Position numbers and translations under genes: made by a program | Assembly (NCBI RefSeq): GCF_036964665.1 | Contig: NZ_JBAMDA010000001.1 | Coordinates: 1,550,001 to 1,614,000, forward strand | From: Nitrobacter sp. NHB1 | Lineage (GTDB): Bacteria; Pseudomonadota; Alphaproteobacteria; Rhizobiales; Xanthobacteraceae | Length of the DNA: 64,000 nt | Direction: 5' to 3' | In this document: positions 1 through 64,000 of the stretch, piece by piece | Position numbering within the stretch: the first letter of the stretch is position 1 | Layout of the letters: each line of letters opens with the position of its first letter | Notes under the pieces: generated by a model | Databases searched by the model: none | Seen by the model: only the letters and a program-made list of their open reading frames with translations | Told to the model about the DNA's origin: nothing

Positions 1-1
1 T

Positions 2-409
2 CTGCCCCCGCAGGAATGCGACAGTTCCGCGGATTCACCGCTGGTCCAGCTCAGGGTGCTCGCCTTCAGCCATATCTTTCGATCGTCGACCGACCGCTTC
101 TGGCACTTCTGGGTCAATTACACGGCAGCCAGCACACGCAACTCGGAGATGCGCAAGCATCAGAACCGGCGATTCGAAAGGCAGCAGGCCGCGTGGACCA
201 GGCTGATAGAGGACGCGATCGATGCCGGAGAGCTTCAGTCATGTCTGGACGCCGAGGTGGTTTCCGAGCAGTTGCTGATCTTCATTCACGGTCTGGCGAT
301 GCGCCATATCTTGCAGCCGGGTGCCCAAAATCGTCTGCATTGCGAAAAACTGCTGGAGAGATATTTCGAGACGCTGGAGCGCCCGCGACAAAGCAGAGCC
401 GGATTATAG
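2..409 (+). CDS. TetR-family transcriptional regulator, C-terminal part (5' end outside window)
   Basis: The frame is open from the first complete codon at base 2, so the DNA-binding N-terminus lies upstream of the window. What remains is an all-helical ligand-binding and dimerisation domain. It has an aromatic stretch (FWHFWVNYTAAS), then helices with RKHQNRRFERQQAAW, and a late helix EVVSEQLLIFIHGLAMRHI. This layout is typical of BetI/AcrR-type TetR C-termini. The stop codon TAG is the first triplet of the dispersed repeat that follows, so the repeat seems to have landed on the end of the gene. The target and ligand cannot be told from this fragment. Confidence 0.7.
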   Translation: MPPQECDSSADSPLVQLRVLAFSHIFRSSTDRFWHFWVNYTAASTRNSEMRKHQNRRFERQQAAWTRLIEDAIDAGELQSCLDAEVVSEQLLIFIHGLAMRHILQPGAQNRLHCEKLLERYFETLERPRQSRAGL

Positions 410-483
410 CGTTTTCGAGCGAAGCATGTCCTCGGGCTTGACCCGAGGATGGATACCGGTTCGCGTGAAGCAAACGCGTCAAA
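408..483 (+). repeat. Dispersed intergenic repeat, copy 1
   Basis: It begins tagcgttttcgagcgaagc, runs through a cctcgggcttgacccgagg hairpin, and ends with ggataccggttcgcgtgaag and an aaacgc that is complementary to the opening gcgttt. The same block recurs at 11392, 12793, 48757 and, on the other strand, 50643. Here one base differs in the usual gaagaaaacgc (gaagcaaacgc). Confidence 0.85.
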
Positions 484-629
484 ACAAAAAGCTGGACGTG
501 TGATGTCAGACGCTGAAATGCCGAGCTATTGCAATCTCGCGATCATGCCGCGCGGAGCCAGCGAACTACCCGCCCCCTCGCCGGATGAGCCAAAGGTGGC
601 CTCCCGCGCGGCTGTCGTCATCTGAAGCA

Positions 630-914
630 TTACTGGATCAGGACAATCACGTCGCCGGTTGGAACCGGATCGTGTGGCTTCAGGCTGCTGAACTTTCCAT
701 CCTTCCAGTTTGCAAGACTGACAACCGAGCCGGTTTGAGCTTCCGTTTCCATTGGCTCGGTCGTTTCCAAAACCTTCAGGCCACTCTCATCGAGAAAGAA
801 GGTATGGTCGCCAAACAACTCAATCAATTGGCCGACCGCCGGATGATCCTCGGGAAGAACCTGTGCATCCATCTGGTTCAGCGTCTGCTTCAACTGCGTT
901 GCATTTAGTTTCAT
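630..914 (-). CDS. Hypothetical small protein, 94 aa
   Basis: I do not recognise the family. The start chosen is the ATG at 914, which has GGGAG about seven bases upstream; a longer reading to 965 lacks such a site. The product is acidic and probably cytoplasmic, with no signal peptide or membrane segment. An N-terminal helix (LNATQLKQTLNQMDAQVLPEDHPAVGQLIELFG) is followed by short strands including HTFFLDESGLKVLE and a C-terminal SLKPHDPVPTGDVIVLIQ. It could be a small beta-rich regulator or partner protein, but nothing in the neighbourhood says which. Confidence 0.5.
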   Translation of the reverse strand: MKLNATQLKQTLNQMDAQVLPEDHPAVGQLIELFGDHTFFLDESGLKVLETTEPMETEAQTGSVVSLANWKDGKFSSLKPHDPVPTGDVIVLIQ

Positions 915-988
915 GACTACTCCCACGCGGGTTCGAACTGAAAGCTTGTTCCTCGCTGGGATCACGATTCATGAACGATGAACCGTGA

Positions 989-1342
989 TCAGGCGGCTTT
1001 CTTCGTGAATATGGTCAGGAGGCCACTCTCATCGAAATTAATGGCGACAACTTGCGCGGAGACGCGTCCCTTCGCCTTGAGCGCAGCGACAACTTCGGGC
1101 GCTGTGGCGATCGAATCTCGGAGCGATTGCAGGTCCTCCTGCTTTGTGTTCGCCAGAAATGCATCGACCTTTGAGCGCTCGTCAGGTTGCAGTTCTTCAA
1201 TGTCAACGACTTGAATATTGCGTATCGTGATGTCTTGCTGCGTTTGGTTCTTGGGATTTGACGTTCCAGGAGAGCCTTGCGCTATGATGGGCGCTCCCAT
1301 GATTAGCGATGCAACGACAATCGGCAATGCCAAGGTGCGCAT
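989..1342 (-). CDS. Hypothetical exported protein, 117 aa
   Basis: The ATG at 1342 is preceded by GGAGG at good spacing and opens a classical signal peptide (MRTLALPIVVASLIMGAPIIAQG), so I prefer it to the longer reading. The mature part is small and charged, with a helical middle (LQPDERSKVDAFLANTKQEDLQSLRDSI) and an end reading VVAINFDESGLLTIFTKKAA. The DESGL string also occurs in the neighbouring small protein at 630-914, in a similar strand context, but that is too short to claim homology. Function unknown; expected in the periplasm. Confidence 0.6.
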   Translation of the reverse strand: MRTLALPIVVASLIMGAPIIAQGSPGTSNPKNQTQQDITIRNIQVVDIEELQPDERSKVDAFLANTKQEDLQSLRDSIATAPEVVAALKAKGRVSAQVVAINFDESGLLTIFTKKAA

Positions 1343-1546
1343 GATCCCTCCTCCTGTCTGTTCTATCCGTTCCACTCAGACTCGAAGCGGAATTTATAAA
1401 CGGAAGATGGTGCACGGCCGTTATTTATGTGGTCATTCAATGGGGTTGTCGTGTTGATAGTATGCTCCCGGTCACCTCACCGCGAGCATTCCCCGGGGGG
1501 GCCTTCGACGGCAATTCCATCATTGCCGATCTCAACGAGCGCGGCA

Positions 1547-2629
1547 CTAGTGCGCAGGCGAAGCCGAATCCTGCGGGGACGTTAGCGCCTCAACGCGAAG
1601 CGGCCCGCGCAAACCGATCGCGGCACCGGCGACGATTCCGGTGATGGCGACGAACGACGCCAGCGCCAGCGTCGAAAGACCGGTCAGGCCCTGTCCAACC
1701 GAACATCCATAGGCCATCGCCCCGCCGGAGCCCATGAACGCCGCGCCAGTGACCGAACGCAGCATGTGACGCGGCGAATGGTAGGCCTCGAGATGGAAAC
1801 GGCGCGTCACCAGCGCGGTGACGAGGCTTCCGAGCACGACTCCCGGCACCAGCGCGACACCGAAATTCATCGTCAGGCCGGTCGACAGCATCGCGTATTG
1901 CACGGTATCGGCGACGGGTGCGACGAACGTGATCGATGTGACCGGCACCGGATTGAAATCGTCGGCGCCGAGATAGCCGGTCGCATACCATCCGGCGGCA
2001 ACGAGGAGACCGACAATGAGGCCGGCCGCGATCTGGCCCCAGGACCGCCGGAATGCCGCATGTGAGAACGCGAAGGCGATCAGCACGCCACTGACCGCGA
2101 GGACAGCGAGCGCTCGTGCAAGCGACGCGCTCAGGCCGAGCGTTCCCGCCAGCGCCGGCAGCGAGATGACGTTCGGGGCGGATTGGCTAGCTTGCAGCAC
2201 GGTGATGCGCGCCGGCGCGATCAGGCCCTTCAGGGTCATCTGTGCCGCGATGCCGAGAACGATCACCACCACCAGCGAGCGAAGATTGCCGCTCCCCAGC
2301 AGAATCAGAGCGCGCGATCCGCAGCCATTCGACAGCACCATGCCGTAACCGAAAATTATGCCGCCCGCGAACATTAGGGGCGCCGAGAACGACGGCTGCA
2401 AATAAATCGATTTTCCCGGATCGACGAGGCCCGCGCCGGCGAGCAATTGCGTGGCGGCGACCGCAACACCGATCGCCAGCGCGTAGGTCCGGATCAGGCG
2501 CCCATCGCCCCGAGCCCAATATCCGCGCAAGCTGCTCATCAGGCAGAAGCCGCTGAGCAGGCCGACCATGCCGAAAGCGAGGCCGATCAGAAAGCCAGCG
2601 TAAACGGTGACGTGGGGATCGGGCGGCAC
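1547..2629 (-). CDS. YeeE/YedE family membrane transporter (thiosulfate / sulfur compound uptake)
   Basis: The 360-residue protein is almost entirely hydrophobic helices. It carries the family signatures GFCLMSSLRGYW near residue 28, SNGCGSRALILLGSGNLRS near 100, and YGCSVGQGLTGLS near 310. The family (DUF395 / Sulf_transp; E. coli TsuA is the characterised thiosulfate importer) uses conserved cysteines to pass the substrate, and three Cys in matching motifs are visible (Cys29 and two later ones). It acts in the inner membrane. Many family members sit beside TusA or rhodanese genes, but none is seen here, so thiosulfate as substrate is inferred from the family. Confidence 0.88.
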   Translation of the reverse strand: MPPDPHVTVYAGFLIGLAFGMVGLLSGFCLMSSLRGYWARGDGRLIRTYALAIGVAVAATQLLAGAGLVDPGKSIYLQPSFSAPLMFAGGIIFGYGMVLSNGCGSRALILLGSGNLRSLVVVIVLGIAAQMTLKGLIAPARITVLQASQSAPNVISLPALAGTLGLSASLARALAVLAVSGVLIAFAFSHAAFRRSWGQIAAGLIVGLLVAAGWYATGYLGADDFNPVPVTSITFVAPVADTVQYAMLSTGLTMNFGVALVPGVVLGSLVTALVTRRFHLEAYHSPRHMLRSVTGAAFMGSGGAMAYGCSVGQGLTGLSTLALASFVAITGIVAGAAIGLRGPLRVEALTSPQDSASPAH

Positions 2630-2884
2630 GACATGTCCTTCTCAGTCCGACGTCGATATTATGGGACGCGCGACCGCCGTTCTCAATTGAATTTGACAAT
2701 ACAGGATTTGGCAGATCGCTTTTGCGGTGACGCCCTGGGAACCTGGCCGCCCGCAATCCCAAAGCTGACGCCGCCCTGGGGCAAGCATCACGATGTCATG
2801 ACTCCGCGACGTCAAGCGGCAGCCAGAGGTCCGAGGGGCGAAACCGGCGCTCAACGGATGCGTGGCATCGGTCGCCGGGCGTGT

Positions 2885-3139
2885 TTACTTATTGTCTTTT
2901 GTCTGGCCGGTTCCGAACCCCGACATGTTGACGAACATGTCCTGAAAGCGCTCGGCCATCTTCGGATCGAAGGTAAACCAGTTCTGCAGGATCGCTTCCG
3001 GCGAGAATTTGTCGATGTTCTCTGCCATTTTCTGCTGAAGCTTATCCATCACCGCGCTTTGCATCGGCTGCACGTCCGGGAATCCCATAAACTGGCGGGC
3101 CTCGAGCGGCGTACAGTCGATCTCGATATTCACTTTCAT
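2885..3139 (-). CDS. DUF6489-like small protein, 84 aa
   Basis: The start at 3139 is supported by CAGGAG eight bases upstream and by the family-like N-terminus MKVNIEIDCTPLEARQFMG. The protein is soluble and amphipathic. A short strand and a CTPxEAR motif lead into DVQPMQSAVMDKLQQKMAENI, an aromatic segment (LQNWFTFDPKMAERFQDMF) and a Gly/Lys-rich tail. I match it to DUF6489 from memory of this N-terminal pattern; the function of that family is not known. It lies 100 bases from the DadA-like gene, same strand, with no shared signal. Confidence 0.65.
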   Translation of the reverse strand: MKVNIEIDCTPLEARQFMGFPDVQPMQSAVMDKLQQKMAENIDKFSPEAILQNWFTFDPKMAERFQDMFVNMSGFGTGQTKDNK

Positions 3140-3240
3140 GGCGCGCTCCTGAATCGGCCTCGATATGGCGGCGAGCAGTATCGCCGAGAGCGCCTGTGGC
3201 GCAAGCAATCATGACGCGATGCGAAACCGCGAACGGAGGT

Positions 3241-4494
3241 TCAGCCAAAGCGCTCCGCGGCAAACGGTCTCGGATCGGCCAACGGCTCCTCGCCCGTCAT
3301 CATTTCGGCCAGCAGCCGGCCTGTGACCGGCCCCAGCGTCAGGCCGTGATGCTGGTGTCCGAAGTCGAACCACAATCCGGCATGGCGGGCAGCCTTTCCG
3401 ATCACCGGCAGCATGTCGGGCATGCACGGGCGCCTTCCCATCCACGGCGCCGCATCGACCGCCCCGCCCAGCGGGAACAGTTCGCGCGCCATCGGCAGCG
3501 TTCGCTCGATCTGCACCGGTGACGGCGGCGCATCGCGACGCGCGAATTCCGCGCCGGTCGTGAGGCGAATGCCGCGATTCATCGGCGCCAGCAGATAACC
3601 GCGATCCGAATCGAGAACGGGATGATGGAGCACCGCATTGCCGCGCGGCGCCAGATGCAGGTGATAGCCGCGCTTGATGCCGAGCGGCAGGTTGTAACCG
3701 AGCCGACGGAAGACATCATCCGACCACGGCCCCAGGGCAATTACGGCCTCGCGCCCGGTCAGCGCTCCGTTCGGACCATCGACACGCCATGACGCCGCGC
3801 TCTGCGTTAAAGTCCGCGCGTCGGCCGCGATGAAACGGCCGCCGCGGCGCACGAACAACGCCGCATAGGCTTTCGTCAATGCTCCCGGATCCGGAATAAA
3901 GCCCGGCGCCGGCCAGTGAATGGCGCCGGCGAACGTTCCCGACAGGTTGGGCTCGCGTGTGGCGATCGCTTTATCGTCAAGAACATCCGCTTCGACTCCG
4001 TACCGGCGGGTGCGTTCGAGGTCGGCGAGGCCCTTGTCGAGCGTCGCATTCGACCGAAACAGCTTGATCCAGCCCGTCCGGCGCAGAAGTTGAGGCACAC
4101 CAGCCTCTGCGATCAGCGCTTCATGCTCGACAAGGCTGCGCCTGATCAGCGGCAAGGCGGCCATCGCGCTGCGCAACGCGCGTTCAGGTGAGGACGCCAG
4201 GAAATACCGGACGAGCCACGGCAAAAACGCCGGCAGATCGCGAAAACGATAATGCGCTTCCGCCGACCGGTTCAGCGCATAACGCAGAATCTGCCGCAGA
4301 TCGTAGGGAAAGACATAAGGGAAAACCGACGCGCATTCGATCAGGCCGGCATTGCCATAACTCGTCTCCTCGCCCGCCCCTTCGTGTTTGTCGACAAGGA
4401 TGACATCCCGCCCTCGCTTCTGGAGATGCAGCGCGGCGGAAACGCCGACAATTCCCGCGCCCAGAACCAGAACATCGGCTTTGACCAGCGCCAC
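3241..4494 (-). CDS. FAD-dependent oxidoreductase, D-amino-acid dehydrogenase (DadA) type
   Basis: The N-terminus has the Rossmann FAD motif VLGAGIVGVSAALHLQKRGRDVILVDK. Near the C-terminus is the FAD-contacting segment typical of DAO enzymes (GRRPCMPDMLPVIGKAARHAGLWFDFGHQHHGLTLGP). The length of about 417 residues suits DadA-like dehydrogenases, which deaminate D-amino acids and pass electrons to the membrane quinone pool. I start it at GTG 4494 because GGAG lies six bases upstream and the FAD motif then begins at the normal distance. An ATG at 4542 would add 16 residues and run through a perfect palindrome. The substrate is uncertain; related enzymes oxidise glycine, proline or sarcosine. 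Confidence 0.8.
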   Translation of the reverse strand: MALVKADVLVLGAGIVGVSAALHLQKRGRDVILVDKHEGAGEETSYGNAGLIECASVFPYVFPYDLRQILRYALNRSAEAHYRFRDLPAFLPWLVRYFLASSPERALRSAMAALPLIRRSLVEHEALIAEAGVPQLLRRTGWIKLFRSNATLDKGLADLERTRRYGVEADVLDDKAIATREPNLSGTFAGAIHWPAPGFIPDPGALTKAYAALFVRRGGRFIAADARTLTQSAASWRVDGPNGALTGREAVIALGPWSDDVFRRLGYNLPLGIKRGYHLHLAPRGNAVLHHPVLDSDRGYLLAPMNRGIRLTTGAEFARRDAPPSPVQIERTLPMARELFPLGGAVDAAPWMGRRPCMPDMLPVIGKAARHAGLWFDFGHQHHGLTLGPVTGRLLAEMMTGEEPLADPRPFAAERFG

Positions 4495-4517
4495 ACGGCT
4501 CTCCGAACCCAAAGATC

Positions 4518-4534
4518 GTTCGGCCTCGCCGAAC
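4518..4534. promoter_or_regulatory. Palindrome upstream of the DadA-like gene
   Basis: GTTCGGC-gag-GCCGAAC is a perfect 7-bp inverted repeat lying 24 bases before the preferred GTG start at 4494. It could be an operator, or a 5' UTR hairpin. If the ATG at 4542 were the true start it would be coding and the palindrome would be chance. Confidence 0.35.
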
Positions 4535-4729
4535 GTTATCATTCCAACTTAAGTATCGCCGTTCGGCGGCGCAAACCCGTTGGCGTGATGAGGATCGATC
4601 CGGAACCACCAAAGCGGCAGAGCAGGCATGATGCGGGTAACGATGGCTTTCGTATCGCTCGCCGGAAGCTGCGATCAAATACCGCGACGCAGGTTCGACC
4701 TCCCGTCGGTCGATATGCCGTCGCACGGG

Positions 4730-7700
4730 TTACGTCGGCCGCAGCGCCTTCGAGTCAAAATCGGCAATCTGCTTGTTACGTTCCGACCCGACGCCGGCAA
4801 GATGATCGGTCGCGATCGCCACGTAGACGGCCGGAAGCACGAACAGGGTGAACATCGTTCCAATCATCATGCCCGACACGACGACGAGACCGATCGAGAA
4901 CCGGCTCGCCGCTCCCGCGCCCGATGCCGTCAGCAGCGGCAGCAGGCCGGTGACCATCGCCGCGGTCGTCATCAGAATCGGACGCAGTCTGACGCGCGCC
5001 GCCATCTCGATCGCCGAGCGTTTGTCGAGGCGCTCGTTGAGCTGAAGTTCGTTGGCGAATTCGACCATCAGGATGCCGTGTTTGCTGATGAGGCCGATCA
5101 ACGTCAGCAGGCCCACCTGGGTATAGATGTTGATGGTCGCAAGCCCGAAGAACAGCGGCACCAGCGCGCCCGAGATCGCCATCGGCACGCTGATCATGAT
5201 GACGAGCGGATCGCGCAGGCTTTCGAACTGCGCCGCCAGCACCAGGTAGATAATGATGAGCGCGAAGCCGAAAGCGATCGCGAGCTGATTGCCCTCCGTT
5301 ACGTATTGTCGTGCGTCGGCGAGATAATCGTGGCTGAAGCCCTTCGGCAGACTTTTCGCCTGCTGTTCGAGGAATTCCACAGCCCGGCCCACCGTTACGC
5401 CCGGCATCGGCACGGCCTGGAAGGTGGCCGAATTGAGCTGGTTGTAGTGCGTCAGCGCGTTGGGATCGGAGTCGGTCTTGATCGTCACCAGAGTGGACAG
5501 CGGAATCTGCTGGCCGGTAATGCTCGGCACATAGTAGCCGTCGAGCGATTCCGGCGACAGGCGCAGGCCACGCGGCACCTGGGGAATCACCTGATAGGAG
5601 CGTCCCTGCAGGTTGAAGCGGTTCACGTAGTTGCCGCCGAGCAGCGTCGCCAGCGTCGAGCCGATCTGCTGCATATTGACGCCGAGGTCGTTCGCCTTAG
5701 TCCGGTCGATGGCGACACGCACCACCGGCTGGTTGAAGTCGAGATCGCTGTCGGTGACGATGAACAGGCCGCTCTTGCGCGCCGCATCCTTCAGCTTGTT
5801 CATCTCCTCGTAGACCGCCTGGAAACCGGCCGTGGTGTAGATCACCATCTGCACCGGCAGACCGCCCGGACCGCCCGGCAGCGGCGGCCGGTTGAAGGCG
5901 AAGGCACTCACGCCTTCGACCTTGCTGATCTTGGCCTGCACCAGCGGCTTGAGTGTCATCGCGGATCGCGTGCGCTCGTCCCACGGCTTCAGCAACATGC
6001 CGGCGATGCCGTTATTAATGCCATTGGTACCATTGATCATGAAGCGCAGGTCGGTCTCGGGAAAGCTCGCAAACTTCTTGTCGAGCTTGTCGCCGTAAAA
6101 ATCCATGTAGTCGATGTTGGCGTATTTCGGTCCCTTGATGACCGCGAACACGATGCCCTGATCCTCCTCCGGCGCCAGCTCCTTTGATGTATTCATGTAG
6201 AGAAAGCCGACGAGCCCGAGGATTGCCACCGCGAACAGCGCCGTTATCGGCCGGTAGTCGAGCGAACGGTCCAACCTGCGGCCATACCAGTGCGTGACCG
6301 AGGTGAAGATCTTGTCGACCTTGGTGACGAACCAGCCCTGCCCGCCGTGCTTGAGCAGCACCGAGCACATCATCGGCGACAGGGTCAGCGCGATCACGCC
6401 GGAGACGATGACCGCCCCCGCCAGCGTGAAGGCGAATTCGCGGAACAGCGCGCCGGTGAGGCCGCCGAGGAAACCGATCGGCGCATAAACCGCGGCGAGC
6501 GTGATCGTCATCGAGATGACCGGGCCGACGATTTCACGCGCGCCCTGCAACGACGCCTGAACCGGCGTCTTCCCCTCCTCGAGATGGCGGTGGATGTTTT
6601 CCACCACCACGATGGCGTCATCGACCACGAGGCCGATGGCCAGCACCATCGCCAACAGCGTCAGCAGATTAATGCTGAACCCGGCCACCATCATCAGCGC
6701 GCAGACGCCGATCAGCGACAGCGGGATCGTCACCACCGGGATGATGACCGAGCGCAGCGAGGCGAGGAACAGGAAGATCACCACGATGACGATGGCGACC
6801 GCCTCGGTCAGGGTCTTCTCCACCTCGTGGATCGAGGAGGTGATGAACTTGGTTGAGTCGTAGGCCACCTTCATCTTCAGCGACGGCGGAAGATTCCGCT
6901 CGATGTCGGGGAATAGCGCCCGCACACCCTCGACGATATTCAGCGGGTTGCCCTGCGGGGTCGCCTGCACGCCGATGAAGATCGCCCGCTGGCCGCTGAA
7001 GGCGACGCTCACATCGGTGCTCTGCGCGGTAAGTTGAACGTCGGCGATATCCTCCATGCGCACGAAGCCGCCGTCCTTGGCCTTCACCGTCATGCGCTTG
7101 AACTGCTCGACGCTTTGCAGATCGGTATTGGCCGAGACGTTGGAGATCGTGTAGTAGCCCTTGGTCTGGCCGGCAGCCGCCTGGAAGTTGTTGGCGGCGA
7201 TCGCGGCCACGACCTCCGTGGTCGACACGTTGCGTCCGGCCATCTTCACCGGATCGAGCCAGACGCGCATCGCGAAGGTCTGACCGCCGAGGATGTCGGC
7301 CGAGGCCACGCCGTCCACGGTCGAGAGAATCGGCTGCACCACGCGCGTCAGGTAGTCGGAGATCGCCGAGCCCGACAGTTCCTCGCTGGAGAAGCCGATA
7401 TACATCACCGCCGTGGTCTCGCCGGTGGACTTCAGGATCACCGGGTCGTTGGCTTCCTTCGGGATCAGGTATTTCACCGAATTGACCTTCGACAGCACCT
7501 CGGTGAGCGCCGCGTTCGGATCGAAGTTCAGTTTGACGTAGACCTTGATCTGGCTCTGGCTCTGGGTCGATGCCGAGGTGATGTAGTCAACGCCCTCGGC
7601 CGACGCGACCGCCTGCTCGATCGGCGTGGTGATAAAGCCCTGCATCAATTCCGGCGACGCGCCCGGATAGGTCGTGGTGACCGTAATCACGGTGTTGGAC

Positions 7701-7819
7701 AGCTTCGGATACTGCCGGATCGGCAGATTGTAGGCCGCCGCCAGACCGATCAGCAGGATCAGCAGGCTGACGACGACCGACAACACCGGCCGCTTGATGA
7801 AGGTATCCGTGAATGCCAT
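4730..7819 (-). CDS. RND multidrug efflux permease (HAE1 family)
   Basis: At 1029 residues it has the normal HAE1 length. It shows the family layout: an N-terminal helix (DTFIKRPVLSVVVSLLILLIGL), a first porter loop, and a helix block with the proton-relay motif GLVVDDAIVVVENIHRH in TM4. After the second porter loop come the last helices (GLISKHGILMVEFANEL ... GLLPLLTASGAGAASRFSIG). It forms the inner-membrane trimer of a tripartite pump driven by proton import. It follows its adaptor by 97 bases and a tetR gene, all on one strand. No outer-membrane channel gene is seen, so it presumably borrows a TolC/OprM-type protein. Substrates are unknown. Confidence 0.96.
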   Translation of the reverse strand: MAFTDTFIKRPVLSVVVSLLILLIGLAAAYNLPIRQYPKLSNTVITVTTTYPGASPELMQGFITTPIEQAVASAEGVDYITSASTQSQSQIKVYVKLNFDPNAALTEVLSKVNSVKYLIPKEANDPVILKSTGETTAVMYIGFSSEELSGSAISDYLTRVVQPILSTVDGVASADILGGQTFAMRVWLDPVKMAGRNVSTTEVVAAIAANNFQAAAGQTKGYYTISNVSANTDLQSVEQFKRMTVKAKDGGFVRMEDIADVQLTAQSTDVSVAFSGQRAIFIGVQATPQGNPLNIVEGVRALFPDIERNLPPSLKMKVAYDSTKFITSSIHEVEKTLTEAVAIVIVVIFLFLASLRSVIIPVVTIPLSLIGVCALMMVAGFSINLLTLLAMVLAIGLVVDDAIVVVENIHRHLEEGKTPVQASLQGAREIVGPVISMTITLAAVYAPIGFLGGLTGALFREFAFTLAGAVIVSGVIALTLSPMMCSVLLKHGGQGWFVTKVDKIFTSVTHWYGRRLDRSLDYRPITALFAVAILGLVGFLYMNTSKELAPEEDQGIVFAVIKGPKYANIDYMDFYGDKLDKKFASFPETDLRFMINGTNGINNGIAGMLLKPWDERTRSAMTLKPLVQAKISKVEGVSAFAFNRPPLPGGPGGLPVQMVIYTTAGFQAVYEEMNKLKDAARKSGLFIVTDSDLDFNQPVVRVAIDRTKANDLGVNMQQIGSTLATLLGGNYVNRFNLQGRSYQVIPQVPRGLRLSPESLDGYYVPSITGQQIPLSTLVTIKTDSDPNALTHYNQLNSATFQAVPMPGVTVGRAVEFLEQQAKSLPKGFSHDYLADARQYVTEGNQLAIAFGFALIIIYLVLAAQFESLRDPLVIMISVPMAISGALVPLFFGLATINIYTQVGLLTLIGLISKHGILMVEFANELQLNERLDKRSAIEMAARVRLRPILMTTAAMVTGLLPLLTASGAGAASRFSIGLVVVSGMMIGTMFTLFVLPAVYVAIATDHLAGVGSERNKQIADFDSKALRPT

Positions 7820-7916
7820 TGCAGGCGCTCCGTTGACGGCCGCTCCGCTGGTTGGAGCATGGCCGCGAGACGTTCGATCGATGCGGGCCGCCCCCTTGGC
7901 GATCCCGGCTCGGGAA

Positions 7917-9128
7917 TCAGTTCAGCGGCGGCTTTTCCGGGATCGGCGGCAGCGGATCTTTCGAGAGTTCGACCGCGGCGCCCGACTGCAACTTGAGTTG
8001 GCCGACCGCGGCGACCTTGTCGCCGGGCTTCAGCCCTTTCTCGATCACCGCGCGCCCGTGGATCCGGTCGCCGGTTCGCACGAAGGTGCGCTCGGCGGTC
8101 AAGCTGGTCTTGCCGTCATCCTCCTTCTTCTCCTTGATGAGATAGACGGAGTCGCCATACAGCGTGTACTCGACCGCGGTTTCCGGCACCGTGACGACCG
8201 CCGGCTTGTCCGGCAGCACCACGATCACATTCGCGAACATGCCGGGTTTCAGGATATCGCCGGGGTTGGTGATGGTCGCCTGGACGCGGATGTTACGGGT
8301 GTCGGTCGAGATCTGCGGCTCGATGGTGGTGATCTTGCCGTCGAACTGCTTGCCCGGATAAGCATCGACCGCCACTCGCACAGTCTGGCCGACTTTGAGC
8401 CGGCCGCTGTCCTTTTCAGTGACGGTGAAATTGGCGTACAGCGTCGAGAGATCGGTCAGCGACACGATCTGCGTGCCGGCGGTGAGGAATTGCCCCACCT
8501 CCACCTGACGTACGCCGAGCACGCCGTCGAAGGGCGCGCGCACCAGCTTCTGCGAAATGATCGCCTCGGTCTTGGCGATGCCGGCATTGGCCTGGTCGTA
8601 GGTAGCCTGCGCCTGATCCACGGTCACCTGCGGGCCGACCTGACGCGCCTTGAGCTGTTGCGCCCGCTCCAGCGCGAGTCTCGCGACGGTCGCCTGCGCC
8701 TTGAAGCTGGCGAGATCGCCCTGATCCGGCTTGTCGAACAGTTGCACCAGCGGCGTGCCCTTGGTGACATGGCTGCCGGAGGTGAACAGGATGTCGGTGA
8801 TGCGGCCGTTGACGTCGGACGTGACGTTGACCTGATGCACCGCGGCGAGGCTGCCGACGGCCCGCTGCAGGTTCGGCAGCACCTCGGACTTCGCCTCGAC
8901 TGCGCTGACCGTCACCGGCGGCGGCTTGTTGTTGGCGAAGAACTGCGCGATCATGTGCGCGCGGAACGCATTAAATCCGACCAGCCCGGCGACGAGCAGC
9001 GCGAGCAGCAAGCCTATGATGATGAACCAGCGCCTCGTCCGCACCGGACGCGCGTGAGACTTCTCGCCCACCTTACGCGCCGAAACACCGGTCTTGTCGC
9101 CGGTACTGCCATCCCTTGTTACCGTCAT
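7917..9128 (-). CDS. RND efflux periplasmic adaptor subunit (membrane fusion protein)
   Basis: A cytoplasmic basic tail is followed by one membrane helix (RRWFIIIGLLLALLVAGLVGF). The lipoyl half-motifs (VNVTSDVNGRITDILFTSGSHVTKGTPLVQL and LVRAPFDGVLGVRQVEVGQFL) flank a helical hairpin with LARAQQL-like heptads. Beta-barrel and membrane-proximal domains close the protein. The start at 9128 lies one base after the stop of the tetR gene (TGATATG), which argues for translational coupling; a longer frame to 9197 would overlap tetR for no reason. The adaptor links the RND trimer to the outer-membrane channel. Confidence 0.94.
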   Translation of the reverse strand: MTVTRDGSTGDKTGVSARKVGEKSHARPVRTRRWFIIIGLLLALLVAGLVGFNAFRAHMIAQFFANNKPPPVTVSAVEAKSEVLPNLQRAVGSLAAVHQVNVTSDVNGRITDILFTSGSHVTKGTPLVQLFDKPDQGDLASFKAQATVARLALERAQQLKARQVGPQVTVDQAQATYDQANAGIAKTEAIISQKLVRAPFDGVLGVRQVEVGQFLTAGTQIVSLTDLSTLYANFTVTEKDSGRLKVGQTVRVAVDAYPGKQFDGKITTIEPQISTDTRNIRVQATITNPGDILKPGMFANVIVVLPDKPAVVTVPETAVEYTLYGDSVYLIKEKKEDDGKTSLTAERTFVRTGDRIHGRAVIEKGLKPGDKVAAVGQLKLQSGAAVELSKDPLPPIPEKPPLN

Positions 9129-9129
9129 A

Positions 9130-9831
9130 TCATGCACTTTCTTCGGCCGGCGCGTGGGCGGCGTTGAATACAGGTTCCCGGTCCAGATGCAAGGCAATTG
9201 CCGCTGAGTTCAGACCGACTCCGCGAAGAATGAATTCACAAATCTGCCGCTCCAGGCCGGGTGCGGCGCCATAGGAAAGGGTCGGAACGGAGGGAAGCTT
9301 GGTCAGAACCATCATGAGAACCGTATGATGAGCAAACCAGAACAGATTGAGCGGCTCGCGCCCGACCGGCACGGCATCCCCGGCGGCGATCGCACGCTCG
9401 AGCGAGGCCGTGAAGGCCTGGCCAATCAGGTCTCTGATTTTTTCGTACAGCAATCGGGCAAACTCGCCGTCGTCGAGCTGGCTTGAGATCATGAGGCGCA
9501 GGCGTTGCGCCTCATGCTGATCCGGCGAGGCGGAAGCATTCAGGAAGTGGTCGACCATACCGCGGATGAGAACGACCAGCGTTTCCGTCGAAGGCTCGCG
9601 ATCGAGCAAGCGATGCAGCGCCGGATCCGCCTGACATGCCTCAGCCAGAATTTCAGCATAGAGCGCCGACTTGGTCGGAAAATGCTTGAACAGCAACGCC
9701 TCGGAAATCGAGGCCGCGGTAGCAACGCTCTTGGTGGTCGTGCCCGCGAATCCATAGCGCGCGAAGCATTGCTTCGCGGCGTTCAGGATCAGCTCCCGGC
9801 GCAGATCGCTGGTCATCCGCACGTTACTCAT
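9130..9831 (-). CDS. TetR/AcrR-family regulator of the adjacent RND pump
   Basis: The N-terminal helix-turn-helix reads LILNAAKQCFARYGFAGTTTKSVATAASISEALLFKHFPTKSALY, the standard TetR_N pattern. The rest is a helical ligand-binding domain of normal length (233 residues from this start). Possible starts are GTG 9849, ATG 9831 and ATG 9816. I choose 9831 because it leaves the 16-bp palindrome at 9838-9853 outside the coding region. The gene is first in the tetR-adaptor-permease operon, so a repressor acting on its own promoter is the natural inference; drug binding would release it. Confidence 0.9.
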   Translation of the reverse strand: MSNVRMTSDLRRELILNAAKQCFARYGFAGTTTKSVATAASISEALLFKHFPTKSALYAEILAEACQADPALHRLLDREPSTETLVVLIRGMVDHFLNASASPDQHEAQRLRLMISSQLDDGEFARLLYEKIRDLIGQAFTASLERAIAAGDAVPVGREPLNLFWFAHHTVLMMVLTKLPSVPTLSYGAAPGLERQICEFILRGVGLNSAAIALHLDREPVFNAAHAPAEESA

Positions 9832-9837
9832 CGTGAC

Positions 9838-9853
9838 GTGAGTAAGCACTCAC
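9838..9853. promoter_or_regulatory. Probable TetR operator
   Basis: GTGAGT-AAGC-ACTCAC is a perfect inverted repeat seven bases before the tetR start. Read on the tetR strand it is GTGAGTGCTTACTCAC, like operators known for AcrR/TtgR-type pump repressors. It probably mediates autoregulation of the whole efflux operon. Confidence 0.6.
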
Positions 9854-9979
9854 TTCCCTGCTGTCAAGAAAGATGCTGCACCGCATCAATCCGATTCGAC
9901 TAAAGAATGAGATAAATCGCGATCGCCGATAGGGAGGACAATGAACGCCCCGTCGCGGTTGTCTCGGGACGTTCGGCGA

Positions 9980-11239
9980 TCACGGGAAAAGCCCCCGCGT
10001 GGTCTTCGCGGCCCGCACCTTCTCAACACCCAGCGCCATCGCCGCGGTGCGATGCGGGATGTTGTCCTTTTTCGCGCGGCTGACCATCTGGTCGAACGCT
10101 CGATCCAAAATATGGTATTCGCGGCGCGTCACCTCCTCTTCTTCCCAGAACAGTTGCTGCAGGTCCTGCACCCATTCGAAATAACTGACTACCACGCCGC
10201 CGGAATTGCAGAGGATGTCGGGGATCAGAAAAATCTCGCGCTGGCGCTTCTCCAGGATCAGGTCAGCCTCAGGCATCGTCGGCCCGTTGGCGCCCTCGGC
10301 CAGCACGCGGCATTTCAGGTTCTCGGCGATATGAGCGTCGATCACGCGCTCCACGGCGGCGGGAACGAGCACGTCACACGGCAGCGTCAGGATGGTGGCG
10401 GGATCGTAGTGAAGCTGGTTGGAATAGCCGGCGATATTTCCATGCGCGGCGGCGTGGCGCATCAGGCCGGGAATATCCAGCCCCGTTTTGTCGTAGAACG
10501 CGCCGGTGTGATCGCTCACCGCGATCACCTTGATGCCGGAATTGTAAAGTTCGAGCGCCGCCTGGGAGCCGACGTTGCCAAAGCCCTGAACGACCGCGGT
10601 CGCGCCATTGAGCGCGATATCGAGGTCCTTCATCACACGACGGGCGAGATAGGCGACGCCGCGGCCGGTGGCTTCGCGGCGGCCGAGCGTACCGCCTGAA
10701 CTCACCGGCTTGCCGGTGACGATCTCGGTGACGGTGCGGCCATGATACATGGAGTACGTATCCATGAACCACGCCATCACCTGCTCGTTGGTGCCCATGT
10801 CCGGTGCCATCACGTCGGTGTGCGGCCCGACGAACGGAATCATCTCCTGCATGTAGCGGCGCGACAGCCCTTCCAGCTCGCGCTTCGAAATCGATGCGGG
10901 ATCGACCCTGACACCGCCCTTGGCTCCGCCATAGGGCAATCCGGCCAGCGCGCATTTCCAGCTCATCCAGATGGCGAGCGCGGCCACCTCGCCGATGTCC
11001 ACACTCGGCGCGAAGCGCGTGCCGCCCTTGGTCGGGCCCATCGTCAGGTGATGCTGCACGCGGTAGCCCTCGAAAACCGTGATCGACCCGTCGTCGCGAT
11101 GGATCGGGCAGGAAACCGTGATGGCCCGCTTAGGCATCAGGATGCGCTCGCGCTCGTCCATAGGGATCGACAGGTGATTGGCGATGACACCGAACTGCTG
11201 GACCGCCATGTCGAAGACCGGGCCGGAATAGACCGTCAT
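9980..11239 (-). CDS. gdhA: Glu/Leu/Phe/Val family dehydrogenase, probable glutamate dehydrogenase
   Basis: The 419-residue protein has the family core: substrate-binding GPTKGGTRFAPSVDIGEV, the catalytic-lysine segment GLPYGGAKGGVRVDP, and a nucleotide-binding motif VVQGFGNVGSQAALEL. It ends VEKVRAAKTTRGLFP. It catalyses reversible oxidative deamination of glutamate to 2-oxoglutarate. The length and motifs fit the hexameric GDH-II class. The ATG is preceded by GAGGAGAGAAC, a strong ribosome site. It is transcribed alone; a perfect long hairpin of the dispersed repeat lies upstream. Leucine or phenylalanine dehydrogenase is a less likely alternative. Confidence 0.9.
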   Translation of the reverse strand: MTVYSGPVFDMAVQQFGVIANHLSIPMDERERILMPKRAITVSCPIHRDDGSITVFEGYRVQHHLTMGPTKGGTRFAPSVDIGEVAALAIWMSWKCALAGLPYGGAKGGVRVDPASISKRELEGLSRRYMQEMIPFVGPHTDVMAPDMGTNEQVMAWFMDTYSMYHGRTVTEIVTGKPVSSGGTLGRREATGRGVAYLARRVMKDLDIALNGATAVVQGFGNVGSQAALELYNSGIKVIAVSDHTGAFYDKTGLDIPGLMRHAAAHGNIAGYSNQLHYDPATILTLPCDVLVPAAVERVIDAHIAENLKCRVLAEGANGPTMPEADLILEKRQREIFLIPDILCNSGGVVVSYFEWVQDLQQLFWEEEEVTRREYHILDRAFDQMVSRAKKDNIPHRTAAMALGVEKVRAAKTTRGLFP

Positions 11240-11391
11240 CGTTCTCTCCTCTCGTGATCCCGGTTCAGGAACCTCGCGCGCGTTCAGGCGATCGACTGTT
11301 GCGGGATGGGCTTCGCCGGCATCGAACCCGGCCGTCGTTGTGCCTCATGATTACGGGCACTATACAGTTATGCAGCCGTGACATCCGCAGC

Positions 11392-11460
11392 TAGAGCGTT
11401 TTCGAGCGAAGCATGTCCTCGGGCGTGACCCGAGGACATGCTTCGCTCGAAAACGCTCTA
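11392..11460. repeat. Dispersed repeat copy 2: perfect 32-bp inverted repeat
   Basis: The left arm 11392-11423 (tagagcgttttcgagcgaag...) is the exact reverse complement of 11429-11460, with a 5-nt loop. It looks like the first half of the dispersed element joined to its own inverse. It lies between the 5' end of gdhA and the 3' end of the flavoprotein gene and could act as a terminator for neither, either or both. Confidence 0.85.
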
Positions 11461-11498
11461 GCCATCTGCCAGGCAGCGTCCGCGTTGCCGGCAGGAAT

Positions 11499-12719
11499 TC
11501 AGGCGAGCGCCTGCTTCAGATCGAAAGCGGAATCGGCGGCCTGGTCCGGCGCGATCGAACCGTTTACCGCGAGAATGCGACGGCCGAAGACGTGATCCGA
11601 CCCGCGATTGACGGATTCGACTCCGATCAGGCGGCCGGCCTTGTAACAGAACGCCGAGAACGATCCCTGCCCGGCGTCGCCCCGCACCACGACCTGATCG
11701 TAACCGGTGGTCAGACCCGCGATCTGCAGCTTGTCCGCGCCCTGATCGCTCCAGAACCACGGCAGGCCGTCATAGCTCCTTGTATCGCCGGTCAATCGCG
11801 CCGCCACGCAGCGAGCCTGATCCGTCGCGTTCTGCACGGATTCGAGTCGCAGCGGCGCACCGAAGCGCACACTCGCAAACAGCGCGCAGTCACCGATCGC
11901 TGAAATGTCCGGGTCGGCGGTGAGCAGGTGCTCATCGACGATAATGCCGGAGGCCACCGGCAGATCCGCCTCTGCTGCCAGTTCGACGTTGGGCACGACG
12001 CCGACGCCGACCACCACAAGATCGGCGGCGATTGGCCTGCCGTCGCTCAAGGTGACGCCGGTAACGTGGCCCTCGTTGCTCGTGATGCTCGTTGCCTGCA
12101 CGCCGAAATGCAGACGAATCCCCGCCTCGATGTGGCGGCGCTGAAAGAAAGCCGAAATCTCCTGCGTGACCGCGCGCGCCATGACGCGCGGCGCCAGTTC
12201 CACCACATCGACTTCGAGACCCTTCGCCCGCGCGGTCGCCGCGAATTCGAGCCCGATGAAGCCGGCACCGACGACCACCACCCGCCCCCCTGACACGAAG
12301 CGTTGCCGCAGCGCCTCGCTTTCATCGAGCGTACGCAGATACAGAACGTCATCGAGCCCCGCGTTGGGGATATCGAGCAGGCGATTGCGTGCGCCGGTCG
12401 CCAGCACAAGGTGCTTGTAAGCCCGGGACGCGCCGGAGGCACAGACCAGCTCGCGGGCGCTGCGATCGATGGCCACGGCGCGATCCGCGATCAGGTCGAC
12501 GTGCTGGTCGTGATAGAATTTCTCCGGCCTGAACATCACCGAATCCGGGCGACCACCACCTTTCAGATAGGCTTTCGAGAGCGGCGGCCGCTGATAGGGC
12601 AGATGCGGCTCGTCATTGATGAGGCTGACGGGTCCGCCGTACCCCGCCTGACGCAGCGACACCGCGAGCTGAAAGCCCGCATGGCCCGCGCCGACGATCA
12701 GGACTGGTTGATCTGCCAT
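11499..12719 (-). CDS. NAD(P)/FAD-dependent ferredoxin reductase-like oxidoreductase
   Basis: There are two dinucleotide motifs: LIVGAGHAGFQLAVSLRQAGY at the N-terminus for FAD and VVVVGAGFIGLEFAATARAKG near residue 145 for NAD(P)H. The LPYQRPPLSKAYL segment and the late FAD motif ADPDISAIGDCALF are also present. Together with the 406-residue length and the C-terminal reductase domain this matches rhodocoxin / putidaredoxin / BphA4-type reductases, which pass electrons from NAD(P)H to a [2Fe-2S] ferredoxin serving a P450 or dioxygenase. No ferredoxin or oxygenase gene is next to it, so the partner is unknown. Confidence 0.88.
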   Translation of the reverse strand: MADQPVLIVGAGHAGFQLAVSLRQAGYGGPVSLINDEPHLPYQRPPLSKAYLKGGGRPDSVMFRPEKFYHDQHVDLIADRAVAIDRSARELVCASGASRAYKHLVLATGARNRLLDIPNAGLDDVLYLRTLDESEALRQRFVSGGRVVVVGAGFIGLEFAATARAKGLEVDVVELAPRVMARAVTQEISAFFQRRHIEAGIRLHFGVQATSITSNEGHVTGVTLSDGRPIAADLVVVGVGVVPNVELAAEADLPVASGIIVDEHLLTADPDISAIGDCALFASVRFGAPLRLESVQNATDQARCVAARLTGDTRSYDGLPWFWSDQGADKLQIAGLTTGYDQVVVRGDAGQGSFSAFCYKAGRLIGVESVNRGSDHVFGRRILAVNGSIAPDQAADSAFDLKQALA

Positions 12720-12792
12720 CTCGTCAAACCGAACGGCTCAGGATTGTCTGATCGCTTGCCATGTAACCTCCGCCCCAGTCCTTCTGCCGCTC

Positions 12793-12897
12793 TATAGCGT
12801 TTTCGAGCGAAGTGGATACCGGTTCGCGTGAAGAAAACGCGTCACATCAAAATCATAGAGCCCCGCTTCTGATTCCATCAGAAGCGGAAAGGCTCTA
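12793..12897 (+). repeat. Dispersed repeat copy 3, with second hairpin module
   Basis: The first module is internally shortened: gcgttttcgagcgaag joins directly to tggataccggttcgcgtgaa, with the cctcggg hairpin missing. It is followed by a second module, agagccccgcttctgattcc-atcagaagcggaaaggctct, an 11-bp inverted repeat with a 3-nt loop inside an outer agagcc/ggctct stem. The same second module follows copy 4 at 48757. No gene is seen between 12720 and 13032. Confidence 0.8.
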
Positions 12898-13032
12898 TCG
12901 CTCGCACCGCATTTAGCATAACCCGGCCCGGGATTGTCACCCCTTCGCATCTGCGATTTAAGTGACGCACCAGCTTCAACCGGCGTGCCGCACGATATCG
13001 TGCGGCTACTCGATGATCCGGAGTGACGCCAG

Positions 13033-14307
13033 ATGCCAGCCTTTGCTCCCGCCTCTCCCGAAACTGCAGGCATGTCCAGGGCTGCGCTCGACCGGATCGA
13101 CGATCATCTGAAGCGGCGATACATCGACGCGGGCAGGTTTCCGGGCACTCAGCTTGTGATCTATCGGCGCGGCAACATCGTGCACAGCGCGGTGCAGGGT
13201 TTTGCCGATCTCGAACGCCAGGTGCCGATGAAGGACGACACCATCTTTCGTATCTATTCCATGACCAAGCCGATTACGTCGGTCGCCTTCATGATGCTGG
13301 TGGAGCAAGGCCTCGTTGCGCTCGACGAGCCGGTTCACAGGTACATTCCCGAATGGAAGAACCTTGGCGTGTTCCAGGCGGGCACCGCTCCCGCCTTCAT
13401 GACCAGACCGCCGGCGCGGCCCATGCAGGTCGTCGACCTGCTCCGTCATACGTCCGGGCTCACTTACGGTTTCCAGCAACGCAGCAACGTCGACGCCGCC
13501 TATCGCGACAAGCAGATCGGCGCGCTTGAGACGGCCGGCACGCTCGGTTCGATGATCGCGGACCTCGCCGGTATCCCGCTGGAGTTCTCGCCCGGCGAAG
13601 CCTGGAACTACTCGGTGTCCACGGACGTGATCGGTTATCTCGTCGGAAAGATCAGCGGCATCCCGTTCGAGCAATTCCTGAAAGAGCGCATTTTCAATCC
13701 GCTGGGAATGGCCGACACCGGCTTCTTCGTTCCACCCGAGAAGGCGCATCGCCTCGCGGCCTGCTACAATGCGACGGCCGGCGGCATGATGTCGTTTCAT
13801 TCGCCGAACGCAAAGGCCAACCTGGCGTTGCAGGACGATCCGGCGACCAGCTCGTTCCTCTCGCCGCCCGCATTCATTTCCGGCGGCGGCGGTTTGTGCT
13901 CGACGGCTGCCGACTACCTCACCTTCTGCCGGGCGCTGCTCAACGGCGGCGAATTCGGCGGTGTCAGGCTTCTGGGACCGAAAACGCTGGCGCTGATGAC
14001 GACCAATCATCTGCCCGGCAATCGCGATCTTCCGGACATGTCGCGATCGATGTTTGCGGAAGCGACCTACAACGGCATCGGCTTCGGCCTCGGTTTCTCC
14101 ATTACCATGGCCCCTGCAAAGACGCTGATCGCCGGAAGCCCCGGCGAATATGCCTGGGGCGGCGCTGCGACGACGTCGTTCTGGATCGATCCGGCGGAAG
14201 AGCTGATCGCCATCTTCATGACACAGGTGATACCCTCGACCGCCTATCCGGTCCGGCGCGAACTCCGCACCATGGTCTATGCGGCCATCACCGACAGCAA
14301 TCTTTGA
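13033..14307 (+). CDS. Serine hydrolase, class C beta-lactamase / EstB-like family
   Basis: The nucleophile motif S-x-x-K is present as YSMTKPITSVAFMMLVEQG near residue 80, followed by the Tyr motif region WNYSVSTDVIGYLVG near 195. The domain is the penicillin-binding-protein / AmpC fold (Pfam Beta-lactamase). The length of 424 residues and the lack of a signal peptide favour a cytoplasmic esterase or peptidase like EstB over a secreted beta-lactamase. The gene stands alone, with GGAG upstream of the ATG. In this group such genes often lie near CoA-ester metabolism, and a CoA-lyase pair is next, on the other strand; a link is only a guess. Confidence 0.88.
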   Translation: MPAFAPASPETAGMSRAALDRIDDHLKRRYIDAGRFPGTQLVIYRRGNIVHSAVQGFADLERQVPMKDDTIFRIYSMTKPITSVAFMMLVEQGLVALDEPVHRYIPEWKNLGVFQAGTAPAFMTRPPARPMQVVDLLRHTSGLTYGFQQRSNVDAAYRDKQIGALETAGTLGSMIADLAGIPLEFSPGEAWNYSVSTDVIGYLVGKISGIPFEQFLKERIFNPLGMADTGFFVPPEKAHRLAACYNATAGGMMSFHSPNAKANLALQDDPATSSFLSPPAFISGGGGLCSTAADYLTFCRALLNGGEFGGVRLLGPKTLALMTTNHLPGNRDLPDMSRSMFAEATYNGIGFGLGFSITMAPAKTLIAGSPGEYAWGGAATTSFWIDPAEELIAIFMTQVIPSTAYPVRRELRTMVYAAITDSNL

Positions 14308-14392
14308 TGCCGCGCCATCCCGCACTCAGCCCGTGACGGACAGCGCGGCGGCGGTCGAATGCGTCCGCGAACCTCTGAGGTTCATTCGTCGC

Positions 14393-15298
14393 TCATTCGT
14401 CGATGATGGTCTCGCCGACCGAGGCCAACGCCCGCTTCGCCGCGACCAGATGCGGAATGTCATACATCTTGCCGTCAATGCCCACCGTGCCGACGTCGGG
14501 TTGACTGGCGAAGGCCGCAACGACGCGGCGGGCATGAGCCAGATCGGCATCGGACGGGGTGAAGCAGGCGTTGATGGTGGCAACCTGATCCGGATGTATC
14601 GCGATACGCCCGACGAACCCGTCGCGGCGCGCAATCCGGCAACTCTCGGCGAGTCCGGCCTGATCCTTGTAATCAGCGTACAGAGTATCGAGCGCGAGGA
14701 CGCCGGCCGCGTTGGCGGCGAAAAGGCATTGGGCACGCGCGACCTGATAAGGGAAGGTCCAGTCGCCGTTCGGCTCTTTGTTCGTCAGCGCGCCGAGCGC
14801 TGCGCTGAGGTCTTCCGCGCCCCATGTCATGGCCACCAGTCTTGAACTCGGGTTTGGACTCGACGTTGGGCTCGGCGTGACATAGCCGGCGAAGCCGAGC
14901 ATCCCGGCCGGCGTCTCGGTGGCCACCACCAGCAGCTTCACATGCCCGGCGGGAACGCCCGCGGCAACCTCCAGGACATCGACATAATGCGAAATCCGCT
15001 CGACGTCCCGAATACCGTCGACCTTCGGAATCAGGATGCCGTCCAGTCCCGGACGAACGACGGCGACGAGGTCCTCCAGCGTCAACCCCGTTCCGAGCGG
15101 ATTGATCCGCACCAGAAACCGCCAGTTGCGCGTCGCCGCGCCGAGCAGGTTCTTCACCGCATCGCGCGCAAACGCCTTGCGGCCGGGCGCAACGGAGTCC
15201 TCAAGATCGAGGATCAGCGCATCCGCGCCGCAGGTGTCGGCCCTGGCGAACTTGCGATCGCTGTCGGCCGGGACGAACAGAAGCGAACGCAGCTTCAT
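14393..15298 (-). CDS. HpcH/HpaI-type CoA ester lyase (malyl-/citramalyl-CoA lyase-like)
   Basis: The N-terminus LRSLLFVPADSDRKFARA and ADALILDLEDSVAP are hallmarks of the citrate-lyase beta / malyl-CoA lyase family. The metal-binding Glu/Asp positions are present in ATETPAGM and MTWGAEDLSAALG. It cleaves a beta-hydroxyacyl-CoA to acetyl-CoA and an oxoacid. The start overlaps the stop of the MaoC gene by four bases (ATGA), so the two are co-translated. Between the two metal-site segments is a short Ser/Pro-rich stretch (TPSPTSSPNPSSRL) that I do not know from other members. The pairing with a MaoC hydratase suggests citramalyl-CoA or a related substrate. Confidence 0.85.
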   Translation of the reverse strand: MKLRSLLFVPADSDRKFARADTCGADALILDLEDSVAPGRKAFARDAVKNLLGAATRNWRFLVRINPLGTGLTLEDLVAVVRPGLDGILIPKVDGIRDVERISHYVDVLEVAAGVPAGHVKLLVVATETPAGMLGFAGYVTPSPTSSPNPSSRLVAMTWGAEDLSAALGALTNKEPNGDWTFPYQVARAQCLFAANAAGVLALDTLYADYKDQAGLAESCRIARRDGFVGRIAIHPDQVATINACFTPSDADLAHARRVVAAFASQPDVGTVGIDGKMYDIPHLVAAKRALASVGETIIDE

Positions 15299-15747
15299 GC
15301 CGGCCTCCGCATCATCAGCGCGTTGCGGCGGCAGAACACCACCTCCTCGTCGCGCTGGTTGAATCCGCGATGCTCAAACGTGACGATGCCCTGCGTCGGA
15401 CGCGACTTGCTGGCGCGAACGGCGACCACTTTCGATTCCGCGCGCAAGGTATCGCCGGCGAACACCGGACGTGGAAATCTGGTTTCCTCCATGCCGAGGT
15501 TTGCGACCGTGGTGCCGAGCGTCGTGTCCTGCACCGAAAGGCCGAAAATGAGACCCAACGTAAAAATCGAATTCATCAGCGGTTTGCCGAACTCAGTCGA
15601 TTTGGCATAGTCGTGATCGATGTGCACGGCGGCCGGATTGCAGGTCAGCGACGAGAACAGGATATTGTCCATGTCGGTGACGGTTCGCCGGATTTCATGA
15701 ACGAACGACTGCCCGACAGAAAACTGCTCGAAATACAGGCCCGCCAT
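15295..15747 (-). CDS. MaoC-family dehydratase/hydratase
   Basis: This is a single hotdog domain of 150 residues: YFEQFSVGQSFVHEIRRTVTDMDNILFSSLTCNPAAVHIDHDYA. The catalytic Asp/His lie in the HIDHDYA region, and a late VFAGDTLRAESKVVAVRASKSRP segment is typical of MaoC proteins. The ATG at 15747 has GAGAGGA nine bases upstream and fits the family N-terminus; the longer frame does not. It adds or removes water on an enoyl-CoA. With the overlapping lyase gene it resembles the itaconyl-CoA hydratase / citramalyl-CoA lyase or mesaconyl-CoA hydratase / malyl-CoA lyase pairs; which one is not decided by sequence alone. Confidence 0.85.
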   Translation of the reverse strand: MAGLYFEQFSVGQSFVHEIRRTVTDMDNILFSSLTCNPAAVHIDHDYAKSTEFGKPLMNSIFTLGLIFGLSVQDTTLGTTVANLGMEETRFPRPVFAGDTLRAESKVVAVRASKSRPTQGIVTFEHRGFNQRDEEVVFCRRNALMMRRPA

Positions 15748-16213
15748 CCCGGTTTTTCCTCTCCCGCGATCGGATTGAAAGCACACGACCAAACGGGGTC
15801 AGCATTGCTGCTCGTACCGAGTTTGCCATCTGCCACCACGCGCTGCAATGCGCCCGCAAACTGATACCGATAATCGGATTCTGGAGGGCGGCTTTAAGAC
15901 CTGAGAGGCGTGGTGGGCGCACAAGGGCTTGAGCCACGGTCCGATGAGCCGGACCGATAGCAACATCAGATAGATATATCTGCAAACCTGGCAGGTCGCG
16001 CCCGATTGATTTCATTTAGGAATATTGACACCTGCAAGCCAGAACGGGCTCGATATTTGCTGTCTTTATGTTCTAATCCCAGCCATGAGCAACCGGTCGG
16101 CTTATTGGCGCATTCCCACCGTTGCTGACCGTATGACACCACGCAATCGGCAGTACTCACATGCTGCTGTGCTTCACAAATCAAAGTCCACGACCTATCA
16201 CGCGGAGACTAAA
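15748..16213. other. Intergenic stretch, nothing identified
   Basis: About 460 bases separate the MaoC gene from a small possible gene. There are several short open frames but none with a ribosome site and plausible composition. I see no RNA gene, repeat or clear terminator. Confidence 0.4.
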
Positions 16214-16420
16214 GTGACCCCAGAACAAACTGCCACAGTTGCTTCGCTAGCTGTTTTTGGAGTTGGGCTCGTCGCCATTACTATACTCGCCAGGACACTC
16301 AAAGGCGAGTTCTCGGATTTTACAATCGCTGCAATTGCCACGCTTATGTTTGTGGGGTTCTACGTTCTCGGCCAATGGGTCAAACGCGCACTCAACCCAC
16401 CGCCCACTGTGAAAAAGTAA
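16214..16420 (+). CDS. Possible small membrane protein, 68 aa
   Basis: A GTG at 16214 with GGAG six bases upstream opens VTPEQTATVASLAVFGVGLVAITILA, a first membrane helix. A short charged turn (RTLKGEFSDF), a second helix (AAIATLMFVGFYVLGQWV) and a basic tail follow. The frame is open further upstream to 16025, but that part reads like random sequence. The compact two-helix shape makes it believable, though no family is recognised and it stands alone. Confidence 0.45.
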   Translation: MTPEQTATVASLAVFGVGLVAITILARTLKGEFSDFTIAAIATLMFVGFYVLGQWVKRALNPPPTVKK

Positions 16421-16614
16421 TCACTCAACAGAGCTTGCCGTAGGGCCGCGATCCGGTCATGCCGCAAGGCGGCCAGAAAGCCTGAGAGCGCGTGACAGCG
16501 TCTGGCCGTCATCGCTTCGTCGGAGCAACTTTATAGTTACAAGCCTGCACAGGCCGAACGCCAGATTCCGATTCAACTGCACTGAATCAGTCTAGCGTTA
16601 CCCTTTCGATTGAG

Positions 16615-16683
16615 CATGACCTTATCCGAAAACCGGTTTCCACTTTGCGCTGGCGCGGCCTTCGGGTCAGGATCATGCTCTTA
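16615..16683. repeat. Second type of dispersed palindromic repeat
   Basis: gcatgaccttatccgaaaac ... ggatcatgctc has complementary ends (gcatgacc / ggatcatgc) around an aaaaccggttt core. I know similar gagcatgatc...gatcatgctc elements as common intergenic repeats in this family. It ends just before the stop codon of the cytochrome gene and may help terminate it. Confidence 0.55.
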
Positions 16684-16699
16684 AGCGGACCAAAACTGT

Positions 16700-18487
16700 T
16701 CAAAGCGTTTTCAAATACTCGAGAAGAGCTTTCTTGTCGGCATCCGGCAGACTCGTCCCAAATTCGTGGCCGCAACGACTATTGCCAGAGTTCAGATCGT
16801 CACAACCGGTCGTCTCGCGAACATGATCGGACTGAGCCTGATTTGAAGCAATACCGACGTTATCCAGGTCATAGTCGGGACCGATCGCAAAACGCTGCTG
16901 CCGCTGGCTTGCAGGCTTAAGCAATTCGGCAAGGCTTGCGACCGAGCCATTGTGCAGGTACGGCGCGGCCGCCCAAATGCCGTGGAGAACCCGGGATTCA
17001 TAGGCGCCCTTCGGGGGCGTCGGGCTTTCAGCATTCATGTCAAGTCGATGCCGGGTTTCGAGAGTTGCAGCGGCGTTAGGAAACCTGAATGCGCCCGGCA
17101 AGTCCTGCAAAACGGAGGGGAGTCGATTGGCATCGACGGGCTCCGAAGTGCTCGCCGCCGCACCGGGTTCGATGGCTTTGCCAAACGTCCGGTGTGACGA
17201 ACTGGTCGCGAAGCTCACGACATGCTCTCCGATCGTGCCTATCACCGAGGTCGATAAGATATTGAACGCGAGGTCTGTTTCCTTCAAAGGCTTCGTCGCG
17301 AACGGAATGTAAGCACCTTTCAGGACACCCGATTTAGCGGTCCATCCCAGGATATCGTATTCACGTGTGTCCGTCCCCACATTCTGAATTGGCGTTGCCC
17401 AAGTCTTCTGAAATGGAAAACGGACTTTTCCGGCTTTCTCACCATGGCATTCCTGACATCCGCCGCTGGCAGTCGGCCGTTCAAAGATCGCCTTGCCCTT
17501 GGCCGCCAATGCGGTATCGACGGACCACGGCCATTTCGGCGGCCCAATCTTCTTCGTTAACTCTTCGAGCTTTTGCAGCCCGTCGAAATTCGCTGAATTA
17601 TTGTTCAAGAAGTCGATAAACAGGCCATCGCGCGTGGGCTGATAGTTACCGAACACGCCCATCACTTCGCCGACATTCCGGGCCAACCCGAGGATATCGC
17701 TCCCGTTGTCCGCGAAGCCCGGCCACTGTGTCTTGTCCTGCTTGGGCGCATTCCAGAGAAAAGGATAACGTACCGGTGCATCGGCTCTGTGAATGTTCTC
17801 CGGAATCAGAAATGACGGCTCTGGGCCGATGCCCAACCCGGTCACGCGATTGAAGATCATGCCAACTGCATCGAGGCGGCCCAGTCCCCATCCGGGATTG
17901 GGAAGCGATCGATCGATAATGGTGTGATAGCGAACGTACCATGCGTCAACGTCGCTCCGTAGCGCGGCGACTTTATCACTGTTAGGCTTAGCGGTCTGGA
18001 GAACAGACGCCGCAAATGCCTGAAACGCAGCATCGTCGGACGTTGCGCGCGCCACCGCCTTATCGAGGTCACCCAGAAACGCTTGGAAATCGACGAGGGC
18101 CGGTCCTCCATCGATACGATATTGCCGATCCCCGACCTTGATCTGGCGGGTGTGACAGGCGGAGCAGGTCATCCCAACGACCTTCGCACCGGTCGGGCCA
18201 GTTGCGTGAAATCCTAATGGAAGCCCGATCGAACCTTCAGGGCCGGGCAAATATCCGTATCGCGCCAAACCGTCGGAAAGAAAGGGAGTGCCATCAGCTC
18301 GCTTTAACGCTTCGAGCCACGCAAAAGGGATGAGTTGCGAGCCTTGATCGCGTGTGTAGAAATCGGTGCGACTGGACGCATCCCAAGCTGGGCCCTGATC
18401 GACGAAAACGGGACCAGACTCATCCGCCAGAGATGGTGCGACAACTGAAAAATTCAGGAGGACAAAGGCCAGAATAAGGGTTCGCAT
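16700..18487 (-). CDS. Exported di-heme c-type cytochrome, RoxA / di-heme peroxidase-like
   Basis: A signal peptide (MRTLILAFVLLNFSVVAPSLA) is followed by two heme sites, CSACH at 108-112 and CQECH at 344-348. The protein is 595 residues, much longer than the 300-350 of the classical di-heme peroxidases. It is close to the size of the rubber oxygenase RoxA/RoxB and their uncharacterised relatives, and the spacing of about 236 residues between hemes also fits them. It acts in the periplasm or outside the cell. Function could be oxidative cleavage of a polymer or isoprenoid, or peroxidase activity. The gene is alone, with no electron-transfer partner beside it. Confidence 0.82.
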   Translation of the reverse strand: MRTLILAFVLLNFSVVAPSLADESGPVFVDQGPAWDASSRTDFYTRDQGSQLIPFAWLEALKRADGTPFLSDGLARYGYLPGPEGSIGLPLGFHATGPTGAKVVGMTCSACHTRQIKVGDRQYRIDGGPALVDFQAFLGDLDKAVARATSDDAAFQAFAASVLQTAKPNSDKVAALRSDVDAWYVRYHTIIDRSLPNPGWGLGRLDAVGMIFNRVTGLGIGPEPSFLIPENIHRADAPVRYPFLWNAPKQDKTQWPGFADNGSDILGLARNVGEVMGVFGNYQPTRDGLFIDFLNNNSANFDGLQKLEELTKKIGPPKWPWSVDTALAAKGKAIFERPTASGGCQECHGEKAGKVRFPFQKTWATPIQNVGTDTREYDILGWTAKSGVLKGAYIPFATKPLKETDLAFNILSTSVIGTIGEHVVSFATSSSHRTFGKAIEPGAAASTSEPVDANRLPSVLQDLPGAFRFPNAAATLETRHRLDMNAESPTPPKGAYESRVLHGIWAAAPYLHNGSVASLAELLKPASQRQQRFAIGPDYDLDNVGIASNQAQSDHVRETTGCDDLNSGNSRCGHEFGTSLPDADKKALLEYLKTL

Positions 18488-19219
18488 ATTTGCTCCTGAG
18501 GCACGCGTTTATGGCTGGTATGACTGGCGTATTGTCAACGCACTGCGGCACGAGACGGATATCGCTGAACGCGCCGCGCAAATATTTCGCACGGATAATA
18601 TTTTCTAGCAAGAGTTGTGATAAACGGAAAATTCTAGTTTAAGCGAATCCAAAGTTGATGAAAATCAGTTGCTCGCGGGGCTCGGTCGGTCGCCTTCGCA
18701 CACGGTCCGAGCAGCGCAGGCAACTCGGAATCGGGAAGACCGGCACTCCCGCTGCAAGTCCGGAAGTTGTGCGCTCTACTGCTCACGCAAGGACGCGCGG
18801 AGGCGACGATGCGATAAGGCTGGCGACCGATGCTATGTATGATGGCTGCTTTGGTCTGTCTGTCATCAGTGCCCACGAGACAAATTGAGGGACTTCACGG
18901 AGGGCGAATTTCTGGTTCATCGTAGCCGCAGGGAGCGAACATGAAACAGAGATCCGGACCCGGGCAAAGTGCCGGCAGAATCCATCTGGACGGACAAAGC
19001 CTCATCGTACTCATGACGGTTGCTCTGGCACTCCGCCAGTCATTGGATGGCTCGTCGGAAATGACATCCAAATCCCTGCGGGAGGGCAATCATCCGATGC
19101 CTTGACGAGGATCGATGCCTGCGATCGTAGCGATCGATACCCACCGCCTATTTGGCATGGTCCGATGCCTTCGCAGCCGTCGATTTTGACCATAACCGTG
19201 GTCTTGCGCCGCCCCGCGC
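18488..19219. other. Long intergenic region ahead of the WD40 cluster
   Basis: Some 730 bases lie between the cytochrome gene start and the palindrome at 19220. They contain one weak small ORF (18941-19105, listed separately) and no RNA gene or repeat that I can recognise. The first hundred bases are relatively AT-rich and probably hold the cytochrome promoter. Confidence 0.4.
18941..19105 (+). CDS. Weak candidate small ORF, 54 aa
   Basis: The ATG at 18941 has CAGGGAG seven bases upstream and runs 54 codons. The product begins MKQRSGPGQSAGRIHLDG and contains a short hydrophobic patch (LIVLMTVALALRQ). There is no family match that I know and the composition is unremarkable, so it may be chance. 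It would sit 225 bases ahead of the WD40 gene. Confidence 0.2.
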   Translation: MKQRSGPGQSAGRIHLDGQSLIVLMTVALALRQSLDGSSEMTSKSLREGNHPMP

Positions 19220-19237
19220 CACTATCGAATGATAGTG
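19220..19237. promoter_or_regulatory. Palindromic operator, site 1 (shared with the luxR gene)
   Basis: CACTATC-GAAT-GATAGTG is a perfect 7-bp inverted repeat about 110 bases before the WD40 start. The same 18-mer, with one loop base changed, lies in front of the LuxR-type regulator at 25354-25371. The size and symmetry suit a GerE/LuxR-type HTH dimer. Confidence 0.7.
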
Positions 19238-19330
19238 TCGGGCGCCGATCGCGCCCGCTAGCGTGCCCTTTCCAGGGGCTGACGCCTTGATCGCCCCCAT
19301 ATGGGCAGTTGCGTGCGACGGGAGGTTGGT

Positions 19331-20848
19331 TTGGCGACGTTCCTGAAACGAATACCGATCCTGTTGGGGTTCTGGCTGGTCACGATCTCCATGATGAGCG
19401 GAGCATTCGCCGCCGACTTCTACGCATCGCGCGTGTTCAGTGTGGATCAGTCCGTCTACGCGGTTCGCTTCAGTCCTGCCGGCCACCACGTCGCGCTTGC
19501 CACCGACGACGGCACGGTCATCTTCGACACGTCGGATGGCAAGCAGGTGGCCAAATTGAAGGGCAAGGCGTCCTCCGTGGTCTGGAGCCCGGACGGCTCG
19601 ATGCTAATGGTGGGGACCGAGGAGGCGCTGCGCTTCTGGAGCACCGCCGATTATTCGAAGGAATTCGCGGCGATCCCCGTGAACGCGCAGACGCTCATCA
19701 TTGGCCTTCCCCGCGAGCCGTTCAGCCCGGACGGCAAGTCCATCGTCGTGCTCAGGCAAGATGACACGGCGGCGGTCTGGCAGATCGAAGGTTCGCGTGA
19801 AGTCGCCATCCTGGATGGGCATTCCGCTCCGTTGACCGATGCCAGCTTCAGTCCCGATGGCAGACGTATCGCCACCGCCGCGGAAGACAAGACCGTGGTT
19901 ATGTGGGACGCCGCCACTGGCAAGAAGATCGCCAGGCTGGAAGGGCATGAGAAGGCCATCGACAAGGTCAGCTTCAGTCCGGATGGAACGCACATCCTGA
20001 CGATAGGACGGGATCAGACCGTGCGGGTCTGGGATGCCGCGAGCGGGCGCGCGATCGCGACGTTGCGGCACCATGCCGACGTTGAATCGGCGGCGTTCGA
20101 CCATGAGGGCAAGCGCATCGTGACCGGCGCGGACGACGGCGTTGCGCGTGTCTTCAATGCTGCCAGCGGCGCGGAGATCGCTACCCTGAAGGAAGACGGC
20201 GTCGAAAAGGTGCTGTCGGCGGGTTTCAGCCCGGACGGCGCTCGCATCGCCACCGGCTCGTCGGACCAGTATGTGCGTATCTGGAACGCCGGCAGCGGCA
20301 AGCAGATCGTCAAGCTGAACGGTCTGTCCGAAGGCTACGGCGTCGGCTTCACCGATGATGCAACGGTCGTGGCGAGACCGCACGGCGCGTTGGGTGTCCT
20401 CTATACCGTGCGACAGTCGCAGGCTGATGTCCGACTTGCGGGCACCGTGGCCGGCATGTGGGCCTTTGGGCCGTCCGATGACGTCGACGCCACTCCGGAT
20501 GTCATGCATCTCATCTGCTCGACCAGTCCCTACATCATCCACCCGGACGGGCTCGTCGAGTATCTTGCCGGCGGCGAAGACGAACTGCTTGAACCCCGCC
20601 AGTTCATGCGCTGCAAGGCCGACATGTCATGCGATGTGTTCGAAGGCGCGCCGCATTCGCTGGCGGCCGATCCTTTGGACAAGGCGACGTTCAAGCTGGC
20701 CAACGGCAAGGGCACAATGTGCATGGCCAGCGACTCCGGCAACTGCCAGACCCTTCGCAAATGCACGAAGCTGGAATGGGGCGACGCGGCGCGCGCCAGC
20801 GGTCATGCCGAGCAATGGGACAAGCTGTATGCGGCCTCTGCCAACTGA
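19331..20848 (+). CDS. Exported WD40-repeat protein
   Basis: A TTG at 19331, with GGGAGG five bases upstream, gives an N-terminus that is at once a signal peptide (ATFLKRIPILLGFWLVTIS, then AFA). The ATG at 19301 would add ten odd residues. At least six WD40 blades follow, recognisable by FSPDG and by endings such as VVMWDAATGKKIARLEGH, VRVWDAASG and VRIWNAGSG. The last roughly 150 residues are a separate Cys-containing domain (CSTSPYIIHPDG ... CKADMSCDVF ... MCMASDSGNCQTLRKC) that I do not recognise. It is probably a periplasmic scaffold. It is first of seven same-strand genes and overlaps the next by 20 bases. Confidence 0.85.
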   Translation: MATFLKRIPILLGFWLVTISMMSGAFAADFYASRVFSVDQSVYAVRFSPAGHHVALATDDGTVIFDTSDGKQVAKLKGKASSVVWSPDGSMLMVGTEEALRFWSTADYSKEFAAIPVNAQTLIIGLPREPFSPDGKSIVVLRQDDTAAVWQIEGSREVAILDGHSAPLTDASFSPDGRRIATAAEDKTVVMWDAATGKKIARLEGHEKAIDKVSFSPDGTHILTIGRDQTVRVWDAASGRAIATLRHHADVESAAFDHEGKRIVTGADDGVARVFNAASGAEIATLKEDGVEKVLSAGFSPDGARIATGSSDQYVRIWNAGSGKQIVKLNGLSEGYGVGFTDDATVVARPHGALGVLYTVRQSQADVRLAGTVAGMWAFGPSDDVDATPDVMHLICSTSPYIIHPDGLVEYLAGGEDELLEPRQFMRCKADMSCDVFEGAPHSLAADPLDKATFKLANGKGTMCMASDSGNCQTLRKCTKLEWGDAARASGHAEQWDKLYAASAN

Positions 20849-21185
20849 AATACGCAAATTGATCGTGTTTGTCGTCACAATCGCGATTGCCGCCTACGCG
20901 ATACATGGCCTCATCGCCGATGATCTGGTCATGCCCTACCATTGGAGAACTCCAGTCAAACATTGGGGGTCTCTCCATTTACGCGGAATGTGGGCAATCG
21001 GCGGTTCGGTTTGCCTCCTGCTTGGCGCCTCCGGTCTCGCCATTCTGGCTTACGGCGTCATCGGCACGAAACCGGGCGCAGATCCCAGAGCGAGATTCTA
21101 CAGAAATCTGGCCACTCCATTGATCTGCATCGGCGCTGTGTTCTTCCTCGGAATATCATGGTTCGCTCAGTGGTTTGTTCGATGA
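20829..21185 (+). CDS. Hypothetical membrane protein, 118 aa
   Basis: The start ATG lies inside the last codons of the WD40 gene, with GGGACAAG upstream, so the two are probably coupled. The product has three hydrophobic helices: IRKLIVFVVTIAIAAYAIHGL, then GGSVCLLLGASGLAILAYGVI and NLATPLICIGAVFFLGISWF. The loops are short and the N-terminus is cytoplasmic by charge. No family is known to me. Its position between the WD40 protein and an exported protein suggests a membrane part of the same apparatus. Confidence 0.65.
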   Translation: MRPLPTEIRKLIVFVVTIAIAAYAIHGLIADDLVMPYHWRTPVKHWGSLHLRGMWAIGGSVCLLLGASGLAILAYGVIGTKPGADPRARFYRNLATPLICIGAVFFLGISWFAQWFVR

Positions 21186-21256
21186 GGATCATCAGCGTGG
21201 CCGCGCCGATCGGTGGAGTAAACAGTTCGCCTCGGCAAGGAGGAATCAGAGGTGCA

Positions 21257-21862
21257 ATGCGGATAGCGGCTGCGATTCTCTTTTCGACGATGGTCATCAC
21301 CGCTGCTTCGGCCGATTCGGCCAGCGCAGCGCAAAACCGCTTTACCTCCATCGCTAACAAAGATTGCAAGTTTGCGCCGATCGGCCACGAACCGGGCGAG
21401 GAGGACGATCAGCTCAAGACCTGCCCCGGGCTGGGGGGAGCAAAAGTGTTGGTCAACGCGTTTGAAACACGACTGCGGATTGGTTTCGTATGGCCGAAGG
21501 GCGGTCGACCCGGAAAACCGATTTGGGTAGTCGAAGCTTGGAGCGCGGATTTCGTGATCGACTGGCGCGGCGCGAAAGGACCGAAAGACTTTGTTCCCCA
21601 TGCTGCAATCGTGCGAATGAAGTTCGCTAGGAATGGCGGGCCAGAGGTCGGCGATCAGGTGCTCGCCGTCATCCGCGTCGCGCATGACTCCGCTTGCCTG
21701 ATGGGCGCTGTCGATATCGGAGCAAACAGAAACGCTAACGAGCTGGCGCATGCGCTTGCCGATGCTGCGCCGAACTTTGCTTGCAACAAGGATAAGCCCG
21801 TTATCGACGGAGTGAAAACGCCCGCAGCGGAGGAAATCGCGCGAGGTATCGCAGAACAATGA
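21257..21862 (+). CDS. Hypothetical exported protein, 201 aa
   Basis: The ATG at 21257 starts a signal peptide (MRIAAAILFSTMVITAASA) after GGAGG and AGAGG. The mature part contains four cysteines that could pair (DCKFAP, KTCPGLGG, SACLMGAV, NFACNKDK). It is beta-rich around VEAWSADFVIDW and HAAIVRMKFA. A helix near the end (NANELAHALADAAPNFAC) resembles the end of small periplasmic ligand-binding proteins, but I cannot name the family. The stop overlaps the next start (ATGA), marking an operon. Confidence 0.7.
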   Translation: MRIAAAILFSTMVITAASADSASAAQNRFTSIANKDCKFAPIGHEPGEEDDQLKTCPGLGGAKVLVNAFETRLRIGFVWPKGGRPGKPIWVVEAWSADFVIDWRGAKGPKDFVPHAAIVRMKFARNGGPEVGDQVLAVIRVAHDSACLMGAVDIGANRNANELAHALADAAPNFACNKDKPVIDGVKTPAAEEIARGIAEQ

Positions 21863-22599
21863 GTGCGTGGTCCACCATTGGCCGCAACCGAATGCTTCTC
21901 GGCCTGGGACTGCTCCTCGGCATTGGTGCTCCAAGCGCCGTTGCGGCAGGCTCATGCACGCCGGAGAACAAAACCATCGTCTGCCGCGGCGAAGGCCGAA
22001 CGATCCGGGTGATCGCCGAAACAACCTCACCATCGGCGCGCTACGCCATCGGATGGATCGTGCCCGCCGTGGCAGCCAAGGAATTTGAACGCAACCCCGA
22101 GGACGGATCGCTGGTGCTTCCGGGCGGCGAGCCGGAAAATGTTGTTGTTCGTCTGCGTGACGGCGCTGTCATTGTGACAACACAGAGCAAGCATTTCGGC
22201 GATCACGCACGATACAATCACCGGGAAATCAGCGCGATCTGGTCGGCCGATGAAAAACTGCTTCTCGTCTGGTCCAACGATAAATGGGAAACGCTCGCGT
22301 CCGAAGCCTTCCACCTCAATGGCCGCGGTGAGCTGACGGGCCGGGACGACGTGCTAGCGCTGGCGCGGCATATCGGCAAGGAACACCTGTCTCGTCGGCA
22401 AAATATCGACGAGGTCGATCTGTACGAGCCACTCATTCTCAAGGAGCGATTGAGCGGCAAGGGTCGGGTGGAAGTCGTAACCGCGTTAGTAATAGCGGGA
22501 TCGGAGAACGGCTTCACCTTCACGATAACCCTGAAGTCCCCTGGCAAGCCGGGGGCGCAGCCTTTGCGTGTCCTTCATGTCGGGACGCCCAGAAAATGA
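21859..22599 (+). CDS. Hypothetical exported protein, 246 aa
   Basis: A signal peptide (RMLLGLGLLLGIGAPSAVAA) is followed by a two-Cys N-terminal segment (SCTPENKTIVCRGEGRT) and alternating strands such as YAIGWIVPA, GEPENVVVRLRDGAVIVTT, ISAIWSADEKLLLVWSND and GFTFTITLKS. This hints at a beta-propeller or beta-sandwich, and the IWSADEKLLLVW string is like a degenerate WD/propeller blade. It overlaps its neighbour upstream by four bases, and its own stop overlaps a possible ATG of the next gene. No family recognised. Confidence 0.7.
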   Translation: MSAWSTIGRNRMLLGLGLLLGIGAPSAVAAGSCTPENKTIVCRGEGRTIRVIAETTSPSARYAIGWIVPAVAAKEFERNPEDGSLVLPGGEPENVVVRLRDGAVIVTTQSKHFGDHARYNHREISAIWSADEKLLLVWSNDKWETLASEAFHLNGRGELTGRDDVLALARHIGKEHLSRRQNIDEVDLYEPLILKERLSGKGRVEVVTALVIAGSENGFTFTITLKSPGKPGAQPLRVLHVGTPRK

Positions 22600-22625
22600 C
22601 TTCGTCTCTGACGAGGAGAAATCGC

Positions 22626-23036
22626 ATGAATATGCCCGTGGCATTGGCATCGGCTTTGATTCTTGCATCCTTGACAACATCGCCGGCCTTGGCGTCCGGC
22701 GATTGCGTCTACTTCGGTTATAACAAGGGTTCGCCTGATGTTTTCAAGTTCGTGAAGTGGGAGTTCGGCAAGCGCGAGGGGCGCTGGCTGAAGGTCAACC
22801 TGACACTGCACAACAACCTGAAACAAACGGTCAAATGGTTTCAATTGACCATGCTGGCAGACGGGCATTCGATCAGCCTCAACACGACGCAAACGCTCCC
22901 CGCTGAGAGCGATACGCTGATAACCGCCGAGTACGAGATGTCGAATGGAACTGCCGCCGAATTTCAGAAGCTTACGCCATTGATCTGTGTTCGCTCGACA
23001 GAAGATGAGAAAGGCGACAAGCAAAATTACGAGTGA
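22626..23036 (+). CDS. Hypothetical exported protein, 136 aa
   Basis: I take the ATG at 22626, eight bases after GAGGAG, rather than an ATG at 22596 overlapping the previous stop. Either start leads into a signal peptide (PVALASALILASLTTSPALASG). The mature protein has a beta-sandwich feel (WLKVNLTLHNNLKQTVKWFQLTMLADG), like small periplasmic immunoglobulin-like proteins that describe interactions of newly made chains. Two Cys (GDCVYFG, LICVRS) may form a disulfide. Function unknown; same operon direction. Confidence 0.68.
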   Translation: MNMPVALASALILASLTTSPALASGDCVYFGYNKGSPDVFKFVKWEFGKREGRWLKVNLTLHNNLKQTVKWFQLTMLADGHSISLNTTQTLPAESDTLITAEYEMSNGTAAEFQKLTPLICVRSTEDEKGDKQNYE

Positions 23037-23090
23037 GAGTCTCGTGCCGGCCCGGAGCGGGCCAAGCCCCATACCGTAGGAAAACCGACA

Positions 23091-23504
23091 ATGAACAGCC
23101 TGGTCCGAATTATTCTCGTTGCCATTTTATTGAGCCCGGCGGCCACTGTCGCTCAGGCATCGAAGAAAGCCGCCGTGCCGCACGCCATGCAGACGGAGTT
23201 TGAAAGATTCATCGCAAAGTTTCGAGCGGCTCTGAAAGCCGACGATTCAGCCGCCGTCGCCGGCATGACCAAGCTGCCTTTCATGGAGGACAAGACTTAC
23301 TCCGATGCCGCGCAATTTCGTGCGAAGGCCTATCCAGAGTTCTTCACCAAGAATAATCGCGCCTGCATCCAGCGCAAGAAAGCCGTCTATGATCGCGATG
23401 AGGAGAAGAACGACAACTACCATATCTCCTGCTACGAGAATATCTTCACCTTCACCAGGACCAAGGCGGGATTTCTGTTCACGGACGTCAGCGTGAATGA
23501 TTAG
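23091..23504 (+). CDS. Hypothetical exported protein, 137 aa
   Basis: A signal peptide (SLVRIILVAILLSPAATVAQA) precedes a compact alpha+beta domain. There are helices MQTEFERFIAKFRAALKADD and YSDAAQFRAKAYPEFFTKN, then strands around KAVYDRDEEKNDNYHISCYENIFTFTRTKAGFLFTDVSV. This order of helices then a bent sheet is like the NTF2/SnoaL fold, so a small ligand-binding role is possible. Two cysteines (ACIQ, SCYE) could pair. Fifth gene after the WD40 protein in the same direction. Confidence 0.68.
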   Translation: MNSLVRIILVAILLSPAATVAQASKKAAVPHAMQTEFERFIAKFRAALKADDSAAVAGMTKLPFMEDKTYSDAAQFRAKAYPEFFTKNNRACIQRKKAVYDRDEEKNDNYHISCYENIFTFTRTKAGFLFTDVSVND

Positions 23505-23544
23505 CCGGGCAACTGCTTTAGCGCTTCGATAGCTGGCTTGGCCA

Positions 23545-24180
23545 ATGATCGATAACATAGAGCCAAGTTCTGACCGAAACATCCTCGGAACTGCGCCGTG
23601 GCTCCGCGCGCTTCGTGCGTTTTCACTGGCGGCACGGCTCGGCGCCAGCCTGTTCCTGGGCACCATGATCGGGGTGGCAGGCGGCGCTGTCTTTCCGGCG
23701 CTCACTCATATCGCCGCGCCGTTGATCTGTAGCGGCAAGTTGGAAACGGCGTCGTCCCCATACTCCTATAAGCCGGGGCAATATGGCGTCACTCGCGAAC
23801 TCTTTTGCATCAGCGATGACGGATCGCGGCAACCGATGACCGCAAGAGGCCTGTTCTTTTCCAGCCTTATCTACGCCGTCGCACTGTTCGCCCTGTGGCC
23901 ACTGCTCATGTTGCCGTTCCGGTACTTGCTGTCACGGGGCGCACGAAGGGCTGGCTCCTACGTCGAGGACAAGCTGGGTGGGATCGCCTCATCCGAGACC
24001 ATAACATCCGCTTGGGCACGCCACATAAAGGGAGTTCGAATCGAGACCGTTCGGCAGCCGGCTCCCGCCGCCGACACGATTGAGGATCGTCTCCGTGAAC
24101 TTGCCCGATTGAGGGACGTCGGCGCGATTACACGGGAGGACTACGAGACCCGGAAGCGAGAAATACTCTCTGAACTGTAG
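23545..24180 (+). CDS. Membrane protein with C-terminal SHOCT domain
   Basis: There are two membrane helices, LGASLFLGTMIGVAGGAVFPAL near residue 35 and LIYAVALFALWPLLMLPFRYLL near 115. A cysteine-bearing external loop (PLICSGKLET ... RELFCISDDG) lies between them. The C-terminal 30 residues (DTIEDRLRELARLRDVGAITREDYETRKREILSEL) are a textbook SHOCT oligomerisation motif, facing the cytoplasm. SHOCT modules mediate self-association and are common at the ends of membrane or nuclease proteins. It is the last gene of the cluster and converges on the luxR gene, 47 bases away. Confidence 0.78.
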   Translation: MIDNIEPSSDRNILGTAPWLRALRAFSLAARLGASLFLGTMIGVAGGAVFPALTHIAAPLICSGKLETASSPYSYKPGQYGVTRELFCISDDGSRQPMTARGLFFSSLIYAVALFALWPLLMLPFRYLLSRGARRAGSYVEDKLGGIASSETITSAWARHIKGVRIETVRQPAPAADTIEDRLRELARLRDVGAITREDYETRKREILSEL

Positions 24181-24227
24181 CCGCCGCTGCTTACGCCAAT
24201 TCAGGTTCTGGAACCTGTGACCTCGCT

Positions 24228-25313
24228 TCAATGTACGGCCGAAAGGCACAGCGCGACAAGCTGGGCCTGCGAGCCCGTAGCGGTCTTGCTGAAGATGCGG
24301 TTCAGGTGGCCGCGGACGTTGCCAAGAGAAATTCCCAGTTTGGCCGCGATTTCCGCCGGATCTTCTCCTGCCACCAGCAGCACGATGATGTCGGTCTCGC
24401 GTGGCGTCAGCCCGAAGGCGCGGCACAATCCGGATATGCCGGCCGGAACTGGCCTGTCGGGATCGTCCATGAACAAAATCGTCGCCGTCGCCCCGAAGGT
24501 CGAGATTGCCCGATCTCCCATGGCGGGCATCCGTACGGCGCGGACCGCCAATGGCCGTGACGTCTTGCGACGGATAAGCGTGATCGCGCCCGAACTCTCG
24601 TCGATGATCCTGGCCAGTCGCTGGTTTTCGATGTCGCCGGCGCCCCAAAGTATCGCAGGCTGCGTCAGCAGTTTTCCGGAATGAGCGAGAACCTGCTCCC
24701 CCGCCTGGTTAGCGTGAAGAACCTGCCGGTGCGCGTCGAGGAAAATCACGGCCGTCGATAGCTCGTCGAGCGTGGCCTCTAGTGTCGTGACCCTATCCTC
24801 AAGCAAGCGTATGTGCCGCTTCAGGCTCAAAGCCGAAGTGAGCGCCGGCAGGAGGTGCGTCAACACCGCTTTCTCGGCGTCCGAGAACGGCCGCCCTGAC
24901 CGGCTTCGGCAGGCGGCGACAAAGCCGCCGGATGTCGTGCATGCGACCGCCGCGTGATGCCCGCCCATTGGTCTGATCGCACCCTCGAACACCGCCAGCC
25001 GACACAGGACCGCCAACGGCACCGCCTCATCCTGCGCAACCATCCTGCCCTTGGGCAGCAGGCGCGAAAGCACCGCCACATCGGCCGGATAGGCGGCCAG
25101 CGCTTTTATGCTTTCTTCGGCGACGCCACTGCCCCAGGCGAGCGGCGTGACGCGCGGATAAGGGTCGTCCATATCTTGATCTTGGGGGAGAATAGCGACG
25201 AGATGATCGGCGCGCACCGTGTCGACGATCGCCGCAAGCCCCTCGTCCCAGGCTGCCGCGTCCAGTACCCCCTGCATGACAAGGCGTCCGATCCTGGAGA
25301 CGGCATTGCCCAT
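24228..25313 (-). CDS. LuxR-type (GerE HTH) transcriptional regulator
   Basis: The C-terminal 60 residues (302-361) are a GerE helix-turn-helix: LTPRETDIIVLLVAGEDPAEI followed by AAKLGISLGNVRGHLNRIFSKT. The N-terminal 290 residues have no autoinducer or receiver domain but look PAS-like around STAVIFLDAHRQVLHANQAGEQVL, a shape seen in stand-alone LuxR regulators of this group. The start at 25313 (GCGAGGAGATGCCCT ahead) is chosen over ATG-like codons further upstream. A perfect palindrome lies 40-60 bases in front and also heads the WD40 cluster, so it probably regulates itself and that cluster. The signal sensed is unknown. Confidence 0.88.
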   Translation of the reverse strand: MGNAVSRIGRLVMQGVLDAAAWDEGLAAIVDTVRADHLVAILPQDQDMDDPYPRVTPLAWGSGVAEESIKALAAYPADVAVLSRLLPKGRMVAQDEAVPLAVLCRLAVFEGAIRPMGGHHAAVACTTSGGFVAACRSRSGRPFSDAEKAVLTHLLPALTSALSLKRHIRLLEDRVTTLEATLDELSTAVIFLDAHRQVLHANQAGEQVLAHSGKLLTQPAILWGAGDIENQRLARIIDESSGAITLIRRKTSRPLAVRAVRMPAMGDRAISTFGATATILFMDDPDRPVPAGISGLCRAFGLTPRETDIIVLLVAGEDPAEIAAKLGISLGNVRGHLNRIFSKTATGSQAQLVALCLSAVH

Positions 25314-25352
25314 AGGGCATCTCCTCGCGCGCCGCCCTCTCAAACCGGGCGG

Positions 25353-25372
25353 CCACTATCGGATGATAGTGG
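25353..25372. promoter_or_regulatory. Palindromic operator, site 2, upstream of luxR
   Basis: CCACTATC-GGAT-GATAGTGG is a perfect 8-bp inverted repeat. It matches site 1 at 19220-19237 in 17 of 18 shared bases. It lies between the luxR gene and a decayed exported-protein gene on the other strand, so it may once have served both. Confidence 0.7.
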
Positions 25373-25493
25373 TCCACGATGACATTGAGCACAATAGTCT
25401 TTGCATTGTCGAAAAACGCTCAAGACATTGCCGCCGTCAGAAAACCCTTCGAGAACCACCTGGGACGGCCTGTCTGATGGGAATGGATTTTAA

Positions 25494-25780
25494 ATGCGGC
25501 TCCCGTTTCTTGCCACGGCTACATTAGCCCTTCTTGTTGCGACCACAGCCGAGGCGCAGACCCTCACGGGTGAGGCCGCCCGAAAATCACCGCAAGCCGA
25601 TGCTTTCCTGGCTTACGAGCACGCGCTCATCGAGGGGGGCCTCAAGGCAGCCATCCCTTAATGACGTCGGAGAAGCTGGCTGACCTGAAGGGCATGGCCG
25701 AAATTTTCGGCGAGGACGGTTTCAACCAGTTCCTCGACCGCATGCGCGGCGGCGCCCAGGATGAGGCGCGGCGAAAGCAG
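25494..25780 (+). pseudogene. Decayed exported-protein gene, frameshifted and truncated by an IS remnant
   Basis: A start at 25494 opens a signal peptide (MRLPFLATATLALLVATTAEA) and a helical protein that stops at 25661 (GGLKAAIP). In another frame the text goes straight on as MTSEKLADLKGMAEIFGEDG, then FNQFLDRMRGGAQDEARRK. Restoring one base would join them into one protein, so I read this as one gene with a one-base deletion. The homology to a transposase begins at once after it, so the 3' end was lost to the insertion. The product would have been another small periplasmic protein, like those of the cluster at 19-24 kb. Confidence 0.6.
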
Positions 25781-26252
25781 CCTGGAGGCTTGGTCCCACC
25801 ATGTGCGCTTCCGACGTCACGGCCACGCTTGACCAGGCGCTGGCGGCATCGGGCCTTGATCACATCACCGTTGCGCACCGGCCGAAGCTTCTCAGCGACA
25901 ACGGCGCTTCTTATGTTGCAGGCGATCTGGTCGACTGGCTCGAAGGCAAGGGTTGCAGCACGTCCGCGGGGCGCCGTATCACCCGCAAACCCAGGGAAAG
26001 ATCGAGCGCTGGCACCAGACCCTGAAGAACCGCATTCTGCTCGACAACTACTATCTGCCCGGAGATCTCGAACGGCAGATCGGCGCCTTCGTCGAGCACT
26101 ACAATCACGTCCGCTATCATGAGAGCATCGAAAACGTCACACCGGCCGACGTCTATTTTGGAAGAGCCGAGACGATCCTCGCAGAACGCAGGCGCATCAA
26201 ACTTGCCACCATCGCAAACCGACGCTTGCAGCACCAGCTGCGGGCCGCTTAA
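25781..26252 (+). mobile_element. IS3-family transposase remnant (C-terminal integrase core, frameshifted), copy A
   Basis: The frame around 25783-25950 reads W-R-L-G-P-T-M-C-A-S-D-V-T-A-T-L-D and then KLLSDNGASYVAGDLVDWLEGKG, part of the rve integrase core with the second catalytic Asp. Near 25950 one base is lost and the other frame continues HVRGAPYHPQTQGKIERWHQ, which has the catalytic Glu, through to a stop at 26252. The N-terminal half and the first ORF are missing, so it is dead. A second remnant with nearly the same text lies at 28133. Confidence 0.9.
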
Positions 26253-26417
26253 ACTCTAACCCCTGATGAGCCAGAGCCTCCCTTCCCAAAATGCCTGATC
26301 AGTCTCAAATTGTCTGACGACGAACACTCAAGGTAATCAAGCAGGACAGCCGAGCGATACTATCGGCTGCCAGTATGGCGTCTCTTCGCGCGTTCTCAGA
26401 AGCCACGCAGGAGCCGC

Positions 26418-26627
26418 ATGACCCGCATCAACCGCGCGTACGTCAAGCGGCTTGAAAACCTCATCCTCCAGTTCGACAGCACGTTCTCGGATATCGAAAG
26501 CTCGCGGGCTAAAGGCGACCTCGCAAGGGATATGCCGGTGCTCCATAAGGAGGCGGACGCGATTCGGGCTAGCCGAAAACCGCGTGATAGTCTAAACAAC
26601 GGACCGAAAAATAAAAGCAACAGCTGA
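26418..26627 (+). CDS. Hypothetical small protein, 69 aa
   Basis: CAGGAG lies eight bases before the ATG, and a strong terminator follows 22 bases after the stop, so this looks like a real single-gene unit. The product is charged and mostly helical (NRAYVKRLENLILQFDSTFS, then RAKGDLARDMPVLHKEADAI) with a basic Asn/Lys-rich tail. No domain recognised. It lies between the two IS3 remnants. Confidence 0.5.
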   Translation: MTRINRAYVKRLENLILQFDSTFSDIESSRAKGDLARDMPVLHKEADAIRASRKPRDSLNNGPKNKSNS

Positions 26628-26649
26628 ACCCGCGACAGTAAGCACAAAG

Positions 26650-26670
26650 CCCCGCTACGGCGGGGTTTCT
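26650..26670 (+). terminator. Rho-independent terminator
   Basis: CCCCGC-tacg-GCGGGG is a perfect 6-bp stem followed by TTTCTCTATT. It closes the small gene ending at 26627. Confidence 0.8.
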
Positions 26671-26749
26671 CTATTGTGCGCACGCCTATGTAAACTAGTT
26701 GACTCTCGCAGAGCAGGAACGACCACCTAGGGCAGGACATTCGGCCATC

Positions 26750-26971
26750 ATGCAGATTTTCAGTTACATCATCACAGACCTGACCGATCACAAATCGAAA
26801 CCCATTGAGGCCGCGTTGGAAAGCCTTGAAGATGCCCTTAGCTACGGAAGCCTCTTGGCCCGCAATATGCTCGAGGCCATGCCCGACCTGACTGGCAAAG
26901 GGGTATGCGTCACCGTTCTCAACAGCCTAGGCGAAACAGTCTCCGTTTTGCCATTTGACTGTCTCAACTGA
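26750..26971 (+). CDS. DUF6894-like small protein, 73 aa
   Basis: I start at ATG 26750 because the frame upstream opens only with TTG at 26699. The protein begins MQIFSYIITDLTDHKSKPIEA, then has one helix (LEDALSYGSLLARNMLEAMP) and ends with strands (GKGVCVTVLNSLGETVSVLPFDCL). This strand-helix-strand order, with a late V-x-V-L-N-x-x-G-E-x-V-x-x-L-P-F motif, resembles the DUF6894 proteins common in rhizobia. That is a match from memory, not a search. Function unknown. Confidence 0.5.
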   Translation: MQIFSYIITDLTDHKSKPIEAALESLEDALSYGSLLARNMLEAMPDLTGKGVCVTVLNSLGETVSVLPFDCLN

Positions 26972-27014
26972 TTTCCAAGTTGCCGATCACTTCATCAATT
27001 TTAAATTGAAGCAG

Positions 27015-27188
27015 ATGGCCAGCACGCCCGCGCACGCTCCTCTCAGGCGAAAATGCTCCGAGTGCGTCAAGCTCATGCCCTTCAATTGGCGGCATCATAT
27101 CTGCCGCTCATGCATGGAGGCGCTCCGGTCCGATGCCGGAACGCTGATGCGCAGAAGTGGAACCGCAGTTCCCTCGGAACGCATCTGA
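27015..27188 (+). CDS. Possible small zinc-ribbon protein, 57 aa
   Basis: CSEC and, 15 residues later, CRSC form a C-x2-C ... C-x2-C pair (CSECVKLMPFNWRHHICRSC) as in small zinc ribbons. The ATG at 27015 follows a weak GAAG. The frame is open up to 26955, overlapping the previous gene, so an earlier start is possible. It may bind nucleic acid or protein; nothing more can be said. Confidence 0.42.
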   Translation: MASTPAHAPLRRKCSECVKLMPFNWRHHICRSCMEALRSDAGTLMRRSGTAVPSERI

Positions 27189-27231
27189 AGCGCGCCGGTT
27201 ATCTCGTATGTCTAGCGCAAAGGAGACGCAC

Positions 27232-27417
27232 ATGGGCAAGGACAGCAGCACAAACTTCCCGCCGGGAGGCCAGCCGAAGGAAAACCCGAAGGAGACCCTC
27301 GGCAAGACCATGCAAGAGCTGACCGATGAAAAAGGGAAAGAGCTGGACGAGAAGATGAAGAATAGCGACGGCAGTATCAAATACGCCAAGCCAGGAAAGA
27401 GCGATATTCTGCCGTAG
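27232..27417 (+). CDS. Hypothetical small hydrophilic protein, 61 aa
   Basis: AAAGGAG lies six bases before the ATG. The product is very rich in Lys, Glu, Asp, Pro and Gly (FPPGGQPKENPKETLGKTMQ, then ELTDEKGKELDEKMKNSDGS) and looks largely disordered. A palindrome GAACGTAG-ag-CTACGTTC begins at the stop codon. No family recognised. Confidence 0.5.
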   Translation: MGKDSSTNFPPGGQPKENPKETLGKTMQELTDEKGKELDEKMKNSDGSIKYAKPGKSDILP

Positions 27418-27482
27418 AACGTAGAGCTACGTTCCGAGGAAGCCGTCAGCGCCCGCAATGGGGCCGGCGGCTTTCGTTTGGC

Positions 27483-27620
27483 TCATTTTTGCTGGGTTAC
27501 GGCGTTCGCCGGATTACCTAACTTCAGATGCGTGCCGTTTCCGTTGTAGAAGTAGGAGAGACCGACCAGCAGCACGATGATGACAGCTCCGATAGCCCAG
27601 CCGGCATTGACGTTACTCAT
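27483..27620 (-). CDS. Small single-pass membrane protein, 45 aa
   Basis: A perfect AGGAGG lies 10 bases upstream of the ATG at 27620. The product is one membrane helix (AGWAIGAVIIVLLVGLSYFYN) with a short polar tail (TQQK end). The strong ribosome site makes it likely to be translated. It is the only minus-strand gene of the mini-region between the IS3 remnants. Confidence 0.55.
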   Translation of the reverse strand: MSNVNAGWAIGAVIIVLLVGLSYFYNGNGTHLKLGNPANAVTQQK

Positions 27621-27834
27621 ATGTGTTCGCCTCCTAGGATTAGTCCTTCGGACTATCATGCTGCGCTCCATTTAGGAACAACAACCTGACGGCCGTGACG
27701 TCCTAATGCGCGCTCACGCACGCGTGATCAGCGACGAAGGCTTGGGCGCTTATCCCCACCCGCCGTGCGCGACGAGCGGTCGTGTGCTATACTTGCGCTT
27801 GGCCTCAGGGCCTTATTAGTAATCACCATTATTT

Positions 27835-28125
27835 ATGGACTATTCACAGACAGGCGCCGGCACGGACGCGTTTGGCGTCTACGGCCGACCCGTTAGCCGC
27901 AAGTCCCGTTTAGTAGCCTTCTTACTCGCGTTCTTCTTGGGCATGTTCGGCGCGCACCGCTTCTACGCCGGCAAGAACGGCACGGCCGCCGCGCAACTGA
28001 TCCTCACCTGCACCCTCTTCGGTATGCTCATATCGTCGCCGTGGGTGTTTATCGACTGGATCGTCATCCTGTGCGGCAACTTCAAGGACGACGAGGGGCG
28101 CAAGATTACCCACTGGGATAGCTAA
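27835..28125 (+). CDS. TM2-domain membrane protein
   Basis: The TM2 signature is clear: KSRLVAFLLAFFLGMFGAHRFYAGKNGTAAAQL, then LFGMLISSPWVFIDWIVILCGNF. That is a helix, the short GxHRFYxG turn and a second helix. The N-terminal 20 residues are polar and cytoplasmic. TM2 proteins are small inner-membrane proteins, mostly of unknown role. A TATACT box at about 27785 may be its promoter. The gene ends eight bases before IS3 remnant copy B. Confidence 0.85.
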   Translation: MDYSQTGAGTDAFGVYGRPVSRKSRLVAFLLAFFLGMFGAHRFYAGKNGTAAAQLILTCTLFGMLISSPWVFIDWIVILCGNFKDDEGRKITHWDS

Positions 28126-28132
28126 ACCCACA

Positions 28133-28336
28133 TGCATTCTGCTGGAAAACTACTATTTACCCGACGATCTCGAGCGGCAGATCGGAGCCTTCGTCGAGCA
28201 CTACAATCACGTCCGCTATCATGAGAGCATCGAAAACGTAACACCAGCCGACGTCTACTTCGGCAGAGCTGAGACAATCCTCGCAGAACGCAGACGCATC
28301 AAAATCGACACCATCGTTTCCGATTTTCTTGATTGA
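28133..28336 (+). mobile_element. IS3-family transposase remnant, copy B (last ~60 codons)
   Basis: The reading frame LENYYLPDDLERQIGAFVEH, then YNHVRYHESIENVTPADVYF and GRAETILAERRRIK, repeats copy A (26031-26209) almost base for base, in the same orientation. It starts abruptly after the TM2 gene and diverges after TIV, ending in a stop at 28334-28336. Only the 3' end of the transposase is left. Confidence 0.88.
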
Positions 28337-28596
28337 GCGCGCATAATGGCTATGCCGATCGCATTGGTCGGCCGCCGCGCTGCCGGACGCCGGCTGCAAT
28401 TGCGATCACTTCAACAGGCTGACACGCATCCAAGATACCCTTGATGCCTACCAAGGAAACGTACTCGATATTCGCCTGCTCCAGATTTTGCTGCACAGCA
28501 TGGGAAAATCGCTCATTGAAAGTATCGGGTTTGTTGTGTTGCGAGGCATGGTGCCAATTGCTGATCGAGGCTTATCCTCACTTAAGATTCTCGGGA

Positions 28597-30966
28597 TCAT
28601 GGTTTCTTCTTGCCGGGATCCTTATCCTTGGGCAACAACTTGTCGATCAGCGCCTGCACCCATTTGGGGATGGCGACGATAGGCGGCGCGTGCACTTGCA
28701 CGTTGTCGGTCCCTACATCCCTGCGGACCTTGTCCTCCAAGGTTTTCGCGTCCTGTTCGACCTTCTTGCGGTCGACAACCTTGCCGTTGAAATCGACCAG
28801 CTCCACATATTCATCTATTGTTGCCGCGTCGCCGGCCTGCAGGGCAGCGTAGATCCTGGCAGTGTCTTTCTTGCTCAAAGTCTTCGTCCAGTTCGGCTTC
28901 CAGCGCGCGAACAGCGTCCGGAGCGATAGCTTTGAAAGCTCCTGTAGATAGCCAGGCCCGCGGGCCTTCTTTTTCGGGTTGGCCTCGATCATGTCTATGA
29001 GCCGCTCGATACGGCGGTTGGTGCGCTCCAACGACTTCAGAGTTCCGGGCGCCAGCTCGGTGTGCTTCAGTGCCTCCTGATGGGATTTCTGGGTCGCTTC
29101 CCGTTGCTCTGCAGAAGCGGTCTTCGGCGCTCGAGAGAACGCGACGGAGGTCCTGAGGTCGATCGGCCGGTTGGTCTCGAAGGCCGCCTTGTCCAGGTCG
29201 CTGACTATGGCTGGCGCGACGCTCGCGAAGAGCGGATGGGTCGCCACATAGATCTCGTCGCCTCCAAGCATGAACTGGACACTTTCGTCAAACGTGCCCA
29301 ACTTACCGTCGGCCTCGGCGCCAAAAACCTCCCGCGCCACCTTGAATCCACTCGCGGGGCTCTTGGCAAGTTGATCGTAGTGTTTCTTGAAGGTGGCCAC
29401 GACGATATCATAGGTTAGCCTGCGGCGCACATCGATCGGGTCGGTGGACCGGAAGGTCTCCTGCATGAGGTCTTGGTCACTGTAACGGTGATAGCCGACC
29501 TCGCGGTTGGAATTTTCATAGATCATCATCAGCTCAACGCCCATGTCGCGGATGTCCATGCTGAAAAAGATTCGCTGCTCGTAGTCGGACACCTTGGCGT
29601 AGAACTGGTATTCGCAGGAAGTGCCGATCACTGCGATCGGATCTGCCTGGCGCACGTCGTGCGTCAGTACATACTGAAGATTATCCCAATCGACGGTGGT
29701 CCCAGGCTTACCCAGCTCCAGGAAGCCTTTGAGCGCCTTGTCGTGATAAGTTTTCAGCTTGTTGTCGAATTCCGCTGACTCGAACGACTTCACGAAATCA
29801 ATCATGTTCAGGACAACGAGCCAGAGCTCCATGATGTCCCTCTGCAGAGGAAAGGAAGAAGTCACGTTCGGGGATGGAGCTCTCTCCAACTTCTTTTTGC
29901 GCGCGTCGCGGATGACGTCGGGGTTGCCCCAATAGAGATTCTTGTACTCCATGAAGGCGAAGGTCCAGACCGTGTTCACGTAGATGGAGTTCATCTCCAC
30001 CGTGACGCCAGGAAGCGTGCCCTTCAGCACCATCTGCTTGATCTTCTCAGCGAGGTTGGATGCGCGGATATAGACCTTCCAATCATACGCCTTACCGCGC
30101 CGATCATCCTTCTTGGAATCGAGACTGACCCCCGCCTGGGCCGCCACCTGTTGGACCGCCCGGCTCGGGATGGTATTGCCCTTGGCTGCATAGCGCGCCA
30201 GCGCTGCGCCCTTCATCGCTTCCGTTACCAGCAGATAGACGTTGGCGAGCGTCGAACCATCCTGAGGAGGTAACGTCCGAAGACCAAAGAAAATGTCAAA
30301 CCGATAGCCCTTCTTACCCAACTTCTTGGTGAGCTTCTTGATCTCCGTCTTCTGCTTATCCGTCGTGGAGTCATCAGCCGCGGCTTGCTTGAGGATATCG
30401 AGCAGCGCAAGCCTAAGAGCTTCGTCAAGCAAAGCCAGCTTCTTGATGAAATCTTTGCGTGACTTCTCGTAAGTGATGATGAAGGCGGTCTTGTAAGTCT
30501 GGGCCGCGACGGAGAAACCGTCTTGAACGGTGAAAAGGTTGTTGATCGCTTCATAGCGTTTCTGCTGATACTGCGCGTTCCACCACTGACCGATGACGTT
30601 GTCATTGAGATCCTTGACGCCGGTATTGTCCCGCGCCTCTCCAGGGAAGAGCAAAATATAGAGGCTGATCGTCTTGCTGGGCGCCGTGTGTTGCTTCAAT
30701 GCGGTCTGGAAGACGTTCATCTGCCAATACAGAAAGAGCGTCGGCAGCTGCATGACAAGCCAGGCTTTAAGTGCGAACTGGTCGTCCTGATCCGGCGGAT
30801 TGCGGTCAGTCAATAGCTTGCGAAGCGCGTCCGAGCGAGGCCACACCACCGCCAAGCGATCGCTGTCGGCGCTACCCCACGACGCCGGATCGAAATCAGC
30901 TGGGTCGTCATCGAACATCAGCGCGGTGTCGGCGCTAGGACCCGTTGATTCGAAGCCGTCACCCAT
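28597..30966 (-). CDS. Large unknown protein, 789 aa, with a possible GGDEF/Cas10-like palm domain
   Basis: No signal peptide or membrane helix; probably cytoplasmic. The first 400 residues are mostly helical, with several hydrophobic helices (FALKAWLVMQLPTLFLYWQM) and Lys-rich stretches. From residue 460 the order is: strand RIFFSMDIRDMGVELMMI (Asp471, Asp474), helix LTYDIVVATFKKHYDQL, hairpin ESVQFMLGGDEIYVAT (GGDE at 568-571), helix LFASVAPAIVSDLDKAAF, strand DLRTSVAFSRAP, helix. That is the order and acidic-residue layout of a palm nucleotidyl cyclase; the match is by eye only. The C-terminus is basic. GAGGAG lies seven bases before the ATG. It follows the 1048-residue gene by 27 bases in one operon. 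Confidence 0.8.
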   Translation of the reverse strand: MGDGFESTGPSADTALMFDDDPADFDPASWGSADSDRLAVVWPRSDALRKLLTDRNPPDQDDQFALKAWLVMQLPTLFLYWQMNVFQTALKQHTAPSKTISLYILLFPGEARDNTGVKDLNDNVIGQWWNAQYQQKRYEAINNLFTVQDGFSVAAQTYKTAFIITYEKSRKDFIKKLALLDEALRLALLDILKQAAADDSTTDKQKTEIKKLTKKLGKKGYRFDIFFGLRTLPPQDGSTLANVYLLVTEAMKGAALARYAAKGNTIPSRAVQQVAAQAGVSLDSKKDDRRGKAYDWKVYIRASNLAEKIKQMVLKGTLPGVTVEMNSIYVNTVWTFAFMEYKNLYWGNPDVIRDARKKKLERAPSPNVTSSFPLQRDIMELWLVVLNMIDFVKSFESAEFDNKLKTYHDKALKGFLELGKPGTTVDWDNLQYVLTHDVRQADPIAVIGTSCEYQFYAKVSDYEQRIFFSMDIRDMGVELMMIYENSNREVGYHRYSDQDLMQETFRSTDPIDVRRRLTYDIVVATFKKHYDQLAKSPASGFKVAREVFGAEADGKLGTFDESVQFMLGGDEIYVATHPLFASVAPAIVSDLDKAAFETNRPIDLRTSVAFSRAPKTASAEQREATQKSHQEALKHTELAPGTLKSLERTNRRIERLIDMIEANPKKKARGPGYLQELSKLSLRTLFARWKPNWTKTLSKKDTARIYAALQAGDAATIDEYVELVDFNGKVVDRKKVEQDAKTLEDKVRRDVGTDNVQVHAPPIVAIPKWVQALIDKLLPKDKDPGKKKP

Positions 30967-30993
30967 CAGCCTGCTCCTCGGCTGCGGGCGCGA

Positions 30994-33900
30994 TCAGCTG
31001 AAAACCAGGGTATTATCCAACTTGACGAGTTGGGTCGGCACCTTCACCTCCCACGGCTGGCCTACGAGCTTGCCCCCGGTGGCATAGCCCACATTCTGCG
31101 CCGTCTCGCCGGCATAGGGTGCGGTGAGCGTGATCGTCTCAGGGCCGGCTACTGATTTGATGATGCAAGTGAGGCCGCCAACGATGAGCCGGCGGTTCAC
31201 ATCGTCGTCGGTAAACACCGTGCCGTCGCCGATCACCTGCGCCGAATTCTGGGTGATAGAGACTGTCCCCACCCCGTCAACATTGTTATTGCCGGTCTGG
31301 CTGCGCAGCTCGTCCATGATCGAGAACACCTGCGGATCGCCTTCATTGTCGTCGCTATTGACCAGAGTACCATCCGCGCTCCAGAGCACTCCGGTAGAAA
31401 GGTAGGTCAGCACGCCAGCCTCAAACCCCGGACGCACCGGAACTTGCACCCGCGCCGCACCGGCTTGCAGGAACTGCTGGAACACTGGATCAGGATCAGA
31501 CAGTTGGGCGAGCGTCGGCCAGTCATCCTTCTTGCCCCAGAAGTATGGGTAGAAAAGATAGACCATGTTGTTCCACTCAAAGCTCTGTTCAAAGGTCGCA
31601 ATGTAGGCGCCCTCGGCCTTGGCCTCGGTGAAGTCGATTTCCGGATAGCCGTAGGGTGCGACATTACGGTTGACCGCGTCGAAAAGGTCAAACCGCTGCC
31701 CGGTCATAAGCGAGATGCAGCCCTTCTTCAGCTCCATCTCTTGGGTGATCAAATTGGTCAGCGGATTCGTGCCGGTGACTCCACTCGTGTCCGCGGCCTG
31801 TAGCCGGGCCTCCCGCACGGCCTGGTCGTAGGCACTCTTCAGATCGTTGTAGGCATTCATGATTGAGGCGAACGTTTTCAACTGCCAATCTTGAAATTTC
31901 TCCATCGAAAGTGTGCAAAACACAGTCACCAGAACTTCCCAATTATGAAAGCCTACGGAGTTAATGGTGATCGTCAATGCCGGTGTCGGCTGCAGGTGCA
32001 AATAGTACAGGTGATCGTCGTCGGTGGGCTCGATATAGAAGCCCTGCTGCTCTTGCAACTGGAAGACCAACTGGTGTTTCCCTGCCTGCGTCTCCCCGTA
32101 GATGTTCACGTAGGCGCTTTGAGTCAGGTAGCCGTCAGCGATGGCGACGTCGAAAGTGTCTGAGGCCAGCAACCGATCGCCAACAGCTGGCATCTGGTCA
32201 GGTGCCTTTTTCGCACCCTGGGCGATAATCACGCTGGGCGGCGGGGTAGTAACGTCCTGCGCGCCATACTTGCTTGCCCAGTAGAGATAATTGTCGCGGG
32301 TAATGTCTGAGGCCTGCAGCCGCTGGAAGGTCACCGCGTCGCCCAGGCAATAGCCGGGCGGATCGGGGTCAATCAGGGTGACGGCTTCCATCGGCTTGTG
32401 GGTCATCGCATAGCGCATGAACGCCGCAGGCTCTGGCACGATGAACTCAAGCATCAACCGTTTGCCGTAGTTGATAATCTGGGCACTGTAGACCTTGTCA
32501 ACGAACCGGTAGACTCCAACAATGTCCTCGGCACCTTGCTTATTGTCAAAGGCGTGGTGGTTGACCTCGATGGCTTCGTGCAGCGTGACGACGGTTCGAC
32601 TGGTCAGATTGCGTGTCTGCACCCGCTGCACTGCCTTACTGGTAATCTCGCGAGCATAGTCCGACGAGGCCTGGTTTGACTGCTGCGAGGAGGTGCTGGA
32701 TGAGGCGTTGTAATTCGCCGTCGCGTCCACCGACGGCCCGTATGAAGCGTGGATGGTCAAGCCTGCATCCTTGCTGGCAGTCTGGGTGATGACGGTCTGC
32801 GATTCCGTCTGCAGCTGAAACCGCTCATCGGTGGAGAGATCTTGCTCCTTCTCTTCGGTGGTCTCGGTCTCGGTGAGTTGCGTGACCTGGGTGGAGTCCT
32901 TAGTGGTGAACTTGCGCGACCGCACCTCGCTACGCAGAACATTCTCGATGTGCGAGATGTCACCCAACTGGTAGCGAGCCAAACTCTGCTCTAGCACCAT
33001 CAGGTCGGCGATGCCCAAAACCCGCGCATCGCCTTGCCCAGCGGGCACGGTCACACCGTCATCTGGGATCGTGGTGTCAACGACGGGCCCGCAGGGGCCG
33101 GGCGAACGGATTACCATCGGACCCAGATCGACCACATTCAGGCCGCCTAGCAGCGCATTCTGGGGGAAAAAGTTCTGCCCGATGCGGACCAGGAAGCCGG
33201 CGTCGCCGGTGTTGGCGTAGAGCTGAGTGGCCAATTGGGTGGAGCGCTTCTCCAGCACCGTCACGCTTTTGGCCACGTCGATTCCGCTGGTGGCGAGGCC
33301 CACCTTCCCTAACGCCGATTTGGTTGTTGCGCTCAAGGTCTCCGCCGCGCTGTCGGGGAGCATGAACCCGGTCGGTCCTACCGAAGTGACGCCGGACGCA
33401 ACGCGAGCGGTGACGGGATTGGCTGCGGGCGCGGCGCCAGTCAGTTCGAACGTTCCTAGCAATTCATCCGCCGCCGCACGCTGGTCGGCGAGATCCTTGG
33501 CAAGATCGGCCATACGCTTGTGGCGCGTGTCCAACGCGGCCTGATTAGCCTTGGCCCTCGCTTCCCTTTGATCTTTCAAGCTCGGGTCGGCAACCGGCAA
33601 GGGAAATATGCCAGCCGGCATCACCAAGGCAGCGTTGACGAAAGCGGCACGCGTGACCGGAGTTTCCTCTGCCATCCGACGGATCAGCCATAATCCACGG
33701 ATCGCGTCGGACAGCCGTGTCCTGACCCTGATCGCAATTGTGTTGTCGACAGCGGCGGCAACAACGCTGTCGGCGACCTGCGCATAGGCCCTGCCGAAGA
33801 CATCACCGTCGACAAAGGCCTTCGCTTCAACGCCGACGGTCTGACCCAGGGCAGCCCGAGCCGCCGTCCAAAAGCCAGCATCCGGCAAGGAGGTTAGTGC

Positions 33901-34140
33901 CGCGAAGAAAGCCGCCAGCTTGGGGTCCAGCTTGCCGGAAGAACCGATGAAGTCGGGCGAGGCGATAAACTTCGCGGCTACGTCGGTCATCCCCTTCCGT
34001 GCGCCCGCGGTGCGCTGCTTGCGTAACTGGTCGGCTAACTTACTTTCGGGGACATTCAGATCGATGCCGGCGGGTGTTCGTTCAGGTCCGATCTTTTGTG
34101 GCGGACGGATCGTAACGAAACGGAAGATTTCCGAGCTCAT
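30994..34140 (-). CDS. Large unknown protein, 1048 aa, first gene of the two-gene operon
   Basis: The start at 34140 follows GGAGGAA at ideal spacing; a frame reaching 34224 lacks one. There is no signal peptide. Residues 1-330 are mainly helical. Residues 390-510 hold a Thr/Glu/Gln-rich stretch (TETETTEEKEQDLSTDERFQ) and a Ser-rich stretch (ANYNASSSTSSQQSNQASSD), then GVYRFVDKVYSAQIINYGKR and LMLEFIVPEPAAFMRYA. Near 860 is MVYLFYPYFWGKKDDW and near 893 FLQAGAARVQVPVRPGFEAG. I believe I have seen these strings in large uncharacterised bacterial proteins. Residues 956-1022 form a beta module like those of phage structural proteins. Function unknown; a structural or surface-exposed assembly partner is one possibility. 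Confidence 0.8.
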   Translation of the reverse strand: MSSEIFRFVTIRPPQKIGPERTPAGIDLNVPESKLADQLRKQRTAGARKGMTDVAAKFIASPDFIGSSGKLDPKLAAFFAALTSLPDAGFWTAARAALGQTVGVEAKAFVDGDVFGRAYAQVADSVVAAAVDNTIAIRVRTRLSDAIRGLWLIRRMAEETPVTRAAFVNAALVMPAGIFPLPVADPSLKDQREARAKANQAALDTRHKRMADLAKDLADQRAAADELLGTFELTGAAPAANPVTARVASGVTSVGPTGFMLPDSAAETLSATTKSALGKVGLATSGIDVAKSVTVLEKRSTQLATQLYANTGDAGFLVRIGQNFFPQNALLGGLNVVDLGPMVIRSPGPCGPVVDTTIPDDGVTVPAGQGDARVLGIADLMVLEQSLARYQLGDISHIENVLRSEVRSRKFTTKDSTQVTQLTETETTEEKEQDLSTDERFQLQTESQTVITQTASKDAGLTIHASYGPSVDATANYNASSSTSSQQSNQASSDYAREITSKAVQRVQTRNLTSRTVVTLHEAIEVNHHAFDNKQGAEDIVGVYRFVDKVYSAQIINYGKRLMLEFIVPEPAAFMRYAMTHKPMEAVTLIDPDPPGYCLGDAVTFQRLQASDITRDNYLYWASKYGAQDVTTPPPSVIIAQGAKKAPDQMPAVGDRLLASDTFDVAIADGYLTQSAYVNIYGETQAGKHQLVFQLQEQQGFYIEPTDDDHLYYLHLQPTPALTITINSVGFHNWEVLVTVFCTLSMEKFQDWQLKTFASIMNAYNDLKSAYDQAVREARLQAADTSGVTGTNPLTNLITQEMELKKGCISLMTGQRFDLFDAVNRNVAPYGYPEIDFTEAKAEGAYIATFEQSFEWNNMVYLFYPYFWGKKDDWPTLAQLSDPDPVFQQFLQAGAARVQVPVRPGFEAGVLTYLSTGVLWSADGTLVNSDDNEGDPQVFSIMDELRSQTGNNNVDGVGTVSITQNSAQVIGDGTVFTDDDVNRRLIVGGLTCIIKSVAGPETITLTAPYAGETAQNVGYATGGKLVGQPWEVKVPTQLVKLDNTLVFS

Positions 34141-34640
34141 GAGCCGTTCCTCCGAAAAATTGTACGCATCAAATAAATGTCGTGAGCAACCCTCGTGAAG
34201 ATTTATCGCATTACTGCATCGCAACCGCAGTCAGCGCGGAAAGTAACGCAGCCCAAAACGAGATCAAACAATGCAGGAATCGCGGCGTAAAAATGTCGGA
34301 GTGATCGCTAATGTTCAGTGTTCGCGCGCCCAGCGGATTCATAGCTAAAGGACGTATAAATGAGCAGGAACTATTCAGGTAAAATCCAATCCATCGAGCT
34401 CGTGATTAACTTCCATATTTCCCTGCTCTGCGGATGCTGGATGATGTGTCAACGTTGCGACTATTCTTCGAGGCGCTGCCGGCCGCCGCCGTCCGAGCGT
34501 GCAATCTCATCCACGACAGCTTGCGGGTAATGCCGCAAAGCACGCGTTAGCCGACAACACGAAGGAACCTGCGCCGAGAGTGTGGACCGATTTCATCGGC
34601 GCATGTCCGCCTTGGTCATATCCGGACTTAAATCGGACAT
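34141..34640. other. Intergenic region upstream of the two-gene operon
   Basis: About 500 bases without a supported gene. The part next to 34200-34400 is more AT-rich than the surroundings and should hold the operon promoter. The rest appears to be inert sequence up to the IS5 remnant. No repeat or RNA gene seen. Confidence 0.4.
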
Positions 34641-34725
34641 CGCGTTAGGTGCACTTCGTCGTAAGCATTCACCCGCTCGGTCAGCGGCGGGCTGTCCTTG
34701 AAGGTGGGCTGAGGGGGACGCCGCC

Positions 34726-34987
34726 ATGGCTGATTTGTTTTTGCTGTCAGAGGCGCAGATGCGCCGGATCGAACCGTATTTTCCGTTATCGCACGGGATC
34801 GCGAGGGTCGATGACCGGCGGTGATCAGCGGCATCATCTTCGTCATCAGAAACGGGCTGCGCTGGCGCGATGCGCCGCGCGAGTATGGCCCGCACAAGAC
34901 CATCTACAATCGGTTCGTGCGCTGGAGCCGGCTCGGCGTGTTCAATAAAATCTTCGCCGAACTGGCCCGCAAGGCCGGCAAACCATC
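34726..34987 (+). mobile_element. IS5-family transposase remnant (frameshifted, 3' truncated)
   Basis: MADLFLLSEAQMRRIEPYFP begins at 34726 and runs to GIARVDDRR, where a missing base gives TGA at about 34822. The other frame goes on VISGIIFVIRNGLRWRDAPR, then EYGPHKTIYNRFVRWSRLGV and FNKIFAELARKAGKP, and is lost at about 34987. This is the N-terminal part of an IS5-group transposase; the DDE core is gone. The 80 bases before the ATG look like the IS left end. Confidence 0.88.
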
Positions 34988-35200
34988 CCGCAGGGGCCGA
35001 ACTGGCTGCCCCCACCCAGTCAGCGAACCGGTCTCTGCCGCTCGGCCAGGAACGGGATTTTTCGATGCAGAGGCGGAGCGCCCTTTGGCGATATTTTTGA
35101 GACCACAGACGCGCGCAGAGACACGACGCATCGTCGAAACCTTGCATTTTGCGTGACAAATTGAGGGATGTGCCACCGCGTTCGATCCCTGCGAACTGGG

Positions 35201-35276
<76 letters not shown>

Positions 35277-35386
35277 GGAACTGTCCGAAATTCCCTTGCG
35301 GGACGGGGTCGTTTACCAAAGCGAACCCGCGATGTCCAGCAAAGCAGCGGCGCTTTCCCGCCTCCACCGCAACTTTCGCAAAACGT

Positions 35387-35410
35387 GAAAAAGCCGCCGA
35401 ATCCGGCGGC
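35387..35410 (-). terminator. Rho-independent terminator of the Spy-like gene
   Basis: On the minus strand GCCGCCG-gatt-CGGCGGC is followed by TTTTTC. It lies 35 bases after the stop of the LTXXQ protein gene. Confidence 0.8.
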
Positions 35411-35444
35411 TTCCTCATATCGTGGCGACCTCGTGTCCGTGCTG

Positions 35445-36032
35445 TCAGAGCTGCCCGGGCTTCTGCTCGTCATGGCGGCCGCCGGAGCCGCCCCGGTCAC
35501 CGTCCTGATGGTTGTGCTCGCCGCCGCGGTCAAACCGGTGATGGTGATGGTGCCATCCCATCCCGCCGAACCCGTGGGCCATGCGGATAAGAACCGTCAG
35601 ACGCCGCTTCTGGCTATCGTCGAGGGTCTTGTAAAGCGGGTCGGCGGCATCGGCGATCTTCTTCAAAGCCGCCGCGTTCTCGGCCATGCGATCGGCGCGC
35701 GAGCGCAGGCGGGCCACCTGATCGACAGGCTCCTGCTTCTGCGCGTTATCTTTGGCCTCGCTCTTGCTCTCCTTCTTGGCGTTGGCTCGGTCGATCCGCA
35801 GCTTGGCGAAATCACGAATCGCCTTCTCCACCGGCGGCCACAGCTTCTCTTGGTCTGGCTTCAGCGTAAGGCCGGCGTGAACCGCCGCAATCCGCGCATC
35901 GGCGAGAGCCGTCCTGTCCTGCGGACTGAGCTGCACGTGATCGTGGGACCATGAGCGATGCTGATGCGCATACACTGCGGTCGAGCCTGCGATGGCGAAC
36001 GCTGCGACACCGGCGAGAATGGCCTTCTTCAT
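35445..36032 (-). CDS. Spy/CpxP-type periplasmic protein (LTXXQ motif)
   Basis: The ATG at 36032 has AAAGGAGGG upstream and begins a signal peptide (MKKAILAGVAAFAIAGSTAVYA). The mature protein is helical and charged: LSPQDRTALADARIAAVHAG leads to LTLKPDQEKLWPPVEKAIRD, the LTxxQ-like repeat, and later LDDSQKRRLTVLIRMAHGFG is a second. The last 50 residues are His/Gly/Asp-rich (MGWHHHHHRFDRGGEHNHQD) and could bind metal ions. Spy is a periplasmic chaperone and CpxP an envelope-stress modulator; this family member probably has a similar role. The His-rich tail suggests a link to metal stress. Confidence 0.82.
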   Translation of the reverse strand: MKKAILAGVAAFAIAGSTAVYAHQHRSWSHDHVQLSPQDRTALADARIAAVHAGLTLKPDQEKLWPPVEKAIRDFAKLRIDRANAKKESKSEAKDNAQKQEPVDQVARLRSRADRMAENAAALKKIADAADPLYKTLDDSQKRRLTVLIRMAHGFGGMGWHHHHHRFDRGGEHNHQDGDRGGSGGRHDEQKPGQL

Positions 36033-36189
36033 TAGAACCCTCCTTTGCAAGGTTCGATGAAGATGGATGCGTACGGCACGACAAGCAAATTACATCTTCG
36101 CAACAGTAGCTTCTCTTACGAAGATGTAATCTTATGCAATTAAACGAACGGAAAACATTTCAGGAGATATGTCGCGCGCCGGAACGGTA

Positions 36190-36222
36190 TCGCAAAATAC
36201 GAACGGCGCCTCGCGGCGCCGT
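36190..36222 (-). terminator. Rho-independent terminator of leuA
   Basis: On the minus strand ACGGCGCC-gcga-GGCGCCGT is followed by TCGTATTTTG. It lies 33 bases beyond the leuA stop codon. Confidence 0.7.
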
Positions 36223-36254
36223 CCGATTCGTTTTGTCATTTTGCAATGAGGGGA

Positions 36255-37817
36255 TCAACTCGCGGCGGCAGCCGAAGGCACGTCGCGCTGATGCTTCATC
36301 ACGATCTTGTTAAGCGCACCGAGATAGGCCTTGGCCGACGCCACCAGCGTATCCGGATCGGCGGCCTTCGATGTCATCGCGCGGCCATCCTGGCTGAGAC
36401 GCACCGACACTTCCGCCTGCGCGTCGGTGCCGTGGGTCACCGCATGAACCTGATAGAGATCGAGCTTGGCCTCGTGCGGCACCAGCCTCTTGATGCAGTT
36501 GAACACCGCGTCCACCGGACCGTTACCCTCGGCTTCCTCAATCCTCGTCTGGCCGTCGACCGTGAGCTTCATGGTCGCACGCTGCGGACCATGGGTCCCC
36601 GCGATCACCGTCAGCGAGGTCAGCTTGATGCGATCGTGCGTAGCGGCCATTTCCTCGTCGACCAGCGCAACGATGTCCTCGTCGTAGATGTCCTTCTTGC
36701 GGTCGGCCAGTGCCTTGAAGCGCACGAACGCATCCTGCAACTGATTCTCGGCCAGCTTGTAGCCCAGTTCCTCCAGCTTGTGCTGGAAGGCATGGCGGCC
36801 GGAATGCTTGCCCATCACCAGCGAGGTCTGCTTCACGCCGACGCTCTCCGGCGTCATGATCTCGTAGGTCTGCGCGTTCTTCAGCATACCGTCCTGGTGG
36901 ATGCCGCTCTCGTGCGCGAACGCGTTCCGGCCGACGATCGCCTTGTTGTACTGCACCGGGAACGAGGTCGCCGCCGACACCAGCTTGGAGGCGCGGGTCA
37001 GCATCGTACTCTCGACGTTGCACCAGTACGGCATGACATCACCGCGGGTCTTGATTGCCATCACGACTTCTTCCAGCGCGGCGTTGCCCGCCCGCTCGCC
37101 GATGCCGTTGATCGTGGATTCAACCTGACGCGCGCCGCCCTCGACGCCGGCCAGCGAGTTGGCGACGGCGAGACCCAGATCATCATGGCAGTGCACCGAG
37201 AAGATCGCCTTGTCGGCGTTCGGCACCCGCTCGCGAACGGTCTTGAACATCCGCCGGTACTCGTCCGGCACCGCATAGCCGACGGTGTCCGGCAGGTTGA
37301 CGGTGGTGGCGCCGGCCGCAATCGCGGTCTCCACGCATTTGCACAGATAGTCGATCGGGGTGCGGGTCGCATCCATCGCCGACCATTCGACATCCTCGAC
37401 CAGGTTGCGGGCCTGCGTCACCGTCGCGGTGATGATCTCCAGCACCTCGGCCTCGCTCTTGCGCATCTGATGCGCCAGATGGATCGGGGACGTGGAAACG
37501 AAGGTGTGGATGCGGCCCCGCCGTGCGTGGCGCACCGCTTCGCCGGCACGGGCGATATCGCCGGGCATGGCGCGGGCGAGACCCGCGATCACCGCGTTCC
37601 TGGCGCTCTTTGCGATTTCCGCGACCGCCTCGAAATCGCCGACCGAAGCGATCGGGAAGCCGGCTTCGATGATATCGACGCCCATGTCGTCGAGCATCTC
37701 GGCGACCTCGAGCTTCTCCTCGAAAGTCATGGTGGCGCCGGGGCATTGCTCGCCGTCGCGCAGGGTGGTGTCGAAAATAACGACGCGGTCCTTGTCGGAC
37801 TTGTTCGCGGAGGTCAT
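36255..37817 (-). CDS. leuA: 2-isopropylmalate synthase
   Basis: The N-terminus DRVVIFDTTLRDGEQCPGATMTFEEKLEVA has the catalytic signature of the DRE-TIM metallolyase family, and VNLPDTVGYAVPDEY and FSVHCHDDLGLAVANSLAGV carry the metal ligands. The 520-residue length and the C-terminal LeuA dimer/allosteric domain (VDEEMAATHDRIKLTSLTVIAG onward) fit leucine-inhibited enzymes. It joins acetyl-CoA to 2-oxoisovalerate, the first committed step of leucine synthesis. A Leu-rich leader peptide lies upstream. The rest of the leu pathway is not in the window, but the valine branch (ilvIHC) is 5 kb away. Confidence 0.97.
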   Translation of the reverse strand: MTSANKSDKDRVVIFDTTLRDGEQCPGATMTFEEKLEVAEMLDDMGVDIIEAGFPIASVGDFEAVAEIAKSARNAVIAGLARAMPGDIARAGEAVRHARRGRIHTFVSTSPIHLAHQMRKSEAEVLEIITATVTQARNLVEDVEWSAMDATRTPIDYLCKCVETAIAAGATTVNLPDTVGYAVPDEYRRMFKTVRERVPNADKAIFSVHCHDDLGLAVANSLAGVEGGARQVESTINGIGERAGNAALEEVVMAIKTRGDVMPYWCNVESTMLTRASKLVSAATSFPVQYNKAIVGRNAFAHESGIHQDGMLKNAQTYEIMTPESVGVKQTSLVMGKHSGRHAFQHKLEELGYKLAENQLQDAFVRFKALADRKKDIYDEDIVALVDEEMAATHDRIKLTSLTVIAGTHGPQRATMKLTVDGQTRIEEAEGNGPVDAVFNCIKRLVPHEAKLDLYQVHAVTHGTDAQAEVSVRLSQDGRAMTSKAADPDTLVASAKAYLGALNKIVMKHQRDVPSAAAAS

Positions 37818-37915
37818 GGAAAGGTCCTCTGGTCAATGCGCAGTGTGGGCGCTCGAAGGGGTTCTGGTGTTCCTGCGTCCCCCTGAGTGCCCAGGCACAA
37901 CTGCCCAGCCGGCGC

Positions 37916-37963
37916 TCAGGGGCCGATAAGAAGCAGAAGCCCGCCAATCAGCAGGGTGGGCAT
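37916..37963 (-). promoter_or_regulatory. leuA leader peptide (leucine attenuation leader)
   Basis: A 15-codon ORF encodes MPTLLIGGLLLLIGP, with six leucines, four of them consecutive (CTT CTG CTT CTT). It ends 98 bases before the leuA start. Alternating hairpins can form in between, for example GTGCC-tg-GGCAC and a GGCA/TGCC stem that shares bases with it. No U-run terminator is evident, so the exact mechanism is open. Leader peptides ahead of leuA have been reported for alphaproteobacteria; this exact one I infer. Confidence 0.7.
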
Positions 37964-38216
37964 GAACGCAGCCGGAATCGCTTCGGAACCGACGGCTGAC
38001 ACCGCTTTTCCGTGAATTCCAGTCATTTCGCTGCGAATCAGCATTACCGGACCCTTAGAGGGCTATTCTCGACAAAAACCGTTGACGGTTCGTTGCCGAC
38101 CCTTCCTGGACGATTCTAGACGAGAATGACCCGATATCGCAATGCCAAAAGATGGTCAGCGAGACTGCCCTACTCCATCCGGGAGCGACGGCGCACCTTG
38201 TCTGAACCGCCATCGC

Positions 38217-39233
38217 TCATGTCGTCCGCCCCCGCCCTCCCGCTCCGCGGGATGGAGACAATGCTGGAACGGTCCCCGACTTCCCTGTCGCGGTTTTCTT
38301 CACCGCGACCTTCTTCGCACGCCCCGCGCTCTTGCCTTCGCTTTCCAGCGCCCCCCGCACCTTTTTGAACTCGCTCAGTTCGCTCTCGTCGACCTTGGGA
38401 AAATGCAAGTCGAGCTGCTCCAGCGCATTGACGATAATCGACCCGATCACAACACGCGCAAACCACTTGTGGTCGGCCGGCACCACATGCCACGGCGCAT
38501 TCGAGGAGGCTGTGTGTTGGATCATGTCCTGATACGCCGCCTGATACCTGTCCCAGAGCTTGCGCTCGGCGACGTCGCCCATCGAGAACTTCCAGTTCTT
38601 CGCCGGCTCCTCCAGGCGATCGAGAAAGCGCTGGCGCTGCTCCTCCTTCGAGACATTGAGGAAGAATTTCAGCACCACCGTGCCGTTGCGGGCGAGATAT
38701 TTCTCAAACGCCGAAATATCCTCGAAGCGTTCGCGCCAGACGGTCTTCGTTACCAGCTTCGGCGGAATCTTCTGCTTCGCCAGAATTTCCGGGTGCACGC
38801 GCACTACCAGCACTTCCTCATAGTAGGAGCGGTTGAAGATGCCGATGCGTCCGCGTTCGGGAAGCCGTCGCGCCGCGCGCCACATGAAATCGTGATCGAG
38901 TTCCTCCGTTGAGGGCTGCTTGAAGGAATGCACGTCGCAGCCCTGCGGGTTGACACCGTCGAACACGCTCTTGATGGCGCTGTCCTTGCCGGCGGCGTCC
39001 ATGCCCTGGAAAATTAGCAGCAGCGACCAACGATCGTATGCATAGAGCTTTTCCTGCAAATCGCAGAGGCGGTCGCGGTTGGCCTTGATGATCTCCTGCC
39101 CTCTGTCCTTGTCGATGCCGCCGCGTTCCGCAGTCTTGTACGAGATGAGATGAAACGGCTTCGTGCCGTCGACACGAAACGGCTCGACAAAGACCTTGGG
39201 ATCAACGGCAACGGACTTCGACGATTTGCTCAT
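38217..39233 (-). CDS. ppk2: Polyphosphate kinase 2 family protein
   Basis: The P-loop is LIFQGMDAAGKDSAIKSVFDG near residue 80. The lid and Walker-B-like region is RGRIGIFNRSYYEEVLVVRV, and FFLNVSKEEQRQRFLDRLEEP and FSMGDVAERKLWDRYQAAYQ follow. This is the PPK2 fold, which moves phosphate between polyphosphate and nucleotides. At 338 residues it is longer than class I enzymes (about 270-300), because of a C-terminal tail rich in Lys, Gly and Ser (SAGRAKKVAVKKTATGKSGT), likely disordered. Whether it makes ATP from ADP or AMP is not decided here. Cytoplasmic. Confidence 0.93.
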   Translation of the reverse strand: MSKSSKSVAVDPKVFVEPFRVDGTKPFHLISYKTAERGGIDKDRGQEIIKANRDRLCDLQEKLYAYDRWSLLLIFQGMDAAGKDSAIKSVFDGVNPQGCDVHSFKQPSTEELDHDFMWRAARRLPERGRIGIFNRSYYEEVLVVRVHPEILAKQKIPPKLVTKTVWRERFEDISAFEKYLARNGTVVLKFFLNVSKEEQRQRFLDRLEEPAKNWKFSMGDVAERKLWDRYQAAYQDMIQHTASSNAPWHVVPADHKWFARVVIGSIIVNALEQLDLHFPKVDESELSEFKKVRGALESEGKSAGRAKKVAVKKTATGKSGTVPALSPSRGAGGRGRTT

Positions 39234-39292
39234 GGGACACGATACTCCGGTTGCGGTCGCATCCTATATGACGGACCGTGTGGCGCGCGACG

Positions 39293-39994
39293 TCAAACCG
39301 CCATCGACGCCACATGATCGATAAACGCCGTCACAAAGACCGGCATTGCCGGCGTAAAATCCTTCGGCCCGCGCACCAGATGAATCGCGCCCAGTTCCGG
39401 CGAGCGCTGTCCCGCCAGCGTGCGTGCGATCCGCCCGCGCAGCGCTTCGCCCGGCATATCTGCGTCTAAAAGCTGAATCACCGCGATCAGTGGCCCGGCG
39501 TCGACGCAATACCAGAACGGATCGGCACGATAGGCGGAAGGATCGAGGCCGGTTTCCTCCTCGACTTCGCGAAGGATGCTGCCCGCGATGTCCAGCGCGC
39601 CATCTCTGACATCGCTGAGATCTGGCGTGCCGGACGGAAAATAGATGCGCCCGGCATTCGCGGTGTTTGCACCCATCTCACCCAGCACGAATGCACCGTC
39701 ATTGCCGCGCAGCGCGCCCATGCCAAAGCCGTTGAACACGCTTTTGTCGGGAAAGCCCCAGTCCCGCCAGGCGAGGAAGCTTGCGAAGTCGGTCTCGAAA
39801 TAGTCCGCACGAAAGCAGTCGCGCTCGAACACCGGATTGCGGCCGAGCAGGATGCGCCCGTTCCACAGCGCCGGCGTTTTGACGCGCAGCGCCGCGAAAT
39901 GAACGCCGATCTCGCTACGCCGCTCGTCGGCGAAGACCCAGCGCCACGGCCGCACCGTGAGACCCAGCCGGCTGACGCGATGAATCGCGGGCAT
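39293..39994 (-). CDS. Nudix hydrolase
   Basis: A Nudix box is visible at GALDIAGSILREVEEETGLD: the core REVEEETGL is intact, but the position where the box normally has an early Glu reads differently. The N-terminal 100 residues (RPWRWVFADERRSEIGVHFA, then LLGRNPVFERDCFRADYFET) form a separate domain of unknown type seen in some longer Nudix proteins. The total of 233 residues fits that. Such enzymes cleave nucleoside diphosphate derivatives or CoA. The start at 39994 (ATG) is preferred over a GTG six bases before. Substrate unknown. Confidence 0.82.
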   Translation of the reverse strand: MPAIHRVSRLGLTVRPWRWVFADERRSEIGVHFAALRVKTPALWNGRILLGRNPVFERDCFRADYFETDFASFLAWRDWGFPDKSVFNGFGMGALRGNDGAFVLGEMGANTANAGRIYFPSGTPDLSDVRDGALDIAGSILREVEEETGLDPSAYRADPFWYCVDAGPLIAVIQLLDADMPGEALRGRIARTLAGQRSPELGAIHLVRGPKDFTPAMPVFVTAFIDHVASMAV

Positions 39995-40297
39995 CGTCAC
40001 GTTGCGCTATTTCGCACTCCCGCAGGACCTACCGGCATGTTCGACGAACGAGTGATCTGCGCGGCGGCGCGCGGCGTTCGGGTGATTTCCAGCCAGACTG
40101 CGACATTGTCGAGCGCCTTCGTCCAAGAAACGATGCATCGGCTCGAAACAGACAGCCGACGCCGCGTTTTAATCCCGTCAGCGTGCGGTGTGCAAGACCG
40201 TGGGCCGGCGCGCCTGCAACGACGCGAAACTTGCATTACCGGCAGGCTCGCCGGACCGGACTTGGTGCGACGGCGACCATGTGATAACCCGCAAGGC

Positions 40298-41089
40298 ATG
40301 AGCGAAACCTCGCCGCTGATTGCGTTTTCGCATGTCGCCAAAAGTTTCGACGGCGGTCGCGTCAGAGCCGTGGACGATGTCTCGCTCGATATCGCCGCGG
40401 GCGAATTTCTCGCCGTCGTCGGCGGCTCCGGCTCCGGCAAGACGACGCTGCTGCGGCTCGCCAACCGGCTGACCGATCCCGACGCCGGCACCATCACCGT
40501 TGCGGGAGAGGATATCGCCGGCGTCGATCCGATCGGGCTGCGCCGCCGCATCGGCTATGTGTTCCAGAGCGGCGGCCTGTTTCCGCACATGAGCATCGCC
40601 GGCAACATCGGCATCACGCCGCGCCTGCTCGGGACGCCAAAATCCGAAATCGCCGCGCGAGTCGACGAACTGCTCGATCTGGTGCAACTCGACCACGCGC
40701 AGCACCACGACCGCTTCCCGCACGAATTGTCCGGCGGCCAGCGCCAGCGCGTCGGCGTGGCGCGAGCGCTCGCCGCGAAGCCGCACATCGTCCTGATGGA
40801 CGAGCCGTTCGGCGCGCTCGATCCGATGACGCGCGACGCCCTCGGCAACGACTATCGCGCGCTGCACGCCAGACTCGGCCTCACCACCGTGATGATTACC
40901 CACGACATGACGGAGGCGCTGCTGCTTGCAGATCGCGTTGCCGTCATGCGCGAAGGCCGCCTGCTGGCGTGGGGTATGCCGGCGGAATTGTCCCGTAGCG
41001 ACGATCCTTATGTCGGCGATCTGCTGGGCACGCCGCGCCGCCAGGCCGAACGACTTCGAGCGGTGCTATCGCAGAGCAGCACGTTATGA
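40298..41089 (+). CDS. Osmoprotectant (glycine betaine/choline-type) ABC transporter, ATP-binding protein
   Basis: Walker A (VVGGSGSGKTTLLRLANRLT), the ABC signature (HELSGGQRQRVGVARALA), Walker B (IVLMDEPFGALDP) and the switch His (MITHDMTEAL) are all present. The true start is ATG 40298, giving 263 residues; the frame is open much further upstream but antisense to the Nudix gene. Its stop overlaps the start of the permease by four bases (ATGA). In OpuC/ProU systems this subunit powers uptake of compatible solutes. Unlike ProV it lacks C-terminal CBS domains, so control is not by CBS sensing. Confidence 0.92.
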   Translation: MSETSPLIAFSHVAKSFDGGRVRAVDDVSLDIAAGEFLAVVGGSGSGKTTLLRLANRLTDPDAGTITVAGEDIAGVDPIGLRRRIGYVFQSGGLFPHMSIAGNIGITPRLLGTPKSEIAARVDELLDLVQLDHAQHHDRFPHELSGGQRQRVGVARALAAKPHIVLMDEPFGALDPMTRDALGNDYRALHARLGLTTVMITHDMTEALLLADRVAVMREGRLLAWGMPAELSRSDDPYVGDLLGTPRRQAERLRAVLSQSSTL

Positions 41090-42645
41090 GTCTGCTCTCC
41101 GATCCGCTCTGGAGCGAAGCGCTCGGCCACCTGCCCGATTATCTCGGCAATCACGTCCGCGTCAGCGTCGCCGCGCTGGGGCTGGGGCTCGCGACCAGCT
41201 TTCCACTCGCCCTGATCGTACGCACCAAGCCGGTGATGCGCTCCGTGCTGCTGGGTCTCGCCAGCATCGTACAGACCGTGCCGGGACTGGCGCTGCTGGC
41301 GCTGTTCTATCCGCTGCTGCTGGCGCTGGCGGCGTTAACGCTGACATGGTTCGGTGTCAGTTTCTCCGCATTCGGATTTTTGCCGGCGGTGCTGGCGCTC
41401 GCGCTGTATTCGATGCTGCCGGTGCTGCGCAACACCATCACCGGCCTGCAGGCTATCGATCCTGCATTGACCGAAGCGGCGCAAGGCGTCGGCATGACGG
41501 CGCGACAATCCCTTGTCATGGTCGAGCTGCCGCTGGCGCTGCCGGTGATCATGGCGGGAATCCGCACCGCGGCGGTCTGGGTGATCGGCACCGCGACGCT
41601 ATCCACGCCGATCGGTCAGACCAGCCTCGGCAACTACATCTTCGCCGGGCTGCAAACCCAGAACTGGGTGTTCGTGCTGTTCGGCTGCATCGCGGCGGCG
41701 GTCCTGGCGCTGGTTGTGGATCAGTTGCTGGCGCTGATCGAATCCGGTCTGCGGGTACGCAGTCGCGTCCGCGTGGCCGCCGGACTTGTCGGCATCGCGG
41801 TCCTGATCGCGGCCACGCTGGCTCCCTCGCTCACCCGAGCCAAATCTGCTTACATCGTCGGCGCCAAGACCTTCACGGAACAGTACGTGCTGGCGGCGCT
41901 GATCTCGCAACGGCTGCGGGCCGCCGGTCTCTCCGCCACCACGCGCGCGGGCCTCGGCTCCAACGTGATCTTCGATGCGCTGACAAGCGGCGACATCGAC
42001 GTCTATGTCGATTATTCCGGCACGCTGTGGGCCAATCAGTTCCACCAGACCGGCATCAAGCCACGCGACGAATTGCTCGCCGAGATCAAGGCGATGCTGG
42101 CGCGGCAAAACGTCACCCTGCTCGGCGAACTCGGCTTCGAGAATGCCTACGCGCTGGTGATGCCCAAGGCGCGCGCCGATGCACTGAACATCCATTCGAT
42201 CGCCGACCTCGCCGCCCGCGCGGGCACGATGTCGATTGCCGGCGACTACGAATTCTTTGCCCGGCCGGAATGGGCGGCCCTGAAGAAGGCTTACGGATTG
42301 TCGTTTCGCGAGCGGCGGCAGATGCAGTCGAACTTCATGTACGCCGCCGTCGCCTCCGGCGAGGTCGACGTGATCGCGGGCTACACCAGCGACGGCCTGA
42401 TCGCCAAGTACGGTCTGACCGTGCTCGACGATCCCCGCCACGCCATTCCGCCCTATGATGCGATCGTGCTGCTGGCGCCCCGGCGCGCCAATGACGCGAA
42501 GTTGCGCGCCGCACTCCAGCCTCTGCTTGGAAAAATCGACATCGGCCTCATGCGCGAGGCCAACCTGCGCGCCAGCGGAAATGGCGCGGACAGTTCGCCC
42601 ACAGCGGTCGCGCGCTGGTTGTGGGACAAGGTCGGGAAGAAGTGA
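41086..42645 (+). CDS. Osmoprotectant ABC transporter, permease fused to substrate-binding domain
   Basis: The N-terminal 230 residues are an OpuCB/ProW-type permease: NHVRVSVAALGLGLATSFPL starts the helix block, and the EAA loop reads LTEAAQGVGMTARQSLVMVE with LPLALPVIMAG. From about 255 on there is an OpuAC/QAT substrate-binding domain (YIVGAKTFTEQYVLAALISQ, then GLGSNVIFDALTSGDIDVYV and DYSGTLWANQF), so both functions lie in one 519-residue chain. The fused form tethers the receptor on the periplasmic face. With the ATPase it makes a complete two-gene importer for betaine-, choline- or carnitine-like solutes. A hairpin terminator follows. Confidence 0.92.
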   Translation: MSLLSDPLWSEALGHLPDYLGNHVRVSVAALGLGLATSFPLALIVRTKPVMRSVLLGLASIVQTVPGLALLALFYPLLLALAALTLTWFGVSFSAFGFLPAVLALALYSMLPVLRNTITGLQAIDPALTEAAQGVGMTARQSLVMVELPLALPVIMAGIRTAAVWVIGTATLSTPIGQTSLGNYIFAGLQTQNWVFVLFGCIAAAVLALVVDQLLALIESGLRVRSRVRVAAGLVGIAVLIAATLAPSLTRAKSAYIVGAKTFTEQYVLAALISQRLRAAGLSATTRAGLGSNVIFDALTSGDIDVYVDYSGTLWANQFHQTGIKPRDELLAEIKAMLARQNVTLLGELGFENAYALVMPKARADALNIHSIADLAARAGTMSIAGDYEFFARPEWAALKKAYGLSFRERRQMQSNFMYAAVASGEVDVIAGYTSDGLIAKYGLTVLDDPRHAIPPYDAIVLLAPRRANDAKLRAALQPLLGKIDIGLMREANLRASGNGADSSPTAVARWLWDKVGKK

Positions 42646-42675
42646 GACCGGCGGTCGCGCTCGCGCGGCGCCGCT

Positions 42676-42711
42676 TTACTTCCCTCTCCCCCTTGTAGGA
42701 GAGGGAAGTAA
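42676..42711. terminator. Hairpin between convergent transporter and ilvC genes
   Basis: ttacttccctctcc ... ggagagggaagtaa is a perfect 14-bp inverted repeat with an 8-nt loop, 30 bases after the transporter stop. It may terminate the plus-strand operon and, from the other side, ilvC transcripts. The ccctctccc core is also common as a repeat in this group. Confidence 0.6.
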
Positions 42712-42741
42712 GCACCACCCGCAAGCTGGCGGATCAGTTCT

Positions 42742-42770
42742 TTCTTGTCGACCAGTGCGCCCTTCTTGAT
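42742..42770. repeat. Partial duplicate of the ilvC 3' end
   Basis: The 29 bases here match 42834-42862 (the codons for the ilvC C-terminus IKKGALVDK) with two mismatches. On the minus strand they would encode [20 protein letters not shown], untranslated today. An adjacent perfect hairpin (42774-42797) separates it from the ilvC stop. Confidence 0.7.
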
Positions 42771-42822
42771 CATCGAGATCGCGCCTGCGCGATCTCGCAC
42801 GAAAGGTGTGGTTCAAGAACCC

Positions 42823-43851
<1,029 letters not shown>

Positions 43852-43992
43852 TCATTTGCGGCCATAACGGCCAGATCAACATTTGCGGATGGCGCGAGCA
43901 CGCGGCCCGGAAGAATTGCGCCCGGTTTTTAGGGCGATGCCTGCCGGGAGACAAGCCCGGCGACGTTTGAACGGTCGCGCGCCGACATGGCC

Positions 43993-44535
43993 CTACATTC
44001 CCTCCGGTCCGCGCCCGATCGCCGCGACGCCGGTTCGCGACACCTCGACCAGACCGATCGGCCGCATCAGGTCGACAAACTGATTGATCTTCGACGTGCT
44101 GCCCGTGATCTCGAACACGAAGCTTGCGTTGGTGGCATCGACAACGCGGGCACGGAATACCTCCGCAAGCCGCATCGCCTCGATGCGCTGGTCGCCCGAA
44201 CCCTTGACCTTGACCATGGCCAGTTCGCGCTCGATGGATTTTCCGGTCAGCGTCATGTCCACAACCTGGTAGACCGGGACCATGCGGTCGAGCTGATGCT
44301 TGATCTGCTGGATCACCATCGGGGTGCCGGTAGTGACGATGGTGATGCGCGAGACGTGCTTCTGGCTTTCGGTCTCCGACACCGTGAGGCTTTCGATGTT
44401 GTAGCCGCGGCCTGAGAACAGCCCGATCACCCGCGCCAGCACGCCCGGCTCGTTGGCGACCAGCACCGACAGCGTGTGCGTCTCGTTCGGATCGTGGCGG
44501 TCTTCGAGAAAGTAGGCGGAAGCGGGCTGGGTCAT
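43993..44535 (-). CDS. ilvH: Acetolactate synthase small (regulatory) subunit
   Basis: The N-terminal ACT domain (THTLSVLVANEPGVLARVIG, then LFSGRGYNIESLTVSETE) has the valine-binding motif N-x-P-G-V-L. The C-terminal domain of the family follows (IERELAMVKVKGSGDQRIEA). Its 180 residues match other IlvH proteins. It activates the large subunit and brings feedback inhibition by valine. The gene lies 154 bases after ilvI, and the gap holds a palindromic repeat; both are likely on one transcript. Confidence 0.96.
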   Translation of the reverse strand: MTQPASAYFLEDRHDPNETHTLSVLVANEPGVLARVIGLFSGRGYNIESLTVSETESQKHVSRITIVTTGTPMVIQQIKHQLDRMVPVYQVVDMTLTGKSIERELAMVKVKGSGDQRIEAMRLAEVFRARVVDATNASFVFEITGSTSKINQFVDLMRPIGLVEVSRTGVAAIGRGPEGM

Positions 44536-44549
44536 TGCGATTTCCTAAA

Positions 44550-44650
44550 TGGTCATGCCCGCGAAGGCGGGCATCCAGTCCTCGCCGACGTTCAAGGCCA
44601 ACTGTGACTGTGACAGCGTACTGGATCGTCCGGTCAAGCCGGACGACGAC
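44550..44650. repeat. Palindromic mosaic repeat between ilvI and ilvH
   Basis: It contains cccgcgaaggcgggcatcca and, on the far side, actggatcgtccggtcaagc followed by cggacgacg. Each contains a small stem (CCCGC/GCGGG, CCGG/CCGG) and the tips tccagt / actgga are complementary. It resembles the intergenic mosaic repeats of rhizobia and may lower transcription into ilvH or stabilise the mRNA. Confidence 0.5.
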
Positions 44651-44689
44651 GCCGTATTGCCGGATCGGGCTGCGTCCTTCATCGACATC

Positions 44690-46468
44690 TCACACCAGCG
44701 CCTTGCCGCCGGCGAAGGCGGCGGCGGTCGCATCATCATTGGCTTCCGCCGGCAACAGCATTTCGTTGTGCGCCTTGCCGGACGGAATCATCGGGAAACA
44801 GTTTTCAAGCGCCGCGACCCGGCAGTCAAACAGTACCGGCTTGTTCACCGAGATCATCTCCGTGATCGCACCGTCGAGATCGGACGGCTTCGTCGCTTGC
44901 AGACCGACGCAGCCGAAGGCATCGGCGAGCTTGACGAAATCCGGCAGCGCTTCAGAATACGAATGCGACAGCCGGTTGCCATGCAGCAACTGCTGCCACT
45001 GCCGCACCATGCCCATGTACTGGTTGTTGAGGATGAAGATCTTGATCGGAAGCCCGTGCTGAACGGCCGTCGACATCTCCTGCATCGTCATCTGCACCGA
45101 GGCATCGCCCGCGATGTCGATGACGAGGCTGTCGCGATGGGCGACCTGCACCCCCAGCGCAGCGGGCAGGCCGTAGCCCATGGTGCCGAGACCGCCTGAG
45201 GTCATCAAGCGGTGCGGCTCCTCGAATCCGAAGAATTGCGCCGCCCACATCTGATGCTGGCCGACTTCGGTGGTGATGTAGGTGTCGTGCCCGCGCGTCG
45301 CCTCGAACAGGCGCTGGATCGCGAACTGCGGCAGGATCACGTCGTTGTTCTTCTTGTAGGCGAGAGAGTTGCGCGCGCGCCAGCGTCCGATCTCGAACCA
45401 CCACGGATCGATCCTGGGCTTCTTGCTTTCCTTTTTGAAGGCCTCCAGCAGGTCGGTCATCACACTGCCGGCATCGCCGATGATCGGCACGTCGACGCGG
45501 ATGTTCTTGTTGATCGACGAGGGATCGATATCGATGTGAATCTTCTTCGACCCCGGCGAAAACGCATCGGTGCGCCCGGTGATGCGGTCGTCGAAGCGCG
45601 CACCGATGCACAGCATGACGTCGCAATCATGCATCGCCATGTTGGCCTCATAGGTGCCGTGCATGCCGAGCATACCGAGCCAGTTCTTGCCTGAGGCCGG
45701 GTAGGCGCCGAGCCCCATCAGGGTCGATGTGACCGGAAAGCCGGTGGCTTCGACCAGCGCGCGCAGCGTCTTCGACGCATCGCGGCCGGAGTTGATGATT
45801 CCGCCACCAGTATAAATCACGGGCCGCTTGGCATTCGCCAGCAGCGCGACGGCCTTGCGGATCTGTCCGGGGTCACCCTTGGTTTGCGGCTTGTATGAAA
45901 CGTGGACGTCGGATTTACGCGGCGGCGTATAGATGCCGGTCGCAAACTGCACGTCCTTGGGCACATCGACGACAACAGGACCGGGCCGGCCAGTGGTTGC
46001 GACATAGAATGCCTCGTGCAACACCCTGGCGAGATCGTTGACGTCGCGCACCAGCCAGTTGTGCTTGGTGCTGGGCCGGGTGATGCCGACGGTGTCGCAT
46101 TCCTGGAACGCGTCGTTTCCGATCAGGTGCGTGGGCACCTGTCCGGTGATGCAGACCAGCGGGATCGAGTCCATCAGCGCATCGGTCAGCGGCGTCACCA
46201 TGTTGGTGGCGCCAGGCCCCGAGGTCACCAGCACCACGCCCGGTTTTCCGGTGGAGCGGGCATAGCCTTCGGCCGCGTGACCCGCGCCCTGCTCGTGCCG
46301 GACCAGGATGTGCTCGATCTCGCTCTGCTGGAAAATCTCGTCGTAGATCGGTAGCACCGCGCCACCCGGATAGCCGAAAATGTGTTCGACGCCGTGATCA
46401 ACGAGGGCACGGACGATCATGGCCGCACCGGTCATCTGATGGGGATCTTGGCGTTTGCTTTCGCTCAT
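44690..46468 (-). CDS. ilvI: Acetolactate synthase large (catalytic) subunit
   Basis: The ThDP-enzyme layout is complete: N-terminal pyrimidine-binding domain (MTGAAMIVRALVDHGVEHIF, then GYPGGAVLPIYDE and the catalytic Glu in VRHEQGAGHAAEGYAR), a central FAD domain, and the C-terminal diphosphate motif GDASVQMTMQEMSTAVQHGL with ILNNQYMGMVRQWQ. The start at 46468 has CAGGAG upstream and gives 592 residues; the frame extends into the attenuator region but that is not coding. It condenses two pyruvates, or pyruvate with 2-oxobutyrate. Its expression should be set by the leader and terminator just upstream. Confidence 0.97.
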   Translation of the reverse strand: MSESKRQDPHQMTGAAMIVRALVDHGVEHIFGYPGGAVLPIYDEIFQQSEIEHILVRHEQGAGHAAEGYARSTGKPGVVLVTSGPGATNMVTPLTDALMDSIPLVCITGQVPTHLIGNDAFQECDTVGITRPSTKHNWLVRDVNDLARVLHEAFYVATTGRPGPVVVDVPKDVQFATGIYTPPRKSDVHVSYKPQTKGDPGQIRKAVALLANAKRPVIYTGGGIINSGRDASKTLRALVEATGFPVTSTLMGLGAYPASGKNWLGMLGMHGTYEANMAMHDCDVMLCIGARFDDRITGRTDAFSPGSKKIHIDIDPSSINKNIRVDVPIIGDAGSVMTDLLEAFKKESKKPRIDPWWFEIGRWRARNSLAYKKNNDVILPQFAIQRLFEATRGHDTYITTEVGQHQMWAAQFFGFEEPHRLMTSGGLGTMGYGLPAALGVQVAHRDSLVIDIAGDASVQMTMQEMSTAVQHGLPIKIFILNNQYMGMVRQWQQLLHGNRLSHSYSEALPDFVKLADAFGCVGLQATKPSDLDGAITEMISVNKPVLFDCRVAALENCFPMIPSGKAHNEMLLPAEANDDATAAAFAGGKALV

Positions 46469-46521
46469 GGTCGGCTCCTGATTGACGCGGGCTTCTGGTC
46501 GTGATCGCCGGCGTCGCAGAA

Positions 46522-46546
46522 ATAAAAAAGGGCCTCTGAAGGGCCC
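46522..46546 (-). terminator. ilv attenuator terminator
   Basis: On the minus strand GGGCC-cttcaga-GGCCC is followed by TTTTTTATTTC, a classic rho-independent terminator. It lies 29 bases after the leader peptide stop and about 54 before the ilvI start, so it would stop transcription when charged branched-chain tRNAs are plentiful. Confidence 0.85.
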
Positions 46547-46574
46547 CGGCACACCGCCTTGGATTGGGACAGCC

Positions 46575-46643
46575 TCAGCCGTCCCGGGCGGTGCTCCAGG
46601 GTACGACGATAACAAGTACGAGCTTGGTAACAAAGTTGCGCAT
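46575..46643 (-). promoter_or_regulatory. ilvI leader peptide (branched-chain amino-acid attenuation)
   Basis: A 22-codon ORF starts MRNFVTKLVLVIVVPWST and ends at TGA. Of 22 residues, five are Val, two Leu and one Ile, with LVLVIVV in a row, as in the ilv leaders of other proteobacteria. A terminator follows at once. Stalling of the ribosome on scarce Val/Leu/Ile tRNA would block the terminator and let ilvI be read. GGGAAG about 13 bases before the ATG may be its ribosome site. Confidence 0.85.
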
Positions 46644-46870
46644 TTTATCGTCAGACTTCCCAAAGGTTGCGCGGTTATAGAGGCCGGATTCGCCGCCGTC
46701 AACCGTATTTCGATGCAAGTATGCCGGCTCCGGGCGTTTGGCGAGGGGAAAAAACTCAGCCGTCATTGCGAACTCGCGACAAAATTGACTGTCGCCAATT
46801 TTGCGCTGAGCGAAGCAATCCAGAAGCTGCGCAAAAGCTTCGTCGCTGTCGCTTTCCTCGCAATGAAGGC

Positions 46871-47821
46871 TCATAACCCGGGCGCCGCTCCGACAACCCA
46901 TGTTTCCGCCTCCTCCGGCGTCGTCCACGCGAACTCCGGCAACTGGTGGCGGAACCATGTGAACTGCCGCTTGGCGTAATGGCGGGTGTCGGCGCGGCCG
47001 ATGTCGGCTGCCTGCTCCAAGGACAACTCGCCGCGCAAATGCCGGACCAACGCCGGCACGCCATGCGCCTTCATCGCCGGCAGCAATGGATCGAGGTGGC
47101 GTTCGGCCAGCGCCCTCACCTCCTCCAACGCGCCCGCCGCGAGCATCGCACTGAAGCGGGCGTCGATCCGCGCATACAGCGCCCCACGCTCCGGCGCGAG
47201 GAAGATCGCTCTCACCTTGTCCGGCGGTAACAACGGCGGCAGACCATCGCGATGCCAGTCGGTCAGCGAGCGCCCGGTCGCCTCGACGACTTCGAGCGCG
47301 CGGGCGACGCGGGTGCGGTCGCGCGGGTTCAGACGTTGCGCCGCAGCCGAATCGCGCTGCGCGAGAATAACGTGAAGCGCCTCGGCTCCGTCGCGATCGA
47401 GCCGCGCGCGCACGTCGTCGCGCACTTGGGACGGGATCGGCGGCACTGCCGACAGCCCACGCGTCAACGCCTTGAAATAGAGGCCGGAGCCACCAGTGAA
47501 GATCGGCAAGCGGTTTTGCGTGCGCGCTTCTTCGAGCGCCGCCGCGGCATCGGTCACCCACATCCCGGCGGAGCAGTTCACGCCTGCATCGACATGCCCA
47601 TAGAGCCGGTGCGGTACGCGCGCCTCCTCTGCCGGCGTCGGACGCGCGGTGATGATGCGGAGGTCGCGATAGACCTGCATCGAATCGGTGTTGATGACGA
47701 TGCCGCCGGTCCGTTCGGCGAGCGAAAGCGCCAGCGCCGACTTGCCGCTTGCGGTCGGCCCTGCGATAAGCACGGCATCCGTCGCCTGCCCGTTTGCCCC
47801 GCCAGGGTTCGCCCCACCCAT
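46871..47821 (-). CDS. miaA: tRNA dimethylallyltransferase
   Basis: The P-loop [20 protein letters not shown], then [20 protein letters not shown] and the motif [14 protein letters not shown] are typical of MiaA. It transfers a dimethylallyl group to A37 of tRNAs reading UNN codons. The length of 316 residues is normal. The ATG at 47821 lies in CATG and shares bases with the ATG of serB on the other strand. A GTG five codons upstream is a possible alternative start. The C-terminal zinc-finger-like helix region ([19 protein letters not shown]) is complete. Confidence 0.95.
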
Positions 47822-48713
47822 GTCGCTCGTCGCCACGCTGATCTGCAATCCGGCCAATCCCGCGCTCGATAGCACGGCGCTGGACGGGGCGCGCGCAATT
47901 CTTGGCAATGCGGGCCCGGCGCACTGGCTGTGGGACGAGGTCGCGGCCGACATTCCCTTCGAAAGCGACGAGCCTATTCCGGCCATCATGAAACGTCTGC
48001 GCGACGCGCGCGGCGATCTGCCGATCGACGTGGTGGTCCAGCCGCAGCTTGATCGCCGCAAGAAGCTGTTTCTGGCCGACATGGACTCCACGATGATCGG
48101 CCAGGAGTGCATCGACGAACTCGCCGATTTTGCCGGCCTGAAGGCGCATGTTGCCGCGATCACCGAGCGCGCCATGCGCGGCGAAATGCAATTTGAGGCC
48201 GCGCTGCGCGAGCGCGTGGCGTTGCTGAGGGGACTTCCCGTCACCGTTGTCGACGAGGTGCTGGCGAAACGCATCACGCCGACGCCGGGCGGCCGTGAGC
48301 TGGTGATGACCATGCGCGCCAACGGCGCCTACACCTGCCTGATCTCGGGCGGCTTCACGCTGTTCACCAAAGCAGTGGCCGCCATGATCGGCTTTCAGGA
48401 AAATCGCGGCAACACGCTATTGGTCGAAGACGGAAAATTATCAGGCAAGGCCGCCGAACCGATCGTCGGCCGCGAGACAAAACTTGCGACGCTGATCGAA
48501 CTGCGCGAGGCCTTCGATCTCGACAATCTGGATACGCTGGTGGTCGGCGACGGCGCCAACGACCTCGGTATGATCCAGCAGGCGGGCCTCGGCGTCGCCT
48601 ACCACGCCAAGCCGGCGGTTGCCGCCGCGGCAGCCGCGCGCATCGATTATGGCGACCTCACCGCCTTGCTTTATGCGCAAGGATATCGGCGCGACGAATT
48701 CGTGAGCGCATAG
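47820..48713 (+). CDS. serB: Phosphoserine phosphatase
   Basis: HAD motif I is [20 protein letters not shown] (D-x-D-S-T), motif [16 protein letters not shown], and the late acidic motif [20 protein letters not shown]. An N-terminal domain of about 80 residues precedes it, as in other alphaproteobacterial SerB. It hydrolyses O-phosphoserine in the last step of serine synthesis. The ATG at 47820 agrees with the family start ([11 protein letters not shown]). No leader is available to the ribosome other than the miaA coding strand, and a clear ribosome site is missing. Confidence 0.94.
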
Positions 48714-48756
48714 GGCTCCGAAGTCCAGCATTCAACGACGGTCTCACATATTGCTG

Positions 48757-48884
48757 GAGCGTTTTCGAGCGAAGCATGTCCTCGGGCTTGACCCGAGGAT
48801 GGATACCGGTTCGCGTGAAGAAAACGCGTCAAATCAAAATCAGAGAGCCTCGCTTCTGATTCCATCAGAAGCGAAAAGGCTCTA
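48757..48884 (+). repeat. Dispersed repeat copy 4, with second hairpin module
   Basis: gagcgttttcgagcgaagca, the cctcgggcttgacccgagga hairpin, ggataccggttcgcgtgaag and aaaacgcgtc are all present, so this is the most complete copy. Directly after comes the second module with cgcttctgattcc-atcagaagcg. It lies 44 bases after serB and may work as its terminator. Confidence 0.85.
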
Positions 48885-48976
48885 GATTCCAAATCGTCGC
48901 GGAGCCGATCATCGGACCGCGCTTCGCGCGGACCCGTTGGCGGCGTTCAGGAAGGGCGACACATGAGGGGCGCGCC

Positions 48977-50470
48977 CTACTTCAAGCTCAGCGCCACAAA
49001 CCGCAGTTCGCCGGTGCCGTTCGAAACCATCAGCAACACCGCCTTTTTGCCGTCCTTCTTCAACTGATCGACACGCTTGCGGATATCGGAGGCGCTGCTC
49101 ACGGCTTCCTGCGCCACCTCGACGATGACGTCGCCGGCGCTGAGCCGCTTCTCGGCTGCGTCGGAATCCGCTTCCACGTCCGTGACGATGACGCCCTTGA
49201 CGCTGTCCTTGATCTTGTAGCGTGCGCGCAGGTCCTTGCTGAGCGCCGCGAGATCGAGGCCGAGCGCCTTCTGCGTCACCGGCTTCTCTTCTACTCCCGG
49301 TTTGGTCTTGACCGAGACGGGCGTCACCTTGTCGCTGTCGTCGAGCCGTCCCAGCGTCACCTTCTTGGTCTCTTGCTTGCCCTTGCGGATGATCACGACG
49401 TTGACGGTCTTGCCGACGGCCGTGTCGGCCACGACGCGCGACAGATCTTTCGGCTCCTTGATGTCCTTTCCGTCGAAGGTGATGACGACGTCGCCGGGCT
49501 CGATGCCGGCTGGCTTGGCCGGGCCCTTGTCCTCGACGCCGGCGACCAGCGCGCCGCGCGCCGGTTTGATATTGAGACTGTCGGCGATTTCGTCGGTGAC
49601 CTGCTGGATGCGGACGCCCAGCCAACCGCGACGCAGTTCACCGAACCGACGCAATTGATCGACGACGCCAGCGACCGTTTTCGACGGCACCGCGAAGCCG
49701 ATGCCGATCGAGCCGCCCGACGGCGAGATGATCAGCGTGTTCACGCCCACGACCTCGCCATCGAGATTGAAGAGCGGGCCACCGGAGTTGCCGCGGTTGA
49801 TGGCGGCGTCGGTCTGGATGTAGCTGTCATAGGGGCCATTGTTGATGTCGCGGTTACGGGCCGAGACGATGCCGGCGGTAACGGTGCCGCCAAGGCTGAA
49901 CGGATTGCCGATGGCGACCACCCACTCACCGAGCCGCAGCTTGTCGGAATCGCCGAACTTGACGGCCGTCAGCGGATGCGGCGGCTTGAACTTCAACACC
50001 GCAAGATCGGTTTTCTTATCGACGCCGACAATCTCGGCCTTGACCTTGGTGCCGTCGTTCAGAATGACGTTGATTTCGTCGGAATCGGCGATGACGTGAT
50101 TGTTAGTGACGACAATTCCGGCGGGATCGATGATGAACCCGGAGCCGAGCGAGTTGGTCTTGTGCGGTAGCAGACCGCCATCCTTGCCGCTGCGGCGGTT
50201 TTTGAAGAAGTCGTCGAAAAACTCCTCGAACGGCGATCCCGGCGGAAGCTGCGGAATGACGCGGTGCCCCTCGCTGCCGCCTTTGGCTTCGACCGTCTGG
50301 GTCGTCGAGATATTGACCACCGCGTCGATCACCTTTTCCGCGACGTCGGCGATGCCGTCGGGACCGCGGGCGAGGGCCGGCGCAGATATCAGGGTGCATG
50401 CGGCGCCGAGGCAAAGCGCGGCCAGCAGGGAACGCCGGCGAAAGCTCAACGCGGGGATCGCTCCGGTCAT
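48977..50470 (-). CDS. degP: Periplasmic serine protease, DegP/HtrA (Do) family
   Basis: A signal peptide (RRSLLAALCLGAACTLISAP) leads into a trypsin-like domain with the triad His in VVTNNHVIADSDEI, Asp in KKTDLAVLKF and Ser in INRGNSGGPLFNLDG. Two PDZ domains follow: GWLGVRIQQVTDEIADSL and the later KGVIVTDVEADSDAAEKRLS. The length of 497 residues fits MucD/DegP-type enzymes. It degrades or refolds misfolded envelope proteins. It is last in the thyA-folA-hflK-hflC-DUF2065-degP series, a common order in this family, linking it to membrane-protein quality control. Confidence 0.95.
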   Translation of the reverse strand: MTGAIPALSFRRRSLLAALCLGAACTLISAPALARGPDGIADVAEKVIDAVVNISTTQTVEAKGGSEGHRVIPQLPPGSPFEEFFDDFFKNRRSGKDGGLLPHKTNSLGSGFIIDPAGIVVTNNHVIADSDEINVILNDGTKVKAEIVGVDKKTDLAVLKFKPPHPLTAVKFGDSDKLRLGEWVVAIGNPFSLGGTVTAGIVSARNRDINNGPYDSYIQTDAAINRGNSGGPLFNLDGEVVGVNTLIISPSGGSIGIGFAVPSKTVAGVVDQLRRFGELRRGWLGVRIQQVTDEIADSLNIKPARGALVAGVEDKGPAKPAGIEPGDVVITFDGKDIKEPKDLSRVVADTAVGKTVNVVIIRKGKQETKKVTLGRLDDSDKVTPVSVKTKPGVEEKPVTQKALGLDLAALSKDLRARYKIKDSVKGVIVTDVEADSDAAEKRLSAGDVIVEVAQEAVSSASDIRKRVDQLKKDGKKAVLLMVSNGTGELRFVALSLK

Positions 50471-50642
50471 GTTTCAAATCTCTCCTGGAGAAGCATATTG
50501 CCAAGCGTACAGTGCGCCCGAACGCCGCACCTGCGCAAGCAGCGGAAACGGCGTTCGCCGGTCACCTGCGGGTTCGATTACGGCGAAAAGCTGGCGCGGC
50601 CTTCACGATATCATCGCCGGTGCCGAGTTTCCGAACCGCTTC

Positions 50643-50721
50643 TTTGACGCGTTTTCTTCACGCGAACCGGTATCCATCCTCGGGCCAAGCCCGAGGACAT
50701 GCTTCGCTCGAAAACGCTTTA
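50643..50721 (-). repeat. Dispersed repeat copy 5 (reverse orientation)
   Basis: Read on the minus strand it begins agcgttttcgagcgaagcat and ends gtgaagaaaacgcgtcaaa, like copy 4 without the second module. The stop codon of the DUF2065 gene lies on its edge, just as the TetR fragment at the left end of the window ends in copy 1. Confidence 0.85.
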
Positions 50722-50919
50722 GCGCCTGACCAGCCAGATCAGGATCAGCCCGGCGATCGCCGAGCCGATGCCGACCATCCGCAAAACAGGTTCCGGCGCC
50801 GCCAGTGCGCTTTTCATGGCCCGCCGCGTCCAATTCGGCGCTGCCGCGAACAGGATGCCTTCGAGCATGAAAAGAATACCAAGACCGATCAGGAAATCGG
50901 CGAAGGCAATGGAACCCAT
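50719..50919 (-). CDS. DUF2065 small membrane protein (YjeT type)
   Basis: There are 66 residues with two membrane helices, FADFLIGLGILFMLEGILFA and VLRMVGIGSAIAGLILIWLV, separated by the family loop APNWTRRAMKSALAAPE. E. coli YjeT, of the same family, is encoded next to hflKC, and the gene here also follows hflC, by 37 bases. A role with the HflKC-FtsH complex is plausible from this conserved location but not shown. Confidence 0.85.
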   Translation of the reverse strand: MGSIAFADFLIGLGILFMLEGILFAAAPNWTRRAMKSALAAPEPVLRMVGIGSAIAGLILIWLVRR

Positions 50920-50956
50920 CGAACGGCGTCTCCCCCGGCATCGCAGGGTTTCGAGT

Positions 50957-51856
50957 TTACGGCTTCGGCGCGTCGGTTGCGGCGGGCCTGCCGCCGGGAT
51001 GTCCGAAGAAGCGGAAGAAATCGGAATCTGGCTTCAGCAGGAAGCGGGTGTCGCTGCCCTTCAAGCCCTTCTGATAGGCGGTCATCGAGCGGTAGAACGC
51101 AAAGAATGCCGGGGCCTGATTGTAAGCTGCGGCAAACAGCCGGTTGCGCTCGCCGTCGCCCTGACCGCGGATCTGCTCGGACGAGGAATTGGCATCGGCG
51201 ACAATCACGGTCGCTTCGCGATCGGCCTTGGCCCGGATCTCCTGCGCTTTCTGGCCACCTTGAGCGCGGAACTCGGCGGCTTCGCGTTGCCGCTCAGTCT
51301 GCATGCGCTGATAGATCGCCTGGCTGTTCTGCTCCGGCAAATCGGCGCGCCGAATTCGGACATCGACCACCGAGATGCCGTATCCGCTGGCCTCCTTGTC
51401 GAGCTGGTCGCGGATGCGGGCCATCAGCGTTTCGCGCTCATCCCGCACCACCTGGATGAACGTCACCTCGCCCAGAACCCGGCGCAGCGATGCGTTGAGC
51501 AGCGTCGTCAACTGGATATTGGCGGCCTGGACGGTGCCGACACTTTGGTAGAACCGCAGCGCATCCTTGATGCGGTAGCGCGCGAACGCATCGACGACGA
51601 GCCGCTTCTGATCCGACGCAATGACTTCCTGCGACGCCTGCTCGAGGTCAAGAATTCGTTTGTCGATCTCGATCACGGAATCGACGAACGGCGCCTTGAA
51701 ATGCAATCCCGGCTCGGTGACGACATGCACCGGTTCGCCAAGTCGCACCACCAATGCCTGCTCGGTCTGGCTCACCGTGAAAACGGAACTGTATCCCACC
51801 ACCAGCAAGGCCGCCGCAACCAGCAGCGCCGCAATCCCTATAACTCCGACTTTCAT
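50957..51856 (-). CDS. hflC: HflC, FtsH-protease modulator
   Basis: An N-terminal membrane anchor (GIAALLVAAALLVVGYSSVF) is followed by the SPFH/band-7 domain (VSQTEQALVVRLGEPVHVVT). A long helical region comes next (YQRMQTERQREAAEFRAQGG, then QKAQEIRAKADREATVIVAD) and a C-terminal domain. The 299 residues are the usual size. It forms with HflK a large periplasmic cage around FtsH that limits its action on membrane proteins. The start overlaps the hflK stop by four bases (ATGA). Confidence 0.95.
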   Translation of the reverse strand: MKVGVIGIAALLVAAALLVVGYSSVFTVSQTEQALVVRLGEPVHVVTEPGLHFKAPFVDSVIEIDKRILDLEQASQEVIASDQKRLVVDAFARYRIKDALRFYQSVGTVQAANIQLTTLLNASLRRVLGEVTFIQVVRDERETLMARIRDQLDKEASGYGISVVDVRIRRADLPEQNSQAIYQRMQTERQREAAEFRAQGGQKAQEIRAKADREATVIVADANSSSEQIRGQGDGERNRLFAAAYNQAPAFFAFYRSMTAYQKGLKGSDTRFLLKPDSDFFRFFGHPGGRPAATDAPKP

Positions 51857-53004
51857 CGGGCACTCCCGTTCGTCTTGGCCGGCTGCTTCGCGGTCGCGGT
51901 GCCGCGCTGCGATGTCAATTCGCTTAGCGGCAGGTAAGGCACGATACCCGACGAAGACGATGAGCCCGGATCATACACGAGCTTATCGGCGCCCCCGAGC
52001 ACCTGCTCCATGGTCTCAAGGTAGATGCGCTCGCGCGTCACGTCAGGCGCCACCTTGTAGGCCTCATAAACCTGCAGGAACCGCGAACTCTGGCCCTTGG
52101 CTTCGGCGACGGCCTGTGCCTTGTAGCCTTCGGCATTCTGCACAATCTGCGACGCCTTTCCGCGCGCATCGGGAATGACGCGGTTGGCATAAGTCTGGGC
52201 TTCGTTCTGCAGCCGCTCGAGGTCGGCGCGCGCCGCCTGCACGTCGCGGAATGAATCGATGACCTGAGCCGGTGGGTCGACTTTCTGCATTTGCACCTGC
52301 TGAATCAGAATGCCGGCGCCATACTGGTCCAGCGTCTTCTGCATCAGATCCTGCACCGAGGTTTCAATTTTGGTTCGCTCGGACGTCAAAATCGGTTGAA
52401 TATCCGAACGTCCGACCCACTCGCGCATCGCGCTTTCGGCCACGGCTTTGACGGTACCTTCCGGATTCTGGATGTTGAACAGGAAGTCGCCGACCCCGCC
52501 CGGCTTGATCCGCCACAACACGGTGAAATCGACGTCGACGATGTTTTCGTCGCCGGTCAGCATCAGGCTTTCCTCCGGCACGTCGCGCATGGTGCTGGTG
52601 TGCCGCGCCGGATCCTGCACCAGCGTCATACCGATATTGAGGGTCGAGACGCGCAGCGCCTTCGGCAGCAACACGGTCTCGATCGGATACGGCAGATGAT
52701 AGTTGAGGCCTGGCTGCACGGTCCGCACGTGCTTGCCGAACCGCAGCACCACGCCGAGTTCTTCCGACTGCACCCGGAAGAAGCCGGACATGCCCCAGAT
52801 TACAATCGCGCCAATCAGGATCAGCGCGATACCCATGGTGCTCAGATGTCCACCCGGCAACAGTTGCCGGAGACGCTCCTGAGCGCGGCGCAGCAGATCC
52901 TCGAGATCCGGCGGCTTCGGCCCCCCCGCCGGTTGCGGGCCGGATCCCCATGGTCCTTTCGGACCGGAGCCCCACGGGCCTCCGCTTTGATTTTTCCACG
53001 GCAT
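51853..53004 (-). CDS. hflK: HflK, FtsH-protease modulator
   Basis: A Gly/Pro-rich N-terminus (KNQSGGPWGSGPKGPWGSGP) precedes a membrane helix (GIALILIGAIVIWGMSGFF) and the SPFH domain (RVQSEELGVVLRFGKHVRTV). Helices with VQAARADLERLQNEAQTYAN follow. The start at 53004 is chosen because AGGAG lies seven bases before it; the frame could start two codons earlier with GTG. The 383 residues agree with HflK of related bacteria. Partner of HflC. Confidence 0.95.
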   Translation of the reverse strand: MPWKNQSGGPWGSGPKGPWGSGPQPAGGPKPPDLEDLLRRAQERLRQLLPGGHLSTMGIALILIGAIVIWGMSGFFRVQSEELGVVLRFGKHVRTVQPGLNYHLPYPIETVLLPKALRVSTLNIGMTLVQDPARHTSTMRDVPEESLMLTGDENIVDVDFTVLWRIKPGGVGDFLFNIQNPEGTVKAVAESAMREWVGRSDIQPILTSERTKIETSVQDLMQKTLDQYGAGILIQQVQMQKVDPPAQVIDSFRDVQAARADLERLQNEAQTYANRVIPDARGKASQIVQNAEGYKAQAVAEAKGQSSRFLQVYEAYKVAPDVTRERIYLETMEQVLGGADKLVYDPGSSSSSGIVPYLPLSELTSQRGTATAKQPAKTNGSAR

Positions 53005-53160
53005 CAACACTCTCCTACGCGCGGATCCGGGCTTCGCAAACCCCCGCCTCGCTCTGTTCGACCTTATAGGGGACGCTTACGGCCCTTACAACGCGGCTTG
53101 TTGGCTGCAAGGAGCTATATCCGCATAGCTAAATGTCAATGCAAACATCGCGGAATGCGG

Positions 53161-53697
53161 TTAATGCGGCGTCCGACGGCGATATGTCACATAAGAATAA
53201 TCGGCGACGTCACCGGCGACCGCCCGATTTCGGCAGCGGGCGGTTTCGCACCAGACCGACGGATCGATCGCCGGAAAAACGGCATCGCCATCGACCCCCG
53301 CGTGAACCTCCGTCACCTCGAGACGATCCGCCGCCGGCATCGACGCGGCATAAATCTCAGCTCCGCCGATCACCGCGATCTCACCGACCGAACGCCGCAA
53401 CGCATCCCCTTTTGCGACGGCGATGGCATCCGCCAGCGATCGCGTCGCCACCGCGCCGACCGCGGCAAAGTCGGGATCGCGGGTAATGACGATATTGGTT
53501 CGTCCCGGCAACGGCCGGCGCAACGAGTCGAAGGTCTTGCGGCCCATCACGATCGGCTTGCCCATGGTGATCGCCTTGAATCGCTGCTGGTCGGCTTTCA
53601 GCCGCCACGGGATTTGATTGCGCTGACCGATCACGCCGTTCTCGGCCACCGCGACGACCAGGACGATTTCCGGATGCGGGGAGACAGTTACGATCAC
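53161..53697 (-). CDS. folA: Dihydrofolate reductase
   Basis: Typical DHFR motifs are [20 protein letters not shown], then [20 protein letters not shown] with TFDSL, and [20 protein letters not shown]. It reduces dihydrofolate with NADPH and supplies the thymidylate cycle. The start overlaps the thyA stop by four bases, so both are co-translated. In place of the Asp of the E. coli active site, the stretch reads LKADQQRF, in which an Asp is present at the expected distance after IPWRLK. Confidence 0.95.
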
Positions 53698-54488
53698 ACC
53701 GCGACCTCGGCCTTGATGTGGGGATGGGGATCGTAGTTCTCGAGTTTGAAATCCTCATAGCGGAACGCGAAGATATCCTTCACCTCGGGATTGATCGTCA
53801 TCGTCGGCAGCGGTCGCACCGGCCGCGTGAGCTGAAGCCGCGCCTGCTCAAGGTGATTCGAATAGAGGTGCGCGTCGCCGAGGCTGTGCACGAAGTCCCC
53901 GGGCTTGAGCCCCGTGACCTGCGCGACCATCATCGTCAGCAACGCATAGGACGCGATGTTGAAGGGCACCCCCAGAAACACATCCGCCGAGCGCTGATAA
54001 AGCTGGCACGACAGCTTGCCGTCGGCGACATAGAATTGAAACAGGCAGTGGCACGGCGGCAGCGCCATCTTGTCGACATCGGCCGGATTCCACGCGCTGA
54101 CGATCAGCCGCCGCGAATCCGGATTGCACTTGATCATGTCGACCACGTTGGCGATCTGGTCGATGCTGCGCCCGTCCGGCGCGGGCCATGAGCGCCACTG
54201 CGAACCGTAGACCGGGCCGAGATCGCCGTTGGCGTCGGCCCACTCGTCCCAGATCGAGACCCCGTGGTCCCTCAGATACCTGACGTTGGTGTCGCCCTTC
54301 AGGAACCAGAGCAGCTCATGCACGATCGACTTGAGCGGAAGCTTCTTGGTGGTCAGCATCGGAAATCCCGATGCGAGATTGAAACGCATCTGATGCCCGA
54401 AGATGGACAATGTTCCGGTGCCGGTACGGTCATGCTTCTCCGCGCCGTCGCCGAGTATTCGTTCGAGCAGATCGTGGTACTGGTTCAT
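53694..54488 (-). CDS. thyA: Thymidylate synthase
   Basis: The active-site Cys lies in [20 protein letters not shown], with [20 protein letters not shown] and the conserved [20 protein letters not shown] after it. At 264 residues it is the size of E. coli ThyA. It methylates dUMP with methylene-tetrahydrofolate and produces dihydrofolate, which the next gene, folA, recycles. The permuted tmRNA lies upstream in the opposite direction. Confidence 0.97.
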
Positions 54489-54664
54489 GGCGTGAGCGCT
54501 TTCGAGCGGGTGAACTTAGCGCCCGGCCGGTTGGCCCGACAGCAGCGATTCGCGCTTTTGTCCCGATTATACCGGGAAAACGAGATCGCGAAGAAAGCGC
54601 GAAATGTGCCGTCGGGCACTTTTTTCCTCAACGTTTGCAGACTATATTCAGAGCGCCGGTTCGC

Positions 54665-54995
54665 CGGCTATGGAAATAAACGGCCGTCGTAATAAACCAT
54701 TCGGACCCGGGGGCAGTACCCGGCGCCTCCACCAGAGCCCGACCAAAACCATGGTGCGCCATAAAATTGGCGGGTTCCGGCGGGGGCGAAACAGGATCGA
54801 CGAGGGCGTAAAGGGCTCGCTTTTTCTCGGTATGGTTCCGCCGTTATCGGGCTATGCAATAGTTGCAAACGACAACTATGCTCCGGTTGCTCAGGCTGCG
54901 TAACGCAGTTTGAAAGACCATTCTGAAGTCCTGACGGGTTAAGCTCCGTCAGGCGGGGTTCGGAGGCACCTGGCAACAGAAGCCTCCACTTTAAT
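54665..54995 (+). ncRNA. ssrA: tmRNA (ssrA), circularly permuted two-piece type
   Basis: The acceptor piece comes first and ends ...CGGCGCCTCCACCA with CCA at 54732-54734; ccggg-ggcagta-cccgg is its T arm. After a 47-nt spacer, the coding piece starts GGGGGCGAAACAGGATCGAC at 54782, and its first seven bases pair with CGCCTCC. The tag ORF (54865-54903) reads ANDNYAPVAQAA and stop. This is the permuted form known from alphaproteobacteria, cut into two RNAs. The outer ends are approximate. A ggaggc...gcctcc hairpin at 54962-54987 may be the terminator. It rescues stalled ribosomes. Confidence 0.95.
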
Positions 54996-55157
54996 ATCCG
55001 TTCGCCTCTCCAGCGAACTGGCAACGAGAATTTCACCAGCCCGACCCAACCGCTGCTGACCCGGCGAGATCGCCGGAGTATCATCGGCAAACGGTGCGAG
55101 TCGGCTTCGAACGCTCGCAGGAATTTGCACGGCTCTGCGGAGGCGATGGACCAGGCG

Positions 55158-55676
55158 ATGTCAACCGATCATATCCGATACGATCTGCTGGCGCGCGACG
55201 CGTTGCGCGGCGTTCTGCGCCGGGTGCTGACGGACGCCGCCGAACAAGGACTGCCGGGCGAGCATCATTTCTTCATCACCTTCATGTCGAAGGCCGACGG
55301 AGTGAAGATATCGCCCCGCCTTCTGGCGCAGCACCCTGAGGAAATGACCATCATTCTCCAGCACCAGTTCTGGGATCTGAAGGTGAGCGAGGAGCGCTTC
55401 GAGGTCGGCCTGTCGTTCGGCGGCATTCCCGAGCGTCTCGTGGTTCCCTTCAACACAATCAAAAGCTTCTACGATCCGTCGGTGCAGTTCGGTCTGCAAT
55501 TCGAGCCGGCCGAAACCGAGACCGCCGCGGCAGATATGCCACCGGCGGCGCCTTCGCCGGCGGCCCTGGCCGTTCCGGACGATCCCTCCCCGCCCGCCGC
55601 TACCGATACCGAGGACAACCCCAAACCCAGCACAGGCGCCGAGGTTGTCAGGCTGGACCGCTTCCGCAAGAAGTAG
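55158..55676 (+). CDS. sspB: ClpXP adaptor SspB, alphaproteobacterial type
   Basis: The domain [20 protein letters not shown], then [20 protein letters not shown] and [20 protein letters not shown] and [19 protein letters not shown] is the alpha-type SspB fold that binds ssrA tags. A long Ala/Pro-rich linker follows, and a C-terminal peptide ([11 protein letters not shown]) is the likely ClpX-docking motif. Starts at 55125, 55146 and 55158 are possible; homologues begin with M-x-T-D-H-I-R-Y-D, so 55158 is taken. It lies 160 bases behind ssrA, on the same strand. Confidence 0.93.
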
Positions 55677-55767
55677 TCCGCGTTGCATTTGCCAAAGCGC
55701 CCTGATCCGCGGGGATGCGGCTGTTTGTGTTTGCCGTCGCAGCATCAAACATAACGGGACTGAACCC

Positions 55768-57177
55768 ATGGCCTCGTCGTCACGCAGAACAAGGACGCGC
55801 ACGGAAACCGACAGCTTCGGACCCATCGACGTTCAAGCCGACCGCTACTGGGGAGCCCAGACCGAGCGCAGCCGGCAGAATTTCCGCATCGGACACGACC
55901 GGATGCCGATGCCGATCGTCCGGGCGCTCGGCATCGTCAAGCTCGCAGCGGCACAGACCAACCGCGAACTGGGCCTGCTCGACCGGCGGCGCGCGACCGC
56001 AATCATTCGCGCCGCGCGCGAAGTGATCGACGGCAAGCTCGACGATCATTTTCCGCTGGTCGTCTGGCAAACCGGCTCCGGCACGCAGACCAACATGAAC
56101 CTCAACGAGGTGATCGCCAACCGTGCCAACGAGCTGCTCGGCGGTGAACTCGGCGCCAAGAAGCCCGTTCATCCCAACGATCACGTCAACATGAGCCAGT
56201 CGTCGAACGACTCGTTTCCGACAGCCATGCACATCGCGGCGGCCCAGGGCATCGCGTCCGACCTGGTTCCCGCTCTGACCGCTCTGCTCAAAGCGCTGCG
56301 CAAAAAGGAAAAGGCGTTTGCTCACATCGTCAAGATCGGCCGGACTCATACCCAGGACGCGACGCCGCTGACGCTCGGCCAGGAGTTCTCCGGCTATGCA
56401 GCGCAGGTCGAGAGCGGCCTCGCACGGCTTCGCACCGCCATCAAGGACCTCTATCCACTGGCGCAAGGCGGAACCGCCGTGGGAACCGGCCTGAACTCGA
56501 AGCAGAAATTTGCAAAACTGTTTGCGAAACACGCGGCGGCGGTTGCGAAACTCCCGTTCACGAGCGCTCCCAACAAATTCGAGGCGCTGGCCTCCAACGA
56601 CGCTTATGTTTTCGCCCACGGCGCGATCAACGCGGTCGCAACGGGCCTGTTCAAGATCGCGAACGATATTCGTTTTTTGGGTTCCGGGCCGCGCTCCGGC
56701 CTCGGAGAACTGATCCTTCCCGCAAACGAACCGGGGTCGTCGATCATGCCGGGGAAGGTCAATCCAACCCAGTGTGAAGCGATGACCATGGTTTGCTGCC
56801 AGGTGTTCGGCAATCACACCACCGTGACGATCGCCGGCAGTCAGGGGCATTTCGAACTTAACGTTTACAGGCCGGTTCTGGCCTATTGTATGATCAATTC
56901 CATACAATTGCTCGCCGATGTCGTGCGTTCCTTCACCGAGCACTGCATCGATGGCATTCGCGCCGACGAGAAGCGGATTCGCGACCTGATGCAACGCTCG
57001 CTGATGCTGGTTACGGCGCTCGCGCCGAGGATCGGCTACGACAATGCGGCGACGGTCGCCAAAGCCGCCCTGGCCCGCGGAACGACGTTGAAGGAAGAGG
57101 CTCAGCGGCTTGGCTTCGTCACGGCCGCGGAGTTCGACCGACTGGTGCAGCCCGACAAAATGACGCGACCCGGATGA
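55768..57177 (+). CDS. fumC: Fumarate hydratase, class II
   Basis: The signature [20 protein letters not shown] and the upstream motifs [20 protein letters not shown] and [20 protein letters not shown] are those of FumC. The start at 55768 gives 469 residues, the usual size. It hydrates fumarate to L-malate in the TCA cycle, as an iron-free, oxygen-stable homotetramer. A basic N-terminal run ([20 protein letters not shown]) is a little longer than in E. coli. It is followed by three small genes in the same direction. Confidence 0.96.
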
Positions 57178-57396
57178 CGCGGCCCGCTGGAACTCAGACC
57201 CCACAGGCGCTAGGCTGGCATTCCAAAAACAAGCGCCTCGAGAATGGTTATATTCCATATAGTCTAAGGGCTGAGAGAATATTTCTACCACTGTTGCGGT
57301 GCATCATGGTACAGCACAAACGATAGCCGCTTTTGCAGCGGAATTTTTGACCTTTGCAGGTACGCGCTCCCAGCATTTGAGATGGCGGAATCGGTC

Positions 57397-57585
57397 ATGG
57401 GGGATGTGGTCAATCTGAACAAGCGCAGGAAGCGCGCCGAACGGGAACGGACGGCGGCGATTGCCGACGCCAATCGCGTGCGCTTCGGCCGCTCCAAGGC
57501 CGAGCGCGATCTCATCGAACAGCGTATGATGCGGGAGAAACGTCTGCTCGATCAGCACCGCATCGACGCCGAGGACGGATCATGA
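57397..57585 (+). CDS. DUF4169 family protein, 62 aa
   Basis: MGDVVNLNKRRKRAERERTA starts it and NRVRFGRSKAERDLIEQRMM continues; the pattern VVNLN-x-x-R-K ... NRVRFGR-x-K-x-E matches what I know of DUF4169, small basic helical proteins of alphaproteobacteria. An ATG five codons earlier is possible. The stop overlaps the start of the ribbon-helix-helix gene (ATGA). Function unknown; its place next to fumC is often kept. Confidence 0.82.
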   Translation: MGDVVNLNKRRKRAERERTAAIADANRVRFGRSKAERDLIEQRMMREKRLLDQHRIDAEDGS

Positions 57586-57836
57586 AATCGCCGGTAGTGA
57601 AACGATCGATCGTGGTGGCCGGCCACAAGACCAGCGTGAGCCTCGAGGAGGCATTCTGGAACGGAATGAAAGAAATCTCTAGCCTTCGCGACATGACGCT
57701 GTCCGAGCTGGTCGGCGAGATCGACAGCAACCGTCAGCAGGGCAACCTCTCCTCGGCGATCCGCCTTTTCGTCCTGGACTACTTTCGAAGCCGCGCGATG
57801 GCTTCGGGATCCGAAAACAGCCCTAGCGCCGGATAG
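57582..57836 (+). CDS. Ribbon-helix-helix domain protein (RHH_4 type), copy 1
   Basis: VVKRSIVVAGHKTSVSLEEA forms the ribbon and first turn; FWNGMKEISSLRDMTLSELV then begins the helices, and SAIRLFVLDYFRSRA ends the domain. This is the RHH_4 family of dimeric DNA-binding proteins. The 84 residues are almost only domain, so it is probably a small repressor. It is translationally coupled to DUF4169. A paralogue lies 350 bases downstream. No operator is identified. Confidence 0.85.
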   Translation: MKSPVVKRSIVVAGHKTSVSLEEAFWNGMKEISSLRDMTLSELVGEIDSNRQQGNLSSAIRLFVLDYFRSRAMASGSENSPSAG

Positions 57837-58189
57837 CGGACATCGGAATCCTCTGCGACGAAATCTCGCCTACGAAATCTTGTCCGGAAATCTGATCCGC
57901 GAAATCAGATCCGTATGTCTGCTCACGTCAGCGTCATGATAGTGAGTTACACTTAGGTTGTTTCCCGAATACCGGCGCTCGGTCTTTTCAGCTATTATGT
58001 ACCTGTACCTCGATGATCCGCCACGGCGCCGATCAGAGGTGGGCCGCTGAAGATCACCTGCATGCCTGCGGCGCGGTCCATCGATGATCCGCAGCATCAC
58101 TATCGCAGTTTAGACCGAACAAACCGTCCGGTGAGATGTCATCGTGCGCCGATGATGACGCTTTCCGAAAAAACCAGATGGAGTCAATC
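57837..58189. other. Intergenic region between the two RHH genes
   Basis: About 350 bases with no gene. An ATCTGAT-ccgcgaa-ATCAGAT inverted repeat lies at 57890-57910, and a GATAGTG half-site occurs at about 57938 without a mirror half. A promoter for the second RHH gene is expected here. Confidence 0.4.
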
Positions 58190-58510
58190 ATGCGAAACGA
58201 CCAAAGCGGCGATCGCCGCGGCGAGCGCCAATATGCCGTCGTTAAACGATCGGTGATCGTCGACGGTCACAAGACCAGCGTGAGTCTCGAAGACGCATTC
58301 TGGACAAGCCTGAAAGATATCGCGATGCGGCGGGGCATGACCCTTTCCACGCAAATCGCCTCGATCGATACCGATCGCAGGACCAGCAATCTGTCTTCGG
58401 CGATCCGTCTCTATGTGCTCGAGCATTTTCGCACGCGGGCGGCGAGCACCATGTTCATCGGCGAACGTCTGGCGCCGTCGACGCGGCTTGCGCCGCTTGG
58501 CCCGGAATAG
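58190..58510 (+). CDS. Ribbon-helix-helix domain protein (RHH_4 type), copy 2
   Basis: The core AVVKRSVIVDGHKTSVSLED plus AFWTSLKDIAMRRGMTLSTQ and SAIRLYVLEHFRTRA copies the upstream gene closely. It has an extra charged N-terminus (MRNDQSGDRRGERQY) and an extra 20-residue C-terminus (STMFIGERLAPSTRLAPLGP). GGAG lies nine bases before the ATG at 58190. It is the product of a local duplication, diverged at the ends. The two may form heterodimers. Confidence 0.82.
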   Translation: MRNDQSGDRRGERQYAVVKRSVIVDGHKTSVSLEDAFWTSLKDIAMRRGMTLSTQIASIDTDRRTSNLSSAIRLYVLEHFRTRAASTMFIGERLAPSTRLAPLGPE

Positions 58511-58530
58511 CTGCTAGAGCATTTTCGGTT

Positions 58531-61500
58531 TTAGAGAGCCGGTCGCGCGATCGACGCAGGCGGCCTCTGCACCAGCGGCCGGCGCGGGTGGAGCGGCTTT
58601 GGAATTGGCGCGGGCCGTATCTCGACCGGTGCTGGCAGGGGCGCAGCCGATGGCGGCGTCGGCGCATTGGACGCCTGCGGCGTGGCCGCCGGACGCGGCG
58701 TAATGGCCATCCGAGGTTTCGCGCGAGACCGCCGCGGATCACGCTTCGGAACCGGTACATTGGCGACGGGCGCATCGTCCGTCGCCAATGGCTTAGCGGA
58801 AACGTCTGACGGCTCAACCGGAAGCGATGCTATCGCCGGCGGCGGGATGGCAGGAGGCAGCGCGGGCGACGGCGTCATGCGTTGCTCGATCGAGTCGAGC
58901 CTGCGGGTTTCGCGATCGATCGCCCTCACCGCGAGCCACGACGACAGCGCGGCAACGTCAATGCTCCGGTGGATCGCATCGGGCGGCCCAACCGCGAATA
59001 TCTGAACTGCCGGACGATTGTTCGCGGACCCGGCCGACGTTGAAGCAAGACCCGCGCGGATATCGACCTGGTCCGCCGCGATGTCATAACCGCCGGAGAC
59101 GATGGCTTGCGCCCCATCGCCATCAAGAGCCGTCGCACCGACACGCAAACGGCCATCTCTCACGGTAAACGGAATTTGCGCCGATGCGACCGCCAGCGGA
59201 TTCGCAAACAGAGACTGCTCCACGATCCGCTGCAATTTGGCGTCGTTCGATGCTCCGCTATCGCTCGCATTAATGGCGGCGTCGAACATGTGCGGATCAA
59301 GTCCCGGAATGCGCGCATGTTCGAGTGTGACCAGACCGTTGCCGGACAGCGCTCCGGCCAGCGCGGACGCGCTGCGGCCGTGGCTTGCAAATGTCATCTG
59401 CGCCGAGGCGTGGCCGGCGGGCATCGCCAGTGCACCGTAATGCAACGCCGAACCGTCGACGTTGGTGAGTTGAACCTCCGCATTCAAGGCAACACCGTCG
59501 GAGGCTTGCCGGATGTCGAGGCGCGCCGCGGCATCGCCATCGCCGATTTTCCCTTTCATCGCATCGAACGTCAGGGACTGGCCATCCGCTTTGACAGTGC
59601 CGCTGACGGGTCGCAATTCGATGCCTCCCGGCAGCACGCCGCGCAGCGCCTCGAATGTGAGTTGACCGCGCCAACCTTCCGGCAGGCCAACACCCAGCGG
59701 CTCCGCCGGATCATGTCCCGCGGCGCCGACGGCAAGGCCGAACGCCGATGCCAGATCGAGCGTGTCCATTCCGATTTCGCCATCGACGAGGTCTTCGTTG
59801 CCGAAATTCACCGCAACGCGCCCGCGCATACGGGCACCCGCTGCCGTGCCATCGAGATCGTTGAAGATCAGCTTGCTGCCGGCCAGCATGACATGCGACG
59901 ACAGGCTGACGTTCCGGGCGCGGGAATCGGATGGCTTGAGACCCAGCAGCGGCGTGAGATCGACGCAGCGCACTGCGAGATTAAGATCAGCCTTGCGGTC
60001 CGAGGACCATGGCTCCAACGTTCCTTTTATCTCGGCATCCAGATCGGCTCCCGTCATCCGCGCCTTCAGCCGGATCGGAGCGTGCCATTCTCCCATCCCC
60101 GTCCCCTCCAGCACGGAGTTGTCGCTAACCGCGATCACGCGGTCGAGACCCAGCAAGGCCGGCAAGGCTCCGCCTCGTTCCGCCGTCAGCTTCGTCCGGA
60201 GCGTCACCTCGCTCCGTGCCAATGCATCGAGATCGGCCGTGCGCACGGCTTTGAGCGAAGGCGCCGCAACCAGCGACAGCGTGCCTTTCAGTTGCGGCAG
60301 ATCGACGTCCAGCTTTGCTCTGGCATCGGCTTTGCTTTTGTCGGCAGGGCCCTTATCGACGTTGAGCGTGAGCTTGAGCCGCGCTGCTCCCGCGACCACC
60401 GGCATCGCATCGAGGCGCGCCGCGACGGTCGGCGCGATCGGAGCAATCAAGCTCGTCATCTGCGCAACCGACTGCGATGTCGCATTCAACGATAGCTGGC
60501 CGGTGGCGTCGACGCGGTCGAATGCGCCGGAGCCCTCCATCGTGAGGCCGCCGGGCGAGCCGATTTTCAATTGCTCCAGAGAAAACGTCTTTGGTCCATA
60601 ACTCAATTTGGCGATGAATGGACGCAATTCCTGCCCCGCCGACATCGCGCTATCGACATTCAACGACAACTGTCCCTCGTCCGGCCAAACGCCTTGCGGT
60701 CCCGCGATCGCGCGGACCAGACCTGCCGCCGCATCGAGATCGAGACGATCCGCCCTGAGTTCAGCCTCGGCCCGCGTGCCGGCCCCCGTCGAATTGACGA
60801 ACGCCAGCCGCCCCTCGACGCTGCCGCCCTCGATATCGGCTTTGAGCTGGTCGAAGGCGACCCCGCTTGAATCCACGGTCAAATTGCCACGCAGCCGCAA
60901 CGGCTTTTGGCTCTGATGGACGATGTCGCTGCGAGCTTGCAGCCAGCCGACCAATGCATCCGGATCGGACGATTCGATATCGAGCGCACCGTTGAAATGT
61001 GCGGATGGTCCGGGTTGCGCGATCTGACCGTTAACGGCCACGCTCGTTGAGCCGGGAGCCCGGAACTCCAGCCGACTGATCGTCCATGATGCGGCGTCGC
61101 TGCGTAGGTCAGCACCGAAATTTTGTATCGGGCGGCCGCCCAGCATGATCTGGTCCACGCTGATTCCGATTTCGGCGGCAAGCCACGGTTGCGGAATTTT
61201 CGTTAGATAGTTTTGTAATGCCGGAAACACCTTTGCAGGCGTGTTCCGATCCTTGCCAAGCAGGCGATCGGCGTCGAGCTGACGTGCGAACAATTCCGCA
61301 TGAATCCGGGGCGACGCGCCGAAACGAACGTCGCCAACGCCTGCGAGCTTCAGCGCAGCATCGCCCGCACCATAACTCGCATCGACCTGCTCCAGCCGCG
61401 CACCGTTCGGATCGGCCTTGACCTTGGCCGACACCCGCCATGGTCTTTGAGACGGGTCGCTCGAAAAATTTTTACCATCGGATTCCGCAGCGCCAGCCAA

Positions 61501-62211
61501 CGTCAGCGCGCCATCGAAATGCGGCACGCGCGCATCGAATGACAACATTCCATCGATGTCGATGGATGCCGCGCGCGTTCCGGGATCGATCGCGATATGA
61601 ACATGGCTGGCATCGCCGTCGCCCGCCTGACCGGACGATATCCGGAATGGATAGCGCGTTCCCGACAGCATGAAATTGCCGTCGCCGCGAACGGACCCTC
61701 CCGACGACCGCACATCGCCGCTGAAAGCGACGTCATTCAATTCAAGCGTGGAGCGGCTGGCCGCATCATGAAGCGCCACGCGGCCCGTGAGGTTCAGCCG
61801 GTCAATGGAAAACGAAGCGAAATCGAGCGAGCGCGACGACAGCGGCCAATCAATCCGCCCGCCGGAATCGAGACCGAGGTCGAGCGCGACGCCGTTGATC
61901 GTCAATTCGGTCGCGCGCCATTCTCCGCGCATCAGCGAACCCAGGCTGAATTCGACCGCGAGATTGTCGACGCGCACCTTGCCGGGATCGTTCGGCCCTC
62001 CGACCACCACTGAACGAAGCTGCAATGACGGCGACGGCAGCAGCCGGGCGTCAAGCCCGCCGTCGACCCGCACCGGCGCGCCGATCACGCGCGCCGCCTC
62101 CGCCTCGAATTGGGGCCGAAAGCGGTTCCAGTCGATGAAATACGGCCCGATCAGCGCGGCGATGAGCGCGACAATGAGTGTGATCGCCAGGCCGAGCAGC
62201 GTGGTCTGCAC
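58531..62211 (-). CDS. AsmA-like family protein, 1226 aa
   Basis: One N-terminal membrane helix (TLLGLAITLIVALIAALIGP) is followed by the AsmA start YFIDWNRFRPQFEAEAARVI, and then by some 1000 residues of repeated beta-strands, as in bridge-like lipid-transfer proteins. The AsmA C-terminal region (MFDAAINASDSGASNDAKLQ, then RIVEQSLFANPLAVASAQIP and FTVRDGRLRV) is at about 985-1045. The last 130 residues are a Pro/Ala/Arg-rich tail (PKRDPRRSRAKPRMAITPRP), unusual for the family. It would be anchored in the inner membrane and reach across the periplasm; phospholipid transport to the outer membrane is inferred from TamB/YhdP relatives. Confidence 0.85.
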   Translation of the reverse strand: MQTTLLGLAITLIVALIAALIGPYFIDWNRFRPQFEAEAARVIGAPVRVDGGLDARLLPSPSLQLRSVVVGGPNDPGKVRVDNLAVEFSLGSLMRGEWRATELTINGVALDLGLDSGGRIDWPLSSRSLDFASFSIDRLNLTGRVALHDAASRSTLELNDVAFSGDVRSSGGSVRGDGNFMLSGTRYPFRISSGQAGDGDASHVHIAIDPGTRAASIDIDGMLSFDARVPHFDGALTLAGAAESDGKNFSSDPSQRPWRVSAKVKADPNGARLEQVDASYGAGDAALKLAGVGDVRFGASPRIHAELFARQLDADRLLGKDRNTPAKVFPALQNYLTKIPQPWLAAEIGISVDQIMLGGRPIQNFGADLRSDAASWTISRLEFRAPGSTSVAVNGQIAQPGPSAHFNGALDIESSDPDALVGWLQARSDIVHQSQKPLRLRGNLTVDSSGVAFDQLKADIEGGSVEGRLAFVNSTGAGTRAEAELRADRLDLDAAAGLVRAIAGPQGVWPDEGQLSLNVDSAMSAGQELRPFIAKLSYGPKTFSLEQLKIGSPGGLTMEGSGAFDRVDATGQLSLNATSQSVAQMTSLIAPIAPTVAARLDAMPVVAGAARLKLTLNVDKGPADKSKADARAKLDVDLPQLKGTLSLVAAPSLKAVRTADLDALARSEVTLRTKLTAERGGALPALLGLDRVIAVSDNSVLEGTGMGEWHAPIRLKARMTGADLDAEIKGTLEPWSSDRKADLNLAVRCVDLTPLLGLKPSDSRARNVSLSSHVMLAGSKLIFNDLDGTAAGARMRGRVAVNFGNEDLVDGEIGMDTLDLASAFGLAVGAAGHDPAEPLGVGLPEGWRGQLTFEALRGVLPGGIELRPVSGTVKADGQSLTFDAMKGKIGDGDAAARLDIRQASDGVALNAEVQLTNVDGSALHYGALAMPAGHASAQMTFASHGRSASALAGALSGNGLVTLEHARIPGLDPHMFDAAINASDSGASNDAKLQRIVEQSLFANPLAVASAQIPFTVRDGRLRVGATALDGDGAQAIVSGGYDIAADQVDIRAGLASTSAGSANNRPAVQIFAVGPPDAIHRSIDVAALSSWLAVRAIDRETRRLDSIEQRMTPSPALPPAIPPPAIASLPVEPSDVSAKPLATDDAPVANVPVPKRDPRRSRAKPRMAITPRPAATPQASNAPTPPSAAPLPAPVEIRPAPIPKPLHPRRPLVQRPPASIARPAL

Positions 62212-62495
62212 GGTGTCTCCCCTTGAATCGTTCCGGCAACATCGAAATCCGCGTCAGTATGGCTCTTTCGGACATCGTGCCTGAGCCCCCAAGACTGCCG
62301 TATCGATCCCAGGCCTGCAAGGCTGCACCAAACGAGCCGATGCAACATAATATCGCCAACTGTGGCGAAGTCGCAGCGACGATCGGCACGTTTTCCGCGG
62401 CTGAACGGGACTCCATGATGAAAAGACCGAGGCAAAGGATGTATAGTGGGTCGAGGGATCCGACAAATGCAGGATGGAGAATGCAGGGGTAGAGA

Positions 62496-63011
62496 ATGAA
62501 AGGCACGCCCGCCACCGGCCCGGACCGTAAGCCTGAATCCTTTCAGTGTTCGGTCTTGCGGATCGAGCCGCAGTGGATCGACTACAACGGCCATCTCAAC
62601 ATGGCCTACTACAACGTCCTGTTCGACCGGGCGACCGACGAGTTTTGGCTCGAACTTGGAATCGGACCCGACTACGTGAAGACGCGCAACGGTTCGACGT
62701 TCACCGCCGAGTGTCATCTGCGTTATTTACGGGAAGTTCATCTGGACGACCCGGTGCGGGTGTCCGTTCTGCTGGTCGCCGCCGACGAAAAGCGTCTGCA
62801 CACCTTCGAGGAGTTGCGGCACGCCACCGAAGGATGGCTCTCGGCGACCTCCGAGAACATGACTGTTCACATCAACATGGCCGCTCGCAAAGTCGCGCCC
62901 TTCCCGCCCGATATCCGTGCACGCATCCAAGCCGTCGTTGACGCCCACAGCGCCATCGCGCGCCCCGAGGGCATCGGCCGGCAAATCGCGATGCCCTCGA
63001 AGTCGCGTTAG
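62496..63011 (+). CDS. Thioesterase (hotdog fold, 4-hydroxybenzoyl-CoA thioesterase type)
   Basis: The motif QWIDYNGHLNMAYYNVLFDR is the active-site region of the family, followed by the hotdog strands (FTAECHLRYLREVHLDDPVR, then VSVLLVAADEKRLHTFEELR). At 171 residues it is a single-domain enzyme. It hydrolyses an acyl-CoA; close relatives act on betainyl-CoA or small hydroxyacyl-CoA thioesters, and the substrate here is unknown. It is cytoplasmic and stands alone, divergent from the AsmA-like gene with 284 bases between. Confidence 0.85.
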   Translation: MKGTPATGPDRKPESFQCSVLRIEPQWIDYNGHLNMAYYNVLFDRATDEFWLELGIGPDYVKTRNGSTFTAECHLRYLREVHLDDPVRVSVLLVAADEKRLHTFEELRHATEGWLSATSENMTVHINMAARKVAPFPPDIRARIQAVVDAHSAIARPEGIGRQIAMPSKSR

Positions 63012-63017
63012 CCGGCG

Positions 63018-63194
63018 CTACAAGCCGGTACGGCCCCGCCGCGCGAACCCCACCACAGCCGAAATTAGAAACAAGATGAGGGCGACGAAGAAGATGATCT
63101 TCGCGATTTCGATGGAAGCGCCCGCGAGACCGCCGAAGCCCAGAATACCTGCAATCAACGCGATCACGAGAAAGGTTACAACCCAGCTCAGCAT
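63018..63194 (-). CDS. DUF1328 small membrane protein, 58 aa
   Basis: GGAGG lies eight bases before the ATG at 63194. The product is [20 protein letters not shown] followed by a Gly-rich turn ([12 protein letters not shown]) and a second helix ([19 protein letters not shown]), with a basic end. This is the DUF1328 (YtjA-type) pattern, small membrane proteins often induced by stress. It converges with the thioesterase gene. Confidence 0.9.
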
Positions 63195-63471
63195 GACTTG
63201 ACCTCCATTCTCAGCGCACCGTCTCGCGCATGGCCTGAGAAAACAATCCATCCCCGGAACAAAGGTTCCTCGCCGCAGGAGGGTGAGAAGTCCTGAAAAA
63301 TCGTCGGTTTTACGGAACAAAATCGCGATCGCCGGAACGGGATCGCCAGCTCGCCTGGAGGCGGGAAAACCGATGCCAATGGCGTCGGCGCCCCTATATA
63401 TCTTCTCAATCCTGCTAAGAAGGCTCCCCTTCGCCGCCCCGCAGTGTCATCGTGGGGAGAAGACGATTCGC

Positions 63472-64000
63472 ATGACCGAACCGAACAGACTGATCCATCG
63501 CGACGTTCCCGAGCACCAGCCTGCCGCCGGTGGCATCGCTGCGCGCGCACGCGCGGCGGCAACGCCACAGTATCTGGCCGGGCTCAATCCGGAACAGCGC
63601 GAGGCGGTGGAAACGCTGGACGGGCCGGTTCTGGTGCTGGCCGGCGCGGGCACAGGCAAGACCCGCGTGCTGACGACCCGCATCGCGCATATCCTCAGCC
63701 AGGGCCGCGCCCGCCCCGGTGAAATCCTGTCGGTAACCTTCACTAACAAAGCCGCGCGCGAGATGAAGCATCGGCTTGGCCAGATGCTCGGACAAGCCGT
63801 GGAAGGCATGCCGTGGCTCGGCACCTTTCATTCCATCGGCGGCCGGATTCTGCGGGTTCATGCCGAACTGGTGCAGCTCAAATCCAACTTCACCGTTCTC
63901 GATGTGGACGACCAGATCCGCCTGCTCAAACAGCTTCTGCAGGCCGACAACATCGACGACAAGCGCTGGCCGGCGCGGATGCTGGCGGGGCTGATCGACG
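63472..64000 (+). CDS. uvrD: ATP-dependent DNA helicase, UvrD/PcrA type (3' end outside window)
   Basis: The N-terminal part begins with a 30-residue non-conserved extension, then YLAGLNPEQREAVETLDGPV (Q motif) and the Walker A VLAGAGTGKTRVLTTRIAHI. Motif Ia follows (LSVTFTNKAAREMKHRL), then GTFHSIGGRILRVHAE. This is superfamily 1 helicase domain 1A/1B, as in UvrD, PcrA and Rep. It unwinds DNA in nucleotide-excision and mismatch repair. The frame is open to the window end. GGGGAGAAG lies upstream of the ATG. Confidence 0.95.
   Translation, partial: MTEPNRLIHRDVPEHQPAAGGIAARARAAATPQYLAGLNPEQREAVETLDGPVLVLAGAGTGKTRVLTTRIAHILSQGRARPGEILSVTFTNKAAREMKHRLGQMLGQAVEGMPWLGTFHSIGGRILRVHAELVQLKSNFTVLDVDDQIRLLKQLLQADNIDDKRWPARMLAGLID

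Follow-up and report, generated by a model that had tools for sequence, protein, structure and literature searches.

For the majority of LuxR-type regulators that lack a synthase, neither operator nor target is, to our knowledge, known, and work on regulation in Nitrobacter appears to have centred on AHL quorum sensing. A literature search returned no title or abstract opening describing the operator or regulator reported here. Among the closest described systems is SmoR of Stenotrophomonas maltophilia, an AHL-binding LuxR solo of the HchA-associated family which, in the part of the report available to us, has a conserved palindromic motif 5′ of its own operon, is proposed to block that operon from such a box, and has only one similar box elsewhere in its genome (PMC4432800).

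The stretch of DNA analyzed here, a window of 64,000 nucleotides from the nitrite oxidizer Nitrobacter sp. NHB1, holds two 18-bp palindromes. Dyad 1 (CACTATC-GAAT-GATAGTG; 19220..19237, + strand) lies 93 nt 5′ of the likely TTG start of a WD40 gene, and dyad 2 (CACTATC-GGAT-GATAGTG; 25354..25371) lies 40 nt from the ATG of a luxR-type gene on the − strand and 122 nt from an ATG at 25494 on the + strand. Both are exact and differ by a single loop base, just as the initial annotation had it. Seven + strand genes start after dyad 1, encoding an exported WD40-repeat protein (19331..20848), a small membrane protein (20829..21185; start set by eye), four further exported proteins (21257..21862, start set by eye and without a Pfam match; 21859..22599, 22596..23036, and 23091..23504, all without a Pfam or NCBIfam match), and a membrane protein with a SHOCT domain (23545..24180). 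Convergent to them runs the gene of the LuxR-type regulator (361 aa; 24228..25313, − strand), whose product is the only one with a DNA-binding domain among the scanned proteins of the block shared with a close relative. On the far side of dyad 2 follows the remnant of an exported-protein gene (25494..25661, + strand), a possible second target, which is truncated first by an early stop and then by integrase-like (rve_3) sequence. Because the intergenic region beyond luxR is shared with this divergent broken gene, dyad 2 does not simply head the regulator.

Chance had been judged an improbable source of the pair, and the counts agree. A first-order Markov model with the composition of the window predicts 0.0019 perfect matches per genome, as against two observed in the NHB1 genome (G000; 3,794,501 bases in 4 contigs), where we further counted no one-mismatch and four two-mismatch sites; the reversed control pattern gave 15 matches with up to two mismatches over the same genome. 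All sites with zero or one mismatch fall at this locus, and the 18-mer is not scattered over the genome. Within the window, which contains 12 perfect 7-4-7 dyads, the CACTATC arms are the only ones to recur.

The CACTAT-type half-sites raise the possibility that the dyads are NrdR boxes in canonical or variant form. An E. coli nrdAB probe contains CACTATC and ends in ATATAGTG, and NrdR boxes are described, in the accessible part of the same report, as 16-bp elements paired 15 to 16 bp apart 5′ of ribonucleotide reductase operons (PMC12176259). However, the centre spacing of the window dyads is 4 bp longer, a second box within 70 bp and with it the two-box layout are absent, no CACTAT-N2-ATAGTG (up to two mismatches) occurs in the window, and the scanned cluster genes do not encode reductases, all of which leaves the NrdR reading with practically no credibility.

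The one close relative that we found, Nitrobacter sp. 62-13 (G001), aligns with the window from 6 bp before dyad 1 up to window position 25780. Dyad 1 is identical there (C10:2359-2376), and the WD40 protein, the protein encoded at 22596..23036, and the regulator are 86%, 86%, and 90% identical, respectively; the gene at 21257..21862 sits in a stretch without BLASTN alignment to G001. Between the two genomes, dN/dS lay at 0.14 to 0.33 in every aligned cluster gene, luxR (0.17) included. Dyad 2 has no counterpart: in G001, the site before luxR is missing with luxR itself intact, and a one-mismatch copy, CACTACC-GGAT-GATAGTG, is located 5′ of another exported-protein gene that is absent from G000. 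Since a site also heads this additional gene, the regulon does not correspond exactly to the cluster between the two sites.

Wider searches kept the site close to luxR. A close luxR orthologue was present in 2 of 248 genomes, the same two as carry the sites, and outside Nitrobacter exact CACTATC-type sites turned up in 1 of 296 family-sample genomes (reversed control, 3 genomes). We take a one-mismatch site in G002 and an exact site in G243 as chance; neither has cluster relatives nearby. Homologues of the 22596 protein (G605, G547, and G001 C42) likewise have no detectable cluster relatives beside them, a viral-contig scan for CACTATCGRATGATAGTG gave no match, and a plasmid scan gave only matches below 60% identity. 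To the question raised earlier, whether in related genomes the site sits only before orthologues of this luxR and of the WD40 gene, the answer is yes in part: the sites are confined to the genomes of this locus, bar one at control level, and the WD40 site is kept in G001, but the luxR site is lost there and an extra gene is headed instead.

Seven paired bases around a 4-nt loop might also be expected of an RNA-acting hairpin, and the integrase-like sequence near dyad 2 of a short mobile repeat. We regard both possibilities as very remote. There is no terminator-like site at either dyad, the G001 variant breaks one arm pair with no compensating change, and the dyads of more distant homologues combine a constant right arm with a variable left arm. 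As for a mobile repeat, there are just two copies per genome, and similarity around the two window copies ends after a base or two.

The best evidence that the regulator may read the site comes from these distant homologues (∼30% identity), whose loci carry 7-4-7 dyads spelled in other letters, CTCACCC-N4-GGGTGAG, 5′ of their own gene, of the gene run containing it, or of exported VWA proteins. Among the six homologues with the highest bit score to the window protein, five have this box (up to two mismatches) just 5′ of their own gene, compared to 0/15 of those ranked next. Bradyrhizobium-like orthologues show a dyad 5′ of luxR or of the run leading into luxR in 14/16 genomes, and at the G016 locus a dyad also precedes two exported VWA-domain genes, 90 nt from one ATG. 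A search for exact CTCACYC-N4-GRGTGAG in 16 chosen genomes returned five sites, each at a luxR-homologue locus. Such dyads of the same build, along with a shared −10 spacing in one clade and box letters that vary with the recognition helix (both below), lend indirect support to the LuxR-type protein as the reader of the site.

Two simpler signatures were rejected. Over 391 family genomes, we counted 48 exact CTCACYC sites in 45 genomes (reversed control, 7 genomes); a LuxR homologue was found within 1.5 kb of 7 of the 33 sites examined, with one more 5.5 kb away at a luxR locus, so that the CTCACCC dyad is no exclusive mark of the regulator. Nor does spacing alone identify the system, there being no excess of paired 7-g-7 dyads at g = 4. 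At 23 loci, counting arms with at least 6/7 matches and pairs within two mismatches, we obtained 109 pairs at g = 4 versus 91 to 118 at other spacings, a comparison in which G+C-rich coding palindromes swamp the signal.

Dyads of 16 to 20 bp are bound by many regulator families, and the sites might accordingly be operators of another regulator, of the MarR, TetR, or GntR type, with luxR a bystander or a target; the G001 luxR that is kept without its dyad would suit such an arrangement. Yet both sites of the genome adjoin luxR, the exact site is confined to genomes with this luxR plus one other, which the reversed control marks as background, and the loci of the LuxR homologues show the same anatomy, which together make a different regulator improbable. 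We consider it likely that the dyad is an operator of the adjacent LuxR-type protein, acting locally and probably activating the WD40 run, with dyad 2 as a second operator. Control of the cluster, as first proposed, agrees with the confinement of the site to this locus and with the homologue anatomy; its limitation to the genes between the two sites does not survive the G001 site heading a gene outside them.

How such activation could work is suggested by promoter placement. A putative −10 hexamer, TAGCGT (19259..19264, + strand), starts exactly 21 nt past dyad 1, and the same hexamer recurs at the same spacing in G001, so that in both genomes the WD40 dyad precedes a putative −10 by some 21 nt. 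This is the spacing of the Bradyrhizobium-like clade, where TANNNT follows the dyad after 21 nt at 12 of 14 loci and after 22 nt at the other two. Provided that TAGCGT is the −10, a regulator dimer on dyad 1 would be centred near −42, which we take to be the class II position, and would most likely activate the seven genes as a presumed operon. When scanned for promoter consensus elements, the WD40 side gave no sigma-70-like pair; one such pair was reported next to dyad 2, upstream of luxR (25516-25487, − strand).

At dyad 2, no TANNNT occurs 9 to 28 nt past the dyad toward luxR in the window; the −10 rule also fails at the extra gene of G001, and at the homologue loci G016, G108, and G146 the spacing is 11 to 14 or 20 nt, which likewise departs from the rule. 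As a second operator, dyad 2 would suit the divergent, now broken gene at 25494 better than luxR. Since no −10 fits the luxR direction and dyad 2 may serve that gene, the idea that the regulator controls itself, part of the original proposal, is doubtful. It is further weakened by the intact luxR of G001: the putative operator found before luxR in the window is missing from the only close orthologue. Some control of luxR through dyad 2 could still operate.

In a rival reading, the regulator binds the dyads but represses, and acts on its own gene, positively or negatively, from dyad 2. At two homologue loci, G016 and G108, a TATAAT-like hexamer lies 11 to 12 nt past the dyad, which would overlap the −35 region, and their distances from dyad to ATG (53 and 47 nt, respectively) compare with the 40 nt between dyad 2 and luxR. 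The proposed blocking of its operon by SmoR, as given in the available text, would be a precedent (PMC4432800). Against this, the 21-nt spacing at the WD40 gene is that of the Bradyrhizobium-like clade, and toward luxR the window offers no fitting TANNNT. We regard repression as unlikely and carry forward activation from dyad 1.

If the regulator reads these sites, its recognition helix might vary with their letters. At helix positions that we assume to correspond to NarL 188/189/192, all 11 homologues with a close-upstream box carry [RK], T, and R, and the window protein carries R, G, and N. The count takes homologues singly, ignoring kinship; in a tree with weak deep nodes, the window protein does not group with the box carriers. 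The [RK]TR set also occurs without a close-upstream box (8/19 homologues); of these eight, five have a box ∼1.2 kb upstream and three have none (L035, L091, and L101). We put forward only tentatively, and with somewhat less than even confidence, that an undescribed GAF-PAS-GerE family of one-component regulators operates in this bacterial family, its members having operators of their own on a set plan (a 7-4-7 dyad, then 21 nt, then TANNNT) with letters that follow the helix, [RK]TR going with CTCACCC and RGN with CACTATC, in closed local circuits for exported proteins. If true, the family would be a natural series for reading a recognition code, and the helix-letter link, if it holds, a small natural data set on DNA recognition by GerE domains. 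Across a whole set of homologues, sequence gives a candidate operator, its likely targets, and a promoter spacing, which opens both binding and activation to direct tests on short DNA probes. Nitrobacter, in turn, would gain a predicted second LuxR-type circuit for testing, besides AHL quorum sensing.

The domain composition allows a comparison with the described classes. Its C-terminal GerE domain is well supported (PF00196, 37.2 bits; cut-off 23.5), and in the structural model this part matches the C-terminal domains of NarL, VraR, and DosR. Preceding it, positions ∼161 to 230 match profiles of sensor-kinase PAS domains, and model residues 187 to 360 align to VqmA; by Pfam, PAS_4 is found in homologue L010 and not in the window regulator. 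The N-terminal part is modelled as a GAF/AHL fold, with GAF structures within ∼2 Z units (3ci6 and 3k2n, both Z 11.9). Pfam searches of the regulator found no autoinducer-binding family (E up to 0.01) and no receiver domain (PF00072), and no luxI was seen in the ten window proteins scanned, a subset of the window ORFs. The model suggests a one-component regulator that begins with a GAF-like sensor, followed by PAS and then the GerE helix-turn-helix. Unlike quorum-sensing LuxR proteins (LuxR, LasR, and CepR2, with their lux box), it lacks a match to the autoinducer-domain family, carries an inserted PAS domain, and has GAF proteins within that same margin; unlike NarL/FixJ response regulators, it has no receiver domain. 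With the one-component regulators VqmA and EL222 it shares a PAS domain before GerE, but has a further N-terminal GAF-like domain. As far as the available part of the SmoR report goes (PMC4432800), the likeness there is that of a LuxR-type regulator without a synthase combined with a private palindromic box, from which the window protein differs by its extra PAS domain, the lack of an AHL-domain match by sequence, and its predicted exported-protein targets.

The two 18-bp palindromes, which differ by one loop base, were confirmed at 19220-19237 (dyad 1) and 25354-25371 (dyad 2), and a whole-genome scan returned them as the only matches with zero or one mismatch. Matches with two mismatches numbered four, fewer than for the reversed control pattern, while a first-order Markov estimate puts the expected number of perfect matches at 0.0019 per genome. 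Scan and expectation both uphold the initial annotation in that the pair is not a chance occurrence.

Dyad 1 is followed on the plus strand by seven genes. The first encodes an exported WD40 protein (19331-20848) and the second a small membrane protein; the next four encode exported proteins with no hit in Pfam, and the last a SHOCT membrane protein (gene starts and signal peptides assigned by eye). Neighbouring genes are separated by no more than about 70 nt and in several cases overlap, which suggests a single operon. Next comes the LuxR-type regulator gene (luxR; 24228-25313, minus strand), convergent to the run. On its far side, 40 nt past the ATG, dyad 2 separates luxR from a divergent, now broken exported-protein gene. 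The remnant of the latter (25494-26252) has an early stop and gives way to integrase-core (rve_3) sequence at 25953-26252; its beginning and the adjoining dyad are missing from the close relative Nitrobacter sp. 62-13 (G001). Directly before the cluster, on the opposite strand, is a RoxA-like cytochrome c gene (16700-18487), which the initial 20 kb of the G001 contig lacks. Elsewhere, the 789-aa product of 28597-30966 matches no Pfam family at E 0.01, and a long interspersed repeat with palindromes occurs at 430, 11417, 48780 and 50678 and at 12864 and 48851, its palindromes being CCTCGGG-N5-CCCGAGG (four occurrences) and CGCTTCTGAT-TCC-ATCAGAAGCG (two, with a variant in G001 at L076 near 5267).

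Among 248 family genomes, a close luxR was found in just two, the present one and G001 (90% identity; next 32%). BLASTN aligned three blocks to G001 (19214-21236, 21953-25334 and 25496-25780). The first starts 6 bp before dyad 1, and no further part of 10001-40000 aligned within 20 kb of the G001 contig. Dyad 1 is identical there in every letter; the stretch holding dyad 2 is missing, with luxR still intact (dN/dS 0.17). In addition, a one-mismatch dyad (L037 1617-1634) lies 109 nt before a gene for a 157-aa exported protein (L037 1744-2217), which is absent from the other eight Nitrobacter genomes searched, the present genome among them. With dyad 1 kept, dyad 2 lost and an extra dyad at an exported-protein gene, the dyad thus tracks exported-protein genes more steadily than luxR. 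Self-control of the regulator, also proposed initially, was not borne out.

At the WD40 promoter of both Nitrobacter genomes, a TANNNT starts 21 nt past the dyad. The same spacing is seen at 12 of the 14 Bradyrhizobium-like loci, and the remaining two have 22 nt. Taken as the −10 hexamer, this element would place the dyad centre near −42, where LuxR also sits on the lux promoter. The spacing pattern therefore makes activation by the regulator the likelier reading at the WD40 promoter. Repression may apply at other sites: no TANNNT at fitting spacing was seen from dyad 2 towards luxR or at the extra G001 gene, the 25494 side of dyad 2 has TAGTCT at 23 nt, and the spacing deviates in G016, G108 and G146 (11-14 or 20 nt).

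LuxR homologues of about 30% identity lack the cluster, yet have dyads of the same build, with the consensus CTCACCC-N4-GGGTGAG. Of the six best-scoring homologues, five (all but G105) have this box, at ≤2 mismatches, directly before the homologue gene itself; none of the next 15 do, the nearest being G034 with three mismatches. Bradyrhizobium-like genomes with an orthologue carry the dyad in 14 of 16 cases, nine before luxR and five before a gene run leading into it; G676 and G265 have none. Exact sites in 16 chosen genomes numbered five, all at LuxR-homologue loci. A scan of 391 family genomes led us to reject the motif as an exclusive mark of the regulator. For 12 distinct dyad sequences, information content was 1.67 and 2.00 bits per position in the arms, 0.64 in the loop and 0.43 and 0.73 in the flanks, the arm values being somewhat inflated by selection at ≤2 mismatches and by three rows (L144, L148, L154) found by motif.

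In five Bradyrhizobium-like loci (L096-L100), the dyad, at about 250-300 in gene direction, reads GTCACCC-GGTY-GGGTGAC in four and has the left arm CTCACCC in one; TAGC[AC]T follows 21 nt downstream, and a membrane-protein-like ORF of 276-278 aa, preceding luxR, begins 155-163 nt after the dyad.

G016, of another genus, repeats the pattern seen here with other letters, having dyads in front of luxR as well as of two exported VWA-domain genes. These genes (L038 5780-11463) are near-identical, 4.1 kb apart and adjoin the LuxR-type gene, each headed by CTCACCC-ATAT-GAGTGAG; a toxin-antitoxin-like pair, named by eye, lies beside them (L038 11740-12497).

Profile and model give the same three-part layout for the 361-aa regulator: a GAF- or AHL-like fold (residues 1-170), followed by PAS (187-290) and GerE (295-361) domains (model mean pLDDT 79.1, pTM 0.57). 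A receiver domain is lacking, and the sequence matches no autoinducer domain; the most fitting description is a one-component GAF-PAS-GerE regulator. Three recognition-helix positions, aligned with NarL 188, 189 and 192, are R, G and N in this protein and its G001 orthologue. In a sample not chosen by motif, 19 homologues have [RK], T, R; 11 of these carry the CTCACCC box (≤2 mismatches) close upstream and five more about 1.2 kb upstream, versus one of 36 with other residues (an unrelated match in the window itself), a count that leaves out 13 homologues whose helix was not read, among them L023 with a two-mismatch box. Fisher's test (11/19 versus 1/36) gives 6e-6, which overstates the case, since these proteins share ancestry and most belong to two clades.

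Comparison across genomes gives good support to the link between palindrome, regulator and cluster, with the dyad as the predicted operator of this regulator. The literature searched, at the level of listings, returned no description of the regulator or its predicted operator letters. The kind of system is already known: SmoR, for instance, is a LuxR solo that has its own box (PMC4432800).
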